The position numbers were made by a program, and so were the translations under genes. This document shows, piece after piece, positions 1-50,398 of a stretch of DNA of 50,398 nucleotides. The stretch comes from a virus: positions 1 to 50,398 of the IMG/VR virus record IMGVR_UViG_3300037502_002674, one strand, 5' to 3'. Below the pieces are notes generated by a model that searched no databases, was not told where the DNA came from, and saw only the letters and a program-made list of their open reading frames with translations. How positions within the stretch are numbered: position 1 is the stretch's first letter; each line of letters begins with the position of its first letter.

Positions 1-1504
1 ACTTGACCGTATCCGCTGCGTTTAGCTTCAGGTTAATCCGATTGCTAAGGGAAGCTGTATCCGCTGCGTTTAGCTTCAGGTTAATCCGATTGCTAAGGGA
101 AGCTGTATCCGCTGCGTTTAGCTTCAGTGCTAAATTAGCTTTAGTGCCTATCGTTGTTAGGGTATCTACGTACTTAACGTAACTTGTTGTGTCTGATGCA
201 TCTAACTTCAAAGAAATGTCTGCCTTAGTACCTATCGTTGTGAGGGTATCCGAAAACTTTACGTATGGAGCAAGCATAGATGCCGTGTCCCCCGCCACTA
301 TTCCGGCGGTAGAACTCGCAAGCCAATAATTGCCAGCGGTATCATACCTAAGTATTTGACCTTGAACAACACTATCTACCTTAACGTCGTTAAGTTCTGC
401 TAAGTCTTCATTCAACCACGGCCTTACCAATAGAGTGAGATTATTTGCATTTGGCCTTCTTACTACAACCGCGAGAGGGACTTTAATTGCAGGCGGATCC
501 GGTTCAATGTTAGTCAATCTACCCGGTTGCGTTGCGCTAAGATATAAGATGTCGCCCTGCGCAAGTATAATCCCAGTCTGCGCAATATCTGATTCCTTTA
601 CATTTCTAACATATCCAAACCAAGTGACGAAACCAAGCGAATCAACGGGCAGGTCTTGGGTCATAATCCCCATGACTAACTTAGATGGATATATGCCACT
701 TCCGTTCGCCGGAACAACCCGTATGTGATCGCCAGTGGTTAGTTGAACAGGGTCAACCATAACCACGATTCCATGTTTAATGAGGCTTGCAGTTTTATTA
801 ACGACATTTGGATAGAACAACTCCTGACCTATCCTATGTACAACTCCATCAAATCCAACGCCCAGCAAAAGCGTAGCATCATCATTGCTCCACCGCAAAT
901 GTCTTCGAGCGGGAAGTACAGTGCTTGTATCAAATGACGCTTCCATGATTGGGAAAAAGGGAGCGGAAAGTGTATCTCCATCTCGCTGGAAAAGATATAG
1001 CGTACTTAAAGAATCGTTGGCAAAATGGACAGAGTCTATCATATTCTCGTAGCTTTCTGTCCAAATGGAAGTGCTATCCGCGATTTGCCTAAGCAGCTTT
1101 GCATTCCAAGTATCTACCCCCGCCTGCATAGCAGCGGTTGCGCCGTTAGCAGCATATACCGCTTGAGGTGCCGCAAGTTTTCCCGGCGTTTCAAATATCA
1201 TGATCTGTCCACGAGGCGATCCCCAGTTGCCGTTCTTCTCTACCAACACAACCCATGCAGAAGAAAAGGTTGCCGAGAAAAATGAATCAAGGCGGTAGAG
1301 CTGCCCTGCTTGAGAGAGGGCAAACATGTTGGTGTCAAACTGCGTAGGATTGTAGGAGTTGCCCGTCAGGTCAGGACGAAAATCTATCCTTGCCCGGTAT
1401 GTACTATCGTTCAAAGTTGTGAACAACCCAGTGCCTACAATCCGGAATTGTCCGGATGCGAGCAACGGAAACGCCAGAAATAATGCTATAACGATTTTTC
1501 TCAT
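1..1504 (-). CDS. Tail-fibre-like protein with signal peptide, partial (C-terminus beyond left edge)
   Basis: The reading frame opens with MRKIVIALFLAFPLLASGQ, a typical Bacteroidota Sec signal peptide with predicted cleavage before Q, and stays open for 501 codons to the window edge. The last third becomes repetitive, with units such as LKLNAADT and SLSNRIN in tandem, as in trimeric phage fibres and Bacteroidota adhesin-like shafts. The start ATG overlaps the stop of the preceding fibre gene as ATGA, so it is the third gene of a translationally coupled fibre operon. The likely role is host-surface binding. The signal peptide is unexpected for a virion fibre. The C-terminal receptor-binding part is not in the window. 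Confidence 0.7.
   Translation of the reverse strand, partial: MRKIVIALFLAFPLLASGQFRIVGTGLFTTLNDSTYRARIDFRPDLTGNSYNPTQFDTNMFALSQAGQLYRLDSFFSATFSSAWVVLVEKNGNWGSPRGQIMIFETPGKLAAPQAVYAANGATAAMQAGVDTWNAKLLRQIADSTSIWTESYENMIDSVHFANDSLSTLYLFQRDGDTLSAPFFPIMEASFDTSTVLPARRHLRWSNDDATLLLGVGFDGVVHRIGQELFYPNVVNKTASLIKHGIVVMVDPVQLTTGDHIRVVPANGSGIYPSKLVMGIMTQDLPVDSLGFVTWFGYVRNVKESDIAQTGIILAQGDILYLSATQPGRLTNIEPDPPAIKVPLAVVVRRPNANNLTLLVRPWLNEDLAELNDVKVDSVVQGQILRYDTAGNYWLASSTAGIVAGDTASMLAPYVKFSDTLTTIGTKADISLKLDASDTTSYVKYVDTLTTIGTKANLALKLNAADTASLSNRINLKLNAADTASLSNRINLKLNAADTVK
10..127 (-). repeat. 48-bp tandem repeat inside fibre gene
   Basis: A 48-base unit starting TATCCGCTGCG is present at 10-57 and 58-105 without a visible difference, and 22 bases of a third copy follow (106-127). 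It encodes 16 residues, SLSNRIN plus LKLNAADT, so copy number can change without breaking the frame. More diverged versions continue to about 250. Confidence 0.9.
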
Positions 1505-3252
1505 CGAAGTATTATCCTAAATCCAGTTACACTAAACAATCCCATTCCCGGAAACACCATCGTGGTAGTATTCGAAGATACGGTTTGTGTATGGTTAGTA
1601 GATGTAGCGTGTTGATCGACAAGCGCATTTGTCGCAATGTCGTACATTTGCACGTTAAAATGCTGGTCACTTGAATTTGCCGTGTTGTTTACCGCAAAAA
1701 TAAATTCAAGGCTACCATTTAAGTTATTGCTATTACCTGTTACGACAATGCTCCTGAAGTCGGTATTAGCAGGCATAGTGAAAGTATAACTACCTGCCGT
1801 TGGGCTTGTCAGGGTAGGCGTACCCGTTCCAAACAAGGAGTAGTTGACCGTGACGGATCCACTTGTCAGTGTTCCCGACGTGATTGTATCTCTTGACAAG
1901 AGGTTGTTAACATAAGTTCTTGTCGCATAGGTGTTTGGATCAATGACATCCACACTGTTTGACACAATCACCCATCTATTGCCGCTACTTGTTTTTTGCG
2001 CTGACAAGGTGATGCTTTGGTCGTCAATCATATTGTACGCCGTCTCTAATGTTCCGTACAATAAAACCCCAGAAAGCTGAACGCCATAACTTGCGCTTTC
2101 ATCTTCAGCGGTTATGACAATCGTTTTGCCTAAATCTGAATCAAGCGGAAAATTGAAGTTGGCAAGCACATTCGATATTGCCCCGTTTTCAGCTCTTAAT
2201 GTCCAAGCGTGTACTTTAGCCCTCGCTATAATCGAGTCAGTGTTTGTCGCTGTTAAATCCGCTCCTGTTGTGCTCCAGTAAGTATAACTAATAGTTCTAT
2301 ATAAACTATCAAGCAATACCGTAGGCGCGACCCTGCCGAGCACGCCGGAGCTGTCAGCGGTGACGAGAAAATTTAAGGTAGAGCTTAATGTGTCTGCCCG
2401 AATTTTACCTTTGACATGGAGTGCTTCCGTTGGTGCATCTGTCCTGACGCCTATCCTATTTGTTCCGGTTTTGGCCATGATCGTAAAGACGGAATCCTGA
2501 TTGTTGTACAAGCCAAAATCATTTAGCGTATTTACCGTTCCAAGGTTCCATCTTATAGTATCGTTTTTGCCAAAGGTGATATTGCCGTTTCCGACCAAAG
2601 AGCTATTCATTCTAATGGTAGAAATATTTCTTTTTATCTCTATCGCCTGCCCCGGACTTGTTGTGCCTATGCCCAATCTATTATTAGCTGCATCCCAGAA
2701 CAAGTTATTACTTCCGGACAGTGTATCGTTTCCGGTAAAGTATGCAACCTGTCCTGCGCTTTGGGTATTTGGAGAAATAACGCCACCCGTCTTTGTGGAT
2801 ATGTCCTTTGCGATAGAGTCTATGCGATTGATTGCGCCACTCAGCTTGATAAATTGCGCTTGAGAAGAAATACCATTTTGATTGTCTGGCGTAAAGGTGT
2901 AAAGGCCGTAATTCTTTGTCGGACGGAATACATCGCCAACTCCAATAGGTGCAACGTTTTGGCCTGAAATTCGGCGGATTGTAACGGGGACGGAAAAAAG
3001 ACTGGCGCTCCCAATAGTGTCAACAACATAGAGTGTTCCGTTTGAGGCAAACACATAGTCGTTTACCTTTACGCTATCTGCATAATAGGTTCCGCTCTGA
3101 TCGTTCACATTCAATGTCCCGGCGTATCGTCCGGTGTTGGTCACGCTAAACCCGGAGAATGTCACCGTTGCATTGAATGAGCGGATAAGCGTATCCTGAC
3201 TATGCACGCATAGCGACAAGAAAACGAAAGCGATAGACAAAAAGTGTTTCAT
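1501..3252 (-). CDS. Exported fibre-like protein with GIGTTSP repeats
   Basis: A 583-residue protein starting MKHFLSIAFVFLSLCVHSQ, a clear Sec signal peptide. Around residues 190-290 it has the motif NRLGIGTTSP and a related RIGVRTDAP segment followed by ALHVKGKIRADT. This is the 'N-GIGTTxPxxxLxV' pattern of phage tail-fibre shafts and Bacteroidota secreted endosialidase-chaperone-type proteins. The remainder is Ser/Thr/Asn-rich and probably beta-structured. Its ATG shares a base with the stop of the upstream gene (TAATG) and its stop overlaps the next ATG. It is probably a receptor-binding or decoration fibre. A chaperone domain at the C-terminus was not recognised. Confidence 0.65.
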   Translation of the reverse strand: MKHFLSIAFVFLSLCVHSQDTLIRSFNATVTFSGFSVTNTGRYAGTLNVNDQSGTYYADSVKVNDYVFASNGTLYVVDTIGSASLFSVPVTIRRISGQNVAPIGVGDVFRPTKNYGLYTFTPDNQNGISSQAQFIKLSGAINRIDSIAKDISTKTGGVISPNTQSAGQVAYFTGNDTLSGSNNLFWDAANNRLGIGTTSPGQAIEIKRNISTIRMNSSLVGNGNITFGKNDTIRWNLGTVNTLNDFGLYNNQDSVFTIMAKTGTNRIGVRTDAPTEALHVKGKIRADTLSSTLNFLVTADSSGVLGRVAPTVLLDSLYRTISYTYWSTTGADLTATNTDSIIARAKVHAWTLRAENGAISNVLANFNFPLDSDLGKTIVITAEDESASYGVQLSGVLLYGTLETAYNMIDDQSITLSAQKTSSGNRWVIVSNSVDVIDPNTYATRTYVNNLLSRDTITSGTLTSGSVTVNYSLFGTGTPTLTSPTAGSYTFTMPANTDFRSIVVTGNSNNLNGSLEFIFAVNNTANSSDQHFNVQMYDIATNALVDQHATSTNHTQTVSSNTTTMVFPGMGLFSVTGFRIILR

Positions 3253-5150
3253 TAGAATACGCCTTTTATGATGTAATTGCCAATACCGTTTACTCCGGTT
3301 ATAGTAGTCGTGGTACTTCCCGTTCCGATTGTCGGATGGGTGATTTGGTAGCCAGTACCTTGATTGTTTAACTGAATCCTTGAAGCGGTTGTTGTTTCAG
3401 TGATGGTGATAGAAGGAAGAAATGCAGTGGCAACACTCGTATTGATAGAGGAAGGCAGCGAAGTCCATGCGCATGTGATATTGAATGCCCCGCCAACGGT
3501 TAAATCCGCAGCGGCACCGGAGAAGCTGAATGAGATAGGACGGCAATTTGCAGGGATAGATAATGTATAGTTTCCTGCGCTTCCAGATGCGGATGGAACA
3601 CCGCCTTGATAAGCTACGATAATCCTGCCACCGCCTGCGAATGTTGTGGTGTAAAAATTGTATCCACTGCCTGCGCTTGCAAGTGCGAGTGTTCCGCCTG
3701 ACATAGTGAAATCAGAGGAGATAGATATTTCTTCTGCTTGCCCAGTACTTGCGGAAAACCTACCTACGAGTTTGTTTTGCGCAATACGCTCATGCACTGG
3801 CGGGTGCCACATCCAATTTGTTCCGTTAGATACGAGTTTTATTGGCTTCTTTATTGCGAGCGAATTTGTAGTAGTCAATGCAGCGACAGAATCATATCTA
3901 CCGATATAATTTCCACCGAATGAAACTATGAGTGCGGTATTGCTTGGCGCTATCGGATAGAACCAAAGTGTTTTGCCCTTAGTTGCAGCCGTTGGTTGCG
4001 GGATTACAACGCCGACGCCACCAGATACAGTGAGTATTTCTAAGTGTAGTTCGTCGTAGGCAAGGATAGTGTCAATGGATAATGTGTCATTCACGGTGTA
4101 TGATTTGTGCCATACATCGGCATCTGTAGTTGACACTGCATCGTTATACAGGTTGCGCATTTCCCAGTAGTACGTACCTTCATAAAGTACGCCTGTTAGT
4201 TTCTTTGGAACTGTTATGATTTCGTTAGCCCCGGAACTTGTCCCAAACGGCGTTGTTTGACTAAACTCTAAAATTCTGACGTCGTCACAGGTAATAGTAT
4301 TTGTATATGATAGCCTTTTTTGCGGGTAATAGTAAATCACTTTTCCGGCGTATGAACTATCCGGCACAGGAATGCGCAATGACGTATTGCCTGTTTCTGC
4401 TTCGGCATATATCGTGAATTCATCGGTATTCTGAAAAGTCGTGTCCGTAAACACCACGTTTTGAGAATTGATTACCCGGCTATTCACGCGCTTTGAGGAT
4501 GCAGCGGCAGCGGTTGGGCTTGCGGGACTGCTAATGAGTTGCCATTTATAGCCGCCACCGGATACCGCAACCGTGGAGACAAAGCGATAATGGCCTGCAA
4601 TAGCGGATATGGAGTTAGGATAGGCGTGCGTGTTCCCGCTAATTGTGGCGAAAGAACCGGACAATGTAGCGCTTTGAATAGTAGCAGATGGTCCGAGATA
4701 CACCAGCACGTCTATGATTTTCCCGCTTGTAGCCGCAGAAGGGGAAGGCAGCGTTATGGTCGATCCGGAAGGTGCTATATTGGTTTCGTATTGCACAAAT
4801 AGATAATCATATTTCGCAACTGTATCTGCCGGAATGCTATACGATTGGCTTACCACGGAGTTTGCCCAACTCTGCGACGTTTGATTGAGCGCTTGAGACG
4901 GCAGCTTTACACATGTGGTGCCCGTCGCCTTGGTAATGCAAACGGAATCGCCGGATATGGTCAGGGATTGATCCATGAACTTCTTAATCGTTGTGAGGCT
5001 CGCTTTTCTTGGAAGGCCAAAACGCTGCGAATACACCTCAAAGGTAGAGTCCGTAACCGTAGTGAGCTCGGTAAATTGATTGGGTCGCACCCACTGGCCA
5101 GAAAGAGAAATGGATAGGACGGTAAAGACTACCGTTAATAGCTTTTTCAT
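3252..5150 (-). CDS. Exported beta-rich fibre-like protein, first gene of fibre operon
   Basis: I place the start at the ATG giving MKKLLTVVFTVLSISLSGQ, a signal peptide, for 632 residues. An ATG 18 bases upstream (5168) overlaps the promoter -7 element and is less likely. The mature part contains two or three diverged repeats of about 130 residues, each with a DTLxxYDELxLE or DTVAKYDYLFVQYE strand followed by 'PSAATSGK' or 'PTAATKGK' loops, suggesting a repeated beta-domain. No enzymatic motif is visible. Operon position before two other fibre-like genes suggests an adhesin or tail-fibre role. Confidence 0.6.
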   Translation of the reverse strand: MKKLLTVVFTVLSISLSGQWVRPNQFTELTTVTDSTFEVYSQRFGLPRKASLTTIKKFMDQSLTISGDSVCITKATGTTCVKLPSQALNQTSQSWANSVVSQSYSIPADTVAKYDYLFVQYETNIAPSGSTITLPSPSAATSGKIIDVLVYLGPSATIQSATLSGSFATISGNTHAYPNSISAIAGHYRFVSTVAVSGGGYKWQLISSPASPTAAAASSKRVNSRVINSQNVVFTDTTFQNTDEFTIYAEAETGNTSLRIPVPDSSYAGKVIYYYPQKRLSYTNTITCDDVRILEFSQTTPFGTSSGANEIITVPKKLTGVLYEGTYYWEMRNLYNDAVSTTDADVWHKSYTVNDTLSIDTILAYDELHLEILTVSGGVGVVIPQPTAATKGKTLWFYPIAPSNTALIVSFGGNYIGRYDSVAALTTTNSLAIKKPIKLVSNGTNWMWHPPVHERIAQNKLVGRFSASTGQAEEISISSDFTMSGGTLALASAGSGYNFYTTTFAGGGRIIVAYQGGVPSASGSAGNYTLSIPANCRPISFSFSGAAADLTVGGAFNITCAWTSLPSSINTSVATAFLPSITITETTTASRIQLNNQGTGYQITHPTIGTGSTTTTITGVNGIGNYIIKGVF

Positions 5151-5165
5151 GCTGCTAATTTTATG

Positions 5166-5173
5166 CAAAGTTA
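5166..5173 (-). promoter_or_regulatory. Promoter -7 element for fibre operon
   Basis: On the minus strand TAACTTTG matches the Bacteroidota -7 consensus TAnnTTTG, about 15 bases before the fibre ATG and just after the upstream terminator. No good -33 TTTG is present at 19-21 bases, so the call rests on position and the -7 element. Confidence 0.45.
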
Positions 5174-5212
5174 ACGCTTTTTATAACAAGATGCACACAT
5201 GCGATGGCACAC

Positions 5213-5247
5213 AAAAAAAAGGCATAGGCGGAGTTTCCGCTTATGCC
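5213..5247 (-). terminator. Intrinsic terminator after 284-residue virion gene
   Basis: On the minus strand GGCATAAGCGGA and TCCGCCTATGCC form a 12-bp stem (one G-T pair) with a 3-base loop, followed directly by TTTTTTTT. It separates the capsid-region transcript from the fibre operon. Confidence 0.9.
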
Positions 5248-5276
5248 CATAATGTTAACCATCAAAAAACGACAAA

Positions 5277-6131
5277 CTATGCTTCGATTGCTTTTTTCAA
5301 TGTTGCGTACATCGCGGCGCCTTCTTGTGTGGTTTTGAACCACCGCGCCAAAGAGGAATTTGCGGCTGAAGCCGAAGCCCCTTTTGTTGCCGTGTAGAAC
5401 TCCATTTTGGTTTCTGTCCACTTAAAGGAATTGCTACGACGGTCAAGCGAAATGATTTTGTTTTCCAGTGCCTTTTCAATGTCGGAAACAAAGGCACCAA
5501 GATTGGAGATAACCTCGTACCCGCCTTGAGCGTTCGATGGGTTCTTTTCGGCGTACTCGATGAGCTTATACCGGAGCACCTGCGTAAGGTCTCCAATTTC
5601 ACCGACGCCAAGTTGGGCGGCAAGGAGCGGGACTTCGTCGTCGGATAGCTTTGCCACCATCTTGATAGCGTCCGCGCTTTGTGATTTGCCTTCTACTTTT
5701 TCGAGCGCAACGGCGTCGTCATTGATTTGCTTAAACCAAACTTTCGTATTGCTATCGCGGTGTGGATTGCTCTCGTTATAATTGCAGAGCATCAAATATT
5801 GATAGGTGAGAATGTCCGAGGAAGAATAGCGCCCGTTTTCATCAGGCCGGATAATGATATGCCCCGAATGATCGAAGTAAATCATCGGCATAATCGGTTC
5901 GCCAGAGGAGGATATGTTGTGGACGTTGGCGATTGTATAGACCTCATTGTTTTCCGGGTCAACAATCCTGTCTGTTTTTGGAACAGCTGTCATGTGCGGA
6001 TACCGCCACATCTTATTGGCCTTGTCCCAGTATTTGCCGCGCACTTCAAATTTCACCATTTGCCCCGTGAGCTTCGGGATACGGGACAAAATGCTGTCCG
6101 GCAAATTGTTGTATTGTTCTGTGATAAACAT
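5277..6131 (-). CDS. Probable virion protein of unknown role
   Basis: A 284-residue soluble protein downstream of the capsid gene with its own flanking terminators. The N-terminal half reads like a mixed alpha/beta domain (KFEVRGKYWDKANKMWRYPH, then YFDHSGHIIIRPDENGRY). The C-terminal half is helical, ending ARWFKTTQEGAAMYATLKKAIEA. No catalytic motif was recognised. Position between capsid and fibres suggests a head-tail or auxiliary capsid component. Function is inferred from position only. Confidence 0.5.
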   Translation of the reverse strand: MFITEQYNNLPDSILSRIPKLTGQMVKFEVRGKYWDKANKMWRYPHMTAVPKTDRIVDPENNEVYTIANVHNISSSGEPIMPMIYFDHSGHIIIRPDENGRYSSSDILTYQYLMLCNYNESNPHRDSNTKVWFKQINDDAVALEKVEGKSQSADAIKMVAKLSDDEVPLLAAQLGVGEIGDLTQVLRYKLIEYAEKNPSNAQGGYEVISNLGAFVSDIEKALENKIISLDRRSNSFKWTETKMEFYTATKGASASAANSSLARWFKTTQEGAAMYATLKKAIEA

Positions 6132-6151
6132 GCTTTTAAGTTTTTCCTTTT

Positions 6152-6190
6152 TAAAAAAACCGGAAAGGGCACAAAGGCCCTGACCGGTTA
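6152..6190 (-). terminator. Intrinsic terminator
   Basis: Minus-strand stem AACCGG / CCGGTT with an inner AGGGC / GCCCT stem, followed by TTTTTTT. It lies directly after the 148-residue gene. Confidence 0.85.
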
Positions 6191-6205
6191 CGGGAGAGAG
6201 GGGCG

Positions 6206-6652
6206 TTATTCTTGCTTGGCGAGTTTAAGACCAAGACGGGTAGTAGATGCAAATGCAATAGGCGTAGCGTCGTTCACCCGAATGCGGTAGTAGGCAGCGG
6301 CGTCCGTCACTTTGATAATCGTATCATTGGTAGCTGTCCACGTCCAAGTCGCAACGTCGTCCCAAAGGTTTACACTTCCTGCGAAGTTAGACGCCTGAAG
6401 GGTAAATACCGCTGTATCGGTGCCAGAGGATTTTACGTGCTCCAGATGGAAGAGTAGTTTAGAATCCTCCTTAATCGGGCGGTTGAGGTTAGCGACAATA
6501 TACTTGTCGGCACCTGCGCTGTCGCGGGAAATGACGGGCGGGTAGATCAGCTCATAAGAGGTGAGCTGCCCGGTTTGATTGGTAGAGGATTGGAATACAA
6601 GCGCCAAAAGCACGAATGCAATCCCGGCAATATAGAAATGAATGCGTTTCAT
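6206..6652 (-). CDS. Small anchored or exported beta-rich protein next to capsid gene
   Basis: The ATG at 6652 gives MKRIHFYIAGIAFVLLALVFQSS, a hydrophobic N-terminus that reads as a signal peptide or signal anchor, then about 125 residues of beta-rich sequence (148 in all). Longer upstream starts would run into the capsid gene and lack this N-terminus. The mature part resembles a small carbohydrate-binding or immunoglobulin-like fold in composition (VFTLQAS, YYRIRVNDA), but no family was recognised. It may decorate the capsid or cell surface. A signal sequence in this place is unusual. Confidence 0.55.
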   Translation of the reverse strand: MKRIHFYIAGIAFVLLALVFQSSTNQTGQLTSYELIYPPVISRDSAGADKYIVANLNRPIKEDSKLLFHLEHVKSSGTDTAVFTLQASNFAGSVNLWDDVATWTWTATNDTIIKVTDAAAYYRIRVNDATPIAFASTTRLGLKLAKQE

Positions 6653-6691
6653 TGAGAGAAAGATTTTTTTTGATGAAATAATATGGCGAGC

Positions 6692-6715
6692 GTAGGGGGA
6701 ATTTAATCCCCCTAC
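6692..6715 (-). terminator. Hairpin after capsid gene, possible attenuator
   Basis: GTAGGGGGA / TCCCCCTAC form a perfect 9-bp stem with a 6-base loop in the space after the capsid stop. The U-tract is missing on the minus strand, so it may reduce read-through or protect mRNA 3' ends rather than terminate. Confidence 0.5.
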
Positions 6716-6731
6716 AAACCGTTCACCACTA

Positions 6732-8105
6732 TTAAACAAGATCAACTGCCATAAAGTGCTGCTTACCAAGGACTTGCAAGCCCTGACGGCACTCATACAC
6801 AATTTTGCGCTTGCTATCGCCGCTGGTCGCAACGCCATCTGCAAGGCCACCAAGAGAGATTTCCCGGTAGCGGGTCATCGCATCGGTCGTTGCGTTGGCC
6901 TGATTGGAGATAGGCATTTTGATGTAGCGGATCATAAACCGGGGTAGGCTCTGACCGTCTGCCGTGCGGATGTTATCCATAGGCAGGAACCATGCACGCT
7001 TTTCAAATCCGGCGCTACCGGAGAAGTTTACGAGCACGGGATGGTCGAAGAACGGAATCCTCTTCTTGGTAAAGCGGTAGTCGTAAAGGTTGAAGGCATC
7101 AACGCCAAGGTCAACCTGACGGCCACCAACTTCCAATGTAGCAAATGGGCTAATAGCGTCCGCCTGCGTAAGGGCATTGAGCATGTTGTCGTGCGCAATG
7201 CTCATTTCGCTGCCCATCAGGATCATGTAGTCGCGCGGCGCCCGTGCCTTGGAGAGCAGACGGGTAATATCCGCATAATTAGTCGTGTTGATACCGGCGG
7301 CGGGAGCAACGATACCTTCCTCAGTGTATTGGTTCAGACCTTTGGTCGTGGAAACAATATTAGAGTTGATGTCCGTGATGGTGTTTGCACCAGCGGTATC
7401 ATTGAATGTATCCGTGCTCTGACGGCCAAGGATCATGGCAGCACTTACAGCAGAAAGGAACTTGGCGTACACCTGCGCCTGCTCATAGCTGAAGTAGTAG
7501 GACTGACCGTTGTACTCGAATTCCACTTGGGAACCCATTTCAATATCCGTCACTTCGTAGGTCTCCTTGAAGATTTGGATATGGTTGGTCTCCTTCGTGA
7601 TTTTGTAACGACGCGATGCAGGCTCTGCGCTACCTTCGCCAGCGGCATTAGAGAACACGGCGAGCTTATCGGAAGTAGTAAGCCCAAGGGTCGTGTTGTC
7701 CACGCTCAAAATGTGAAGTTCGGTAGTACCGTTTAGCATAACGGATCCGTAAGAGCTTTTAGCCTTAACATACCCTACCTTTCCATTCGGGCACATAACG
7801 AGTTCACCAACGCGCACTTTTGCGAAATCATCAGTGGAAAGCGTTACCTTTGGATTTGCAGTAGAGAAGCTGCCAGAGGTATCTACCGCCGTCACGGTGA
7901 CGTTTGCAGAAAGTTCCTCATTGATGAAGTTGTGATACTCCGGTTGGGCGGAAGGCTCCGAGCGGTTCATAAACTCAAGGAGTTCCAAGAAGGACAAATC
8001 CTCGTTTGTTACATTGAGGACTTTGTTCAAAATCTCGCGGCGGTCGACCAAGTTTGGCACCATCAGCGTCGAGACGTAATTTTTTTGCGTTAATCCGAAA
8101 TTCAT
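6732..8105 (-). CDS. Putative major capsid protein
   Basis: A 457-residue soluble protein immediately downstream of the portal and a charged scaffold-like gene, the usual place for the HK97-fold capsid protein. It starts MNFGLTQKNYVSTL and has a variable beta-rich insertion at about residues 70-150 (AVDTSGSFSTANPKVTLSTDD, ELHILSVDN). A long helical and beta core follows with SYEQAQVYAKFLSAVSAAM and YMILMGSEMSIAHD, which resembles the spine and A-domain of capsid proteins of Bacteroidota podoviruses. The size fits crAss-like capsid proteins (around 490 residues). The identification combines gene order and sequence character. No search was run. Confidence 0.8.
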   Translation of the reverse strand: MNFGLTQKNYVSTLMVPNLVDRREILNKVLNVTNEDLSFLELLEFMNRSEPSAQPEYHNFINEELSANVTVTAVDTSGSFSTANPKVTLSTDDFAKVRVGELVMCPNGKVGYVKAKSSYGSVMLNGTTELHILSVDNTTLGLTTSDKLAVFSNAAGEGSAEPASRRYKITKETNHIQIFKETYEVTDIEMGSQVEFEYNGQSYYFSYEQAQVYAKFLSAVSAAMILGRQSTDTFNDTAGANTITDINSNIVSTTKGLNQYTEEGIVAPAAGINTTNYADITRLLSKARAPRDYMILMGSEMSIAHDNMLNALTQADAISPFATLEVGGRQVDLGVDAFNLYDYRFTKKRIPFFDHPVLVNFSGSAGFEKRAWFLPMDNIRTADGQSLPRFMIRYIKMPISNQANATTDAMTRYREISLGGLADGVATSGDSKRKIVYECRQGLQVLGKQHFMAVDLV

Positions 8106-8116
8106 TTTTACTTAAT

Positions 8117-9130
8117 TTAACGTCGTTTGGAAATAGCCCCAAGCAACGCCTGCGATAATGTGGAAGGCGACGACGGCTTGATCGCATCGGGCTTCGCCGG
8201 GTTTTCAAGTTCGTCCAGCAGCTTCCCTGTCGCGGCATTCTTGCCTGAAGCATAAAGTAATGCCTCAAACCCTTCCGGGTCTAAAGCATAGGCGACGACT
8301 TTTGCCCACCGCTTAAAGTCAATGGGCGCCTTTTCGTCGCCTGTTGCGAATACCTTGAAAAAAGAACCATCATCTACAAGGGCTTTTTTGAATTTGTCTA
8401 CATCCTTGACTTTGTACGAAAGTTCGCTGTCGGCTTTCCCGACTTTCACTTCGCCTTCCGTCAGGGCTTTGGCAATAAAGCCGTCCTGTGTGACCATCTT
8501 TTCCCATGCCGCAAAGTCCTCTTCAGCTTGTTTCTTTGCTTCAGCGGCTTTGCTTTCGCGTTCTGCTTTGGTTTCGGCTGCGCTTTTACGCTTGAATTTT
8601 GATTGTTCAGCCTCAAGGTTTTTACGCAGTTCGTTAGCTTTACGTCGAATTTGAGCATCGCGCACCTGCTTTTCGCTTAGCGCTTCCTCATCATCTTCGT
8701 AAACTTCGACCTCCTCGCCGAAATTACTGTCAAAGTATTTTTTCACGGCACGCTCAAAGGCAGCGCCTTTAAGTTCCGGCCATTCTTTTTGTAGCGACGC
8801 CCGGATAACATCCGCATCCGACATGGCGTTAAAGTCCGTTTTCACCATGCGCACGCGCTCAAGTTCCTGCTGCAATAACTCCTCAATGCCGTCGTCTTCG
8901 CCCGTGTAAGCGGACAGGAACTTTTGCACAAACTCATCCTGCAACACCTCCCCAAAGGGGTTTTGCGGAACTTCTGCTACCGCTTCTTTTTCCGGCACAT
9001 TGCCTTGCTCTTGCTCGTCGCTTTGCGTTTCATTTTGCAACGGTTGGCCTTCCGGCTCTTTTGTTTCCGCCGGAGCAGGTTTTACCAGCCCCGGAAGGAT
9101 GTCCTCAATTTTTTTTCCTAATACTTCCAT
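8117..9130 (-). CDS. Putative capsid scaffold or assembly protein
   Basis: 337 residues. The N-terminal 70 residues are acidic and low-complexity (PAETKEPEGQPLQNETQSDEQ). The middle is a long charged coiled coil (about residues 165-220, rich in K, E, A). The C-terminus is basic (ALLGAISKRR). This composition and the position between portal and capsid are the hallmarks of a scaffolding protein, whose basic end binds the capsid shell. It starts 12 bases after the portal stop and ends 12 bases before the capsid ATG, so the three are one transcript. Confidence 0.7.
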   Translation of the reverse strand: MEVLGKKIEDILPGLVKPAPAETKEPEGQPLQNETQSDEQEQGNVPEKEAVAEVPQNPFGEVLQDEFVQKFLSAYTGEDDGIEELLQQELERVRMVKTDFNAMSDADVIRASLQKEWPELKGAAFERAVKKYFDSNFGEEVEVYEDDEEALSEKQVRDAQIRRKANELRKNLEAEQSKFKRKSAAETKAERESKAAEAKKQAEEDFAAWEKMVTQDGFIAKALTEGEVKVGKADSELSYKVKDVDKFKKALVDDGSFFKVFATGDEKAPIDFKRWAKVVAYALDPEGFEALLYASGKNAATGKLLDELENPAKPDAIKPSSPSTLSQALLGAISKRR

Positions 9131-9142
9131 TGTCTCCCTTTT

Positions 9143-11431
9143 TTATTTCATCGTATCTGATGCAACCTGAGCGGGGTTTCTCCCCGCCCTTCGCACCGCT
9201 GCCATTGTTTCGGCAATGTATTCTTTGCTTTCTGCTTTGAGTTGTTCGTTTGTGAGCGAAGCGTCCGCTGCCATTTTGTTGCGCACAAATTCAGCTTCCA
9301 AGCGCATTTGCTCAACGGCCATCGCTTTTTGGATTTCCGCTTGTAAGAGTTCCATTTTCAGTTGATGCTCAAGCTGTATCGTCTTTCGCTTTTCTTCCTC
9401 TGCGATCAATGCGCTTTGTTGCTGTATTTGCGCATTCTGCTGCTGCATCATCATGGCCTGCTGCTCTGCCTTCTCCCTTTTCTTTTTGACCTTATAGGCC
9501 AATACCGCGTTCGCCGTTTTAAGCGAGCGCAATCCTTCGATCATTATCGCATCGTCAATATCAAGTTGCCCGGCATCAATGAATTTTTCCAAGCGCATTT
9601 TAAAAGCGCCGCGTTCTTCAGGCGTTGGGATTGCGTCGAGAAAAATGCCAAACTCTATGCTACTTAATTCAAGTTCCCCTTGCTTCATAAAGTCAAGGGT
9701 AGGCTTTCCAAGGGCGTAGAGGTAGGACTTATTAACGTTCTTTGACCGCGCGACCGTTTGAATGCGAAGCGAAATACTTTCCGCCACGCTCTGTATGATT
9801 TCCCGGTCTGCTTCGATTATGCCGTATAGGCTATTGTTTGTCGCTTCAATCCCTGCATTTACCGCCGCCGAATACGTCCTTTGCCCGGCAAAACTATCCG
9901 TTACCTCGTTTAACCCGATAACGTCGCGAAGGAGTTGTATGTTTTGCTGAATGATATTAAAATACTCTTGCGCCTGTGCGCCGATACCGCCTTCCAATTC
10001 TGTAATGGGACGGTAGTTAGCGGCATTGCCTTCCATGTCGCGAAGGCGGTAGTAGATGTTACCTGTGCTTTCGTAAATATCGATCAAGTCCTTTGCTGTA
10101 AACGCCTGACCGCCTTTTCCGATAGGTACATCCTCAAGGGCGCCTATCTCAATCATAATCCCCTTTGGCCGGGCTTTGGCAATGACGTGTTGCAGGCGAT
10201 AGTAGGCAAGATTGATTTGATCTACCACGTTCATGCTCTGCTCTACCTTGCCCACGCTTGACATATCGAAGTAGTCAAAGTTAGGCGCAAAGATGTGATA
10301 GGATAGTGACGTTTCCTGCAAAGCACTGCGCTTTCTTTTCATGTTGGTAGCAAGGCCAAAGCCGAAAATATAATCGGTGCCCATTACCCATTTGGCCGTA
10401 TATACCACCTTGACAAGTTTCTGCTTGTCGCCTTTTTCAGGACTTGTCCTTATTAGGTGCACGTTGCCATACTTGTCGACACTTTCCTCATAAGCAAGAC
10501 TATTGTATGACAACCATTCAATGTCAAGGACGCGCACCTTGCTATCGCGCATGTTGCTTTTTGCCCAGATGTTGATACCGGTAAAAGCGCTCTCACCGTT
10601 GACACTTTTTCTTGCTATATCTTCCAAGTCTTTCTCGTCAAACTCACCGCCCGCCATTTCGGCCAAATCCTGAATGTTGATTTCTGTGATTTCGCCGATA
10701 AATTCCGCGTCCTTAAAATCCCTTCTTGTCACGCGCGAACAAATCATGTTGGCCGGGTTGACAGGACGGATTTTAATAATGCCGTCTTTGTCAACATATT
10801 CCTTGACACCACCGATACCGTAGTCAAACAAGCAGCGCTTTACTTCCGCCCTGACCTGATCCATGTTGTTCATCAGGAATATCTGCTGCATCCACTGCTC
10901 CATCTCCGTTGCAAGGGCGTGCTTAAAAGAGTACATCCGCTGTACTTCCAGTTCCTCTAAATCCGCTGGTTCGTTTTCGCGCTGCCTTACCGGGGATATT
11001 TCTACCATTTCCGGCGCCGCTTTTTTTAGCGCTTCCCGCATACGGATTTTTGCTTCCTGCTCTTTAAAGTATTGGTCTATTTGCCCTTGAGATTTTGGGT
11101 CAATCGGAGTAGCTAAAATATCGTAGTCCGAGCGTTTAGTTATGCTTAGGGCGAGTTCGCGAAATTTGGTGAGCACGGCAAGAGGTGCCCAGTTCATGTT
11201 GGAGTATGATGGATCGGGGCTTTCGTCCGCCTTAATGATTTTCTTATAGCGGCTTATGCTTTGCTTAGATAGCGCATAGTCCGTCAGTTCCCGGTACTTG
11301 TTACGATTAGAGTATAGCGAGTTCCATCCGCCTGAAGAATAGGACTGCCATGCAGCACGGCAATACTGCAAAGCCCACGCCTTGTCTTTTTTACGCGGGT
11401 CAATATTTGCGGATGGAAAGATTGGTTCCAT
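9143..11431 (-). CDS. Portal protein
   Basis: 762 residues, within the size range of crAss-like portals. Near residue 80, YSNMNWAPLAVLTKFRELAL matches the conserved portal 'N-x-x-W-x-P-L-x-x-x-x-K-F' region of that group. The centre has TDYIFGFGLATN and helical crown sequence. The last 120 residues form a Gln-rich coiled coil (QQAMMMQQQNAQIQQQ) expected for the barrel that projects into the head. It forms the dodecameric DNA channel and docking site for TerL. It is the first gene of a portal-scaffold-capsid unit with its own -7 promoter element just upstream. Confidence 0.85.
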   Translation of the reverse strand: MEPIFPSANIDPRKKDKAWALQYCRAAWQSYSSGGWNSLYSNRNKYRELTDYALSKQSISRYKKIIKADESPDPSYSNMNWAPLAVLTKFRELALSITKRSDYDILATPIDPKSQGQIDQYFKEQEAKIRMREALKKAAPEMVEISPVRQRENEPADLEELEVQRMYSFKHALATEMEQWMQQIFLMNNMDQVRAEVKRCLFDYGIGGVKEYVDKDGIIKIRPVNPANMICSRVTRRDFKDAEFIGEITEINIQDLAEMAGGEFDEKDLEDIARKSVNGESAFTGINIWAKSNMRDSKVRVLDIEWLSYNSLAYEESVDKYGNVHLIRTSPEKGDKQKLVKVVYTAKWVMGTDYIFGFGLATNMKRKRSALQETSLSYHIFAPNFDYFDMSSVGKVEQSMNVVDQINLAYYRLQHVIAKARPKGIMIEIGALEDVPIGKGGQAFTAKDLIDIYESTGNIYYRLRDMEGNAANYRPITELEGGIGAQAQEYFNIIQQNIQLLRDVIGLNEVTDSFAGQRTYSAAVNAGIEATNNSLYGIIEADREIIQSVAESISLRIQTVARSKNVNKSYLYALGKPTLDFMKQGELELSSIEFGIFLDAIPTPEERGAFKMRLEKFIDAGQLDIDDAIMIEGLRSLKTANAVLAYKVKKKREKAEQQAMMMQQQNAQIQQQSALIAEEEKRKTIQLEHQLKMELLQAEIQKAMAVEQMRLEAEFVRNKMAADASLTNEQLKAESKEYIAETMAAVRRAGRNPAQVASDTMK

Positions 11432-11445
11432 TAAATACTTTGGCG

Positions 11446-11453
11446 CAAATATA
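11446..11453 (-). promoter_or_regulatory. Promoter -7 element for portal operon
   Basis: TATATTTG on the minus strand, 15 bases before the portal ATG, matches the Bacteroidota -7 box exactly. The -33 region is only T-rich, without a clean TTTG. Confidence 0.55.
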
Positions 11454-11499
11454 GTGTTATTTTATGGATAAAAAAGAATTTGATACAGAAGGCAGTAAA

Positions 11500-11539
11500 A
11501 CAAAAACCCCTTAGCGCCTAATAAGATGCCAAGGGGTTT
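11500..11539 (-). terminator. Intrinsic terminator between small-gene unit and portal
   Basis: AAACCCCTT / AAGGGGTTT make a 9-bp stem, and on the minus strand the stem is followed by TTTTTGTTTT. It closes the transcript that starts at the 12510 promoter, or the short RNA described next to it. Confidence 0.8.
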
Positions 11540-11592
11540 ATTTACGACCCGCACTGGTACGCTGTTCTTACGGGTAGCGTTGCGGGGACTGT
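11500..11592 (-). ncRNA. Candidate short RNA between terminator and -7 box
   Basis: On the minus strand TATCTTTG (11605-11598) is a perfect -7 box and the intrinsic terminator lies about 90 bases downstream, with no open reading frame between. The RNA could fold two competing stems, ACGCT/AGCGT and ACCCG/CGGGT, before the terminator hairpin. No -33 element is seen at the right distance, so it could instead be the structured 3' end of the upstream operon. Confidence 0.35.
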
Positions 11593-11612
11593 TGGTGCAA
11601 AGATAAGGATTT

Positions 11613-11849
11613 TTATGGAGCTGATTTATTTTCCATCCTCTCGTTATGCAATTCGATCCGCAAATCCAAAATCTTTAAATGTCCCTCCATTACGGCGATT
11701 TGCTGCTCAAGCAATGCATATTCCGCTTTATTGATTTTAGCTTTATTGATGCGCATGTGCGTTGTTAAACGTGCAATATCTCTATCAAGCAAATCCCTTT
11801 TCAGCGTAATAGCCAAAATATTCACTGGCGCTTTTTCTTTACTCTTCAT
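11613..11849 (-). CDS. Small coiled-coil protein
   Basis: 78 residues, highly charged and helical with heptad-like spacing from residue 15 to 75 (LKRDLLDRDIARLTTHMRINKAKINKAEYALLEQQIAVMEGHLKIL). Its start overlaps the end of the upstream gene by about 10 bases, so it is coupled to it. Function unknown. Confidence 0.55.
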   Translation of the reverse strand: MKSKEKAPVNILAITLKRDLLDRDIARLTTHMRINKAKINKAEYALLEQQIAVMEGHLKILDLRIELHNERMENKSAP

Positions 11850-12138
11850 CCTCTTTCTCCTTTTGCGGCACCTTCAAATAGCACTCAACCCAGATAGGGT
11901 CAAAATTAATAGGCCAAGTGCACCAGCCATTTTCGACGCCGTGTTGATTGAATTTCAACGCTACTTCTCCGGTTTCTTTATCCGTTATGGATTTTGCTTT
12001 CCCGGATATTACGGATACTGAAGCAAGGAGTCCTGCCGTACCAGACATAGCATTGCACTTAATGTGGTGCGAACTGCCAACAACTCTTTCGCTATGCGGA
12101 CAAAGGTGGCAGGAGTTTTGTTTTGGTTTATTTTCCAT
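11839..12138 (-). CDS. Small conserved phage-type protein with Cys/His cluster
   Basis: 99 residues. The N-terminus has CHLCPHSERVV and a further C at residue 29, a possible metal site. The C-terminal half carries GWCTWPINFDPIWVECY, a Trp/Pro-rich segment I associate with small uncharacterised proteins of Bacteroidota phages. The last residues are acidic (KEKEDEE). It overlaps both neighbours by about 10 bases. Function unknown. Confidence 0.6.
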   Translation of the reverse strand: MENKPKQNSCHLCPHSERVVGSSHHIKCNAMSGTAGLLASVSVISGKAKSITDKETGEVALKFNQHGVENGWCTWPINFDPIWVECYLKVPQKEKEDEE

Positions 12139-12460
12139 TAATCCTTGAATTTGCGAAGTCGGCCATTATGGCAAAAAGATAATTGTCGCTACCTGCATGG
12201 TCTAATCCGAACTGATACATTGCACGGACTGTTTCCGCTTCCATGTGTTCATCGCAAAAAGTTACAGAATCTTGCGTCTCTGTCAGCGACACCCTATCCG
12301 CTGCCTTAATCAAATCGGACTGCATAAGATTTTCGATAGCCAGATCAATCGCTTGGGATAGTTTTGCAGGTGAAACTGGAAAGTAATCCACCCGGCCTTT
12401 GCGCCATTGTTGATAGTTGGTGAGTAGTTCTGCTGCCTGTTCCTTTGTCATTTTGTCCAT
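12128..12460 (-). CDS. Small phage protein, 'LLxNYxxWRKG' type
   Basis: The start is set at the ATG giving MDKMTKEQ (110 residues), because the longer start lies inside the promoter. LLTNYQQWRKGRVDY followed by 'PVSPAKLSQAIDLAIENL' matches a short motif widespread in phage small proteins of unknown role. It is the first gene after the consensus promoter at 12510-12480. Confidence 0.6.
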   Translation of the reverse strand: MDKMTKEQAAELLTNYQQWRKGRVDYFPVSPAKLSQAIDLAIENLMQSDLIKAADRVSLTETQDSVTFCDEHMEAETVRAMYQFGLDHAGSDNYLFAIMADFANSRINGK

Positions 12461-12479
12461 AACGATGTTTTTGTTTCTA

Positions 12480-12510
12480 CAAATATAACACATCGTTACA
12501 ACAAAACAAA
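12480..12510 (-). promoter_or_regulatory. Consensus Bacteroidota promoter
   Basis: On the minus strand TTTG (12510-12507), 19 bases, then TATATTTG (12487-12480). Both boxes and the spacing fit the Bacteroidota primary-sigma consensus. It sits directly after the terminase stop and drives the three small genes before the portal. Confidence 0.85.
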
Positions 12511-12519
12511 TTTTTATCG

Positions 12520-14604
12520 CTAAAATAAATCGTCTATCTCAATAATTTTCAACGCCTTTTCAGCGCCTTTCTTGAGTAGGATCTTGCTGTCCGCCAATAG
12601 CGTATATCCGGAAGCCATCGCGGCGTCAAAACTTTGCGTGCGCTCTATATCAAAGTTTGCCCAGTCTTTGAGCAAATCCACAAAATACACTTTATGGATA
12701 TTATCGTAGATGTACTTTTCAATCAATTCGCACATCGCCTGCGTTGTCTTTCGCGAAGCGGCAATACCGTAGTTTTTCTGATTCTTTAACTTAACGAGAA
12801 AATTCTGTACCCGCGCATTTTCAAAATACCCCACTAAACCAATTTTCTGATTCTCTATAAGCCCTAAGCACCCGTAATGGAATAGCGTAATAAACACATC
12901 CTCATAAAACGCCTCTACTTCAGCAGTTCGATATAGGTATTGCACGACAAACATGTCCGTCACGTCTGGGTTCATAGGATCGTGCTTGCGCTTTATATAA
13001 AACGCCCCGTCCGATTTTTGCCTGCCTTCGACTTTGCTATGCGAAAACGGGTCAATGCCGCAGCAATAGAGTTCTTTACCATTCGGCTCATAATCCGTCC
13101 TATACCCATAACTCTCACCTGACAAACTATTTTCCGGGTGCGCATATCCTTTTACGCGAAGCCACCGCCCTTTTTGCGTTGGCACCCATTGCACCTCTTT
13201 ACCATACGTTTTCCAGATGTAGTTACCGCGCTCTACAAATTCATCCTGTCGCCAGACGACGGCATCTATTTGATCTGAAATTTTCGCCGTATCAAAAATG
13301 CTTTCCCGGCTTAAAAACCGAAACGCTTCCTCAACGGTAAGCGGTTCCTTTCTAAGCATGGAGTTGTACGACATCACATCATCTGCATACGCCCGGCGCT
13401 CGGCAATAATCCTGTCGCGGTTTTTCTCCCTATCCACCATGCCGTACTTATCAAAGTCGCGTGCTTCGTCCGCCCCGATAAAATACCGAAATAGCCCAGT
13501 CTTGGTACGCCCGGTTTCGCTATCCAGCTTTAGCTGGTCACTATCCGCATACATCTTTACATAGTCCTCTGTACTTCCCTCAATCTCCTCCACGGTTGAG
13601 GTGAGCATCGCCTTGCCCCGGATTTTGCCATCCACGATAAGGCAGAACTTGACAATGTTCCAGCGCTCGTACACATCTACGCCGGGACGGGTTTTAAACA
13701 CCTCATCCCCCACATAGCGATGCAGCTTCGTTCCGTCAAAAGCCGTCTCGCTACTTGAGCGGTGTTCAATCCAGCCGCCTAAGTAATTGCCGTTTTTAAA
13801 AGCCTCGACATCTGTTTGTTTTGGCTTAAACATTAACGTGTTGGAGATATTGTTCAATCGCCTATCATCATGCACGGGCTTAAAAAAATCCGGCATTCGG
13901 GAGAACATCCGGATTGCACTATCCTTGAACACTACTTTTTGCGCATCTTCATCTGTCTTTGACTGGATACCAAAATTGGAAAACGGTAGCCGGGTAACGG
14001 GTTCAAGTCCAAAGGCCACGCTCATTTGCGTTTTACCCATCCGCCGTTTGGTGAGCAGGATTGTCCCGAAGCAATTAGGGTTCCTAATTACGTGTTCTAA
14101 GTACAGGAAAAAGCGCCTGTCCGTTTCGCGAAATGACGGATAACCTTTGTTTCCAAAGGCGGCGATAAAGCACCATTCCAGATAATAGTAATGTAGCCCG
14201 GTAATATAAGTAGGCGTCCCGCCTTTACCATTAGCAAACCAACAACCGCCAAGGCGGCGTATCCATGCACTTTGCCTTAAATTTTCTATATCCGGATCAA
14301 AGTAGCCCGGATCCTCTGCCCGTTTCAACTCTTCTTCCCTCAACTTCTCCTCATAGTTCTTAGGTAGCCCCTGACGTATCCAATAAAAATCGTCCGTCTC
14401 ACTATTCTTTTTATCCACCCCCACATACACCATCTGCCTTGTCACCGGGTCATGCACGTACCCTTCAGGCGGTATAGCTACCTCAACCCCTTGTATCACC
14501 ACGCTTGACCAGCCGACAGGGGTAGGACAAGATACATAAGCATCTTTACCGTCCCCGACAAGCGACCACGGCGCTTTGTCACCACTCAAATTCTTTTGCT
14601 CCAT
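12520..14604 (-). CDS. terL: Terminase large subunit
   Basis: 694 residues. The ATPase domain has an atypical Walker A, LTKRRMGKTQ (about residues 184-193), a Walker B HRYVGDEV (295-302) and the coupling motif TSTVE (335-339). The C-terminal RNase-H-like nuclease begins with CGIDPF (catalytic Asp about 518). Upstream, YITGLHYYYLEW is a signature of terminases of Bacteroidota podoviruses. The enzyme cuts concatemers and pumps DNA through the portal. It overlaps the preceding gene by 26 bases. The stop is followed by a new promoter. Confidence 0.93.
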   Translation of the reverse strand: MEQKNLSGDKAPWSLVGDGKDAYVSCPTPVGWSSVVIQGVEVAIPPEGYVHDPVTRQMVYVGVDKKNSETDDFYWIRQGLPKNYEEKLREEELKRAEDPGYFDPDIENLRQSAWIRRLGGCWFANGKGGTPTYITGLHYYYLEWCFIAAFGNKGYPSFRETDRRFFLYLEHVIRNPNCFGTILLTKRRMGKTQMSVAFGLEPVTRLPFSNFGIQSKTDEDAQKVVFKDSAIRMFSRMPDFFKPVHDDRRLNNISNTLMFKPKQTDVEAFKNGNYLGGWIEHRSSSETAFDGTKLHRYVGDEVFKTRPGVDVYERWNIVKFCLIVDGKIRGKAMLTSTVEEIEGSTEDYVKMYADSDQLKLDSETGRTKTGLFRYFIGADEARDFDKYGMVDREKNRDRIIAERRAYADDVMSYNSMLRKEPLTVEEAFRFLSRESIFDTAKISDQIDAVVWRQDEFVERGNYIWKTYGKEVQWVPTQKGRWLRVKGYAHPENSLSGESYGYRTDYEPNGKELYCCGIDPFSHSKVEGRQKSDGAFYIKRKHDPMNPDVTDMFVVQYLYRTAEVEAFYEDVFITLFHYGCLGLIENQKIGLVGYFENARVQNFLVKLKNQKNYGIAASRKTTQAMCELIEKYIYDNIHKVYFVDLLKDWANFDIERTQSFDAAMASGYTLLADSKILLKKGAEKALKIIEIDDLF

Positions 14605-15223
14605 AATCTTCGCCTTCTGTCATAGCCCCGACAAGTTCCGGCGACCACGACATTTTTTGTCCGACAAGTTCCTCTATTTGTTTGTCGCCACCGTATATCT
14701 TAGCATACAAGCCTTCCAGCTCTTCGCTTGTCGCTTTCATGTATTTTCTGAGTCCATCCTTGACGGTCATGGCGTCCAAGACTTTTTTAGCGTCCATCTT
14801 ATCGCCTTCTTCGACAATGGCAAACATCTTTTCCACGCACTCGTCAAAGAATTTTTCCAACGCACTGATCCTTGCAAAATCCCTGTTGTGTTGAACGCGC
14901 AGCATCTCGGTGACAATATCCACGTACACCGGAATGGACAAAGCAAATATTTGAGACGCCGTATTATATTCTTCGGGCACCGTCAAATCAAAGCCGGCAA
15001 GTTTTGCCGCCACCGCTTTGCGCTCCTTTAAATCCTGCACCCGCTTAGGCACCGGAGAATTTGCATCGTACATGTAAGCAAAGTACGCCCCTACCTTCAT
15101 CTTATTTTTAGCCCCGATGCGTTTCATAGCGTTGAGGGTGTCCAGTCCGGTAGAGGCGTAGTCCTTTGCCTTATATACTTTATATCGCATGTAGCGAAAA
15201 TCGCCGTCTTTGAAGTATCCCAT
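14579..15223 (-). CDS. Putative small terminase subunit (by position)
   Basis: 214 residues, mostly helical and charged, ending with the acidic MTEGEDYGAKEFEW. The 26-base overlap with the start of terL and the place directly before it are typical of the DNA-recognition subunit. No clear helix-turn-helix was recognised, so the assignment is positional. A virion or assembly cofactor is the main alternative. Confidence 0.45.
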   Translation of the reverse strand: MGYFKDGDFRYMRYKVYKAKDYASTGLDTLNAMKRIGAKNKMKVGAYFAYMYDANSPVPKRVQDLKERKAVAAKLAGFDLTVPEEYNTASQIFALSIPVYVDIVTEMLRVQHNRDFARISALEKFFDECVEKMFAIVEEGDKMDAKKVLDAMTVKDGLRKYMKATSEELEGLYAKIYGGDKQIEELVGQKMSWSPELVGAMTEGEDYGAKEFEW

Positions 15224-15271
15224 ACTGAAAGGATTGCGTTAGCAATTTTTAAAGTAGCCCATGTTTTACTT

Positions 15272-16279
15272 TTATACTATTTCGATCAAATCAAATTTCT
15301 TATACGCTGGACCTTTGGCGATTTTGTTCGTTATCGGATTTATGGCATACATCCTATTTGACCACGTATAGCCCATGTCCATTCCGTTTTGCTCACAATA
15401 CCCTTTTATCAAATCCTTGTCCGATGTAGCTTTCGACATGTTGGCCTTATATAGCTCCATCATAAACGGCTTTATTTCGTCCGACTTCGCCATTGTCAGC
15501 ATAAGTGCCGTTGCTACCCAGAGCACGTCGCAGAGCTCTTCTAATTGCCGCTTAGACCCCACGACGGTTTGTTCCACTTCCGCGATTTCCTCTTTGAGGA
15601 GTTTTAAGTACAAATTAAAAGCCTCTACCGGACCATCTTTGAACACGTTAAACTCCTTCATCCAGTAATCCACCGCCTCGATGTGGTTTTGGAAATTCAT
15701 AGGGATAGCCTCTTCCACCTCTTTCTTTCCCAGAATAGTCTCTAAGATACCCTCTATTTCACTTTTAAAGGTCTCATACCCATTTGCCCCAAAATCGTTC
15801 CTCACCGTAAAATCCCCTTTCACCCCGTTTTCGCTTTCGTGATATGCCCAGATGCTTTTTGCCATATTGTCCGTGCGCTCGATCTGAACCACTACCCCGC
15901 CGCTATCGCGTATCCACTTCGCCTCATTGTCAAAGCGCACGTCGCTGATAAGCAAATTGCCTTCGCCGTACTTATGTTTGACAATATTGATCCAGATGTC
16001 TTTATCAAAATTGTTCCTAAGCGCATTGGTGCCCATCCGTTGCAACACTTCCCGCCTTGCGATTTTAAATACCGGGCACATGCTTTCTTTAAACTCCTTG
16101 GTATTCTGCCACGCAATCCCTGTCATTACACTATACGCCTGCTTTAACGCATCCGCAAAGCTCACATGCCTGAACTTCATGTTTGGATAGGCATGGTGCG
16201 CAATGAGCGCAGCGGTATCTTTACCGCTACCAATAGCCCCCGAAAACCCGATAATTACCCTTTTACCCATCTCCTTCAT
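15272..16279 (-). CDS. dNMP kinase fused to MazG-like nucleotide pyrophosphohydrolase
   Basis: 335 residues in two parts. Residues 1-180 form a deoxynucleoside monophosphate kinase of the phage T4 gene 1 / dephospho-CoA-kinase-like type, with Walker A GAIGSGKDT (14-22) and LLISDVRFDNEA (109-120). Residues 195-335 look like an all-alpha MazG/PRA-PH hydrolase, with metal-binding EEIAEVE (230-236), EELCDVLW (247-254), then ANMSK and a KGPAYKKFDL tail seen in phage dNTP pyrophosphohydrolases. The product would both make and clean nucleotide pools. The start could be the ATG three codons later (MGKRV). Confidence 0.8.
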   Translation of the reverse strand: MKEMGKRVIIGFSGAIGSGKDTAALIAHHAYPNMKFRHVSFADALKQAYSVMTGIAWQNTKEFKESMCPVFKIARREVLQRMGTNALRNNFDKDIWINIVKHKYGEGNLLISDVRFDNEAKWIRDSGGVVVQIERTDNMAKSIWAYHESENGVKGDFTVRNDFGANGYETFKSEIEGILETILGKKEVEEAIPMNFQNHIEAVDYWMKEFNVFKDGPVEAFNLYLKLLKEEIAEVEQTVVGSKRQLEELCDVLWVATALMLTMAKSDEIKPFMMELYKANMSKATSDKDLIKGYCEQNGMDMGYTWSNRMYAINPITNKIAKGPAYKKFDLIEIV

Positions 16280-16508
16280 TTTTTTGATAGCGAAACACTT
16301 TCGCCTGATGTTTACATAAATGGCCTTTAAACCCTTTTTTATACGTATCCGGAAATATCCGCCGCTCCATGTTCTGACTATACGCGCTCACTGTCTTAAT
16401 GTTGACCTTATACACCGTATAGACAATATCCCGCTCATCGTGCGCCTCTCGAACAATGTCGTTTACTCTTAACTTCTCGCCATACTCGAGTTCAAGTAAA
16501 TTCTTCAT
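16263..16508 (-). CDS. Hypothetical small protein
   Basis: 81 residues, basic at the C-terminus, with ten or more aromatic or charged residues and no recognised motif (begins MKNLLELEYGEKLRVND). It overlaps the genes on both sides by about 16 bases, consistent with a genuine member of the operon. Confidence 0.5.
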   Translation of the reverse strand: MKNLLELEYGEKLRVNDIVREAHDERDIVYTVYKVNIKTVSAYSQNMERRIFPDTYKKGFKGHLCKHQAKVFRYQKNEGDG

Positions 16509-16719
16509 ACCGCGTATCCTTATGCAAGCGCATTGGCCAGTCCGTTACGATCGCATCTTTTTCTCCTTGCTGTAAAACAATGTACCTCGAATCCGCCTTT
16601 GGTTTTGTCCCGGCTTTTGCGCCATAGTTGGTGTTGTAATACCCTAAAACGGTGTAATCCTTTTCCCCTACCACGATCCGCTTAGGAAGCACTGGGCTCG
16701 CTACTGCTATCTGATTCAT
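16492..16719 (-). CDS. Hypothetical small protein
   Basis: 75 residues with a beta-like N-terminal half (RIVVGEKDYTVLGYYNTN). It overlaps the end of the GroES-like gene by 38 bases in another frame. No later ATG would leave a sizeable product. Function unknown. Confidence 0.45.
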   Translation of the reverse strand: MNQIAVASPVLPKRIVVGEKDYTVLGYYNTNYGAKAGTKPKADSRYIVLQQGEKDAIVTDWPMRLHKDTRYEEFT

Positions 16720-17338
16720 CTATCTCTGGCATTATGGCAAGAATTTCGCCTGTATAAACAAAATCGTATTTTTCTCCATTAATCTCTATCCACTCTGCAA
16801 ACTTTTCCAAATACACCACCGTCTGCCCAACATCGTAATGTTCCCGCATCCCTTCGGCACAGGAAACGACAACGCCAAATCCGATGTTTTTAACTTGATT
16901 TGGGCTGATTAACACTTTGCTCTCAAACTCCGCTATTTGCAAAGGACGGATAATCGCTTTTCCTGATACTGCCTCAAAGCCTTTTTTAGTATTGACCGCA
17001 ACTAAATGATGCACCGGGACTACGTAGTAATCGTAATTTTCATCCGAATACAGAAAGTTGTTCTTATCGGTCGCCATGTAAGAGATATAGACTTCGCTAT
17101 CTAATTGCACCTTTTTAAGGCTCTCTTCTAACATGGCCGCATTTAACATAGCCGTCCCGGTATTGGAAGCAATGCCGAATTGCTTTGTCAGTTTTCCGGG
17201 AAGTGCTTTGACTATCCCTTTGGTAGGCCGCAATGTCGTTTCTTCAGTGCCTTTGTTAACGGGTACGATCAATGACGTATTGGAGAACGTTTGTTCTTTT
17301 TCAACGGCGATCAAATACTTATTGCTTGGTGTTTTCAT
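16682..17338 (-). CDS. Divergent tandem GroES-like co-chaperonin
   Basis: 218 residues. The C-terminal half matches the GroES core: GFGVVV (153-158), DVGQTVVYLEKFAEWIEING (169-188), then EKYDFVYTGEILAIM (189-203), equivalent to 'vGdrVlf.kyagtev.vdg.eylilreeDIlAii'. The N-terminal half shows the same plan more weakly: KGIVKALPG, LDSEVYISYMATDKN, then YYVVPVHHLVAV. This suggests two GroES-like domains in one chain, as in plastid Cpn20, plus an acidic serine tail. Phage co-chaperonins such as T4 gp31 work with host GroEL to fold capsid protein. The call rests on pattern only. Confidence 0.6.
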   Translation of the reverse strand: MKTPSNKYLIAVEKEQTFSNTSLIVPVNKGTEETTLRPTKGIVKALPGKLTKQFGIASNTGTAMLNAAMLEESLKKVQLDSEVYISYMATDKNNFLYSDENYDYYVVPVHHLVAVNTKKGFEAVSGKAIIRPLQIAEFESKVLISPNQVKNIGFGVVVSCAEGMREHYDVGQTVVYLEKFAEWIEINGEKYDFVYTGEILAIMPEIDESDSSSEPSAS

Positions 17339-17646
17339 TTTCCTTTGTCGTTATGTTTTGGCCTCCTTACAATCCTTTCACTTCCTTTCCTGTAATCGTT
17401 CCAGACCATTCCTTCTGAAGTTAAAAAGTATCCATCATCATTAATCGGTTCGCACTCATGGTAAAACCGCTGACCGTCAGGATCCGTAGTGTGATAATTC
17501 GCACCGTCCGGCGCTTGATCCCAGTCTATATCTTCCTGATTTGATTGCAGGGCGGCAATAGCAAATTCAATCGCTTCGCAATCTTTTTCGCCTGCAATAT
17601 TAAGAAGAAGTTTTTTTAAAGTTTTGATTGCTTGTTCCTTGTTCAT
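17335..17646 (-). CDS. Small hypothetical phage protein
   Basis: 103 residues beginning MNKEQAIKTLKKLLLN, with AIEFAIAALQ, a pattern common at the start of short phage proteins. Its stop overlaps the GroES-like ATG. Its upstream leader is a near-exact copy of the leader of the next gene. Confidence 0.5.
   Translation of the reverse strand: MNKEQAIKTLKKLLLNIAGEKDCEAIEFAIAALQSNQEDIDWDQAPDGANYHTTDPDGQRFYHECEPINDDGYFLTSEGMVWNDYRKGSERIVRRPKHNDKGK
17338..17363 (-). repeat. Duplicated leader sequence, copy 1
   Basis: The minus strand reads AACATAACGACAAAGGAAAATG just before and into the GroES-like start. The same string recurs at 17646-17667 before the 103-residue gene. It is a shared 5' leader, purine-rich with a GGA core, or a recent duplication. 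Confidence 0.7.
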
Positions 17647-17667
17647 TTTCCTTTGTCGTTATGTTTC
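17644..17667 (-). repeat. Duplicated leader sequence, copy 2
   Basis: Second copy of the ACATAACGACAAAGGAAAATG leader, ending in the start codon of the 103-residue gene. Confidence 0.7.
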
Positions 17668-18184
17668 AATTATCCCTATACGCATTCTTTACATCGTTCC
17701 CATCCCCGTCTATCATTCCAATAAGTTCCCCTATGATTTCGCAATATCCAAGGCCAGTGTTATCTACCAACCCTTGCGCTTCTACCTTATCCTTGGCAAC
17801 AATGTGGGGACCGGAATAGTGTTTGAAACTTCCGTCTTTTGGATTGACCGCGCAAATTTGCGTGACGAACAATTTGTATTCCTGATTAATTGTTTCTTGA
17901 TTCGATAGGTGCCTTATCTTTTGTTGTACCGCCTCTTCTTGTTTTTGGGTCTTTGTGCTTTTTTTTGCTTTTGCTTTTTCGTTTTCTGTTTTTGGGTCTT
18001 GCTTTGAAAAATTCAACCTCGCTTTAAAGTTGTAGTTGTGCTCTATCCTTTTTTTGAGGAAGTAGTAGAGCATCGCTTGTAGTTCGTAGTTTTCCTCTTG
18101 GGCTTTTTTCGCTTCGCTTTCTTTTTTGCTTTTGTCGTTTTGTTCGTTTTCGTGCATAGGCTGGTTGTTGGATGTGTTGTCCAT
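17666..18184 (-). CDS. Hypothetical protein with charged coiled-coil N-terminus
   Basis: The start is placed at the ATG giving MDNTSNNQPMHENEQ, for 172 residues. A longer start 30 bases upstream adds an out-of-character leader. Residues 15-90 are rich in K, E and Q (coiled coil). The C-terminal 65 residues look folded: KLFVTQICAVNPKDG, HYSGPHIVAKDKVEAQ, GYCEIIGELIGMI. I recall this C-terminal arrangement from small Bacteroidota phage proteins but cannot name it. Confidence 0.5.
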   Translation of the reverse strand: MDNTSNNQPMHENEQNDKSKKESEAKKAQEENYELQAMLYYFLKKRIEHNYNFKARLNFSKQDPKTENEKAKAKKSTKTQKQEEAVQQKIRHLSNQETINQEYKLFVTQICAVNPKDGSFKHYSGPHIVAKDKVEAQGLVDNTGLGYCEIIGELIGMIDGDGNDVKNAYRDN

Positions 18185-18222
18185 TGCTTTCGTTTTTTGT
18201 GGTGACAATCTCAAAAATCGTA

Positions 18223-19212
18223 TTACTTTATTGGTATTGCTACCTCAGCGAAATCAGAAGAAAAAGGATTGATTCTATCCGTAAACGGTCGAAAATCCTC
18301 AATGAACAAATTTTTTTGGGCTTTGGGCGCTCTTAAAGGCTTGATTTTGTTGACCTTAATAGAGGTGAGCATTCCAGATAAAGTGAGGGTTAAGAGGTCG
18401 GTCGTTGAACTTGTCCTTTGGTTGCGAAAGCCTAACTCTATGCGGTTGCTCCCCGCATGGATGGTTTCCCCTATGCAAACTAAATAACTCTTATACCGCT
18501 TTTTTAAATACCCCCGGTTGAAGTTAGGCAGGTGCGCGTTGCCAAACTGAATGGCTTCGCGCTCGCTGTTAAACATCTTTCCACCTAACTCGTTCCAGCG
18601 GTACCACTCAAAGCGTTCCGTCTCTGCTACCTGCTTTCTTATCTGGACTGTCCCTAAACCCATAGCCCAATCTTCGGACTTCAGCGAAAAAGCATAAGCC
18701 TTGCTCGTAGGATCGTTAGCTAAAGCCGTACCAATAACAGCTTTGTTTCGCTCCTTCAGAGGAAGGGACTTGATGATTTTTCTTTCGTTTCTCTTTAGCT
18801 TATCTTGAGTAAGGCCGCTGGTTAAGGCAGCCTTGAAAACGTGCAACAACAGCCTTCCATTGTAGTGCTTCTCCTTCTTGCTATCTTCCACGTATAGCAC
18901 ACGCTTGCGCTCCCGGAAGCCTTCGATGTGCGCCGAAAGGATGGCTTTAACCCGTAAGATGCCGTTGATGTGGATGTTCCCGTGGCGCACTTTTGTGATC
19001 CAGCCCATATCGATTAGCACCTTGATGTGCCGCTGGCTGGTCGAGTAGCCTTGCTTATACTTCTCTGCTACTGCTTTAGCGCCGGAGATGCGACAGATAT
19101 ATCCACTCCTTCCCTTCGCAAGTTCGCGGAGGTAAAGATAGGTGCGGAACTCTTTTTCCAGTTTGTGCCGTACCGCAAAGAGGGCTATATCTGCATCTAC
19201 TTTGAAAGTCAT
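18223..19212 (-). CDS. Winged-helix-like DNA-binding protein, leftward promoter-proximal
   Basis: 329 residues. The N-terminal 90 residues read as a winged helix: FRTYLYLRELAKGRSGY, then GAKAVAEKYKQGYSTSQRHIKVLIDMGWITKV, with the recognition helix around STSQRHIKVLIDMGW. The long basic C-terminal part has no recognised motif. As the first gene leftward of the divergent 19213-19297 region it could be a transcription regulator or a replication-initiator-like protein. Confidence 0.5.
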   Translation of the reverse strand: MTFKVDADIALFAVRHKLEKEFRTYLYLRELAKGRSGYICRISGAKAVAEKYKQGYSTSQRHIKVLIDMGWITKVRHGNIHINGILRVKAILSAHIEGFRERKRVLYVEDSKKEKHYNGRLLLHVFKAALTSGLTQDKLKRNERKIIKSLPLKERNKAVIGTALANDPTSKAYAFSLKSEDWAMGLGTVQIRKQVAETERFEWYRWNELGGKMFNSEREAIQFGNAHLPNFNRGYLKKRYKSYLVCIGETIHAGSNRIELGFRNQRTSSTTDLLTLTLSGMLTSIKVNKIKPLRAPKAQKNLFIEDFRPFTDRINPFSSDFAEVAIPIK

Positions 19213-19297
19213 TGGGGCAAATATACGAAAAGAAAATGAATAAACCTAACGGGAAAGCGGTTAAAAATATGTAACTTTACATTACTAAACTTTGTAA
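19213..19297. promoter_or_regulatory. Divergent control region between leftward and rightward operons
   Basis: The 85 bases between the two divergent starts hold a minus-strand TATATTTG box (19225-19218), six bases from the leftward ATG. On the plus strand is an AAACTTTG string (19288-19294 region) next to the rusA ATG. -33 boxes are imperfect on both sides, so a phage activator may be needed, or transcripts may be almost leaderless. Confidence 0.45.
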
Positions 19298-19678
19298 ATG
19301 GAAACGATTGAGACCACATTTATTATCGATCCGATAGGCAAACCCCGGATGACACAGCGGGACAAATGGAAAAAACGCGCCATTGTGGAGCGCTACTTCG
19401 CCTACCGCGACGCCGTTCGCCTTCAGGCCAACATATCGAAGTACGAAATTACCGGGACACTCGATGTGACCTTTTATGTCCCGGCACCAAAGTCGTTGAG
19501 CAAAAAAGAACGAGCGCTGCTCGATGGGGCGCCGCATACACAGAAGCCGGATATTGATAACTTAGTGAAAGCCTTCCTCGACTGCTTTGGCGAAGATAAG
19601 GCGGTTCACACTTTAAACGCCAGAAAGATATGGACAACAGGTATAGGAAAAATCGTCACGCTATCGCCGCGTGTTTAG
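19298..19678 (+). CDS. rusA: RusA-family Holliday junction resolvase
   Basis: 126 residues, the usual RusA length. GKPRMTQRDKWKKR near the N-terminus and KPDIDNLVKAFLDCFGEDKAV (83-103) match the family. The acidic metal ligands D85, D87 and D100 and the lysine in LNARK are present. It resolves four-way junctions in replicating phage DNA before packaging. It is the first gene of a rightward trio with overlapping frames. Confidence 0.88.
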   Translation: METIETTFIIDPIGKPRMTQRDKWKKRAIVERYFAYRDAVRLQANISKYEITGTLDVTFYVPAPKSLSKKERALLDGAPHTQKPDIDNLVKAFLDCFGEDKAVHTLNARKIWTTGIGKIVTLSPRV

Positions 19679-20367
19679 GGACTACGTTTCTGATTTGCTT
19701 TACCATTGGCATGGGGAAAATAGGATTTGGCAAACCAAAGGTAGCAACAATAAAAAATGTGCATACAAATGAAAATGCCGTACATATTGTAAAGGCAAGC
19801 GAGCTTAGCTTTATGGGCGAAGCCTCGCTTATGCATTATCTCAATGCGCATGGTTTTAACATCCCGGACAATACGCCACTACATGAGATGCGACGGGCGT
19901 ATTTGGCACATGCCTATAGGCCGCTTTTTGATAGCGTAAGCATCCGCACCGCTATTTCTTCAGATGTGCTTTTTGCTTTCTTTATCATGGAAGCAACACG
20001 CGAAGGGATCGAAAGTCCGATGTTTGCGGACACTTGGAACCCCGGAGGGGTGAAGTATAGAGGCAGGTTTACGCCATACTATTCCTACGACGATTGCTTT
20101 GAAAACGGCAAAAGCGTCCCATGCGCTTTTGAAAATCCGGGCAACTTTGAAAACGCCGTTGAGCTTTGGGCGCAGGTGTTTAATAGTGAGCGCTATTTGC
20201 CCTGCAAAAACAAAAACGAGCGCTGCCTTCCTTGCGAAGTCAAATCTATTGAACAGACCTGTAAGTGCCTTGAGGATGCGGGTTATCATACGGCGAAAAG
20301 CTATAAGCAGCGCAGCCGGATTGCAAAGTCTTATCGCAACTACTTAAAGTGGTCGCCAGATGCTTGA
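19630..20367 (+). CDS. Membrane-anchored glucosaminidase-like endolysin
   Basis: 245 residues. The N-terminus has a weakly hydrophobic, Gly/Ala-containing segment (AIAACLGTTFLICFTIGMG, residues 11-29), either an anchor or a SAR-type signal. A FlgJ/lysozyme-subfamily-2 core follows: LFAFFIMEATREGIESPMFADTWNPGG, with the Glu of MEATREG in the catalytic position, then a conserved FENPGNFENAVELWAQVF. Six cysteines lie in the second half. It overlaps rusA by 49 bases. The anchor supports the long start. Confidence 0.7.
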   Translation: MDNRYRKNRHAIAACLGTTFLICFTIGMGKIGFGKPKVATIKNVHTNENAVHIVKASELSFMGEASLMHYLNAHGFNIPDNTPLHEMRRAYLAHAYRPLFDSVSIRTAISSDVLFAFFIMEATREGIESPMFADTWNPGGVKYRGRFTPYYSYDDCFENGKSVPCAFENPGNFENAVELWAQVFNSERYLPCKNKNERCLPCEVKSIEQTCKCLEDAGYHTAKSYKQRSRIAKSYRNYLKWSPDA

Positions 20368-20854
20368 TGTACGGACTGAAAAAGGTAGGCGGGCAGAGCT
20401 GCTTGCAAGGGAGGCGGTGTTGAAACTGCAAAAGCAGGGGCAGACGTTTGCTTGGTATCCGGATAGCAATTACTATCCTGTCGATGGGTTTATTGTTCAG
20501 GGCAATGATATTACCGCGCTTTTTGAATGTAAGGCAAGGGAAATGGCTTATTCCAATGGGAAGCTGAAATACAAGGGCAGCATCTACGATTCCTTAATCC
20601 TCTCTGAATCCAAAATCCTCAATGGCGCCAAAATGGCCAAAGAGATGTGCCTTGATTTTTATCTATTGGCGTACATGACGCTGTCAGGGCACTGCCTTAT
20701 CTTTAAACTCTACGATTCCAAGAAAGATTCCGTAATCGATTATGAGGCGAAAACCATAAGGACGCAAGCGACGGTCAATGGCGGGGAGGCTGTTCGGAGT
20801 AACGCTTTTTTGAAAGTTTGCAATGGAAGCGTGCGTTTGGTGGAAAATTTGTAA
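20360..20854 (+). CDS. PD-(D/E)XK-like nuclease
   Basis: 164 residues. The motif order is that of a restriction-endonuclease-like fold: a helix with E13/E18 (KGRRAELLAREAV), then YPVDGFIV (Asp), then ALFECKARE (E-x-K). A small VRR-NUC or archaeal-resolvase-like enzyme is the best guess. It overlaps the glucosaminidase by 8 bases and ends the rightward trio. It is followed by the large noncoding region. Confidence 0.55.
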   Translation: MLDVRTEKGRRAELLAREAVLKLQKQGQTFAWYPDSNYYPVDGFIVQGNDITALFECKAREMAYSNGKLKYKGSIYDSLILSESKILNGAKMAKEMCLDFYLLAYMTLSGHCLIFKLYDSKKDSVIDYEAKTIRTQATVNGGEAVRSNAFLKVCNGSVRLVENL

Positions 20855-20964
20855 TGGGATACGGGAGGAATTGAAAGAATTGTAATCAAGGGAAGTTGGG
20901 TGGTGTGTTTGTTTATTTAGAATTAGACTGAATAGAGAGTGGTGGCAGATCATCTGATTCCGGG

Positions 20965-21042
20965 GCGGTCGGCGGCTTTGGGCACTCGGGCGCGCTCGAC
21001 CGGGTACCCCTGCGTTCCAAAAAATGCGCGAAATTCGACCGC
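20965..21042. repeat. Long-range inverted repeat GCGGTCG / CGACCGC with central copy
   Basis: GCGGTCG at 20965-20971 is the exact reverse complement of CGACCGC at 21036-21042. A further TCGACCG lies between them at 20996-21002. They could be iteron-like binding sites or a large cruciform. Confidence 0.5.
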
Positions 21043-21068
21043 ATGACAACGCACAGAGCAAAACCGAC

Positions 21069-21120
21069 ATGACTTTATCAAAAAGTCATTGAGATAACTT
21101 TTTGTTAATCAATAAGTTAT
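21069..21120. repeat. Two adjacent palindromes
   Basis: ATGACTT (21069-21075) pairs with AAGTCAT (21083-21089), and ATAACTT (21094-21100) pairs with AAGTTAT (21114-21120). The two related half-sites (xTxACTT) repeated as dyads look like an operator or a recombinase core and arm region. Confidence 0.55.
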
Positions 21121-21260
21121 GCTGGCGAAAATTAGACTGGTACAAAATTTGCAATTTTGGGCAGCTGGACGGATCAAAGGGCAAATATATTGCAAGTGCG
21201 CGCAGCGCCGGCGTTCATGTTTTTTGGGGTGCAAAAAAACTTCTCCTCATTACAAGTACA

Positions 21261-21405
21261 ACCAGCAGCAGAAAAAATCTTCCTGGACAACATCCGAACA
21301 ACAGCCAACCAGCAGCAAAAAGGATCTTCCTGGACAACATCCGAACAACAGCCAACCACAACCAACCACAACCACCGGCCAAACCCAGCCACAACCACCG
21401 GCCAA
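21261..21405 (+). repeat. G-poor tandem repeats (47-bp and 23-bp periods)
   Basis: A 47-base unit beginning ACCAGCAGCA recurs at 21261 and 21308. 35 bases of it, from ATCTTCCTGG on, are identical (21277-21311 and 21324-21358). Downstream ACAACCACCGGCCAA occurs at 21368-21382 and 21391-21405. The plus strand is almost free of G and rich in AACCA words, as found at some replication origins and single-strand-binding sites. Confidence 0.75.
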
Positions 21406-21506
21406 CCACCCGAACCACCTAACAACACACCTACAAAAATTCAGCCTAAAACCCTTATAAACATTGACTTTTTAAAAAACCTCAAAAAAAAATATACCCC
21501 TAACTA

Positions 21507-21538
21507 TTGACAAATAACAAAATGTTACTGTATATTTG
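21507..21538 (+). promoter_or_regulatory. Promoter of small-gene cassette
   Basis: TTGA (21507-21510), 20 bases, then TATATTTG (21531-21538). The predicted transcript starts a few bases before the leader box at 21552. Confidence 0.75.
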
Positions 21539-21570
21539 CATCATCACTAACAACCACTAAAATAAGTACA

Positions 21571-21771
21571 ATGAACCTTTACCACTCTTTTTTAAAAATC
21601 TTCGCCTGGGAAAAAGCCCTTTTAGGAACACAGGTTAACCTTACAACCGCCTACAATCTCATAGAGAGGAACAAAGTGCAGATAATTAACGACCTCGCGA
21701 AAGCGCCCAAACAAAACCGCACCGAGACCGCAAAGCAGATAGCCCGCCAAATCATTACCAAATCAATTTAA
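21571..21771 (+). CDS. Hypothetical small helical protein, first cassette gene
   Basis: 66 residues, basic and mostly helical (begins MNLYHSFLKIFAWEKALLG; C-terminus RTETAKQIARQIITKSI). The consensus promoter and the leader box 9 bases before the ATG support it as a real gene. An intrinsic terminator follows, so it may be expressed strongly alone. Function unknown. Confidence 0.65.
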   Translation: MNLYHSFLKIFAWEKALLGTQVNLTTAYNLIERNKVQIINDLAKAPKQNRTETAKQIARQIITKSI

Positions 21772-21779
21772 CCACCACT

Positions 21780-21812
21780 GGCCCCGGGATCAATTCCCGG
21801 GCCACTTTTTTA
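21780..21812 (+). terminator. Intrinsic terminator
   Basis: GGCCCcGGGA / TCCCGGGCC stem with a one-base bulge and short loop, followed by ACTTTTTT, directly after the first cassette gene. Confidence 0.85.
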
Positions 21813-21830
21813 ACCACTAAATTTACCAAC

Positions 21831-21920
21831 ATGAAACCACAAAACATTATCCGCCTGATTAACGCCGCAACCCTCTTAGCAACTGCCGTTTGTTTGCTTG
21901 TAGCGTTCAACGTTATTTAA
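21831..21920 (+). CDS. 29-residue membrane peptide
   Basis: Leader box 9 bases upstream, ATG, then MKPQNIIRLINAATLL and a hydrophobic ATAVCLLVAFNVI end. It is one transmembrane segment with a basic start. The stop TAA is also the first part of the next leader box. The leader, not length, supports it as a gene. Confidence 0.55.
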   Translation: MKPQNIIRLINAATLLATAVCLLVAFNVI

Positions 21921-21940
21921 CCACTACAAACCCTACCAAT

Positions 21941-22219
21941 ATGCGTAACCTACAATTTACCGGCAAACTTCACAACAAAAATGTAACACTTGTACGTATA
22001 AGCAAAGCAGCAGCCCGCAAGCATTACGACGCAGGAGAGCAAATTTTACTTTGTCCCTGCAATCTTGTACCCCTTAGCTCCTGGAACACAGGATTTATTG
22101 TAAAACAATATTCTAAGCATCCGACGGACTTTGAAACCTATGTAAATAAATTTACTTTTTACAACTGTAACAACGAAACAGGGTACTACCTAACATTTTA
22201 CAAAATTATTAACCACTAA
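21941..22219 (+). CDS. Hypothetical cassette protein
   Basis: 92 residues from the ATG that follows the leader box (MRNLQFTGKLHNKN). An earlier alternative start would lie inside the box. CPCNLVPLS near the middle and CNNETGYY near the end. The C-terminus KIINH is encoded by the next leader box. I recall the 'WNTGFIVKQYSKHPTDFETYVNKFTFYNCNN' type from Bacteroidota phages without a function. Confidence 0.6.
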   Translation: MRNLQFTGKLHNKNVTLVRISKAAARKHYDAGEQILLCPCNLVPLSSWNTGFIVKQYSKHPTDFETYVNKFTFYNCNNETGYYLTFYKIINH

Positions 22220-22229
22220 AAAACCAACC

Positions 22230-22535
22230 ATGAAAAGAGCAGAATTAACCGCGATCGTCAAGACTGCCGGTATAAAGAAAAGCGCCGGCAGTGTAAACGC
22301 GCAGCTCATGCAAATGTACATCCGCGCAACCGGCCAAACTGATTTTAGAACGTTCCTTGACTGGCAGAAAGCCGGATATAAGGTAAAGAAAGGTGAAAAA
22401 GCTTTTGGACTATGGAGCCGCCCAGCTGCAAATTTGCAGCTCGAAAAGAACCCAAGCAGCACACCGAACGACGAAGATTACAGCAGACACTTTGTGTGTA
22501 ACGTCTTCCACCGGGGACAAGTGGAAGAGATCTAA
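22230..22535 (+). CDS. ArdC-like N-terminal domain protein
   Basis: 101 residues. FRTFLDWQKAGYKVKKGEKAFGLWSRP (about 39-65) matches the signature of the N-terminal ssDNA-binding domain of ArdC-type antirestriction and polyvalent proteins ('F.T...W...G..VkKGEkA...w.rP'). The metallopeptidase-like half of ArdC is absent. It could protect incoming DNA from restriction or bind single strands. Leader box 9 bases upstream. An 8-bp inverted repeat (TCTTCCAC/GTGGAAGA) overlaps its 3' end. Confidence 0.7.
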   Translation: MKRAELTAIVKTAGIKKSAGSVNAQLMQMYIRATGQTDFRTFLDWQKAGYKVKKGEKAFGLWSRPAANLQLEKNPSSTPNDEDYSRHFVCNVFHRGQVEEI

Positions 22536-22546
22536 TTAACCACAAC

Positions 22547-22574
22547 GCCGGCAAAGGTCAACACCTTTGCCGGC
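22547..22574 (+). terminator. Perfect 12-bp hairpin without U-tract
   Basis: GCCGGCAAAGGT / ACCTTTGCCGGC with a CAAC loop. No T-run follows, so it may stabilise or separate cistrons rather than end transcription. Confidence 0.6.
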
Positions 22575-22588
22575 TAAAACCTTAAACC

Positions 22589-22951
22589 ATGATCACAATA
22601 AAAGAAATCACAGGAGTAAAGACATTAGAGGGAGTTTACTTCCTGATATCTACTAAAATAGGAAGCAAAAAAACCACCGCTAAACCGGACAAAATTTTTA
22701 TCCGAGACAAGGTAAGAACAGAGGAAGAGCTAAAAACAGTGCTCCAGGAGGCTATTAACAGCCATTACCAAACCAACCAGCAAAGCCCGTTCAACGCAGA
22801 TATAAACCCGGATCTATTCCGGGAAAAGTTTAGCCACTTCGCAGGAATCGAAATAGCCGGAAAAAAACCGCACACAAGTTGGGCACAAATCGAACAGGCT
22901 TATTTAAAAGCATTCGAGAAAGCGGAATTCCTACAAGCAAATTTATTTTAG
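22589..22951 (+). CDS. Hypothetical protein
   Basis: 120 residues (begins MITIKEITGVKTLEG) with a beta-rich first half and a helical end (WAQIEQAYLKAFEKAEFL). It is one of few cassette genes with only a short TTAAACC leader instead of the full box. Function unknown. Confidence 0.6.
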   Translation: MITIKEITGVKTLEGVYFLISTKIGSKKTTAKPDKIFIRDKVRTEEELKTVLQEAINSHYQTNQQSPFNADINPDLFREKFSHFAGIEIAGKKPHTSWAQIEQAYLKAFEKAEFLQANLF

Positions 22952-22958
22952 GTAAATA

Positions 22959-22990
22959 TTTGTTACTATCAATATAAAATCCTACCTTAG
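22959..22990 (+). promoter_or_regulatory. Promoter within cassette
   Basis: TTTG (22959-22962), 20 bases, TACCTTAG (22983-22990), one mismatch to the -7 consensus. The leader box begins 8 bases downstream. Confidence 0.6.
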
Positions 22991-23016
22991 AGTTTTTAAC
23001 CACTAAAACGCAATTC

Positions 23017-23229
23017 ATGGAAGATTCCAACGCTTTTAAAATGGCCGGCCAACTGCCGCAACCTTACAAAGAGTATGCAGAAAAAAAACTGCAAAAGCTT
23101 TTCTCATACATTGAAAACAGCGACAACCCGCAGCGCACAAAAACTTTGTGCCTGGACCCACTTGACGCACTGACAAAGGAAGAGTTTGAAAAGCTTATCA
23201 AGGAGTGCCACCAATACGAAAACCACTAA
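23017..23229 (+). CDS. Hypothetical small helical protein
   Basis: 70 residues, charged (MEDSNAFKMAGQLPQPYKEY, then LTKEEFEKLIKECHQYENH). The C-terminal NH and stop lie in the next leader box. It follows its own promoter and a perfect leader box. Function unknown. Confidence 0.6.
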   Translation: MEDSNAFKMAGQLPQPYKEYAEKKLQKLFSYIENSDNPQRTKTLCLDPLDALTKEEFEKLIKECHQYENH

Positions 23230-23241
23230 AACAAAACAATT

Positions 23242-23517
23242 ATGAGCAAATTACTAACAGCGCTCGAGCAGGAAGAGGAACGCGGAAACCTGCCGGAAGG
23301 AGCCACCGAAGTCTATAAAAAGACGCTTGAAAAATTCCCTGAAGGGAGATTTGTGAAGCCGTACAACTCCGAGAAGTCAGACGATTATACTATTTTTTCC
23401 CACTTGGAACAATTCGGACTTGTCGCAGCGCTCAGGGTTCCGGTAAATAGCGGACTACAAAAAGAAACCTATTTTGTTTACCGGCACGATTTGGAATACA
23501 AACAATACTGTATTTAA
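23242..23517 (+). CDS. Hypothetical small protein
   Basis: 91 residues (MSKLLTALEQEEERGNLPEG), acidic helical start and a beta-rich end (HLEQFGLVAALRVPVN, TYFVYRHDLEYKQY). Leader box 11 bases upstream. Function unknown. Confidence 0.6.
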   Translation: MSKLLTALEQEEERGNLPEGATEVYKKTLEKFPEGRFVKPYNSEKSDDYTIFSHLEQFGLVAALRVPVNSGLQKETYFVYRHDLEYKQYCI

Positions 23518-23538
23518 TAACCACAAAACCATAAAACA

Positions 23539-23823
23539 ATGGCCTACATTTCAAAAGAGGAAGTACAGGAGATCAGGGAACGGCTAAAGAAAACTTTTCC
23601 CGCAATAAAATTTGGACTTCGCCGCAAAGATTATTGCTGCATAGAGTTGACGATCAAGAGTAGCCCGTTTTTTGCCGACATCACATACAAGCAAGTAAAT
23701 ATTTACAGCGTTGAGAGCACATACGCAGGCGAAGAACTAAAATTTTTGCGCCAAGTAATAGGTATTTGCGGCACTTCGCACAACTTCTCAATTCCGCCCG
23801 CAGATAGGGAGTTTTCCCATTGA
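23539..23823 (+). CDS. LPD29-like protein, probably truncated by frameshift
   Basis: 94 residues. YISKEEVQEIRERLKKTFPAIKFGLRRK with a later 'IELTIKSSP' matches the start of the LPD29-type domain found in polyvalent and phage small proteins ('yIs.edV..ir..Lk..FP..kFsVr'). The frame ends at REFSH-stop. A different frame continues across the stop with GSFPIDEAGNMRLAGKADFD to 23938, which reads like natural protein. Function unknown. Confidence 0.55.
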   Translation: MAYISKEEVQEIRERLKKTFPAIKFGLRRKDYCCIELTIKSSPFFADITYKQVNIYSVESTYAGEELKFLRQVIGICGTSHNFSIPPADREFSH

Positions 23824-23836
23824 CGAAGCTGGAAAC

Positions 23837-23938
23837 ATGAGACTCGCAGGTAAAGCGGATTTCGATTTATTAGGCGTAAATTTTCAGCACTACGCAAATG
23901 ACCCGCAATATTTGCACGCTGACAACGTAAAAGGCTAA
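23837..23938 (+). pseudogene. Out-of-frame C-terminal remnant of the preceding gene, or a 33-residue ORF
   Basis: In a shifted frame the coding-like sequence runs from about 23805 (IGSFPIDEAGNM) to a TAA at 23938. It has an ATG at 23837 that would give MRLAGKADFDLLGVNFQHY and 14 more residues. There is no leader box, unlike its neighbours. That favours a frameshifted tail of the LPD29-like gene over a separate gene. Confidence 0.4.
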
Positions 23939-23946
23939 ACCATTTT

Positions 23947-24014
23947 TGCCGGCCTATGGATAGGGACAACGGTTTAAAGCCGTTGTGTTGGGTTCGATTC
24001 CCGGACGGCACCCA
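23947..24014 (+). tRNA. tRNA-like structure with anticodon TAA but no D-arm
   Basis: An acceptor TGCCGGC (23947-23953) pairs 6 of 7 with GACGGCA (24004-24010), followed by C and an encoded CCA. The anticodon-type arm ACAACGG / CCGTTGT has a 7-base loop TTTAAAG, giving anticodon TAA (Leu). The T-arm GGG TTCGATT CCC is canonical. The stretch where a D-arm belongs (about 23954-23965) does not fold into one, and a Leu tRNA should have a long variable arm. It is a degenerate tRNA or a tRNA-like processing signal. Confidence 0.5.
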
Positions 24015-24042
24015 ATTTATTAACCACTTAAATTTTTACTTT

Positions 24043-24528
24043 ATGGAAACGACAAAATTTGTAAACGACATTACGGAAGCTATCAATGAAATGGGCAGTT
24101 CCGAGCTTGTTGAGCTAAACAACCGGTTTTGTGAAATCGCCAATTACCCAGACAACGTAATTTACGAAAATGACAGTGATTTTTTTAGTCTTTTCGGTTC
24201 GGTTGAGGACTTTGCTAAAAGTATTGGCAGTGAATACAGTTACCGACATGACTACGTGACATTTGACGGATACGGAAACCTCGAGAGTTTTAGCACCGTA
24301 ACAACCCGCGAACTCGTAGATTTACCCCAGACAATGGCCGAATATATTGCCGAAAATTGGGAAGATTTCAGCGACCTGTTTGAGCTCGACGTAGAGGACT
24401 ACGAAGAGGAAGAGGAAGAGGAAGAGGAAGAGGAAGAGGAAAGCGAAGAACAAAAGTCAAAACGCAGATTCGCAAAATTGATAATAAATAAATGGAAAGA
24501 GGATAAAAAGAAAGAGGAAAGCGAATAA
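24043..24528 (+). CDS. Acidic hypothetical protein with poly-Glu tract
   Basis: 161 residues from the ATG after the leader box (METTKFVNDITEAINEMG). The C-terminal third carries a run of about a dozen Glu codons (GAAGAGGAAGAG..., 24402-24440), then a basic end (KRRFAKLIINKWKEDKKKE). The acidic tract could mimic DNA or change length by slippage. Function unknown. Confidence 0.6.
   Translation: METTKFVNDITEAINEMGSSELVELNNRFCEIANYPDNVIYENDSDFFSLFGSVEDFAKSIGSEYSYRHDYVTFDGYGNLESFSTVTTRELVDLPQTMAEYIAENWEDFSDLFELDVEDYEEEEEEEEEEEEESEEQKSKRRFAKLIINKWKEDKKKEESE
24402..24440 (+). repeat. GAAGAG hexanucleotide tract encoding poly-Glu
   Basis: Tandem GAAGAG/GAGGAA repeats make an uninterrupted Glu run within the acidic gene. 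Copy changes in steps of three keep the frame. Confidence 0.8.
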
Positions 24529-24536
24529 TCTTTTTT

Positions 24537-24587
24537 TCCCGGCATTGAACGGCAATTTTAACGGGTTCGAATCCCGGCCGGGACCTA
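24537..24587 (+). ncRNA. tRNA-like minihelix (acceptor and T-arm only)
   Basis: TCCCGGC (24537-24543) pairs perfectly with GCCGGGA (24577-24583). Stacked inside is a T-arm CGGG TTCGAAT CCCG with the canonical TTCGAAT loop. Only 18 unstructured bases stand where the D- and anticodon arms should be. The 3' end reads CCTA instead of CCA. It lies between two cassette genes in the same context as the 23947 element. Both are followed by AATTTATTAACCACTT. Confidence 0.55.
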
Positions 24588-24615
24588 ATTTATTAACCAC
24601 TTTAAACCATTTAAC

Positions 24616-24975
24616 ATGGAAAGATTTTTTTGCGACTCCTGTAAACAAGAGTTAACCAAGCCGACGGACGGCGCAGGCACCGGATACGGCATTAACGGCG
24701 ACGGCAAAAAGGTTTGTTATTCTTGTTGTGCTGAAGAGGACAAACAAGCATTGCGAAGCCTAAAGCCCGGCCAAAGAATGAGCATGTATTTTACGGGCAA
24801 AGAGGTTACTAACTGGCCCGGCTCTTTGTGTATCCATGCAGGTAGCTATAAGATTAAACACAACTTCGCCCGTACTGCAAGAATGGTTTATTTCACCTTT
24901 GAGGGCCGCGAATTTTACGGCCGTAATATTGGTGATATGGAGCTGTTTTCTTTTACCGTTAAAAAATCCAGATAA
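24616..24975 (+). CDS. Zinc-ribbon-like small phage protein
   Basis: 119 residues. CDSC (6-9) and CYSCC (34-38 region) are spaced like a treble-clef or zinc ribbon, with GTGYGINGDGKKVCYSCCAEEDK between and after. The second half, NWPGSLCIHAG...FTFEGREFYGRNIGD, is the rest of a family common in phages as 'GTGYGtd..gkkvCYaCCAe.D'. It has no known function. Leader box 11 bases upstream. The stop overlaps the next ATG. Confidence 0.7.
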   Translation: MERFFCDSCKQELTKPTDGAGTGYGINGDGKKVCYSCCAEEDKQALRSLKPGQRMSMYFTGKEVTNWPGSLCIHAGSYKIKHNFARTARMVYFTFEGREFYGRNIGDMELFSFTVKKSR

Positions 24976-25043
24976 TGAAAAAACAAACATTTGACCGCGC
25001 AATAGTCGCAATTATTGCGCTCTTGCTTTTCTTTATTCGTTAA
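24975..25043 (+). CDS. 22-residue membrane peptide
   Basis: The ATG overlaps the stop of the zinc-ribbon gene (TAATG). The peptide MKKQTFDRAIVAIIALLLFFIR is one transmembrane helix with basic ends. An AACCACC leader-type word and a hairpin follow. Its tight coupling is the main support. Confidence 0.45.
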   Translation: MKKQTFDRAIVAIIALLLFFIR

Positions 25044-25048
25044 CCACC

Positions 25049-25077
25049 GCCGGGGATACTTAAAAGGTATTCCCGGC
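25049..25077 (+). terminator. Strong hairpin without U-tract
   Basis: GCCGGGGATAC / GTATTCCCGGC (with G-T pairs) around a TTAAAAG loop. AAAACTATTTT follows, so termination is uncertain. Confidence 0.5.
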
Positions 25078-25092
25078 AAAACTATTTTATCT

Positions 25093-25311
25093 ATGAAATT
25101 TCAGGAATTTATCCAAGCATCCGAACAACTTACAGAGACTTTACACGCTTTTTCACTGCCTACAAGAAACGCAATTAGGGATATTGAAAACCGGATCATT
25201 CAGAGCGAACCGAACCAGATTCAGGAATGGAGCCAGAGCCAGCACCGGGAGGCGATACAGAGGGCAAAACAGTACTTCGACAAAAAAGGTATTGAGTACA
25301 TAGCCTGTTAA
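25093..25311 (+). CDS. Hypothetical small helical protein
   Basis: 72 residues from the ATG at 25093 (MKFQEFIQASEQLTETLHAF). The longer frame upstream would read through the hairpin. Amphipathic helices, Gln-rich centre (EPNQIQEWSQSQHREAIQRAKQYF). A terminator follows. Function unknown. Confidence 0.55.
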   Translation: MKFQEFIQASEQLTETLHAFSLPTRNAIRDIENRIIQSEPNQIQEWSQSQHREAIQRAKQYFDKKGIEYIAC

Positions 25312-25328
25312 ACCAGCCACAACCCGAA

Positions 25329-25367
25329 CACCTGTAAAGATTTTTTTCCCTTTGCAGGTGTTTTTTT
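25329..25367 (+). terminator. Intrinsic terminator
   Basis: CACCTG / CAGGTG with an inner AAAG / CTTT pair and a following TTTTTTT. Confidence 0.85.
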
Positions 25368-25377
25368 ATCGCTAACA

Positions 25378-25408
25378 TTTGTTTATCAAAATAGAAAATG
25401 TATATTTG
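25378..25408 (+). promoter_or_regulatory. Consensus Bacteroidota promoter
   Basis: TTTG (25378-25381), 19 bases, TATATTTG (25401-25408). The leader-box variant AACCGCTAAA begins 10 bases later. Confidence 0.85.
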
Positions 25409-25436
25409 TGTATTGTTAACCGCTAAAATTTCAAGT

Positions 25437-25655
25437 ATGAAAACTTACACTATTGAGGGCGCAACGTGGGCACCCCGGTTTATGCAAAAATTTTGGTTCA
25501 CCGCCGCAACAGTGCGAGCCAAAAGCAAGGCAGAGGCGTTGAGGGAGTTCAAGGAAACGACTGCAAGGGGCACCGACTCAAACAGCGAAAATGTTACGTG
25601 GGTAAATGTCCATGCCCCGGAATATGTGTCTTACAGGGTAAAGTTGCAGCACTGA
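25437..25655 (+). CDS. Hypothetical small protein in its own transcription unit
   Basis: 72 residues from the ATG after the leader box (MKTYTIEGATWAPRFMQKFW). The 'TAATVRAKSKAEALREFKE' segment resembles short helical domains in phage and plasmid proteins. It has a perfect promoter before and a strong terminator after, so it is a one-gene unit. Function unknown. Confidence 0.65.
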   Translation: MKTYTIEGATWAPRFMQKFWFTAATVRAKSKAEALREFKETTARGTDSNSENVTWVNVHAPEYVSYRVKLQH

Positions 25656-25663
25656 CCCCGGCG

Positions 25664-25689
25664 CCCCGGAAGTTTCCGGGGATTTTTTT
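25664..25689 (+). terminator. Intrinsic terminator
   Basis: CCCCGGAA / TTCCGGGG perfect 8-bp stem with a 2-base centre, then ATTTTTTT. Confidence 0.9.
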
Positions 25690-25761
25690 AACCCGACCGG
25701 CCAACGGGCAATAGCCACGGGGCAGGTCACAATCGTTAACTTTTTAAAAAAACAAAGGCAA

Positions 25762-26094
25762 ATGAAAGCACAACAATTAAGAGAGTACACCAGATGGATC
25801 GCGGACAATTACCGTCCGTGCCGCGCAGATTTAAACCTGTGGGAGTCAAAAGACGGAACGGCAATCGTAACCGGGGAACTCCCGCCTAAGTATTACCTGA
25901 AATCCAAAAGGCAGAAAGCAAAAGGGGTTTTTGGGTTTTTGGCAAGGTTATTGCCTTTCCTAATTTTGCCCATCCTGCCCATTAAACCAACTGCGCAGGA
26001 CACGGCGAGAATAGACACGGGGCGCGTCACTACGGTGAGCAAACCCCTCGCCCCTGTCGCCGTCTGGGTAATCCGAAAAATGCCTAAACAATGA
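25762..26094 (+). CDS. Hypothetical membrane protein
   Basis: 110 residues. The soluble N-terminus (MKAQQLREYTRWIADNYRP) is followed by one hydrophobic helix rich in Leu/Pro (GFLARLLPFLILPILPI, about 54-70) and a 40-residue tail. The stop overlaps the next ATG by 4 bases, coupling it to the HTH-membrane protein and recombinase. Function unknown. Confidence 0.55.
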   Translation: MKAQQLREYTRWIADNYRPCRADLNLWESKDGTAIVTGELPPKYYLKSKRQKAKGVFGFLARLLPFLILPILPIKPTAQDTARIDTGRVTTVSKPLAPVAVWVIRKMPKQ

Positions 26095-26849
26095 GGGTAT
26101 CATTGAGTCAACTATGCAAAACCGTTGGGCACGACCGTTTGGCCGCCCGACGGTTTTTAGAGCGCCGGGGCGTTTTGCCGGACAAAGAGGGGCGCGTTGG
26201 TATTGATGATGCAAAGGTTCTTTTAGAGCATATTGCAGAAAGGACAACCGATGCAGACACAAGGGTAAAGGCTAAAGAAACGCTAAAGAAAATTAGTGGA
26301 CCCTATAGCGAGGACTGGGCGAAAGCCTTAAATCTATCTGAAGAAAACCCGACGATTGAGGACGCTGAAGATGTAAAAATAGAGATAGAAAAAGAAACTA
26401 AAACAGCAAATGAAGTTAAAATGGAAAAGCAAAATTTAAACATTGGAATGGCATTGCTCATCAATCCGGTGACGGCCATGATTTTCACCCTTTTCGCCCT
26501 GCTGGGACAGGCGTATCTCTTTGCGCACTTAGCGCACAAGACTTTTGAGAGTATTAACATTCCTGCGCCATTCGGATTTCACTTTATCATGGCATTGATA
26601 TTTGAATGCACCGGGATCCTTATCGCAGCCTCATTCAATGAGCGCAAAATAGGCGGTGAGCTTGACGGTATCCCTGCCCGCTCTATCTGGCTCTTTGTGT
26701 TTTTTGCGGTGCAGGTCATAAGCGACCTTTGTCTCTTTGGTGTTATTACCAATAGCGCTATCGGGACAATTATCGTAGCTTTGGCAATGCCTATTGCGCT
26801 GCTTGGATACGCGAATTTGTATATGGAAGAAAACAGGAAAAAGATATGA
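26091..26849 (+). CDS. HTH-like protein with four transmembrane segments
   Basis: 252 residues. Residues 1-50 resemble an excisionase/MerR-type helix-turn-helix (VSLSQLCKTVGHDRLAARRFLERRGVLPDKEGRVGIDDAKVLL). Residues 60-115 are charged. Then come four hydrophobic helices (MALLINPVTAMIFTLFALLG; FHFIMALIFECTGILIAASF; SIWLFVFFAVQVISDLCLF; AIGTIIVALAMPIALLGYANL). A DNA-binding-like head on a polytopic membrane protein is unusual. It is translationally coupled (ATGA) to the tyrosine recombinase, so it may tether the recombinase or the genome to the membrane. Confidence 0.6.
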   Translation: MRVSLSQLCKTVGHDRLAARRFLERRGVLPDKEGRVGIDDAKVLLEHIAERTTDADTRVKAKETLKKISGPYSEDWAKALNLSEENPTIEDAEDVKIEIEKETKTANEVKMEKQNLNIGMALLINPVTAMIFTLFALLGQAYLFAHLAHKTFESINIPAPFGFHFIMALIFECTGILIAASFNERKIGGELDGIPARSIWLFVFFAVQVISDLCLFGVITNSAIGTIIVALAMPIALLGYANLYMEENRKKI

Positions 26850-27922
26850 CACTTGACGATTTGTTTAACAGCTACTTTGAGGAGAACACCTTAGAGAAGC
26901 GCACGATGGTTAATTACCGTGCGGTGCAGGTGAAGTTGCAGATGTATGCAAAGGTATGCGGTGAAGAACAACCCGACCTGACGCAGTGGGATATATTGGG
27001 TGTACAAACAGAGCTTCGCCGGGAGCGCATCAAAGGCTTTCAGGATTATATCCGGGGTTTTCTATCTTGGATAAAAGAGTTCCACAATATCGCATCCGCT
27101 ACGAGGCGAAATTATTTTGTCATCATCCGCACAATGGTAAACCATGCCAAAAACGGATATGGTATTATGCTACAAATGCCAAAAGAGCCGCGTGCCCCGA
27201 AGCACGATGCAAAGTTGGTGTTGTCTGATTTAGTTGTGCGCCATATCCTAACAATGAACCCCGGCAAGCATTGGGGCGTGCTAATTGCAAAACTCGCTTT
27301 GTACACCTGCTGGAGGATTAATGACTTACTTGCCATTGAAACAGACGACATACAATATGGCACCTTTATGGGGCAGCCGTGTATGTATATTACGCGCATG
27401 ACCAAAAAGACGAAAAAGGTAATGAAAACCCCGGTGCCTGTTAGCCTTATCCGGGAAATCATGCGGCGCTATCATGTATCCCCCGGTGAAAAACTACTCA
27501 AACATCCGGCAGGTCTTGTACTTACAGACAACCGCTGCGTTGAACTTGTCCGGGCAATGTTGAACAGCGATCAGTTTTTAAGGTCACAAACCGTGACCGG
27601 GCTAAACGTGGACGGTAATGTGGTGCAAACGCCGTTATACAAAGTACATAGGCCAATGCACCTTTTCCGTTCTGCCGGGGCTTCGTACCTCATTCAGCGG
27701 GGCATGACGCCGGAAAGCGTCGCGAGGTGGTTTACCGGGCATGAGAACAAAAAGGTGCTGAATGACTACTATGTAACGACAGACAATTTCACAGGTGCAA
27801 AGGAATTATTTCAGGAGCGCTTTATTTTGCCACACCTGAAGGACGCGGACAAATTGCAGGATATATTTGATAATTATGAAGAACCACAAAAAGTCAAAGG
27901 AAAATGGTTGCGACCATCATAG
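26846..27922 (+). CDS. Tyrosine recombinase / integrase
   Basis: 358 residues with a SAM-like core-binding half (1-120) and a catalytic half. The active-site set is complete: R157 in CWRIND, a Lys in KKTKKVMK, H272 and R275 in HLFRSAG, H299 in TGHENKK and the nucleophilic Tyr in LNDYYV (308/309). This is the phage-integrase/XerC-D superfamily, and the Bacteroidota mobile-element type fits. It implies integration, dimer resolution or inversion. No flanking att site was identified. Confidence 0.88.
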   Translation: MTLDDLFNSYFEENTLEKRTMVNYRAVQVKLQMYAKVCGEEQPDLTQWDILGVQTELRRERIKGFQDYIRGFLSWIKEFHNIASATRRNYFVIIRTMVNHAKNGYGIMLQMPKEPRAPKHDAKLVLSDLVVRHILTMNPGKHWGVLIAKLALYTCWRINDLLAIETDDIQYGTFMGQPCMYITRMTKKTKKVMKTPVPVSLIREIMRRYHVSPGEKLLKHPAGLVLTDNRCVELVRAMLNSDQFLRSQTVTGLNVDGNVVQTPLYKVHRPMHLFRSAGASYLIQRGMTPESVARWFTGHENKKVLNDYYVTTDNFTGAKELFQERFILPHLKDADKLQDIFDNYEEPQKVKGKWLRPS

Positions 27923-28014
27923 CGGTTTATTTAGTAGGCGTCTTTACCGGCGCCGCCTCAATCCTAATCGCCGTAAGACAATTTCAGGAAGGGCCGCCTA
28001 CGAGCGGGTATTAG
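27904..28014 (+). CDS. 36-residue membrane peptide
   Basis: Starts inside the last codons of the recombinase. MVATIIAVYLVGVFTGAASILIA is a transmembrane helix with small residues, followed by a short polar tail (VRQFQEGPPTSGY). Overlap with the upstream gene and immediate succession by the next ORF suggest it is translated. Holin-like or unknown. Confidence 0.45.
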   Translation: MVATIIAVYLVGVFTGAASILIAVRQFQEGPPTSGY

Positions 28015-28017
28015 CGA

Positions 28018-28287
28018 ATGAAGCGATTCTTAGGCGAAACAAAGAAGAACATGCGTTTTGACCTCATATTCGTTTACTTCAGGGGTAGGCAGGTGCACGT
28101 TGCGACCGTACAAAAGCTATTGTGCCTCAATTACCCGCACCTCATAATGAGGTATGTGGTCAAAACAGAAGTAAAAAAAGGTATGGTGATTTGCCATGTG
28201 GACTGGCAGGGGATATTTCAAAGTAAATTTTTTCAAATCTTAATACACGATTTAACCAATGACAAAGAGAAAAACATCGAGGGATAG
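28018..28287 (+). CDS. Hypothetical small protein
   Basis: 89 residues from the first ATG (MKRFLGETKKN), or 78 from MRFDLIF at 28051. Beta-rich, basic, with RYVVKTEVKKGMVICHVDW. The end overlaps the next gene by 29 bases. Function unknown. Confidence 0.45.
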   Translation: MKRFLGETKKNMRFDLIFVYFRGRQVHVATVQKLLCLNYPHLIMRYVVKTEVKKGMVICHVDWQGIFQSKFFQILIHDLTNDKEKNIEG

Positions 28288-28732
28288 GATTAACCAGTTA
28301 ATCCGGGACTGCAACGACCTTGGAATAAGTTTTCAGATAGAAAGCGATGTAAAAGTCGCAGACGATTTAAGCTATTGCATAGCGAAGGCTACCATCACTG
28401 TTGGCGAACAAAAAGTGCAGGGCACAAAGTTGATGTACAGAAAGCCGGACGTGGACGGCATCAAAGACGCTACATTTGTAGCGGCGGCAGAGACGATTGC
28501 CATTGGCCGGGCGATAGGTTTCTTTTTTGAAGAAGAAGAAACCGCAACGCAGGAAGAATACGACGAACTCGTCCTTATGACCTGCAAGCGCATCATGGAG
28601 CTATATAACATAAGCTACTCCGGGGCGCGTCAGTTTGTCAATGATATACAAAACGAAGATTTGCGAATCAAAGGGCAGGTCTATCTGGAAGGGTTGCAGA
28701 CCAGAGAGGCGGTGAAAAAGGCGGGGATATGA
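28259..28732 (+). CDS. Putative recombination-module protein (annealing-protein candidate)
   Basis: 157 residues. TFVAAAETIAIGRAIGFFF (about 80-98) matches the 'sFVE.aETsAIGRALaFlG' core of a widespread phage family usually located beside exonucleases and SSBs. That core is compared with Rad52/Erf-like annealing proteins. Residues 30-60 give a beta-strand pair (CIAKATITVGEQKVQGTKLMY) before it. It overlaps the exonuclease by 4 bases, the classic arrangement of an annealing protein and exonuclease pair. The fold assignment is inference. Confidence 0.55.
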   Translation: MTKRKTSRDRINQLIRDCNDLGISFQIESDVKVADDLSYCIAKATITVGEQKVQGTKLMYRKPDVDGIKDATFVAAAETIAIGRAIGFFFEEEETATQEEYDELVLMTCKRIMELYNISYSGARQFVNDIQNEDLRIKGQVYLEGLQTREAVKKAGI

Positions 28733-29760
28733 TAAACGAAATAAACGAAACAGCAGTAATGCAAATCAACGGCGTTTCCGTTCCATACATTGACCTTAGC
28801 GGCATGACGTCTCAAGAGTGGGATGTTTATCGCAAAGGCAGTGTACGGATAGGCGGTAGCGAAATTGGTACCGTGCTTGGCCTCAACCTGTACGAAGATC
28901 CAATGACCCTTTTCTTTAAAAAAACAGGTTTCCTGCCTTCCGACTTTGTGCCGAACGAACACACCGAGGGCGGGCACTTGGATGAAGCCGCCGTGCTTAC
29001 ACGACTTGAACACTACGACGGATTTTCTTGGGCGCAGCACTTCCGGGACGGGAAAAAGTTTAGGAGGATTGAAAAACCCAACGTTACGTTCCTACCAAAT
29101 TCCCATCCCTATCTGGCGCTCAATGTGGACGGGCTTATTGAGGATGACAAAGACTATGAAGGGACAGGCGTAGCTGAAGCTAAAAAGATAGGCTTCAAGT
29201 CCTTCCAATCCTACCCCGGCAACTGCCCGCCTGCCTACTTAGCGCAAGTGACAAGCTACATGTTGGGCTTAAATGCACCGTTTGGTCGCATTGCCTTACT
29301 TGAGGACGGCGTCCGCTTACATGTCAGGACACTTGACAGGCGTATGGACGGGTTTGACAGCTTTGCAGAACTCATAGAGACTGTTTGTCCGAGGTTTTAT
29401 CAAGCCGTTTTGGATGGCCGACAAGTAATGTCGCTGGATATGGAACTTGACGACAAGCGCAATCTATTCATGGAGGTGCTCGCCGAGTATAGCGACGTTA
29501 TCCGGGTGACAGATATGTCAAAGGCGGCAATCGAAGCTGTCGCGCCCGATGGGAGAAAGGGGTTTATCCGGACAAGCAAATTTGATGAGCTATTTTTGCA
29601 ATACGAACGAAGCATTGAGGAAAAACGCAAAGCAGAAAAGGAACACGGCAGGCTGGAAAACGAAATCCTTATGGCGATAGTGGAAAACAATGTGCTTTCA
29701 ATAGAGGGTACAAGTCATAAGGTAAACTACAACAAACGGTTAACCTTTAAACGCATCTAA
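28729..29760 (+). CDS. YqaJ-type (lambda-exonuclease-like) recombination nuclease
   Basis: 343 residues. RIGGSEIGTVLGLNLYEDPMTLFFKKTG (40-67) and GGHLDEAAV (81-89) are family signatures. The PD-(D/E)XK core is NVDG (D134) and AEAKK (E150, K152), followed by PPAYLAQVTSYMLGL. The C-terminal 100 residues form a coiled coil. It resects 5' ends to load the annealing protein encoded just upstream. It is longer than lambda Exo by that coiled coil. Confidence 0.87.
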   Translation: MINEINETAVMQINGVSVPYIDLSGMTSQEWDVYRKGSVRIGGSEIGTVLGLNLYEDPMTLFFKKTGFLPSDFVPNEHTEGGHLDEAAVLTRLEHYDGFSWAQHFRDGKKFRRIEKPNVTFLPNSHPYLALNVDGLIEDDKDYEGTGVAEAKKIGFKSFQSYPGNCPPAYLAQVTSYMLGLNAPFGRIALLEDGVRLHVRTLDRRMDGFDSFAELIETVCPRFYQAVLDGRQVMSLDMELDDKRNLFMEVLAEYSDVIRVTDMSKAAIEAVAPDGRKGFIRTSKFDELFLQYERSIEEKRKAEKEHGRLENEILMAIVENNVLSIEGTSHKVNYNKRLTFKRI

Positions 29761-29761
29761 G

Positions 29762-30208
29762 ATGGACGAAGAAAAGGTACTTAAAGCGCTCATAAAGGTG
29801 GCAAAGAAAGTTTTTGCCGCAGGACCGGGCGTCTTGCACGGAACCAATGGCGCCTATTCGGGAACAAGAGGTGCCGTTGAGATAGGCACAAACGAAATGC
29901 CGCGCGTGATTGTCGTAGGCATTGCACTTGGCGTTGGGATCAATCCTTTATCAATGGGGGACGAGAGCGCTTTAGACTTAGGGGAGACGCCTCAACAGAT
30001 AACGAAGAACGTTGGTAGCTTAAAGAAAAAGTACGACTTAGCGGCCAAGGAACTGATGTCCGGGAAGCCGCATGAGAGCTTTAAGATTTATGCCTTAAAG
30101 CACAATCAAGTGGCGAGGCGTTTTAACGAAGCGTTGGGAAACCGGATAACGCCGGATTTTCCGTATCATTTTATCCGCGAAAAAGAAAAGGGCGACTATG
30201 ACGATTAA
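29762..30208 (+). CDS. Hypothetical replication-module protein
   Basis: 148 residues. A Gly-rich start (FAAGPGVLHGTNGAYSGTRGAVEIG) leads into helices (MPRVIVVGIALGVGINPLSMGDES; TPQQITKNVGSLKKKYDLAAKEL). The second part has the rhythm of a helix-turn-helix and is faintly like DnaA domain IV, but key residues of that family are missing. It begins two bases after the exonuclease stop. Function unknown. Confidence 0.5.
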   Translation: MDEEKVLKALIKVAKKVFAAGPGVLHGTNGAYSGTRGAVEIGTNEMPRVIVVGIALGVGINPLSMGDESALDLGETPQQITKNVGSLKKKYDLAAKELMSGKPHESFKIYALKHNQVARRFNEALGNRITPDFPYHFIREKEKGDYDD

Positions 30209-30500
30209 GGAATATGAAACCGAGGTCGCACTGCTTATGGAGCGCTATCGAAACGAACTCGAAGCGCTTCAGGAGCGGTATAAAAAAGAGTATAATTTGT
30301 ACAAAACAGGCGATTTTTGCCGGGACACAAAGGGCTTTAAATGCCACTTCATTGTTACCGGGGTGCGTCACTTGACAAACAAAGGGGAAATCTACACGCT
30401 AATTGACGGCGTGACAACAAACCGACATGGAGAAGAACATAGAGGAAGTCGCAAGGACACCTTTCGAGATACCGAAATTCGACTTTTACGTCCTGCTTGA
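30198..30500 (+). CDS. Hypothetical protein with N-terminal coiled coil
   Basis: 100 residues. Residues 1-35 form a charged helix (YETEVALLMERYRNELEALQERYKKEY), then an SH3-like beta part (FKCHFIVTGVRHLTNKGEIYTLIDGVTTN). It overlaps the next gene by 74 bases, a large overlap, so one of the two starts may be misplaced. Confidence 0.45.
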   Translation: MTIKEYETEVALLMERYRNELEALQERYKKEYNLYKTGDFCRDTKGFKCHFIVTGVRHLTNKGEIYTLIDGVTTNRHGEEHRGSRKDTFRDTEIRLLRPA

Positions 30501-30852
30501 ATGCATTGCAGATGTGCTCATTAGCCGGGCAAAAGAAAGGGCAGATAAAAAAATCAAATTGATAAGCGCTTCGATTAGATTTTGTTATGTTTGCCATGCA
30601 AGTCCGAAGATGAAGGTACGGTACAGGAAAATAAGCGGTCGTATCCATCACATCTACTGGGAGCACTACGCCGGGCTTTGGGGATTTACCATGCGCGACG
30701 TGGATTTAGCGGCCAACGCAAAAGTGGATGGATTTTTTTGTCACGCTTGTGAAAAAGAACACGGGATTATTGAAAAGCTAAAGGCCAAGGCTCAAGAGGC
30801 CGGGGTAAAAATTTCGCTAAACTTAGACAAACGTTATGGCAGAGGAAAATAA
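30427..30852 (+). CDS. Zinc-binding-type hypothetical protein
   Basis: 141 residues with CYVCH (about 54-58) and FFCHACEKEHG (about 104-112), a plausible four-cysteine zinc knuckle split by a 45-residue insert containing HHIYWEHYAG. An amphipathic helix leads. It overlaps the following replication gene by 17 bases. Function unknown. Confidence 0.5.
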   Translation: MEKNIEEVARTPFEIPKFDFYVLLECIADVLISRAKERADKKIKLISASIRFCYVCHASPKMKVRYRKISGRIHHIYWEHYAGLWGFTMRDVDLAANAKVDGFFCHACEKEHGIIEKLKAKAQEAGVKISLNLDKRYGRGK

Positions 30853-31633
30853 TAAAGAGCTATTCGACGCCGTCTTTGACCCAAAAGAAGGGGTGCCCAA
30901 GTTTCCGATCAGTGCCGAAGGTTGGGCAAAAAAATTAGTCAAAGACTACGACGTCAGGCAGATAAAGGAAATCCTGATGTTGCACCATTCCGGCGTACTC
31001 ACCCAAGCGGTAGCAAAAGCGCTGGAGGTTACAGAAAAAATCCCATTCGAGGTATTCTGGGAAGCCTATGCTTTTAAAAAAGGCAACAAGACGGGCACGA
31101 TGAACCAGTGGGATAAGTTGTCTTACTCCAAGCAGGAGTACATTATCAATGTGGCTCTGCCTAAGTACAATCGCTTCATTGACGTGTCCGGTATATCCAA
31201 GTGTCAGGCGATTGTGTACTTGAGACAGCGGCGCTATAATGACGAGATACCGGACAAGGATCAAATCGCTAAGTTTGCAAAGACAGTGGAGCGGTTTTTC
31301 AACGAGTATCTGGAATGGAAAAAGAAATACCCAATTTACAATCCGGAATCCTTTGATACCCTATTCCGGGCAACGGAGGCGTTCATGTACCGCTTTCCAA
31401 ATATGCAGCCTATTGACGTTTGCGGCGTGCTCAAATGGATGGTCAAGACTTGGGAAAGCCAATACCGCCATTTGATTAAGCCGTCACGGGCAATGAATAT
31501 CGGAAAGTGGCAGGGGTATTTTACTTCAGCTTCGTATGAAATTGAGATGCTAAAAAGGGATGCGCAAAGAAGGAAGGTGACGCAAGCGGAAAGGGATGTG
31601 AATAGGGAAAGGCCGAGCGAAGAAGAAGAATAG
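30836..31633 (+). CDS. Putative replication accessory / helicase-loader-like protein
   Basis: 265 residues. The central FWEAYAFKKGNKTGTMNQWDKLS followed 30-40 residues later by 'CQAIVYLRQRRYNDEIPD' matches the 'FW.aYp.k.gk..a...W.kl......at.L..rrw.de' module near the C-terminus of phage DnaD/DnaT-like and loader proteins. The helical second half and its place just before the primase-helicase support a loading or coupling role. Not a AAA+ protein: no Walker motif. Confidence 0.5.
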   Translation: MAEENNKELFDAVFDPKEGVPKFPISAEGWAKKLVKDYDVRQIKEILMLHHSGVLTQAVAKALEVTEKIPFEVFWEAYAFKKGNKTGTMNQWDKLSYSKQEYIINVALPKYNRFIDVSGISKCQAIVYLRQRRYNDEIPDKDQIAKFAKTVERFFNEYLEWKKKYPIYNPESFDTLFRATEAFMYRFPNMQPIDVCGVLKWMVKTWESQYRHLIKPSRAMNIGKWQGYFTSASYEIEMLKRDAQRRKVTQAERDVNRERPSEEEE

Positions 31634-31651
31634 CACTAAAACCAATGGCAA

Positions 31652-33352
31652 ATGAAAGCAGATATTTCAAAGTACTTTTTTGAACAGACCGGACACCATA
31701 CGCCTATCCCTGACGCAAGCGGGGAGAACGTGAAAATCCGGTGCCCGTATTGTAGTAGTACAAGGCGGCACCAAGCGGATAGGAGTATGAGTGTGAATAT
31801 TAAAACCGGGATGTACAAATGCCACAACTGCCAAAAGTCCGGGGTGGCATTGAGGAGAAAGGAGGAGAAAGTCTATAAGCGCCCAAGTGTTACCAATACC
31901 GAGCTGACAGAAAAAGCGCGTTGGTTTTTCACAATGGAGCGACGCTTGCCAGATAGTGTAATTGAAGGGAACCACATAGGCAGCGGGTATAGTCCGACAA
32001 AAGGTGAGTACGTAGCTTTTAATTACTATCTGAATTTTAAGCATGTCAATACCAAATACCGCTCCATATCGCAAAAGGCGTTTTCTATGGAGACCGGGGC
32101 GCAGCTTTGTTTGTACAACGGGGATTCCTTAAAGACGGCCAAAGAATATGCTATCATTACCGAGGGCGAAATGGATGCTTTGTCGTGGATGGCAGCGGGG
32201 TTTGTCTTTACGACAAGCGTTCCGAATGGTGCCGCCAACAACACCGCCTATTTAGACCCGCACATAGATGATTTTGAGCACATCGAAACCATCTACATAT
32301 CCGGCGATCAAGACCCGGCAGGGTATAATCTATCCCTTACCCTTGCCGATAGGATAGGTCGGGAGAAATGCCGCCTCATAGGTTTTCCGGTAGGTATAAA
32401 GGATGCAAACGAAATCTTACAAACGTACGGAGAAGAGCAAGGAAAAGCACTTTTACGTGAATGCTTTGAAACGGCACGTCCTTTCCCGGTTGAAGGGGTA
32501 GAAACAGTGAGCGATCACTTAGACGAAAGCTATACCTACTTGGTAAGCGGATACCCCGAAACTTTGGATATAGGCGTTCCGGGGCTTTGCATGTTGATGT
32601 CGCTATTTCCAACTGAAGTAACAATCATTACCGGGGCACCGGGCAGTGGTAAATCCAATCTGGTTGACGCCATGATGGTCAACCTGATGGATAAGCACGA
32701 CATGCGCATGGCCGTTGTGAGCGCAGAAAAATCAACGCCGCTACATATTACCGGGCTCGTTAAGAAACACTGTCAGAGCGCCATTGTGGACGGTCAGGAA
32801 GCTATACGCGCTTTGGAAAAGCTCAACGATTATCTTTACTACATATCCGGCGATGGCCTCTATAAATTAGAGGATATACTTGAGCGGGCAGAGCGATTGG
32901 TAAAAACGCGGGGCATAAAAGCGCTTGTAATTGACAACCTGTCTTGTGTCGATCAGAGCGGATATGCAAGTATAAGCGATGGCGCAGCTACGATGATGGC
33001 CAAAATCAAAAGCCTTGCAAAGAAATACCGGCTAATCGTTTTCTTGGTAGCGCACCCGCGAAAGCTACAAAGCAATGCCAATGGCTTTGAGCTTCCTAAT
33101 GGATACGATATTTTAGGCAGTAGCCACTTTTACAACTTGGCCGACAACATTATCGCAATGGCGCTAAGGGACGACTGCGTAGAGGTGGCGACGCGGAAGG
33201 TAAAGAATATGGAATTTGTATCGCCACTTGGAAAATTAGGCGTCCGGGAATTGGTTTTTGACCGTTCGCGGGGCGGGCTATACCGGACGGTAAACGGCGA
33301 GGAACTTGAAAGGCGAAAGCAAAAAGAGGACGAGGTCTTTGATTTATTCTAA
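31652..33352 (+). CDS. Primase-helicase (T7 gp4-like)
   Basis: 566 residues combining both activities. The zinc-binding domain has C31/C34 and C57/C60. The TOPRIM has EGEMDA (171-176) and SGDQDPAG (217-224). The RecA-type helicase has Walker A GAPGSGKS (328-335), Walker B LVIDN (425-429) and motif H4 VAHPR (466-470). It unwinds DNA and primes lagging-strand synthesis. Its leader contains CACTAAAACCA, 8 bases before the ATG, an extended form of the cassette leader box. Confidence 0.92.
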   Translation: MKADISKYFFEQTGHHTPIPDASGENVKIRCPYCSSTRRHQADRSMSVNIKTGMYKCHNCQKSGVALRRKEEKVYKRPSVTNTELTEKARWFFTMERRLPDSVIEGNHIGSGYSPTKGEYVAFNYYLNFKHVNTKYRSISQKAFSMETGAQLCLYNGDSLKTAKEYAIITEGEMDALSWMAAGFVFTTSVPNGAANNTAYLDPHIDDFEHIETIYISGDQDPAGYNLSLTLADRIGREKCRLIGFPVGIKDANEILQTYGEEQGKALLRECFETARPFPVEGVETVSDHLDESYTYLVSGYPETLDIGVPGLCMLMSLFPTEVTIITGAPGSGKSNLVDAMMVNLMDKHDMRMAVVSAEKSTPLHITGLVKKHCQSAIVDGQEAIRALEKLNDYLYYISGDGLYKLEDILERAERLVKTRGIKALVIDNLSCVDQSGYASISDGAATMMAKIKSLAKKYRLIVFLVAHPRKLQSNANGFELPNGYDILGSSHFYNLADNIIAMALRDDCVEVATRKVKNMEFVSPLGKLGVRELVFDRSRGGLYRTVNGEELERRKQKEDEVFDLF

Positions 33353-33368
33353 CTTTAAATTATCTTTG
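33338..33368 (+). promoter_or_regulatory. Consensus Bacteroidota promoter
   Basis: TTTG (33338-33341), 19 bases, TATCTTTG (33361-33368), overlapping the end of the primase-helicase gene. It decides the next start: the GTG at 33368 lies in the -7 box, so the ATG at 33386 is used. Confidence 0.8.
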
Positions 33369-33385
33369 TGGAAAACAGAAAGGGT

Positions 33386-33601
33386 ATGACAGAGGCAAAA
33401 AATCCCAGCCGGGATGCAACGATTTTTGTAAACGACGATGAACTCCTCAAATTTATTGAGGAGGAAAAGCAAAACGGCTTATCCCAAAAAGAAGCATGGG
33501 AGAAGTACGAAGCTATCCGCCGCTCGTACGGGGCAAAGCGTAATAGGTTCAAGACTATTCAGAGCTTCAACATGTGGAAGTCCCGCTACTTGACCACTTG
33601 A
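33386..33601 (+). CDS. Small basic hypothetical protein
   Basis: 71 residues from ATG 33386 (MTEAKNPSRDATIFVNDDEL). Residues 20-65 look like two helices and a turn (LLKFIEEEKQNGLSQKEAWEKYEAIRRSYG) and could bind nucleic acid. Short leader from a strong promoter. It precedes the SSB-like gene. Confidence 0.55.
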   Translation: MTEAKNPSRDATIFVNDDELLKFIEEEKQNGLSQKEAWEKYEAIRRSYGAKRNRFKTIQSFNMWKSRYLTT

Positions 33602-33628
33602 TTTTTTCATTTTTAAATATTTTCCTTT

Positions 33629-34627
33629 ATGTCGAATTTCATTATTGAAGCGCCTCAAGAGGGCGATCGCGCAGAGCGCAAAGCGAACGGGCTACCGCCG
33701 TTTAAGGTGCTCAACTACAAGTCCGGCAAGACCGGGGAGCTGTACGCAAAGACTGCGCATGAGAAGAACATCGAATACTTTGCAAACGGCGATGTGGGAT
33801 TTTCCTACTATGATAAGGAAATCGGAACCGTGAACATCAAAGAAGGCACGTTCGCTTTACTTGGCATGTTCTGGAAGCTCAACACCTATACCGGGGGCAA
33901 AAAAGACCTTGACCGCTGGTCGTCCAACATGGTGCTGGACATTAAGCGCGACGAGATGCAGATTTACCGCAATGGGGAGCCGACGAAGTTCAAGGGTATT
34001 TACAGAGATTTGAAGGATCAGAACATCTGGACAAAGGAAACAAAGATCGGCCTGTTTTGGGTTGTGATGGAACTTACAACCGAGAAGCTCTACGCCATTG
34101 AGTTGACCAATACCGTGAAGAACGGCGTAAAGCGTGCTGTCCTTAAAGCATATTCAAAGCCTATCAGTGCACAGTCCATTGAGCGCGAGGGTTTGTACGG
34201 GTTGTTTGACAGCCCCGACAACTTCCACACATTTGCACTGATGGGCTGTAATCTTGCTAACGATAAGGGTATGCCGTACAAAGGCGAGAAAGGAGAGGGC
34301 GACGGCTATTTTATGCCGCACTTCCAGTGTGGTATTTTACGCCGGGAGAAGGCGCCAGAGATCGCCGCAAAGCTATACGAAGCCCGCACAGCTTTCTTTT
34401 CCGTACTTGAGGAACGCATGGGCGCAAAAATAGAAACCGTCAAGGAATCTTTTGCCAGTCGCTCTGAAGTAGAAGAAGAAGAGAGTCTAAGCGATTTGCT
34501 AAAAAAGCACAACGTCGCACCGGGATACAATGTAGTTGCATCCGGAGGTACCGCTACTGCACATGCGATTGCCAACGCCAAGCGCGACCCGTTTGCGGAC
34601 GATGATCCGAACGATTTGCCATTCTGA
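33629..34627 (+). CDS. Putative single-strand DNA-binding protein with SSB-type acidic tail
   Basis: 332 residues. The C-terminus ends PFADDDPNDLPF, like the acidic 'DDDIPF' tail by which SSBs recruit replication partners. A Ser/Gly linker precedes it (NVVASGGTATAHA). The body (beta-rich, KIGLFWVVMELTTEKLYAIELTN) is not a recognisable OB fold by eye, so it may be a T7 gp2.5-like functional analogue. Strong promoter upstream and position after the primase-helicase fit an abundant replication protein. Confidence 0.55.
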   Translation: MSNFIIEAPQEGDRAERKANGLPPFKVLNYKSGKTGELYAKTAHEKNIEYFANGDVGFSYYDKEIGTVNIKEGTFALLGMFWKLNTYTGGKKDLDRWSSNMVLDIKRDEMQIYRNGEPTKFKGIYRDLKDQNIWTKETKIGLFWVVMELTTEKLYAIELTNTVKNGVKRAVLKAYSKPISAQSIEREGLYGLFDSPDNFHTFALMGCNLANDKGMPYKGEKGEGDGYFMPHFQCGILRREKAPEIAAKLYEARTAFFSVLEERMGAKIETVKESFASRSEVEEEESLSDLLKKHNVAPGYNVVASGGTATAHAIANAKRDPFADDDPNDLPF

Positions 34628-34652
34628 TAATTGCTTCATTTGCCAATACGTT

Positions 34653-34680
34653 GCCTATGTGGGTGAAAGCCCGCATAGGT
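34653..34680 (+). terminator. Hairpin after SSB-like gene, no U-tract
   Basis: CCTATGTGGG / CCCGCATAGG (one T-G pair) with a TGAAAG loop, followed by TAGCTTTAAAA. It may stop part of the transcription or protect the 3' end. Confidence 0.5.
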
Positions 34681-34699
34681 AGCTTTAAAACCAAACTGT

Positions 34700-35224
34700 A
34701 TGAACGCACCATTTAAGTTCTTAGATGCAGAGGAACTGGAAGCCCTGCTTATGAGTTCCGACACCAAAACACTAAAAGACGTGCAAAGCGTGGACGGGAA
34801 CTATCACATGTTTAGCCATGTCCAACCTTTGAGCGGCGGCGAGCTGCTTATTTTTCAGTACTACGTTCCAAGTTTAGATGACGAAGATGATGAAGGGGTG
34901 TTACCAGACAACATCTGGAGCCGCATATTTATAGGCCCCTCATTCGGAGAAGGAACGCAAGTCTTGCAACATGGGATGCTTACCTTTCCTTTAATTGTGG
35001 TCAACGAACACAACGCCAATAGCATTGTTGAAATCGTAAACGACGGGATTGTGGCCTTCGAGGTCAATGGCGATAGGGAACTCGCAAAAAATACGTATCT
35101 TTGGATGAAGAAAACCCCGGTAGAGGGCGTATTTCAGCGACTTGGCGAAGAAGTAATTGCGGCGTACATGAACGGATTAATGGGAGGAGAGGCAAAGAAA
35201 TTCCTAATCAATACAGAGAAATGA
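34700..35224 (+). CDS. Hypothetical acidic protein
   Basis: 174 residues with an acidic loop (SLDDEDDEGVLPD) inside a beta-rich body (LIFQYYVPSL, SRIFIGPSFG, IVEIVNDGIVAFEVN). TAAAACCAAAC before the ATG resembles the leader-box extension. The stop overlaps the endolysin ATG (ATGA), so it belongs to the lysis unit. Function unknown. Confidence 0.55.
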   Translation: MNAPFKFLDAEELEALLMSSDTKTLKDVQSVDGNYHMFSHVQPLSGGELLIFQYYVPSLDDEDDEGVLPDNIWSRIFIGPSFGEGTQVLQHGMLTFPLIVVNEHNANSIVEIVNDGIVAFEVNGDRELAKNTYLWMKKTPVEGVFQRLGEEVIAAYMNGLMGGEAKKFLINTEK

Positions 35225-35730
35225 GCCTTGCAATCAAAAGAAAGTTCGTCACCGATTTGCGACCCTTCGCAATCCAGACACAGAACAAAACCGGGATTGC
35301 CGCCGACTTTATCTTAGCTCAAGCGGCGCTGGAATCCGGATGGGGCAGAAAGGCACCGGGCAATATGTACTTTGGGATCAAAGATACCGACGGCGTAAAT
35401 GGGAACGAGCAACTCTTGACTACAACAGAGTTTTCCCGCAACCCTAATCTGAAATTCCCGGTTATCTTGAGCGTCACTAAAGAAATCCGAAAAGGCGTTG
35501 AGTGGTTTCGCTACCGGGTACGGGATTATTTTCGAAAGTATAAGACGCCGGAAGAAAGTTTTACCGACCATGCGCAGTTTTTCCTGAAGAACAGACGCTA
35601 TCGAGAGGCGTTAAAGGTGCGAAGCGATCCTTATGCTTTTGCTACCGAAGTGGCGAAAGCAGGGTATGCGACAGATCCGGAATATATTAAGAAACTCCAT
35701 TCATTAATCAAAGAAATTCAAGGGCTATGA
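35221..35730 (+). CDS. Glucosaminidase endolysin (FlgJ-like)
   Basis: 169 residues from the ATG that overlaps the previous stop. Longer upstream starts read through that gene in another frame. FILAQAALESGWGRKAPGNMYFGIK is the classic lysozyme-subfamily-2 signature with catalytic Glu in ALESGWG. FTDHAQFFLKNRRYREAL and a YATDPEYIKKL end complete the FlgJ-like fold. It lacks a signal sequence, so it needs a holin or pinholin. It cleaves peptidoglycan glycan strands during lysis. Confidence 0.87.
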   Translation: MSLAIKRKFVTDLRPFAIQTQNKTGIAADFILAQAALESGWGRKAPGNMYFGIKDTDGVNGNEQLLTTTEFSRNPNLKFPVILSVTKEIRKGVEWFRYRVRDYFRKYKTPEESFTDHAQFFLKNRRYREALKVRSDPYAFATEVAKAGYATDPEYIKKLHSLIKEIQGL

Positions 35731-35891
35731 GCGAAATGATTAAGCGCAAAGACGGTAGCAAAAGCCGACGGGGACTTTGGGACAATATTAGGAAGAAAGC
35801 AGCGGAGAACAAGAGGACCGGGAAGAAAGGCAAAGCGCCAAGCCAAGAGATGCTTGAGCAGGAGCGTAAAATCAAAGCTAAAAAGAAATGA
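35727..35891 (+). CDS. Small basic phage protein, lysis-cassette neighbour
   Basis: 54 residues (MSEMIKRKDGSKSRRGLWDN), strongly basic. The 'GSxSxRGLWDNIR...GKKPxxxMLxQExxIKA' pattern is widespread as a tiny phage protein, usually near structural or lysis genes. It overlaps both neighbours as ATGA. Function unknown. Confidence 0.6.
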   Translation: MSEMIKRKDGSKSRRGLWDNIRKKAAENKRTGKKGKAPSQEMLEQERKIKAKKK

Positions 35892-36013
35892 CGTTACTTG
35901 CATCTGCATTCTTTGTTATTGCGCTCTTTATAGCTATGACAATCATCGTGACGCGGGAAAAGAAAAGCGTCGAAAAAGATGAAAAAAATAGTGACAAAAG
36001 TTTGTACAAATAA
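35888..36013 (+). CDS. 41-residue membrane protein, holin/spanin-like position
   Basis: MTLLASAFFVIALFIAMTIIVTREKK is one transmembrane helix followed by a charged 17-residue tail. Directly coupled (ATGA) to the lysis unit behind the signal-less endolysin, it is a candidate holin or inner-membrane spanin. The size is small for either, so the role is inferred from position. Confidence 0.5.
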   Translation: MTLLASAFFVIALFIAMTIIVTREKKSVEKDEKNSDKSLYK

Positions 36014-36031
36014 AAAAATGTGCTACTTTTG
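36001..36031 (+). promoter_or_regulatory. Consensus Bacteroidota promoter of structured RNA
   Basis: TTTG (36001-36004), 19 bases, TACTTTTG (36024-36031). It overlaps the 3' end of the membrane-protein gene and drives the RNA locus. Confidence 0.85.
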
Positions 36032-36230
36032 TAATGCGGGGTGCATACCACGGGGGAGCTTCACTTTCTTAATGGTGATAGAAAGTTGGGTTTAAACGCA
36101 GCAAGCTCTTGTGTCAGTGGATACCTTGTAAAATGTTCTGTGTTGCAGAACACGGAGGGCTTTAAGGGTAGGCTTTTGGCAGTGTATGGCACGGAACATT
36201 TTTTTTGGAAAAAAGGAGCTTTCTCATAAT

Positions 36231-36245
36231 GGTTTTAGTGGTTAG
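36231..36245 (+). promoter_or_regulatory. Anti-leader-box (reverse complement of CTAACCACTAAAACC)
   Basis: Exact reverse complement of the extended leader box. Read on the minus strand it precedes an ATG at 36227 of a 21-codon frame, an alternative but weaker explanation. Confidence 0.7.
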
Positions 36246-36247
36246 TT

Positions 36248-36275
36248 GCAGGGGTTAATTGCCCCTGCCTTTTTT
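36248..36275 (+). terminator. Intrinsic terminator of the structured RNA
   Basis: GCAGGGG / CCCCTGC 7-bp stem, loop TTAATTG, then CTTTTTT. Confidence 0.88.
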
Positions 36276-36319
36276 GACGAGTACGTTTTTTTCATATATG
36301 GTTTTTAGTGTTCCGTTCC

Positions 36320-36346
36320 GCCGGGCTGAAGTGTCCCGGCTTTTTT
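36320..36346 (+). terminator. Second intrinsic terminator
   Basis: GCCGGG / CCCGGC with loop CTGAAGTGT, then TTTTTT. It is the second of three consecutive terminators between the structured RNA and tRNA-Met. Confidence 0.8.
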
Positions 36347-36390
36347 CGAGAGTGATTTGTTATATCATAGTTTTTGGGATTCTTGGTCAT

Positions 36391-36434
36391 GCCGCCGGGT
36401 ACCTTTTGTGCATTCGCACACTCGGCGGCCTTTT
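36391..36434 (+). terminator. Third terminator-like hairpin
   Basis: GCCGCCG / CGGCGGC enclosing an inner TGTGC ATTC GCACA hairpin, then CTTTT, just before the tRNA gene. Confidence 0.65.
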
Positions 36435-36439
36435 AGAAT

Positions 36440-36511
36440 TGGGGCGTATATTAATGGTAGATTTCCGGGCTCATAACCCGGCCGGTGTAGGTTCGATTCC
36501 TGCCGCCCCGA
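36440..36511 (+). tRNA. tRNA-Met (anticodon CAT)
   Basis: The acceptor TGGGGCG pairs with CGCCCCG (first pair T-G). The anticodon arm CCGGG CTCATAA CCCGG has anticodon CAT (36472-36474). The T-arm GTAGG TTCGATT CCTGC is canonical. The D-loop AATGGTAGA is typical but its stem is weak. The 3' CCA is not encoded. A CAT anticodon could mean elongator Met or, after lysidine modification, Ile(AUA). Confidence 0.85.
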
Positions 36512-36545
36512 CAGAGTTTTTATGGGTTTAATTTGGGTGAATGAC

Positions 36546-36576
36546 GCCGCCAGTACTCCTACGCTGGCGGCTTTTT
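36546..36576 (+). terminator. Intrinsic terminator after tRNA
   Basis: GCCGCCAG / CTGGCGGC 8-bp stem, then TTTTT. It lies inside an apparent N-terminal extension of the next ORF, which argues for the later start there. Confidence 0.88.
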
Positions 36577-36587
36577 ATTCTAAAGAA

Positions 36588-36797
36588 ATGATTAGTACAG
36601 AGATAAGATTGCCCAGAGACGGGCAGGAAATAACTTTTACCGCTGCCTATGAGGATGGCGATTTGAAATATACTGGTAGCCACTTTGGTGTTTACAAAGA
36701 TGGCAGGTTCTACGCCTTTTGTGGGACGGATAAGCAAGGGCCGAGGTACAAGGAGGTTAAAAACGTCCTCAACTGGAAAGGCATTCATTCAGAATAA
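36588..36797 (+). CDS. Hypothetical small protein
   Basis: 69 residues from ATG 36588 (MISTEIRLPRDGQEITFTAAY), after the terminator. Mostly beta (GSHFGVYKDGRFYAFCG). Its 3' end TAAAACCAATGGCA repeats the leader of the primase-helicase gene. Function unknown. Confidence 0.5.
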   Translation: MISTEIRLPRDGQEITFTAAYEDGDLKYTGSHFGVYKDGRFYAFCGTDKQGPRYKEVKNVLNWKGIHSE

Positions 36798-36807
36798 AAC
36801 CAATGGC

Positions 36808-37101
36808 ATGAAAATGTATCAAGTAAACACCGGATATATGGGCACCACTGCCTACAAGATATTCGAAGTTGAGGTAGAGCGGGCAACAACCCACTTTATC
36901 ACAATCAAAGGACAGAAGCACAAGACTGCAAGGTCAAATGCTTATAGCTACTTTGCCGAAACAAGGGAGGATGCGCTCAAATGGATAGGGGAGCAGCTTA
37001 CAAGCAAGTTGAGCAGGGCAAGGCACAATAAAGAGCAGGCGGAAAAGGATATTGCCTATTACGAAAAAGAACTCAAAAACCTGAAGGATGGAAAATTCTA
37101 A
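36808..37101 (+). CDS. Hypothetical small protein
   Basis: 97 residues from the ATG after ACCAATGGC (MKMYQVNTGYMGTTAYKIFE). A beta-sheet start (VERATTHFITIKGQK) and a coiled-coil end (SRARHNKEQAEKDIAYYEKELKNL). The longer upstream frame overlaps the previous gene. Function unknown. Confidence 0.5.
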   Translation: MKMYQVNTGYMGTTAYKIFEVEVERATTHFITIKGQKHKTARSNAYSYFAETREDALKWIGEQLTSKLSRARHNKEQAEKDIAYYEKELKNLKDGKF

Positions 37102-37813
37102 TAGTGTTATACTAATAGATCATGCCGGAAGCGACAATAGTCACGCCATTGCTGCGTGGGCTTCTACTTTCTTAGATGTCAATGCGCCGATGCCGGACGA
37201 CCCCAAACAGCGTGTTGATGCACTGGTAAACAGCATTCAGTTGAACGGCAAGAAAGTACGTTCTGTAGAGGGTCTTTTGCGATGGTTAATGGATCCGTCG
37301 CACGACCCACACACATCGCCATTCCGGGCAAGCTACTTTCAATTTATTACGGTGACAGATATTGCGACGCACATTCAGTTTTTAAAGCATTCTGTGGCGA
37401 TGCTTGCGGAGAATGCGGAAAGTGCAAGATATAAGGAGTTGAAGGAGGATAAGTTTTACCTTCCGGCAGATTGGCTTAATTACGGCGACGAAGGCCAGTA
37501 TTGGCACGAACAACTATGGAAGCATACGCGACAAAGCAACAGGCTGTACCATGCCTGCCTATCGCAACTTATCAAGGCGGGAATGCCGAGGGCGCGCGCG
37601 AAAGAAACGGCCAGATATTTTAAGACGTACAATTCTCAAATCAACTCCTCAAAGATATTTAACTTTGACGGATTGATGCAGGTGTACTTTAAGAGAAGAA
37701 AAGAGAAGAACGCACAAAAAGAGATTAGCGATTTACTTGATCAAATGGTGCAATGTGTCAGGGATATTCCCGGAAACCCATTCAAGTATTCCTTAGAAGC
37801 ATTCGGGCTATGA
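37088..37813 (+). CDS. thyX: ThyX-like flavin-dependent thymidylate synthase, divergent
   Basis: 241 residues. PHTSPFRASYFQFITVTD (74-91) and the helix ending NAESARYKEL (109-118), then FYLPADW, follow the ThyX layout (H-SPF..., RHRx7S-x-RY, yiP). The C-terminal IFNFDGLMQVYFKRRKEKNAQKEI fits the substrate-binding end. The RHRx7S signature is degenerate: KHS stands where RHR is expected and the spacing differs by two. It may be an inactive or altered ThyX. It makes dTMP with FAD and folate in the normal family. Confidence 0.6.
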   Translation: MENSNSVILIDHAGSDNSHAIAAWASTFLDVNAPMPDDPKQRVDALVNSIQLNGKKVRSVEGLLRWLMDPSHDPHTSPFRASYFQFITVTDIATHIQFLKHSVAMLAENAESARYKELKEDKFYLPADWLNYGDEGQYWHEQLWKHTRQSNRLYHACLSQLIKAGMPRARAKETARYFKTYNSQINSSKIFNFDGLMQVYFKRRKEKNAQKEISDLLDQMVQCVRDIPGNPFKYSLEAFGL

Positions 37814-38073
37814 TAGATTATTTTAAGGTTGACTTTGTAACAGGCAGAATGGAGCCAGTAAAGGCAAAACCATACGGAAAAGAGGAAATACTGATTGGAA
37901 ACTCAAGATATAAGAGGGCGCCAAACATAAGAGACAGGCACGCTTCGTACCATGTTTCGTATTACAAGGCAAAAGACGCACTTATATTTTATTTGCAAAC
38001 AAAATACGATCGCCTTACTTCAGAGGCGAAAGACGTAGAGGCGCAACTTGAATTTGCGAAGTATAACTATTAA
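37810..38073 (+). CDS. Hypothetical small protein coupled to thyX
   Basis: 87 residues from the ATG overlapping the thyX stop (MIDYFKVDFVTGRMEPVKAK). Basic, with a C-terminal coiled coil (YDRLTSEAKDVEAQLEFAKY). Function unknown. Confidence 0.55.
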   Translation: MIDYFKVDFVTGRMEPVKAKPYGKEEILIGNSRYKRAPNIRDRHASYHVSYYKAKDALIFYLQTKYDRLTSEAKDVEAQLEFAKYNY

Positions 38074-38101
38074 CCATACATTTGGTTTTTGTTGGCAGTC
38101 G

Positions 38102-38130
38102 GGCGGGGCAATGTTTGTCCCGCCTTTTTT
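38102..38130 (+). terminator. Intrinsic terminator before tail module
   Basis: GGCGGG / CCCGCC stem with an 11-base loop, then TTTTTT. Confidence 0.85.
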
Positions 38131-38141
38131 GTTTATATTTG
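38114..38141 (+). promoter_or_regulatory. Promoter of tail module
   Basis: TATATTTG (38134-38141) is a perfect -7 box 19 bases before the first ring-protein ATG. The only TTTG (38114-38117) is 16 bases away, shorter than usual, and lies in the terminator loop. Confidence 0.55.
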
Positions 38142-38160
38142 CGACACATAAGCAAGTACT

Positions 38161-38889
38161 ATGGATTTACTGGAAATCCACCGCAGGATAAGGTTGGCGC
38201 TAAATAAAGACATTACGGGCTACTTGACGTCCGGGGAGATCGATATGGCGCTCGACAGGGCGCAGCTCATGGAGGTTCGTCACCTATATGGAGATGATAG
38301 GCGCCTGCCCAATAGTCCACTTGCTTATGGTATGACGTTGAAAATACACGCAGATTTAACGCCGTTTAAACGTGCTGTCGCGTTCAACTCCAATACATAC
38401 AACGAAGGCTCTAATGCAACAGGTACCGCTCCTTTAGGGATAATGGTATTCCCGGCGGATTATCTATACCCTATCGCTATTACGGTAATAGATAACGGCA
38501 TTCCGAGGACAGTGAAAATTGTCAGCGAGGATGAAATAGGCCTAAGGCTTGCAAGCACTATCAGAACGCCGACAGCATCACGTCCGGTAGCTATTATTGG
38601 AGGCGCCGATATTAACGGTACCTTTCTCGTTACAGGAAAAGGCAGGGCGCAATTATTTCCGGAGAGGGGATACAATGCAACACTTTACTATTTAATGCGC
38701 CCACAAGCGCCTATATTGAAAGGTACGGTAAATGGCAGGACGTTTACTTACGACCGGGCAAATACAATACAGCTACAATGGCCGGACGCCGCAATAGACC
38801 GCATTATCGAGCGGGCTATCGCCATCCTTGCAGAAAACTTACAAGAGGGGGAGATAGGGAATAACAACTACAATAAAGCACAGCAATGA
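38161..38889 (+). CDS. Tail-barrel ring protein-like
   Basis: 242 residues. The N-terminal helix bundle (MDLLEIHRRIRLALNKDITGYLTSGEIDMALDRAQLMEV) followed by a beta domain and LYYLMRPQAPIL fits head-completion or tail-tubular proteins of podoviruses, and the ring proteins of crAss-like tails. It is the first gene of the ATGA-coupled tail module. Assignment by pattern and order. Confidence 0.6.
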   Translation: MDLLEIHRRIRLALNKDITGYLTSGEIDMALDRAQLMEVRHLYGDDRRLPNSPLAYGMTLKIHADLTPFKRAVAFNSNTYNEGSNATGTAPLGIMVFPADYLYPIAITVIDNGIPRTVKIVSEDEIGLRLASTIRTPTASRPVAIIGGADINGTFLVTGKGRAQLFPERGYNATLYYLMRPQAPILKGTVNGRTFTYDRANTIQLQWPDAAIDRIIERAIAILAENLQEGEIGNNNYNKAQQ

Positions 38890-40007
38890 CGCTCAAGAAA
38901 CTCGCCGAACAAATACTATTAAGGTACAAAGGTTCCCGGCCAACGGCAGATACCGACTTGGACGAACGGGAAATCTACGACCTTATCATTAAGGCGATCA
39001 ATGCGCAAATCAAGCTGGAGCAATTCAACGTCAACCTGCCTCAATCAGAGCGCTATGTGCCCAATGCCGGGCTCGCAACTTATACGGTAGATGTTACTTC
39101 CGATGCAGGATTGGTTTATTCTGAAAAAGTATGCGCCCGGTTTGGAAAACTTGGGTCAACGGCCTTTGCTTGGTCAACACTTGATGGTACGCCGTGGCAA
39201 ACAGAGCGGGGCGAAAACTGGACGGTCGATGGGTTTGGTAGCACAACCATATCGATCACTGACAGGCAGGCATATTACGAAATACTTATCACCGGAATGG
39301 CGCTTCCAAAAACACGGACGGCACAGGAACTTGAAAACTTCATAAAGGCAGGCAAAGAAAATTCGATTTTTAAATTAATAGGCGTACAAGACACAACGCC
39401 AAATACATTTGCGGTTCCGGGGATGCAGGATATTGTTGTCACAGACACGACAATTAGTTTTAAGTATTATGTCAATCTCGCAAATACCATTGACGAGACA
39501 CTTATTCCGGTGATTGGCACGACAACAGATTTGTTAAAAACGCAAACATACCAAGAGTTTATTGTTGATTTTGAACGATGCGATTACACCATAACAGACA
39601 CGCGCGGGAGGGCTAAAATAACCCTTCCCGCACAACCGATTGCGCTACCAAGAGGGATGGGTATCTGGCATATAGGAGATTATCGAGACGTGGATAGCGC
39701 CTACATCCCAATGCAAGCCGGGGAACATGCGATACTGAAAGGCGTATCCCATACCGGATTGAGCGCCGCACTTGGAAGGCTGACAGCTTATGAGTGGTAC
39801 GGCAACAACACCATCTACTTTAACAAGGCAGCCGGACAAATGCCGCCTAAAGTGCTTGTCAGGCTGGTTGTCGTCGATCCGGATACACTTGGCGAATATG
39901 ACTTACTGCCAATTCCTGCCGACATGGAGGAAGCCGTAATCATCAAGGTGCTGGATATATTAAGAGCGGATGGACAGCCGGACGTAAAAACAGATAAACT
40001 GCCATGA
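38886..40007 (+). CDS. Tail-barrel ring protein-like
   Basis: 373 residues. MTLKKLAEQILLRYKGSRPTADTDLDEREIYDLIIKAINAQIKLE is the helical start typical of crAss-type ring proteins ('...e.di..lI..a...li...'). Beta-rich segments follow, with ALPRGMGIWHIGDY and ALIDG-like loops. It is coupled by 4-base overlaps on both sides. Likely part of the ring stack between portal and tail tip. Confidence 0.6.
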   Translation: MTLKKLAEQILLRYKGSRPTADTDLDEREIYDLIIKAINAQIKLEQFNVNLPQSERYVPNAGLATYTVDVTSDAGLVYSEKVCARFGKLGSTAFAWSTLDGTPWQTERGENWTVDGFGSTTISITDRQAYYEILITGMALPKTRTAQELENFIKAGKENSIFKLIGVQDTTPNTFAVPGMQDIVVTDTTISFKYYVNLANTIDETLIPVIGTTTDLLKTQTYQEFIVDFERCDYTITDTRGRAKITLPAQPIALPRGMGIWHIGDYRDVDSAYIPMQAGEHAILKGVSHTGLSAALGRLTAYEWYGNNTIYFNKAAGQMPPKVLVRLVVVDPDTLGEYDLLPIPADMEEAVIIKVLDILRADGQPDVKTDKLP

Positions 40008-40762
40008 CGGGATTCACTACCATAAATAGTCTTGTACGGTCGTCGCTTATGTCGCATGGCCTAACGCTACATTACTATGTAACGTTCCTGCATTTTGCGC
40101 TTCAGGGATTGCGCGAGGTTTCTTTTGACACAATAGGCAAAATCGCAACGGTAAAATTAAGTCCCAACGCTTTTGGCGAAGCGGCTTTGCCGGCAGATTA
40201 TATCGACTATATCCGCTTTGGCTGGCTTCGCAACCGCTACCTTATCCCTATCGGTTCGACGCGCTCCTATGTGCGCATTGCCAATACCGATACGACCGGG
40301 AAACAAACTGCCTACTCATCTGGCGAAGGTGCGCTTATTAGTGCCGCTACATTCGATCCTTTTGCATCCTACCACATTTCCCCTTATGGCGAAGATTTAG
40401 GGCGCCTATACGGCCTTGGAGGCGGTACGCGCAACGATATTTTTCAGTTGATAGAAGAAAGGAACGTCGTAATCTTTGGTGATAAATTCGGCGATTCCGA
40501 TTCCATCTATATGGAATACCTTGCAGCAGGAAATTATGCGGATGCAGATGCCGTGTTCCATCCCTATGCAGAAGCTACGCTTGAGGCGTACATCAAATAT
40601 AGATACGCAGAGCAGCGCACGTCGCGTTTAGCGGACGTAAGCCGGGCGCAAAAGGATTTTTACAATCAATACCGCTTGCTTAGGGCGAGACTCAATGGGC
40701 TTACCAAAGAGGATATGATCAGGCAGGCAAGAGAAAGTTTCCGCCAAAGTGTTAAAACGTAA
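40004..40762 (+). CDS. Tail-barrel ring protein-like
   Basis: 252 residues. LTLHYYVTFLHFALQGLREVSFDTIGKIATVKL, then ALPADYIDYIRFGW and LIPIGS, is close to the crAss-like ring-protein signature 'l..yv.fl..gl+.L+El.fd...... vkl....a.LP.DfvdyvkvG......lvPl'. The C-terminal helix (RTSRLADVSRAQKDFYNQYRLLRARLNGL) fits barrel packing. The stop shares a base with the ATG of the next gene. Confidence 0.7.
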   Translation: MTGFTTINSLVRSSLMSHGLTLHYYVTFLHFALQGLREVSFDTIGKIATVKLSPNAFGEAALPADYIDYIRFGWLRNRYLIPIGSTRSYVRIANTDTTGKQTAYSSGEGALISAATFDPFASYHISPYGEDLGRLYGLGGGTRNDIFQLIEERNVVIFGDKFGDSDSIYMEYLAAGNYADADAVFHPYAEATLEAYIKYRYAEQRTSRLADVSRAQKDFYNQYRLLRARLNGLTKEDMIRQARESFRQSVKT

Positions 40763-43700
40763 TGAAAGAGCGCAAACAGTTTATAGGAAGGCTGAACTCG
40801 GATGCAGACATCTCGGTGTTCCCGGAGAACGAAATGCTTGCTTGCGAGAACATATCGTCCGTTATCGCAAGCGATGGGCGTATAGCTGCAATGAAGCCAG
40901 CAATAGGCAACAGGCGGATTGCCTATACTGCGCCTACAAACTATCCATTCCCGGATTCCGCTGTTTGTGTAGGCTCTTTTACAGAGGAGCAAAAGGGTCG
41001 GGTGTATTTCCTTATTCGAGACAAGAATGGAAATAAGCATCAAATCCTCTGTTATTTCCACCGGGAAAACATTATCCGCTTAGTATTTCACTCTGAACAT
41101 CTTGCCTTTTCAGGGCTACCTGTCACGGGCATTGATAAGATTGGCGACATGCTTTATTGGACAGAGGACAATAAGCCGCCTAAGCGCATCAATGTAGAAC
41201 GCGGGTTAAAGACGTATGGAGGCATGGTTTTGCCTGCCGACGTAGTGAGTTACATCGGTGCAGATGGAGTGCCTACGCTTAAAGATATTACCCTTATACG
41301 TCCTAACCCGGCGTACCCGGTAACCCCGATTAAGACGGCGACAAATCAGACCTATAACTTCATTAGCGACAATGCCTTTCAGTTTGCCTATCGCTATGTG
41401 TACCGCGATAAGGAAGTCAGCGTGCTATCCCCGTATAGTCGTCTTATCAATTACAATAGCCCAGAAGAAGATGCCGCAGGACTTGATGCTATCAATATAT
41501 CTATTCCGCAGGTAGAACGTATCGGGCATGAGGTTGACAAAGTACAGCTACTTGTCAGGAGTGGCAACATCGGAACGTTCTTTATCATCAAGCAGTGGAC
41601 AAGGACGCAGGATGGCGCCGCAATGCTTGCACACAACAATGGCACCGCTCTGTCGTATGTATTCTACAATGATCAAAACGGCATTGCCATATCCGAAGAA
41701 GAAAGCGCAAAGCCTTTTGACAATGTGCCTATTGTCAGTCGGGCACTTGCAGGTGCAAGAAACCGATTGTTTTTGGGCAACAACACCTTTGGGTATAACC
41801 TTGATGCAAGCGGTAGGATTACGATAGAGGCGGTTGCGGGAAGCGTCACCGGCAACGAAGTTGTCTTTGGCAAATACATTGTGCAGCGCGTAGAGATTAT
41901 CTACGATGGTACGCAGTGGCTATGGGATGAAGCGAGATTAATCGTCAAAGTGACAAGCTCTCAAGACCCCGGAGTAAATGGATACTACGACGTGAGCGAC
42001 ATCGCCTCTGTTTTGGATTTCGGCCCGACCTATTCTCAAAATACCGCAAAGCTACCTACTTCGCTCACCGTAAATACCGGAATGCGATTTTCGCCGATTA
42101 GAACAGACATTCCTGAAGATGCTATATTGCAGGCGTATGTAGAGCAGCGTTGGCCTGACTTTGGTAGCGGTATTCAGAATACGCAAACGGTTTACACCAA
42201 ATTCGACAACTACACTGTTCCTCTTTCCAATGGCCTTGACGTACAAATCCGTGGCGTTGGATTGACAGGATTTGAAGGCAAGGCGGATAAGACGTATAAA
42301 TCAGATAGCCGCTATAAATTCGGCGTAGTGTTCTATGATTTTGCCGGGCGCAATGCAGGGGTATATACTCTTCCAGGCGCTACCGTAAATTTGAAAGCGC
42401 GGACGTATAGCGATCCGTCGTACGTCAGCGCCGTAAAAGTTACCTTAGATTTCACCGCTTTACAAATTCCTGAATGGGCCGTTTCGTATCAGATTGTAAG
42501 GACAAAAAACTTAACGTACGCATCTTTTGTGCAAGGCTATACCAAAAGCGTACAATATGTTGGAAAGGACAAGGATGGAAACTACCTATTTGGAGAAGGC
42601 GACAATACGGTTTATTCGGAAAGCTATGATACGGCAAAGGTAGCGGGCGTGGCGATTGACCTAAGTGGCGTTACTTCTTATGGCCTTGGCTATGCGTATA
42701 GCGAAGGGGATTACGTCAATCTATACTTTCAAAACGGCAAAGTATTCCGGGCAGCGGTTATCTCTCAGGTGGGGCAGTTTGTAATTATTCAGGCAAAGGA
42801 CTATGGTAGCCTGCCTTTTTTCAATACCAACGGCCTACTCTTTGAAATTGCAAGTGAGCGCAAAACATTTTTAGAGGAGCCGTTTTATGAAATAGGCGAA
42901 GCCTATGCAATCAATGCAGCAGGAACGGCAAACCGGGCATTGAGCAAACCATCTATCACCGTACTTGGCGATATTTATATCCGCACAAGAACATTTGAAA
43001 GCTCTCCATTCTTAATCGAGCTAATGAACCCGGACGACGGGCACTGGCAGGAATGGTTAAGCGATATAGGTAGGATTAATATAGAGCCGCTCAATAGTGG
43101 ACGGAGCGTAAGACCGACCAATATTTGCTATTCCAATGTGTATTTGCAAAGCACAGAGGTAAATGGCCTATCTACTTTTGATGCGCTCGACTTCCGGGAT
43201 TTAGATTTATCCACTGGCGCCATCCGCAAGTTAGCGCTCACCAATCGGACGCAGGAGTATGGTAGCGTCATGCTTGCTATTTGCGAGAGCGAAACCTCAA
43301 GTATTTATTTAGGCGAGACACGCATTATTGATAACGCCGAAAACGTCATCCTTGCCACTTCAGGCGAAGTTATAGGCACGATAAACCCACTCAAAGGGTC
43401 GTACGGTACGGTGCATCCAGAGAGCGTTTATGAAAGCGAGGGACGGGTATATTTTGTGGATGCGATACAAGGCAAAGTGATTATGTATTCCGCAAATGGC
43501 CTTGAACCGATAAGCCAAAACGGGACTTCGAGGTTCTTTACCTCAAACCTATTTGAAATATCCCCAGAAGATAGGCGCCTGTTTGGCGTTGTGGATAAAA
43601 GGACAGAGAGCTACATGTTTTACATACCTCAAATGTCCGCATTCGAAACCCTTGGTGATTATACGCCGCCAAAGGTGAGCCCACACAATATGAACACGGG

Positions 43701-44232
43701 CAGGGTGTATTGCTATTTACCCGAACTTCAGGGATGGAGCACGGCATTGACTTTTGAGCCGGAATGGATGGACGCTTTAGGTGAGACACTTGTTTCATGG
43801 AAGAACGGATACATCTATGTGCATGACACCGGGCAGAATACTTTTTATGGCGTAACATACCCAAGCACCGTTTCGTTTGCCGTTGGAAGCCCCGCTGCTT
43901 TTGTTAAAACAGCAGAGGCCATTGCGATAGAAGGGAGCAGACCGCCGGACTGGGTACATTTACGAGGCGAAAACCCCTACATACAATCCACTGACTTGGA
44001 GGCGCAGGAATTTATATCTAAAGAAGGCGTGCACTACGCTTCGTTTTTGCGCGACAGGAATACGCCGGGGTATTCGAGCCGTGAACAAGCATTATTATTT
44101 GGAGAAGCGGTGCGGTCGCAGTTTTTAAAGTGTGCGATCCGCTTTAATGGCGATAGCAGCTTTTACGTTACGGGCGTGAGCATATCGTATGACCGCTCAC
44201 TGGGGCACGGGATGCTGATACAAAGCGGATAA
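40762..44232 (+). CDS. Large tail protein (muzzle / stabilisation-protein-like)
   Basis: 1156 residues, no signal peptide. The opening KQFIGRLNSDADISVFPENEMLACENI and the segment DMLYWTEDNKPPKRINVERGLK (about 127-148) match the P22-gp10/crAss-like large tail protein ('D.LfWtdn...PkkinIer'). Many beta repeats follow (VLGDIYIRTRTF, NGYIYVHDTGQN), ending in a domain with SFYVTGVSISYDRSLGHGM. It probably closes the tail barrel and carries the distal muzzle. Confidence 0.7.
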   Translation: MKERKQFIGRLNSDADISVFPENEMLACENISSVIASDGRIAAMKPAIGNRRIAYTAPTNYPFPDSAVCVGSFTEEQKGRVYFLIRDKNGNKHQILCYFHRENIIRLVFHSEHLAFSGLPVTGIDKIGDMLYWTEDNKPPKRINVERGLKTYGGMVLPADVVSYIGADGVPTLKDITLIRPNPAYPVTPIKTATNQTYNFISDNAFQFAYRYVYRDKEVSVLSPYSRLINYNSPEEDAAGLDAINISIPQVERIGHEVDKVQLLVRSGNIGTFFIIKQWTRTQDGAAMLAHNNGTALSYVFYNDQNGIAISEEESAKPFDNVPIVSRALAGARNRLFLGNNTFGYNLDASGRITIEAVAGSVTGNEVVFGKYIVQRVEIIYDGTQWLWDEARLIVKVTSSQDPGVNGYYDVSDIASVLDFGPTYSQNTAKLPTSLTVNTGMRFSPIRTDIPEDAILQAYVEQRWPDFGSGIQNTQTVYTKFDNYTVPLSNGLDVQIRGVGLTGFEGKADKTYKSDSRYKFGVVFYDFAGRNAGVYTLPGATVNLKARTYSDPSYVSAVKVTLDFTALQIPEWAVSYQIVRTKNLTYASFVQGYTKSVQYVGKDKDGNYLFGEGDNTVYSESYDTAKVAGVAIDLSGVTSYGLGYAYSEGDYVNLYFQNGKVFRAAVISQVGQFVIIQAKDYGSLPFFNTNGLLFEIASERKTFLEEPFYEIGEAYAINAAGTANRALSKPSITVLGDIYIRTRTFESSPFLIELMNPDDGHWQEWLSDIGRINIEPLNSGRSVRPTNICYSNVYLQSTEVNGLSTFDALDFRDLDLSTGAIRKLALTNRTQEYGSVMLAICESETSSIYLGETRIIDNAENVILATSGEVIGTINPLKGSYGTVHPESVYESEGRVYFVDAIQGKVIMYSANGLEPISQNGTSRFFTSNLFEISPEDRRLFGVVDKRTESYMFYIPQMSAFETLGDYTPPKVSPHNMNTGRVYCYLPELQGWSTALTFEPEWMDALGETLVSWKNGYIYVHDTGQNTFYGVTYPSTVSFAVGSPAAFVKTAEAIAIEGSRPPDWVHLRGENPYIQSTDLEAQEFISKEGVHYASFLRDRNTPGYSSREQALLFGEAVRSQFLKCAIRFNGDSSFYVTGVSISYDRSLGHGMLIQSG

Positions 44233-44237
44233 AAGCG

Positions 44238-44245
44238 TATATTTG
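44238..44245 (+). promoter_or_regulatory. -7 box before ejection-protein genes
   Basis: TATATTTG 20 bases before the ATG of the 250-residue gene. No TTTG is found at 19-21 bases upstream, so it may be a weak internal promoter. Confidence 0.4.
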
Positions 44246-44265
44246 CGAATACAAAACAACTTGAT

Positions 44266-45018
44266 ATGGCAGGGCCGAACTTAAAAACATTAGCGGGACT
44301 TACCGGAGTTGGTACCGGACTTGAAATCGCCTCCTCTTTGTATGGCGTTATCTCCGGGATACAACAGCAAAGACAAGGCAGGCGTATGCTTGCAGAAGCA
44401 GAAGCCATGCCCGGCTATCAAGTATCGCCTGAAGCACGTCAGCGCATGGGTTTAAGGCAAACAATGCTCACGGCACAAGCCCCTGCATTTCAGGACTTAG
44501 AAAACGACATCTTTGCAAATCAGGCGGCCACTGTTTTTCAGGCAAGGCAGGCAGCGCCCGGAAGTGCGGCGCTACTTGGTATCGTCGGAACGGCACAAGC
44601 AGAAACAAACCGGGCTTTGCGACAAGCGGCGCAGCAGGAAGCATTGCTACAAGAGCAGCGCGTTCAAGGCCTTGAGGCAGCTCAAGAGGCGATGCAGCGC
44701 GAAAATCAAATGGCCTATCAATACAATACTTTCATCCCGCAGCAGCGCAAATTTGAATTGGGCGCAGAGATGATGGGCGCCGGACAGGCAAATGTGTTCG
44801 GCGGCATTCGCAGTCTTGCAGGAACGGCGGGCAATTTATTCCGGGCGGAAGCGGAGAATAGCGTTGTCTCTACTTTGTTTCGGCAGTTGATGGGTTCAAG
44901 GTCGAATGCGCCGCAATCTAACTTTACCCCAATGTCAACGCCTTCCGGCATGTCTGGATTGCAGGGGCTATCAAACATCGGTTCGTTTTTGAGTAATTAC
45001 TTGACAAGACCAAAGTAG
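44266..45018 (+). CDS. Putative internal (ejected) virion protein
   Basis: 250 residues. An N-terminal Gly-rich hydrophobic stretch (LAGLTGVGTGLEIASSLYGVISG) is followed by a long Gln/Ala-rich helix (QAAQQEALLQEQRVQGLEAAQEAMQRENQ), then Gly/Ala-rich AEMMGAGQANVFGGIRSLAGTAGNLF. This layout resembles T7 gp14- or crAss-cargo-type proteins that are packed in the head or tail and injected. It lies just after the large tail protein. Confidence 0.55.
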   Translation: MAGPNLKTLAGLTGVGTGLEIASSLYGVISGIQQQRQGRRMLAEAEAMPGYQVSPEARQRMGLRQTMLTAQAPAFQDLENDIFANQAATVFQARQAAPGSAALLGIVGTAQAETNRALRQAAQQEALLQEQRVQGLEAAQEAMQRENQMAYQYNTFIPQQRKFELGAEMMGAGQANVFGGIRSLAGTAGNLFRAEAENSVVSTLFRQLMGSRSNAPQSNFTPMSTPSGMSGLQGLSNIGSFLSNYLTRPK

Positions 45019-45020
45019 CA

Positions 45021-46541
45021 ATGGCAAAACAGCGCGTAGGATTAAGTACGTTTTTTGCACCAGACCAAAAAGGCTTCACGGAGCAGTTTGCGGAATACGC
45101 AGGTATTCAGCGCGCACGCAAAGAAGCAGCACTTGGTGAAATCAGAAAGACGCTATCTGAAAAGCAAGTGTATAGCGCTTATGCAGCTAACGCCAATAAG
45201 CTATTAGAAAATCAAGTAAAGCAAATCGCAGGATCGCTTGACGTTGACCCGACAGCATACACGGATAGCGTCAACGACTATCTTAAATACTACAACTACT
45301 CAGAGCAATTCAAGGGCTTTATCAATGACGCTGCCGCATCGTACAAGGCAGATAAAGAAGTGGATTACAATACCGCGCTTAAAGCTATTCAGGAGCAGTA
45401 TGTAAAGACCGGGGATCTGGATGAGTTAGAGCAAAACATCATCAATGGCGTTGACGCTGAAAAGGTGCTCTTAGAAACACCCGGCGCGCTAAAGGCAGAT
45501 GAGGTAATTAAGTCGCGATTAGAAAAACTTGGAAGCGTTGATAAGCTGGTAGAGACCGCTCAGAAAGCATTGAAGCCGGAAGAATCCGGCTATCCGTTTA
45601 TCTATCAGGAAACGGATTCTATCAGACAGCGTATCAATAACGCGATTGAATTTGACGCGAATGGCAACATACAGGTAAAGGACGCAGCAGAACTCGAAAG
45701 GCTGGGTATCTTGGATACGATGTTTGAGGACGGAAGGGTAGAGGCAGTTGTCAAGCAGCGATTGACAAGTGAGGGCAAAGAAATTACAGAGGAAAATAAG
45801 CGCGAGGCACTTCGCAATATGATTTCGCCATTTGCATCTGGGCAACTTGAACAAAGGGAGGAGGTCAGAATGATTGAAGACCCCAGATACAAAGCAGCGC
45901 TAAATCGTGTTTCCTCGAGTGCGTCGGGCGCAGGCGAAAAGGGCAAATCTTTAGAGCTTTTGTCGTCTAAGCTCGACAACATGTACACAGGCGTTTACAG
46001 CCTCGCTGCCGGAGGCACATCTCCAGATTGGAAAACATATAAGAGCAAGAACCAAAGTCCCGCAGGACGACCATACACGCATTATTCGCCTATCTTTAAT
46101 GGTACAGTTGCGGATATTTCCGGTAAGAACTATGCCATTGACGGTATGTTTATGGATGATGACTTTAACTTGTATATCCGGGGAAGGGAAGTCATTAAAG
46201 GGGATGCGGGGCCTGCGTTTGATGTAAAAACGCCAGAAGGGAAAGCGGCTGCCGCAAAAGCAGCGGCAATGGGAGAGAAAGCGGAATCTAAAATATCGTA
46301 CGGAAACCAACGTGTATTTGCGTTTGATCCGGGGCAAATATCAATGGAGTCAACGACAGCAGGGTTAAGGGACGATTTTAACTTATTTGCAACAGAGGCA
46401 AGAAAACAATATCGAGACTTTAAATCCGGTGTTAGGGGCGGAAGTCAAATGACTGTTGAGGATATGATAAAGGCAAGAAGCAAAGAACAACAAGCACAGC
46501 GAGAAGCGCAAGATGTTTTTGATGTTAAAAATCCAAAATAA
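45021..46541 (+). CDS. Putative internal virion protein
   Basis: 506 residues, helical and charged, starting MAKQRVGLSTFFAPDQKGFT. A domain at about 340-410 has FNGTVADISGKNYAIDGMFMDDDFNLYIRGRE. An Ala-rich linker follows (KAAAAKAAAMGEKAESK). No catalytic motif. Spacing of 2 bases to both neighbours makes it part of the ejection-protein block. Confidence 0.5.
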   Translation: MAKQRVGLSTFFAPDQKGFTEQFAEYAGIQRARKEAALGEIRKTLSEKQVYSAYAANANKLLENQVKQIAGSLDVDPTAYTDSVNDYLKYYNYSEQFKGFINDAAASYKADKEVDYNTALKAIQEQYVKTGDLDELEQNIINGVDAEKVLLETPGALKADEVIKSRLEKLGSVDKLVETAQKALKPEESGYPFIYQETDSIRQRINNAIEFDANGNIQVKDAAELERLGILDTMFEDGRVEAVVKQRLTSEGKEITEENKREALRNMISPFASGQLEQREEVRMIEDPRYKAALNRVSSSASGAGEKGKSLELLSSKLDNMYTGVYSLAAGGTSPDWKTYKSKNQSPAGRPYTHYSPIFNGTVADISGKNYAIDGMFMDDDFNLYIRGREVIKGDAGPAFDVKTPEGKAAAAKAAAMGEKAESKISYGNQRVFAFDPGQISMESTTAGLRDDFNLFATEARKQYRDFKSGVRGGSQMTVEDMIKARSKEQQAQREAQDVFDVKNPK

Positions 46542-46543
46542 AA

Positions 46544-49500
46544 ATGGCAGAACCAGTAAATAGCAGAGACTACATTACTAAGCTACATGGGTTCCTGAGC
46601 AGGAAAGGTGTGATGGGCAGCGTAGATGAAAACACTTTCATCGAAAATATGCGAGACGAAGCCTTCGCCGGAGAGGTTTTTAACATGATGAAGCAGCGGA
46701 ATTTGATTAAGAACGCCGACGACTTCGGAACGTTTTATCAACCGTTCTCCAGATTTTACGCCGAATCTCAAAAAAAAAGCCAAGCCGAAATTCAAGCTGG
46801 TCTTGGAGACGCTTCTTCTCGCGTATCGCCGCTTTCTTCGGACGTTGACTTTTCCGCACCCCTTTCGGATGTAGCAAGACAGACGGCAGATATTGCCGCA
46901 GCGCAAAGGCCGCCACAGCCTCAAGCGCCTGAGCCTTTAGCGCCGCGCACTTTTGGCGGAAGGGAAATTCCTGCACCTGTTGCACCAGGAAGAGAAGAGC
47001 AAGAACTTGTCCGGCAAGATGTTGCAGGTATGAGGCAGCAGCAGGCACTACAACAGGCAGGTCCTATTGCTCGAGGATTGCAAGCAACAGCCGCGCCTGC
47101 CACACAAATCTTCGGACAACAGCAGCCGGACTTCCCGATAAAGTCGGGCGATACCGCAATCAAAGAATTAGAGGAGGCGCGAAAACAGCGGCAGGCCGGG
47201 AAAAAAGAAGAGCCCGAAATCGTACAAATGTTTCGCGGGGATAAAAACGTGCCCTCTTACGGTAAGTTTTTTGAGAATACGCGCATGGGCAGGATGCTTG
47301 CTCAAGGTGCTGAAATGTTCGGCGCTACTGCCGCAGGCATTGGCGCAGGAGCGCTCAATATACCTGAGCTTGTGGCGAATACAATGGAAAATATTACATT
47401 GGACATTGCCTCTGCACCGCTTAGGAAAAAACTGAAAGAAGGAAAGATTACCCAAAAACAATTTAATGCCTACACGGATAGCGCAAGGAAGGTCGCCAGA
47501 GCTGTTCAAATGGTTGCGCCTGTTGCATCCCCGAGAAGGCTTGAATACTTTGCGGACAATTTCCTGAACGCCGATGAGCTTGAAGATAGGGCAAGGGCAA
47601 ACCTAAAGTTAGTTCAAGATAAGATTGACAATGCGGACAAAGGTCTTGAAGGCTTGCTCAAAGAAGGCAGGTACGCGGACGGTATTCAATATGCCGCAAC
47701 TCAAGCTATCGGTTCATTGCCTTATGCGATTGCGGCAGCTTTGCCTGGGGGCGTTTATGTTGTCGGAGGCGTTGCCGCTCAAGATAAATACCGGCAAATC
47801 GAGGATGAAATAGGTGCTGAAAATATGCGCTCTGCCGAAACGCTAAACGCTTTGGCGACCGGTATCACAGAGGGCTTGTCAGAAGCCGTTACGGCTGGGA
47901 TTGTCAAGCGAGCCGGGGCGCTTGTCAAAGGTATAGGTAAAGGTCCTGCGACAAAGACGATAAAAGACCAAATAAAAAACGTTCTAAAGGCAACGGTCGG
48001 ATCAATGTTTGAAGAGGGCGCAAGCGAACTTGCCGCTCAACTTTCCGAAAACATCATTGATAAGGCGACAATTAACCCGGACAAAGACTTAAAAGAAGGC
48101 CTTGTTGATGCACTTGGCATTGGTATGGTTTCCGGCGCAGGTATCACCGGAGTTGCAGGAACGATTGGCCTTGCAAGAGGACAGCAGCCGCCACCGCCAC
48201 CACCTCCGGGAACACCTGCCGCACCTCAAGCACCGGGCGGAACGCCGCCACCTCCGGGCGCACCAGCGGCCCCGGCGGGAGGGGCGGGAACGCCACCGCC
48301 TCCGGGCGGAACGCCACCGCCTCCGGGCGGAACGCCACCGCCTCCGGGCGCACCGAGCGCTACTACTATTCCAACCCGTCCATTCGGAACGATGGGCGAA
48401 GATGCACCGACAGCCGAAGCATACGCGGTCGAAATACTTGGCGATTACAGACCGGAAGGCGGGACGCTTACGCCGGAAGAGGCAAAAAATCTGATTCAGC
48501 AATACGCGGACACCTTTCTTGAGCCTATGGAAGCGGGCGTTGACGGGGAAACAGGTATAATCCCTATCGAGCCGGCAGAAGGTTCTTTGGAAGATGCAAT
48601 CAGAAAAGACGTACTTGCGAGGATCGAGGAAATTACACAAGCCGTTGTCGCACTTGCCTCAACACCTAAGCCGCAAGCGGCCCAAGCCGCAACAACGCCG
48701 CAAACGCCCTTTGACGGATATGCCACAACCGTCCTTGACTTATTTGGAACTGGGCAGGAGATGACAGAGCAGGAAGCAGACGATGCTTTCAACCAATACC
48801 TCAACTCGCTTACCTCGCAAGACGAAACAGGTAAAACTGTATATTCCCCGGAGTTTGCAGATGCACTTAAAAACTCTGATAAGATTGTAAAACGCATTGT
48901 AGAACTTTCAAAACAACAAGCAAATGCCCCTCAAGAAGTCGAAGGTATGCAGCCGGAAAGTGGTCTCATCCAACCTCCGGGAACTCAAGAAGGCGAACAA
49001 GTCCAAGCCGGCGAACAAGAAACGCAGCCGGGCGCAGATGTTGGCAATATCCCTCCAGTCGGCGGGATGCCGGCGGAAGGGGAAATAACTACACCACCTG
49101 TTGAAGTAGGTGCACCACCCGCCGAAATAACTACACCACCTTCCGAAGAAGGCCAAGCGCCTGCTCCGGAGAATATTGAGCAAGCACCGCCACAAGCGCC
49201 GCCGATTAATGAGGAAGCTTTGCCGGATGACTTTAAGCCGATTACCGACGAAGAGGAAGCAGCGCAGGACGAGGAGATGACACGACTATACAGGGGTGTT
49301 AGTGAAGACAGAAGGAAAGCAGGAAGGTATGTAAAGAATTTTGTGGAATATGTCAGAAACCCCGTTGATGACAAAAGTCCAAAAGGCAATGAAGGCGAAG
49401 TGTTGTTTGCGTATAACGTAAAGCAAAAATTCACTTATAAGTTAATCGAGGCAGATTCCTTACAGCCTTCGCATTTGGGTAACAAGCTAAACCCAATGCA

Positions 49501-50398
49501 CTTTATTCCAGAGGCGCAACCTAAAGACAGGACTAAGGGTAAGGATTCGTTGAGTGCTCAGGTGAATATCGCCTCCAATGCAGATCCAGTGCAGCTGGGG
49601 CAAAACGCAAACGCATACTTTGGAGCGCCGATTGTAAATAGTAGAAATGAAGCTGTGCAAGGGAATAACCGAAGTGCAGGAATTAAGTTAGGCTATGGGC
49701 AAAACTCTTTTGCCGGCTATAAGCAATGGCTTGCGGATAACGCTACTCAATTTGGATTCACACCTGAGCAAGTATCCGGGATGCGAAACCCGGTTCTTGT
49801 AAGAGAGGTGAATGTATCTGACGAAAAAGCTATTGAACTCGGACAGTACACCGTCTTAGATTTAGAAACCGGATTTGAAGCTAAGCCCAACGTTTCAAGT
49901 CTTGCTTTGAAAATGAGGGACAAGGACAAGGCAGCGGTTTTGAATGTGATTTACGAGGACGGAACAGAACAGGGCGATACGCTAAGAGAAACAATCAGAT
50001 CAAAGTGGAGACGGATACTTCCTGTGTTGAGTAAGTACATGTCCGGGGGCGAAAAAACCTACATGTTAGGCAGGTCTGGAGACATATCCGCTCAAGGCGT
50101 TGCGGCAATAGAGGAGCTGTTTGAGCAGTTTATGTTTGAAGGAGCGGACAATGATGTAAAGCGGCAATATACGGCGACAATACCATTCAGGGTTCAGCAA
50201 GCACTAAAGAAAAGCCTACGGTTTATCTTTAGCGTTCCAATAGAAGCAAGTCTGATTGATGACTTGCAAGATTCCTTTATTGCCTACGGTAATTTTTACA
50301 ATCAAAGAGATACCGGAACAAAAGATTTTGACGCATGGGCGAAAAATGAAAGCCTATTTGGGGCATCTCCAAAAGAAGTATTTTCCCCACTTGCTATT
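46544..50398 (+). CDS. Giant polyvalent-type virion protein with ddrB/ParB-like domain, partial
   Basis: 1285 codons without a stop to the window edge, starting MAEPVNSRDYITKLHGFL. Residues 240-545 have hydrophobic Gly/Ala-rich helices (GATAAGIGAGALNIPELVA; AIGSLPYAIAAALPGGVYVVGG; ALGIGMVSGAGITGVAGTIGL), as in ejection proteins. Residues 545-605 are Pro/Gly repeats. Residues 780-890 are acidic and Pro/Gln-rich. Residues about 965-1088 match the ddrB-ParB domain: IEADSLQPSH, QPKDRTK, APIVNSRNEAVQGNNRS, then MRNPVLVREV. Such proteins enter the host with the DNA. Further enzymatic domains may lie beyond the edge. Confidence 0.7.
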   Translation, partial: MAEPVNSRDYITKLHGFLSRKGVMGSVDENTFIENMRDEAFAGEVFNMMKQRNLIKNADDFGTFYQPFSRFYAESQKKSQAEIQAGLGDASSRVSPLSSDVDFSAPLSDVARQTADIAAAQRPPQPQAPEPLAPRTFGGREIPAPVAPGREEQELVRQDVAGMRQQQALQQAGPIARGLQATAAPATQIFGQQQPDFPIKSGDTAIKELEEARKQRQAGKKEEPEIVQMFRGDKNVPSYGKFFENTRMGRMLAQGAEMFGATAAGIGAGALNIPELVANTMENITLDIASAPLRKKLKEGKITQKQFNAYTDSARKVARAVQMVAPVASPRRLEYFADNFLNADELEDRARANLKLVQDKIDNADKGLEGLLKEGRYADGIQYAATQAIGSLPYAIAAALPGGVYVVGGVAAQDKYRQIEDEIGAENMRSAETLNALATGITEGLSEAVTAGIVKRAGALVKGIGKGPATKTIKDQIKNVLKATVGSMFEEGASELAAQLSENIIDKATINPDKDLKEGLVDALGIGMVSGAGITGVAGTIGLARGQQPPPPPPPGTPAAPQAPGGTPPPPGAPAAPAGGAGTPPPPGGTPPPPGGTPPPPGAPSATTIPTRPFGTMGEDAPTAEAYAVEILGDYRPEGGTLTPEEAKNLIQQYADTFLEPMEAGVDGETGIIPIEPAEGSLEDAIRKDVLARIEEITQAVVALASTPKPQAAQAATTPQTPFDGYATTVLDLFGTGQEMTEQEADDAFNQYLNSLTSQDETGKTVYSPEFADALKNSDKIVKRIVELSKQQANAPQEVEGMQPESGLIQPPGTQEGEQVQAGEQETQPGADVGNIPPVGGMPAEGEITTPPVEVGAPPAEITTPPSEEGQAPAPENIEQAPPQAPPINEEALPDDFKPITDEEEAAQDEEMTRLYRGVSEDRRKAGRYVKNFVEYVRNPVDDKSPKGNEGEVLFAYNVKQKFTYKLIEADSLQPSHLGNKLNPMHFIPEAQPKDRTKGKDSLSAQVNIASNADPVQLGQNANAYFGAPIVNSRNEAVQGNNRSAGIKLGYGQNSFAGYKQWLADNATQFGFTPEQVSGMRNPVLVREVNVSDEKAIELGQYTVLDLETGFEAKPNVSSLALKMRDKDKAAVLNVIYEDGTEQGDTLRETIRSKWRRILPVLSKYMSGGEKTYMLGRSGDISAQGVAAIEELFEQFMFEGADNDVKRQYTATIPFRVQQALKKSLRFIFSVPIEASLIDDLQDSFIAYGNFYNQRDTGTKDFDAWAKNESLFGASPKEVFSPLAI
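48182..48355 (+). repeat. Pro/Gly-rich tandem repeat
   Basis: Near-perfect 21-base units (GGAACGCCACCGCCTCCGGGC) at about 48288-48350, encoding GGTPPPP three times, preceded by looser copies. A flexible linker between hydrophobic and soluble parts of the giant protein. Confidence 0.8.

Follow-up and report, generated by a model that had tools for sequence, protein, structure and literature searches.

Does the segment 36001-36275 of this genome encode a small RNA that pairs with the leaders of a whole set of early genes? The window analysed here, the whole stretch of 50,398 nt, is a 50.4-kb IMG/VR record and represents a Bacteroidota phage. It encodes an SU10-like capsid protein, a YqaJ recombinase, a primase-helicase, an integrase-like gene, an endolysin and a ThyX-like gene, and its portal is distantly related (~25% identity) to the portals of Flavobacterium and Cellulophaga phages. 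Small early genes form a cassette at ~21.5 to 26 kb. The RNA locus is ~10-15 kb distant from this cassette, between small genes on the lysis side and the structural operon, which starts at 38161. Overall, the analysis partly supported the interpretation of the locus as a small RNA.

The predicted transcription unit

The preliminary description had assigned the locus its own promoter and intrinsic terminator, and both were found at the sequence level, with no conserved protein between them (Table 1). Both are strong matches, and the promoter agrees with the TTTG / TAnnTTTG consensus (sigma-ABfr type) quoted for Bacteroidota (PMC7366714), and a promoter scan revealed no convincing sigma-70 site at the locus. 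The segment 36001-36275 can thus be described as a promoter-to-terminator unit with a putative transcript. Folding of the RNA 36037-36282 gave -81.7 kcal/mol, compared with -66.4 ± 4.5 kcal/mol for shuffled sequences (z -3.4), and ~190 nt of structured RNA lie between the promoter and a 15-nt element complementary to gene leaders, termed here the anti-box. The large structured RNA is not a conserved unit and is missing in the relative G001. An open GTG frame (36041-36229, 62 aa) runs across both stem-loop domains and had no Pfam or phage match. Rfam searches at gathering and relaxed thresholds assigned the locus to no family, 6S RNA included, the gathering cut-off being reached by the tRNA alone; when named phages were searched with the locus by blastn, the matches listed were likewise to the tRNA only. 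The linker 36283-36300 (ACGTTTTTTTCATATA), 3' of the terminator T1, is conserved in G001, and similar T-rich CATAT stretches follow later terminators.

Table 1. Features of the RNA locus and of the leader boxes in the window
Feature	Position	Strand	Details
Bacteroidota-type promoter	36001..36031	+	TTTG at 36001-36004, 19 nt, TACTTTTG at 36024-36031
Predicted non-coding RNA, ~240 nt	36037..36275	+	From promoter and terminator positions and fold (z -3.4)
Two adjacent stem-loop domains (~36037-36128, ~36130-36202)	36037..36202	+	From fold; found in this phage only
Anti-box GGTTTTAGTGGTTAG	36231..36245	+	CAT (36225-36227) 5' of it, complementary to ATG; conserved in G001
Intrinsic terminator T1	36248..36275	+	GCAGGGG-TTAATT-GCCCCTGC; stem 36248-36268 plus T-run
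Terminator-like hairpin T2	36320..36346	+	GCCGGG...CCCGGC-TTTTTT; from sequence; counterpart in G001
Terminator-like hairpin T3	36391..36434	+	GCCGCCG...CGGCGGC-CTTTT; from sequence; counterpart in G001
tRNA gene, anticodon CAT	36440..36512	+	ARAGORN and Rfam
Terminator T4	36546..36576	+	Terminator scan
Cassette promoter TATATTTG (21531) and first leader box (21550-21562)	21531..21571	+	ATG 21571
Leader box TTAACCACTAAAT	21810..21822	+	ATG 21831; identical in sister contig G003
Leader box TTAACCACTACAA	21917..21929	+	ATG 21941
Leader box TTAACCACTAAAA	22209..22221	+	ATG 22230; strongest predicted pairing with the full RNA, -20.9 kcal/mol
Leader box TTAACCACTAAAA	22996..23008	+	ATG 23017
Leader box AAAACCACTAAAA	23219..23231	+	ATG 23242; pairing may extend over ATTATGAG
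Leader box ATAACCACAAAAC	23517..23529	+	ATG 23539
Leader box TTAACCACTTAAA	24020..24032	+	ATG 24043
Leader box TTAACCACTTTAA	24593..24605	+	ATG 24616
Leader box TTAACCGCTAAAA	25416..25428	+	ATG 25437; own promoter at 25401
Partial box AGCACTAAAACCA before primase-helicase	31632..31644	+	ATG 31652; predicted pairing -19.9 kcal/mol

Complementarity between the anti-box and the leader boxes

The anti-box had been reported to match a repeated leader, and the 15-mer indeed matches the leader box as its exact reverse complement; this box stands at ~10 start codons of the early cassette and begins 21-24 nt upstream of the ATG. The reverse complement of the 15-mer, CTAACCACTAAAACC, has a single occurrence in the window, with 0 mismatches and on the minus strand. 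When the box was scanned with at most one mismatch and R permitted at one position, one site was seen on the minus strand versus 0.1 expected per 50 kb, and six were seen on the plus strand. The single matches listed previously were recovered at 21552 (AACCACTAAAA), at 23221-23232 (AACCACTAAAAC, 12 bases) and at 31634 (CACTAAAACCA). Two others were present with small corrections: the 13-base match placed at 22998 (TAACCACTAAAAC) lies one position off, at 22997-23009, and the match given as 11 bases at 22211 is 12 bases long and lies at 22210 (TAACCACTAAAA). The complementarity of box and anti-box is thus right and non-random.

Target prediction, proposed previously as a check, indicated preferential pairing with the box leaders, the mean being -16.6 kcal/mol compared with -7.4 ± 1.7 kcal/mol for shuffled tails (0/200). 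Both the site count and the shuffled-tail comparison place the complementarity of the RNA to its targets above chance. Much of the anti-box is predicted to be partly paired internally in the window RNA (unpaired probability 0.2-0.6 for several bases), and the anti-box is open in the G001 RNA.

Several details of the cassette were noted alongside the boxes. Boxes near 22539-22589, 25021-25074 and 21769-21831 look split by, or abut, a G+C-rich hairpin. With the hairpin in parentheses, the first reads TTAACCAC-AA-(CGCCGGCAAAGG...CCTTTGCCGGC)-TAAAACC-TTAAACC-ATG and the second TTAACCAC-(CGCCGGGGATAC...GTATTCCCGGC)-AAAAC...ATG; at the third, a hairpin terminator passes directly into TTTTTTAACCACTAAA. 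ARAGORN called a tRNA-Leu(TAA) at 23944-24014, which overlaps an ORF from 23956, is followed by a box leader and did not reach the Rfam gathering score. One box-led cassette gene (22230-22532) weakly matched the N-terminal (anti-restriction) domain of ArdC (E 8e-5).

The box extends well beyond this phage: TTAACCACTAAAA precedes open frames of at least 60 codons, with a spacing peak of 9-11 nt, in viral contigs and bacterial genomes from public collections, and its carriers among the genome matches listed were largely Bacteroidota. Counted per host genome, the exact 13-mer occurred in 7/198 Bacteroidota versus 3/199 Bacillota, a weak phylum enrichment comparable to that of the reversed-pattern control, and the spacing peak before long ORFs appears to be the firmer sign. 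Unrelated phage contigs carry cassettes of 3-5 box leaders in which TTAACC and AAAA are often constant and the middle varies, and the sister contig G003 retains four. The TTAACC-N3-AAAA box thus seems widespread among Bacteroidota phages; judged from these occurrences, it is not phage-specific and is a general leader element of Bacteroidota phages and hosts, ~10 bases before the ATG. It is best read as a translation-initiation element. In the accessible text of a study of F. johnsoniae (PMC6847099), A-rich bases at -12/-13 of the leader promote initiation, and the AAAA run of the box, at ~-12 to -9, lies near these adenines, whereas the TTAACC half has no description in that text.

The locus in related phages

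No relatives were found via the protein at 33629, two were found via the protein at 38161, and four contigs via the portal, three of them being fragments without the locus. A TAnnTTTG promoter stands at the same place in G001 and in a third phage, L003/G002. In G001 (72% protein identity near the locus), TGCATCATTTAAGGTTTTAGCGGTTATAG and a terminator come immediately 3' of the promoter TATATTTG, giving a predicted RNA of ~53 nt. The structured ~190-nt segment is missing there, and the anti-leader tail alone, with no structure, precedes the terminator. The G001 anti-box (GGTTTTAGCGGTTA) keeps 13/15 bases, the stem of the T1 counterpart is wholly changed in sequence with its pairing kept, and the tandem terminators T1-T4 are repeated. 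The reduced form of the locus, with promoter, anti-box and terminator only, speaks for a small antisense RNA, and the shared promoter, anti-leader tail and terminator are the predicted anatomy of a minimal one.

Covariation of box and anti-box, which the preliminary description had proposed to look for, was not observed. The G001 anti-box has GCGG against ACCACTA in its three boxes, leaving one central mismatch and weaker, though still preferential, predicted pairing. This is not a compensatory change, because the anti-box C faces a box A and a U at that position would bind better (predicted binding of -14.7 instead of -12.2). Nor is the anti-box distinguished by its conservation, since bases 3' of T1 are conserved too. 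Ensemble co-folding nevertheless gave a G001 mean of -12.2 compared with -5.1 ± 1.6 for shuffled tails (0/200); ranks 2 and 3 of ~41 are taken by two of the three box leaders, and the preference for box leaders over the other G001 leaders was equalled by 2% of shuffles. Pairing thus appears retained in G001 and not perfected, and common descent could account for its retention. In G001, the RNA and the primase leader share a 9-nt complement (AACCTTAAA) that differs from the 11-nt one in the window; this observation was made post hoc, is suggestive and was not counted.

In L003/G002, the promoter is followed by a different structured RNA of 333 nt (L003:5643-5975), with a closing stem and several hairpins (z -5.6) and no Rfam match. 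It is not alike in sequence to the RNA of the window, and no anti-box was recognisable at the corresponding place. In G002, the primase overlaps the gene upstream of it and lacks a box leader. Among 80 loci with the small gene that lies just upstream of the RNA, one (G001) has an anti-box beside that gene, and the 79 other homologues have none. Twenty-six box-bearing viral contigs were scanned for the anti-box; G405, G406, G427 and G428 all have multiple same-strand boxes, and none has an opposite-strand site within one mismatch. Within these scans, the anti-box is thus a feature of the lineage comprising the window and G001. Scans for the patterns anti-box plus terminator and promoter plus anti-box returned, besides G001, matches that look coding or due to chance. 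An intergenic match in L140 with promoter-like, anti-box and terminator parts was set aside, as it has no -33 element and no box cassette.

The surroundings of the locus also differ among the phages. The ThyX-like gene (37088-37813) has another place and the opposite orientation in G001 and G004, so the segment 36522-37813 has been rearranged. Closer to the structural operon, 38050-38161 looks like a late promoter region, with the promoter TACATTTG at 38077 followed at once by a terminator at 38101-38125. In all three phages, a TTTTTTGyTTAynTTTG-like block immediately precedes the first structural gene (just before position 6001 in L002 and L003).

Competing readings and the proposed role

The best single explanation is a promoter-driven small RNA that may repress translation of the early cassette. 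We hold it tentatively, as plausible but short of probable, and it is weakened by the absent covariation and the few relatives. The main contending reading, which we consider unlikely, is that of a cis-acting leader, in which promoter, RNA structure and four terminators would form a transcription gate before the tRNA and structural genes, with late read-through, the resemblance to the box being secondary. Such arrangements are familiar from lambda pR'-tR' (6S RNA) and HK022 put, where a promoter, a short structured RNA and a terminator stand upstream of late genes. The window is alike in having a promoter and then terminators ahead of late genes. T1-T4 are in tandem in both the window and G001, and the tRNA lies behind three of them; between 36024 and 38077 there is no TAnnTTTG promoter with a -33 element, so no promoter was found for the tRNA. 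In addition, a second promoter-terminator pair (38077-38125) lies just before the structural operon, and in the third relative a promoter and a highly structured 333-nt RNA occupy this place. The cis-acting leader is disfavoured by the G001 RNA, which has no structure before its terminator to act in cis, and by the promoter-like site that the structural operon has at its gene start in all three phages. Moreover, neither a Q-like antitermination protein nor a put-like RNA or site was found among the proteins (a subset of genes) and sequence scanned, and the exact anti-box would be left unexplained.

The two remaining readings fare less well. It is improbable that a structured non-coding RNA with a protein-binding or other role is the main product of a hot spot, the anti-box being incidental or a single-target antisense element: structured RNAs are present in the window and L003, but their sequences are unlike, the domain is missing in G001 and no Rfam match was obtained. 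Still less probable is a functional minus strand, carrying normal leaders or the remnants of an inverted one, with the plus-strand complementarity as a by-product. An ATG does follow the box by 5-9 nt in both phages (CTAACCACTAAAACC-ATT-ATG in the window, ATAACCGCTAAAACC-TTAA-ATG in G001). The frames that it opens, however, are unrelated and of 21 and 9 codons, that of G001 enters the plus-strand promoter, no promoter lies upstream on the minus strand, and the terminator orientation suits the plus strand.

According to the preferred small-RNA reading, 36001-36275 would be a free-standing phage RNA gene, presumably read by host RNA polymerase from the sigma-ABfr promoter and ended by the intrinsic terminator. 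Translation in Bacteroidota starts without Shine-Dalgarno pairing and relies on A-rich leader bases at ~-12/-13 and on low structure. As the working part of the RNA, the tail just 5' of the terminator would serve as an anti-leader, with complementarity to the leader box and a looser one to the start codon; its pairing over ~-21 to -9 would keep ribosomes off. Because this pairing covers the initiation region, the expected effect is repression, and translation of the early accessory cassette, perhaps with the primase-helicase, would be lowered as a set. The 190-nt structured part may contribute stability. It is possible, if rather doubtful, that the RNA recognises a shared Bacteroidota initiation box and thereby represses not just the early cassette but possibly also host genes that share this leader.

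Phages are known to make antisense RNAs that inhibit translation, e.g. P22 sar (PMC12197685). P22 sar, lambda OOP and aQ resemble the predicted RNA as short promoter-to-terminator phage RNAs complementary to the start region or target mRNA (PMC12197685), but one target is described for each, whereas here the box is repeated in ~10 leaders and the RNA gene lies ~10-15 kb away. GibS of B. thetaiotaomicron is likewise an intergenic sRNA from the phylum with sigma-ABfr promoters (PMC7366714); in contrast, it is host-encoded with unrelated targets, and no sequence or Rfam relation to the phage RNA was found.

With a tail complementary to the shared box, the RNA could dampen ~10 early genes at once. 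If this is true, a single RNA acting on the start-site motif itself would control many genes. Such control would operate in a phylum that does without Shine-Dalgarno pairing and from which few phage sRNAs have been described, and it would provide a direct handle on the function of the TTAACC-N3-AAAA leader box.
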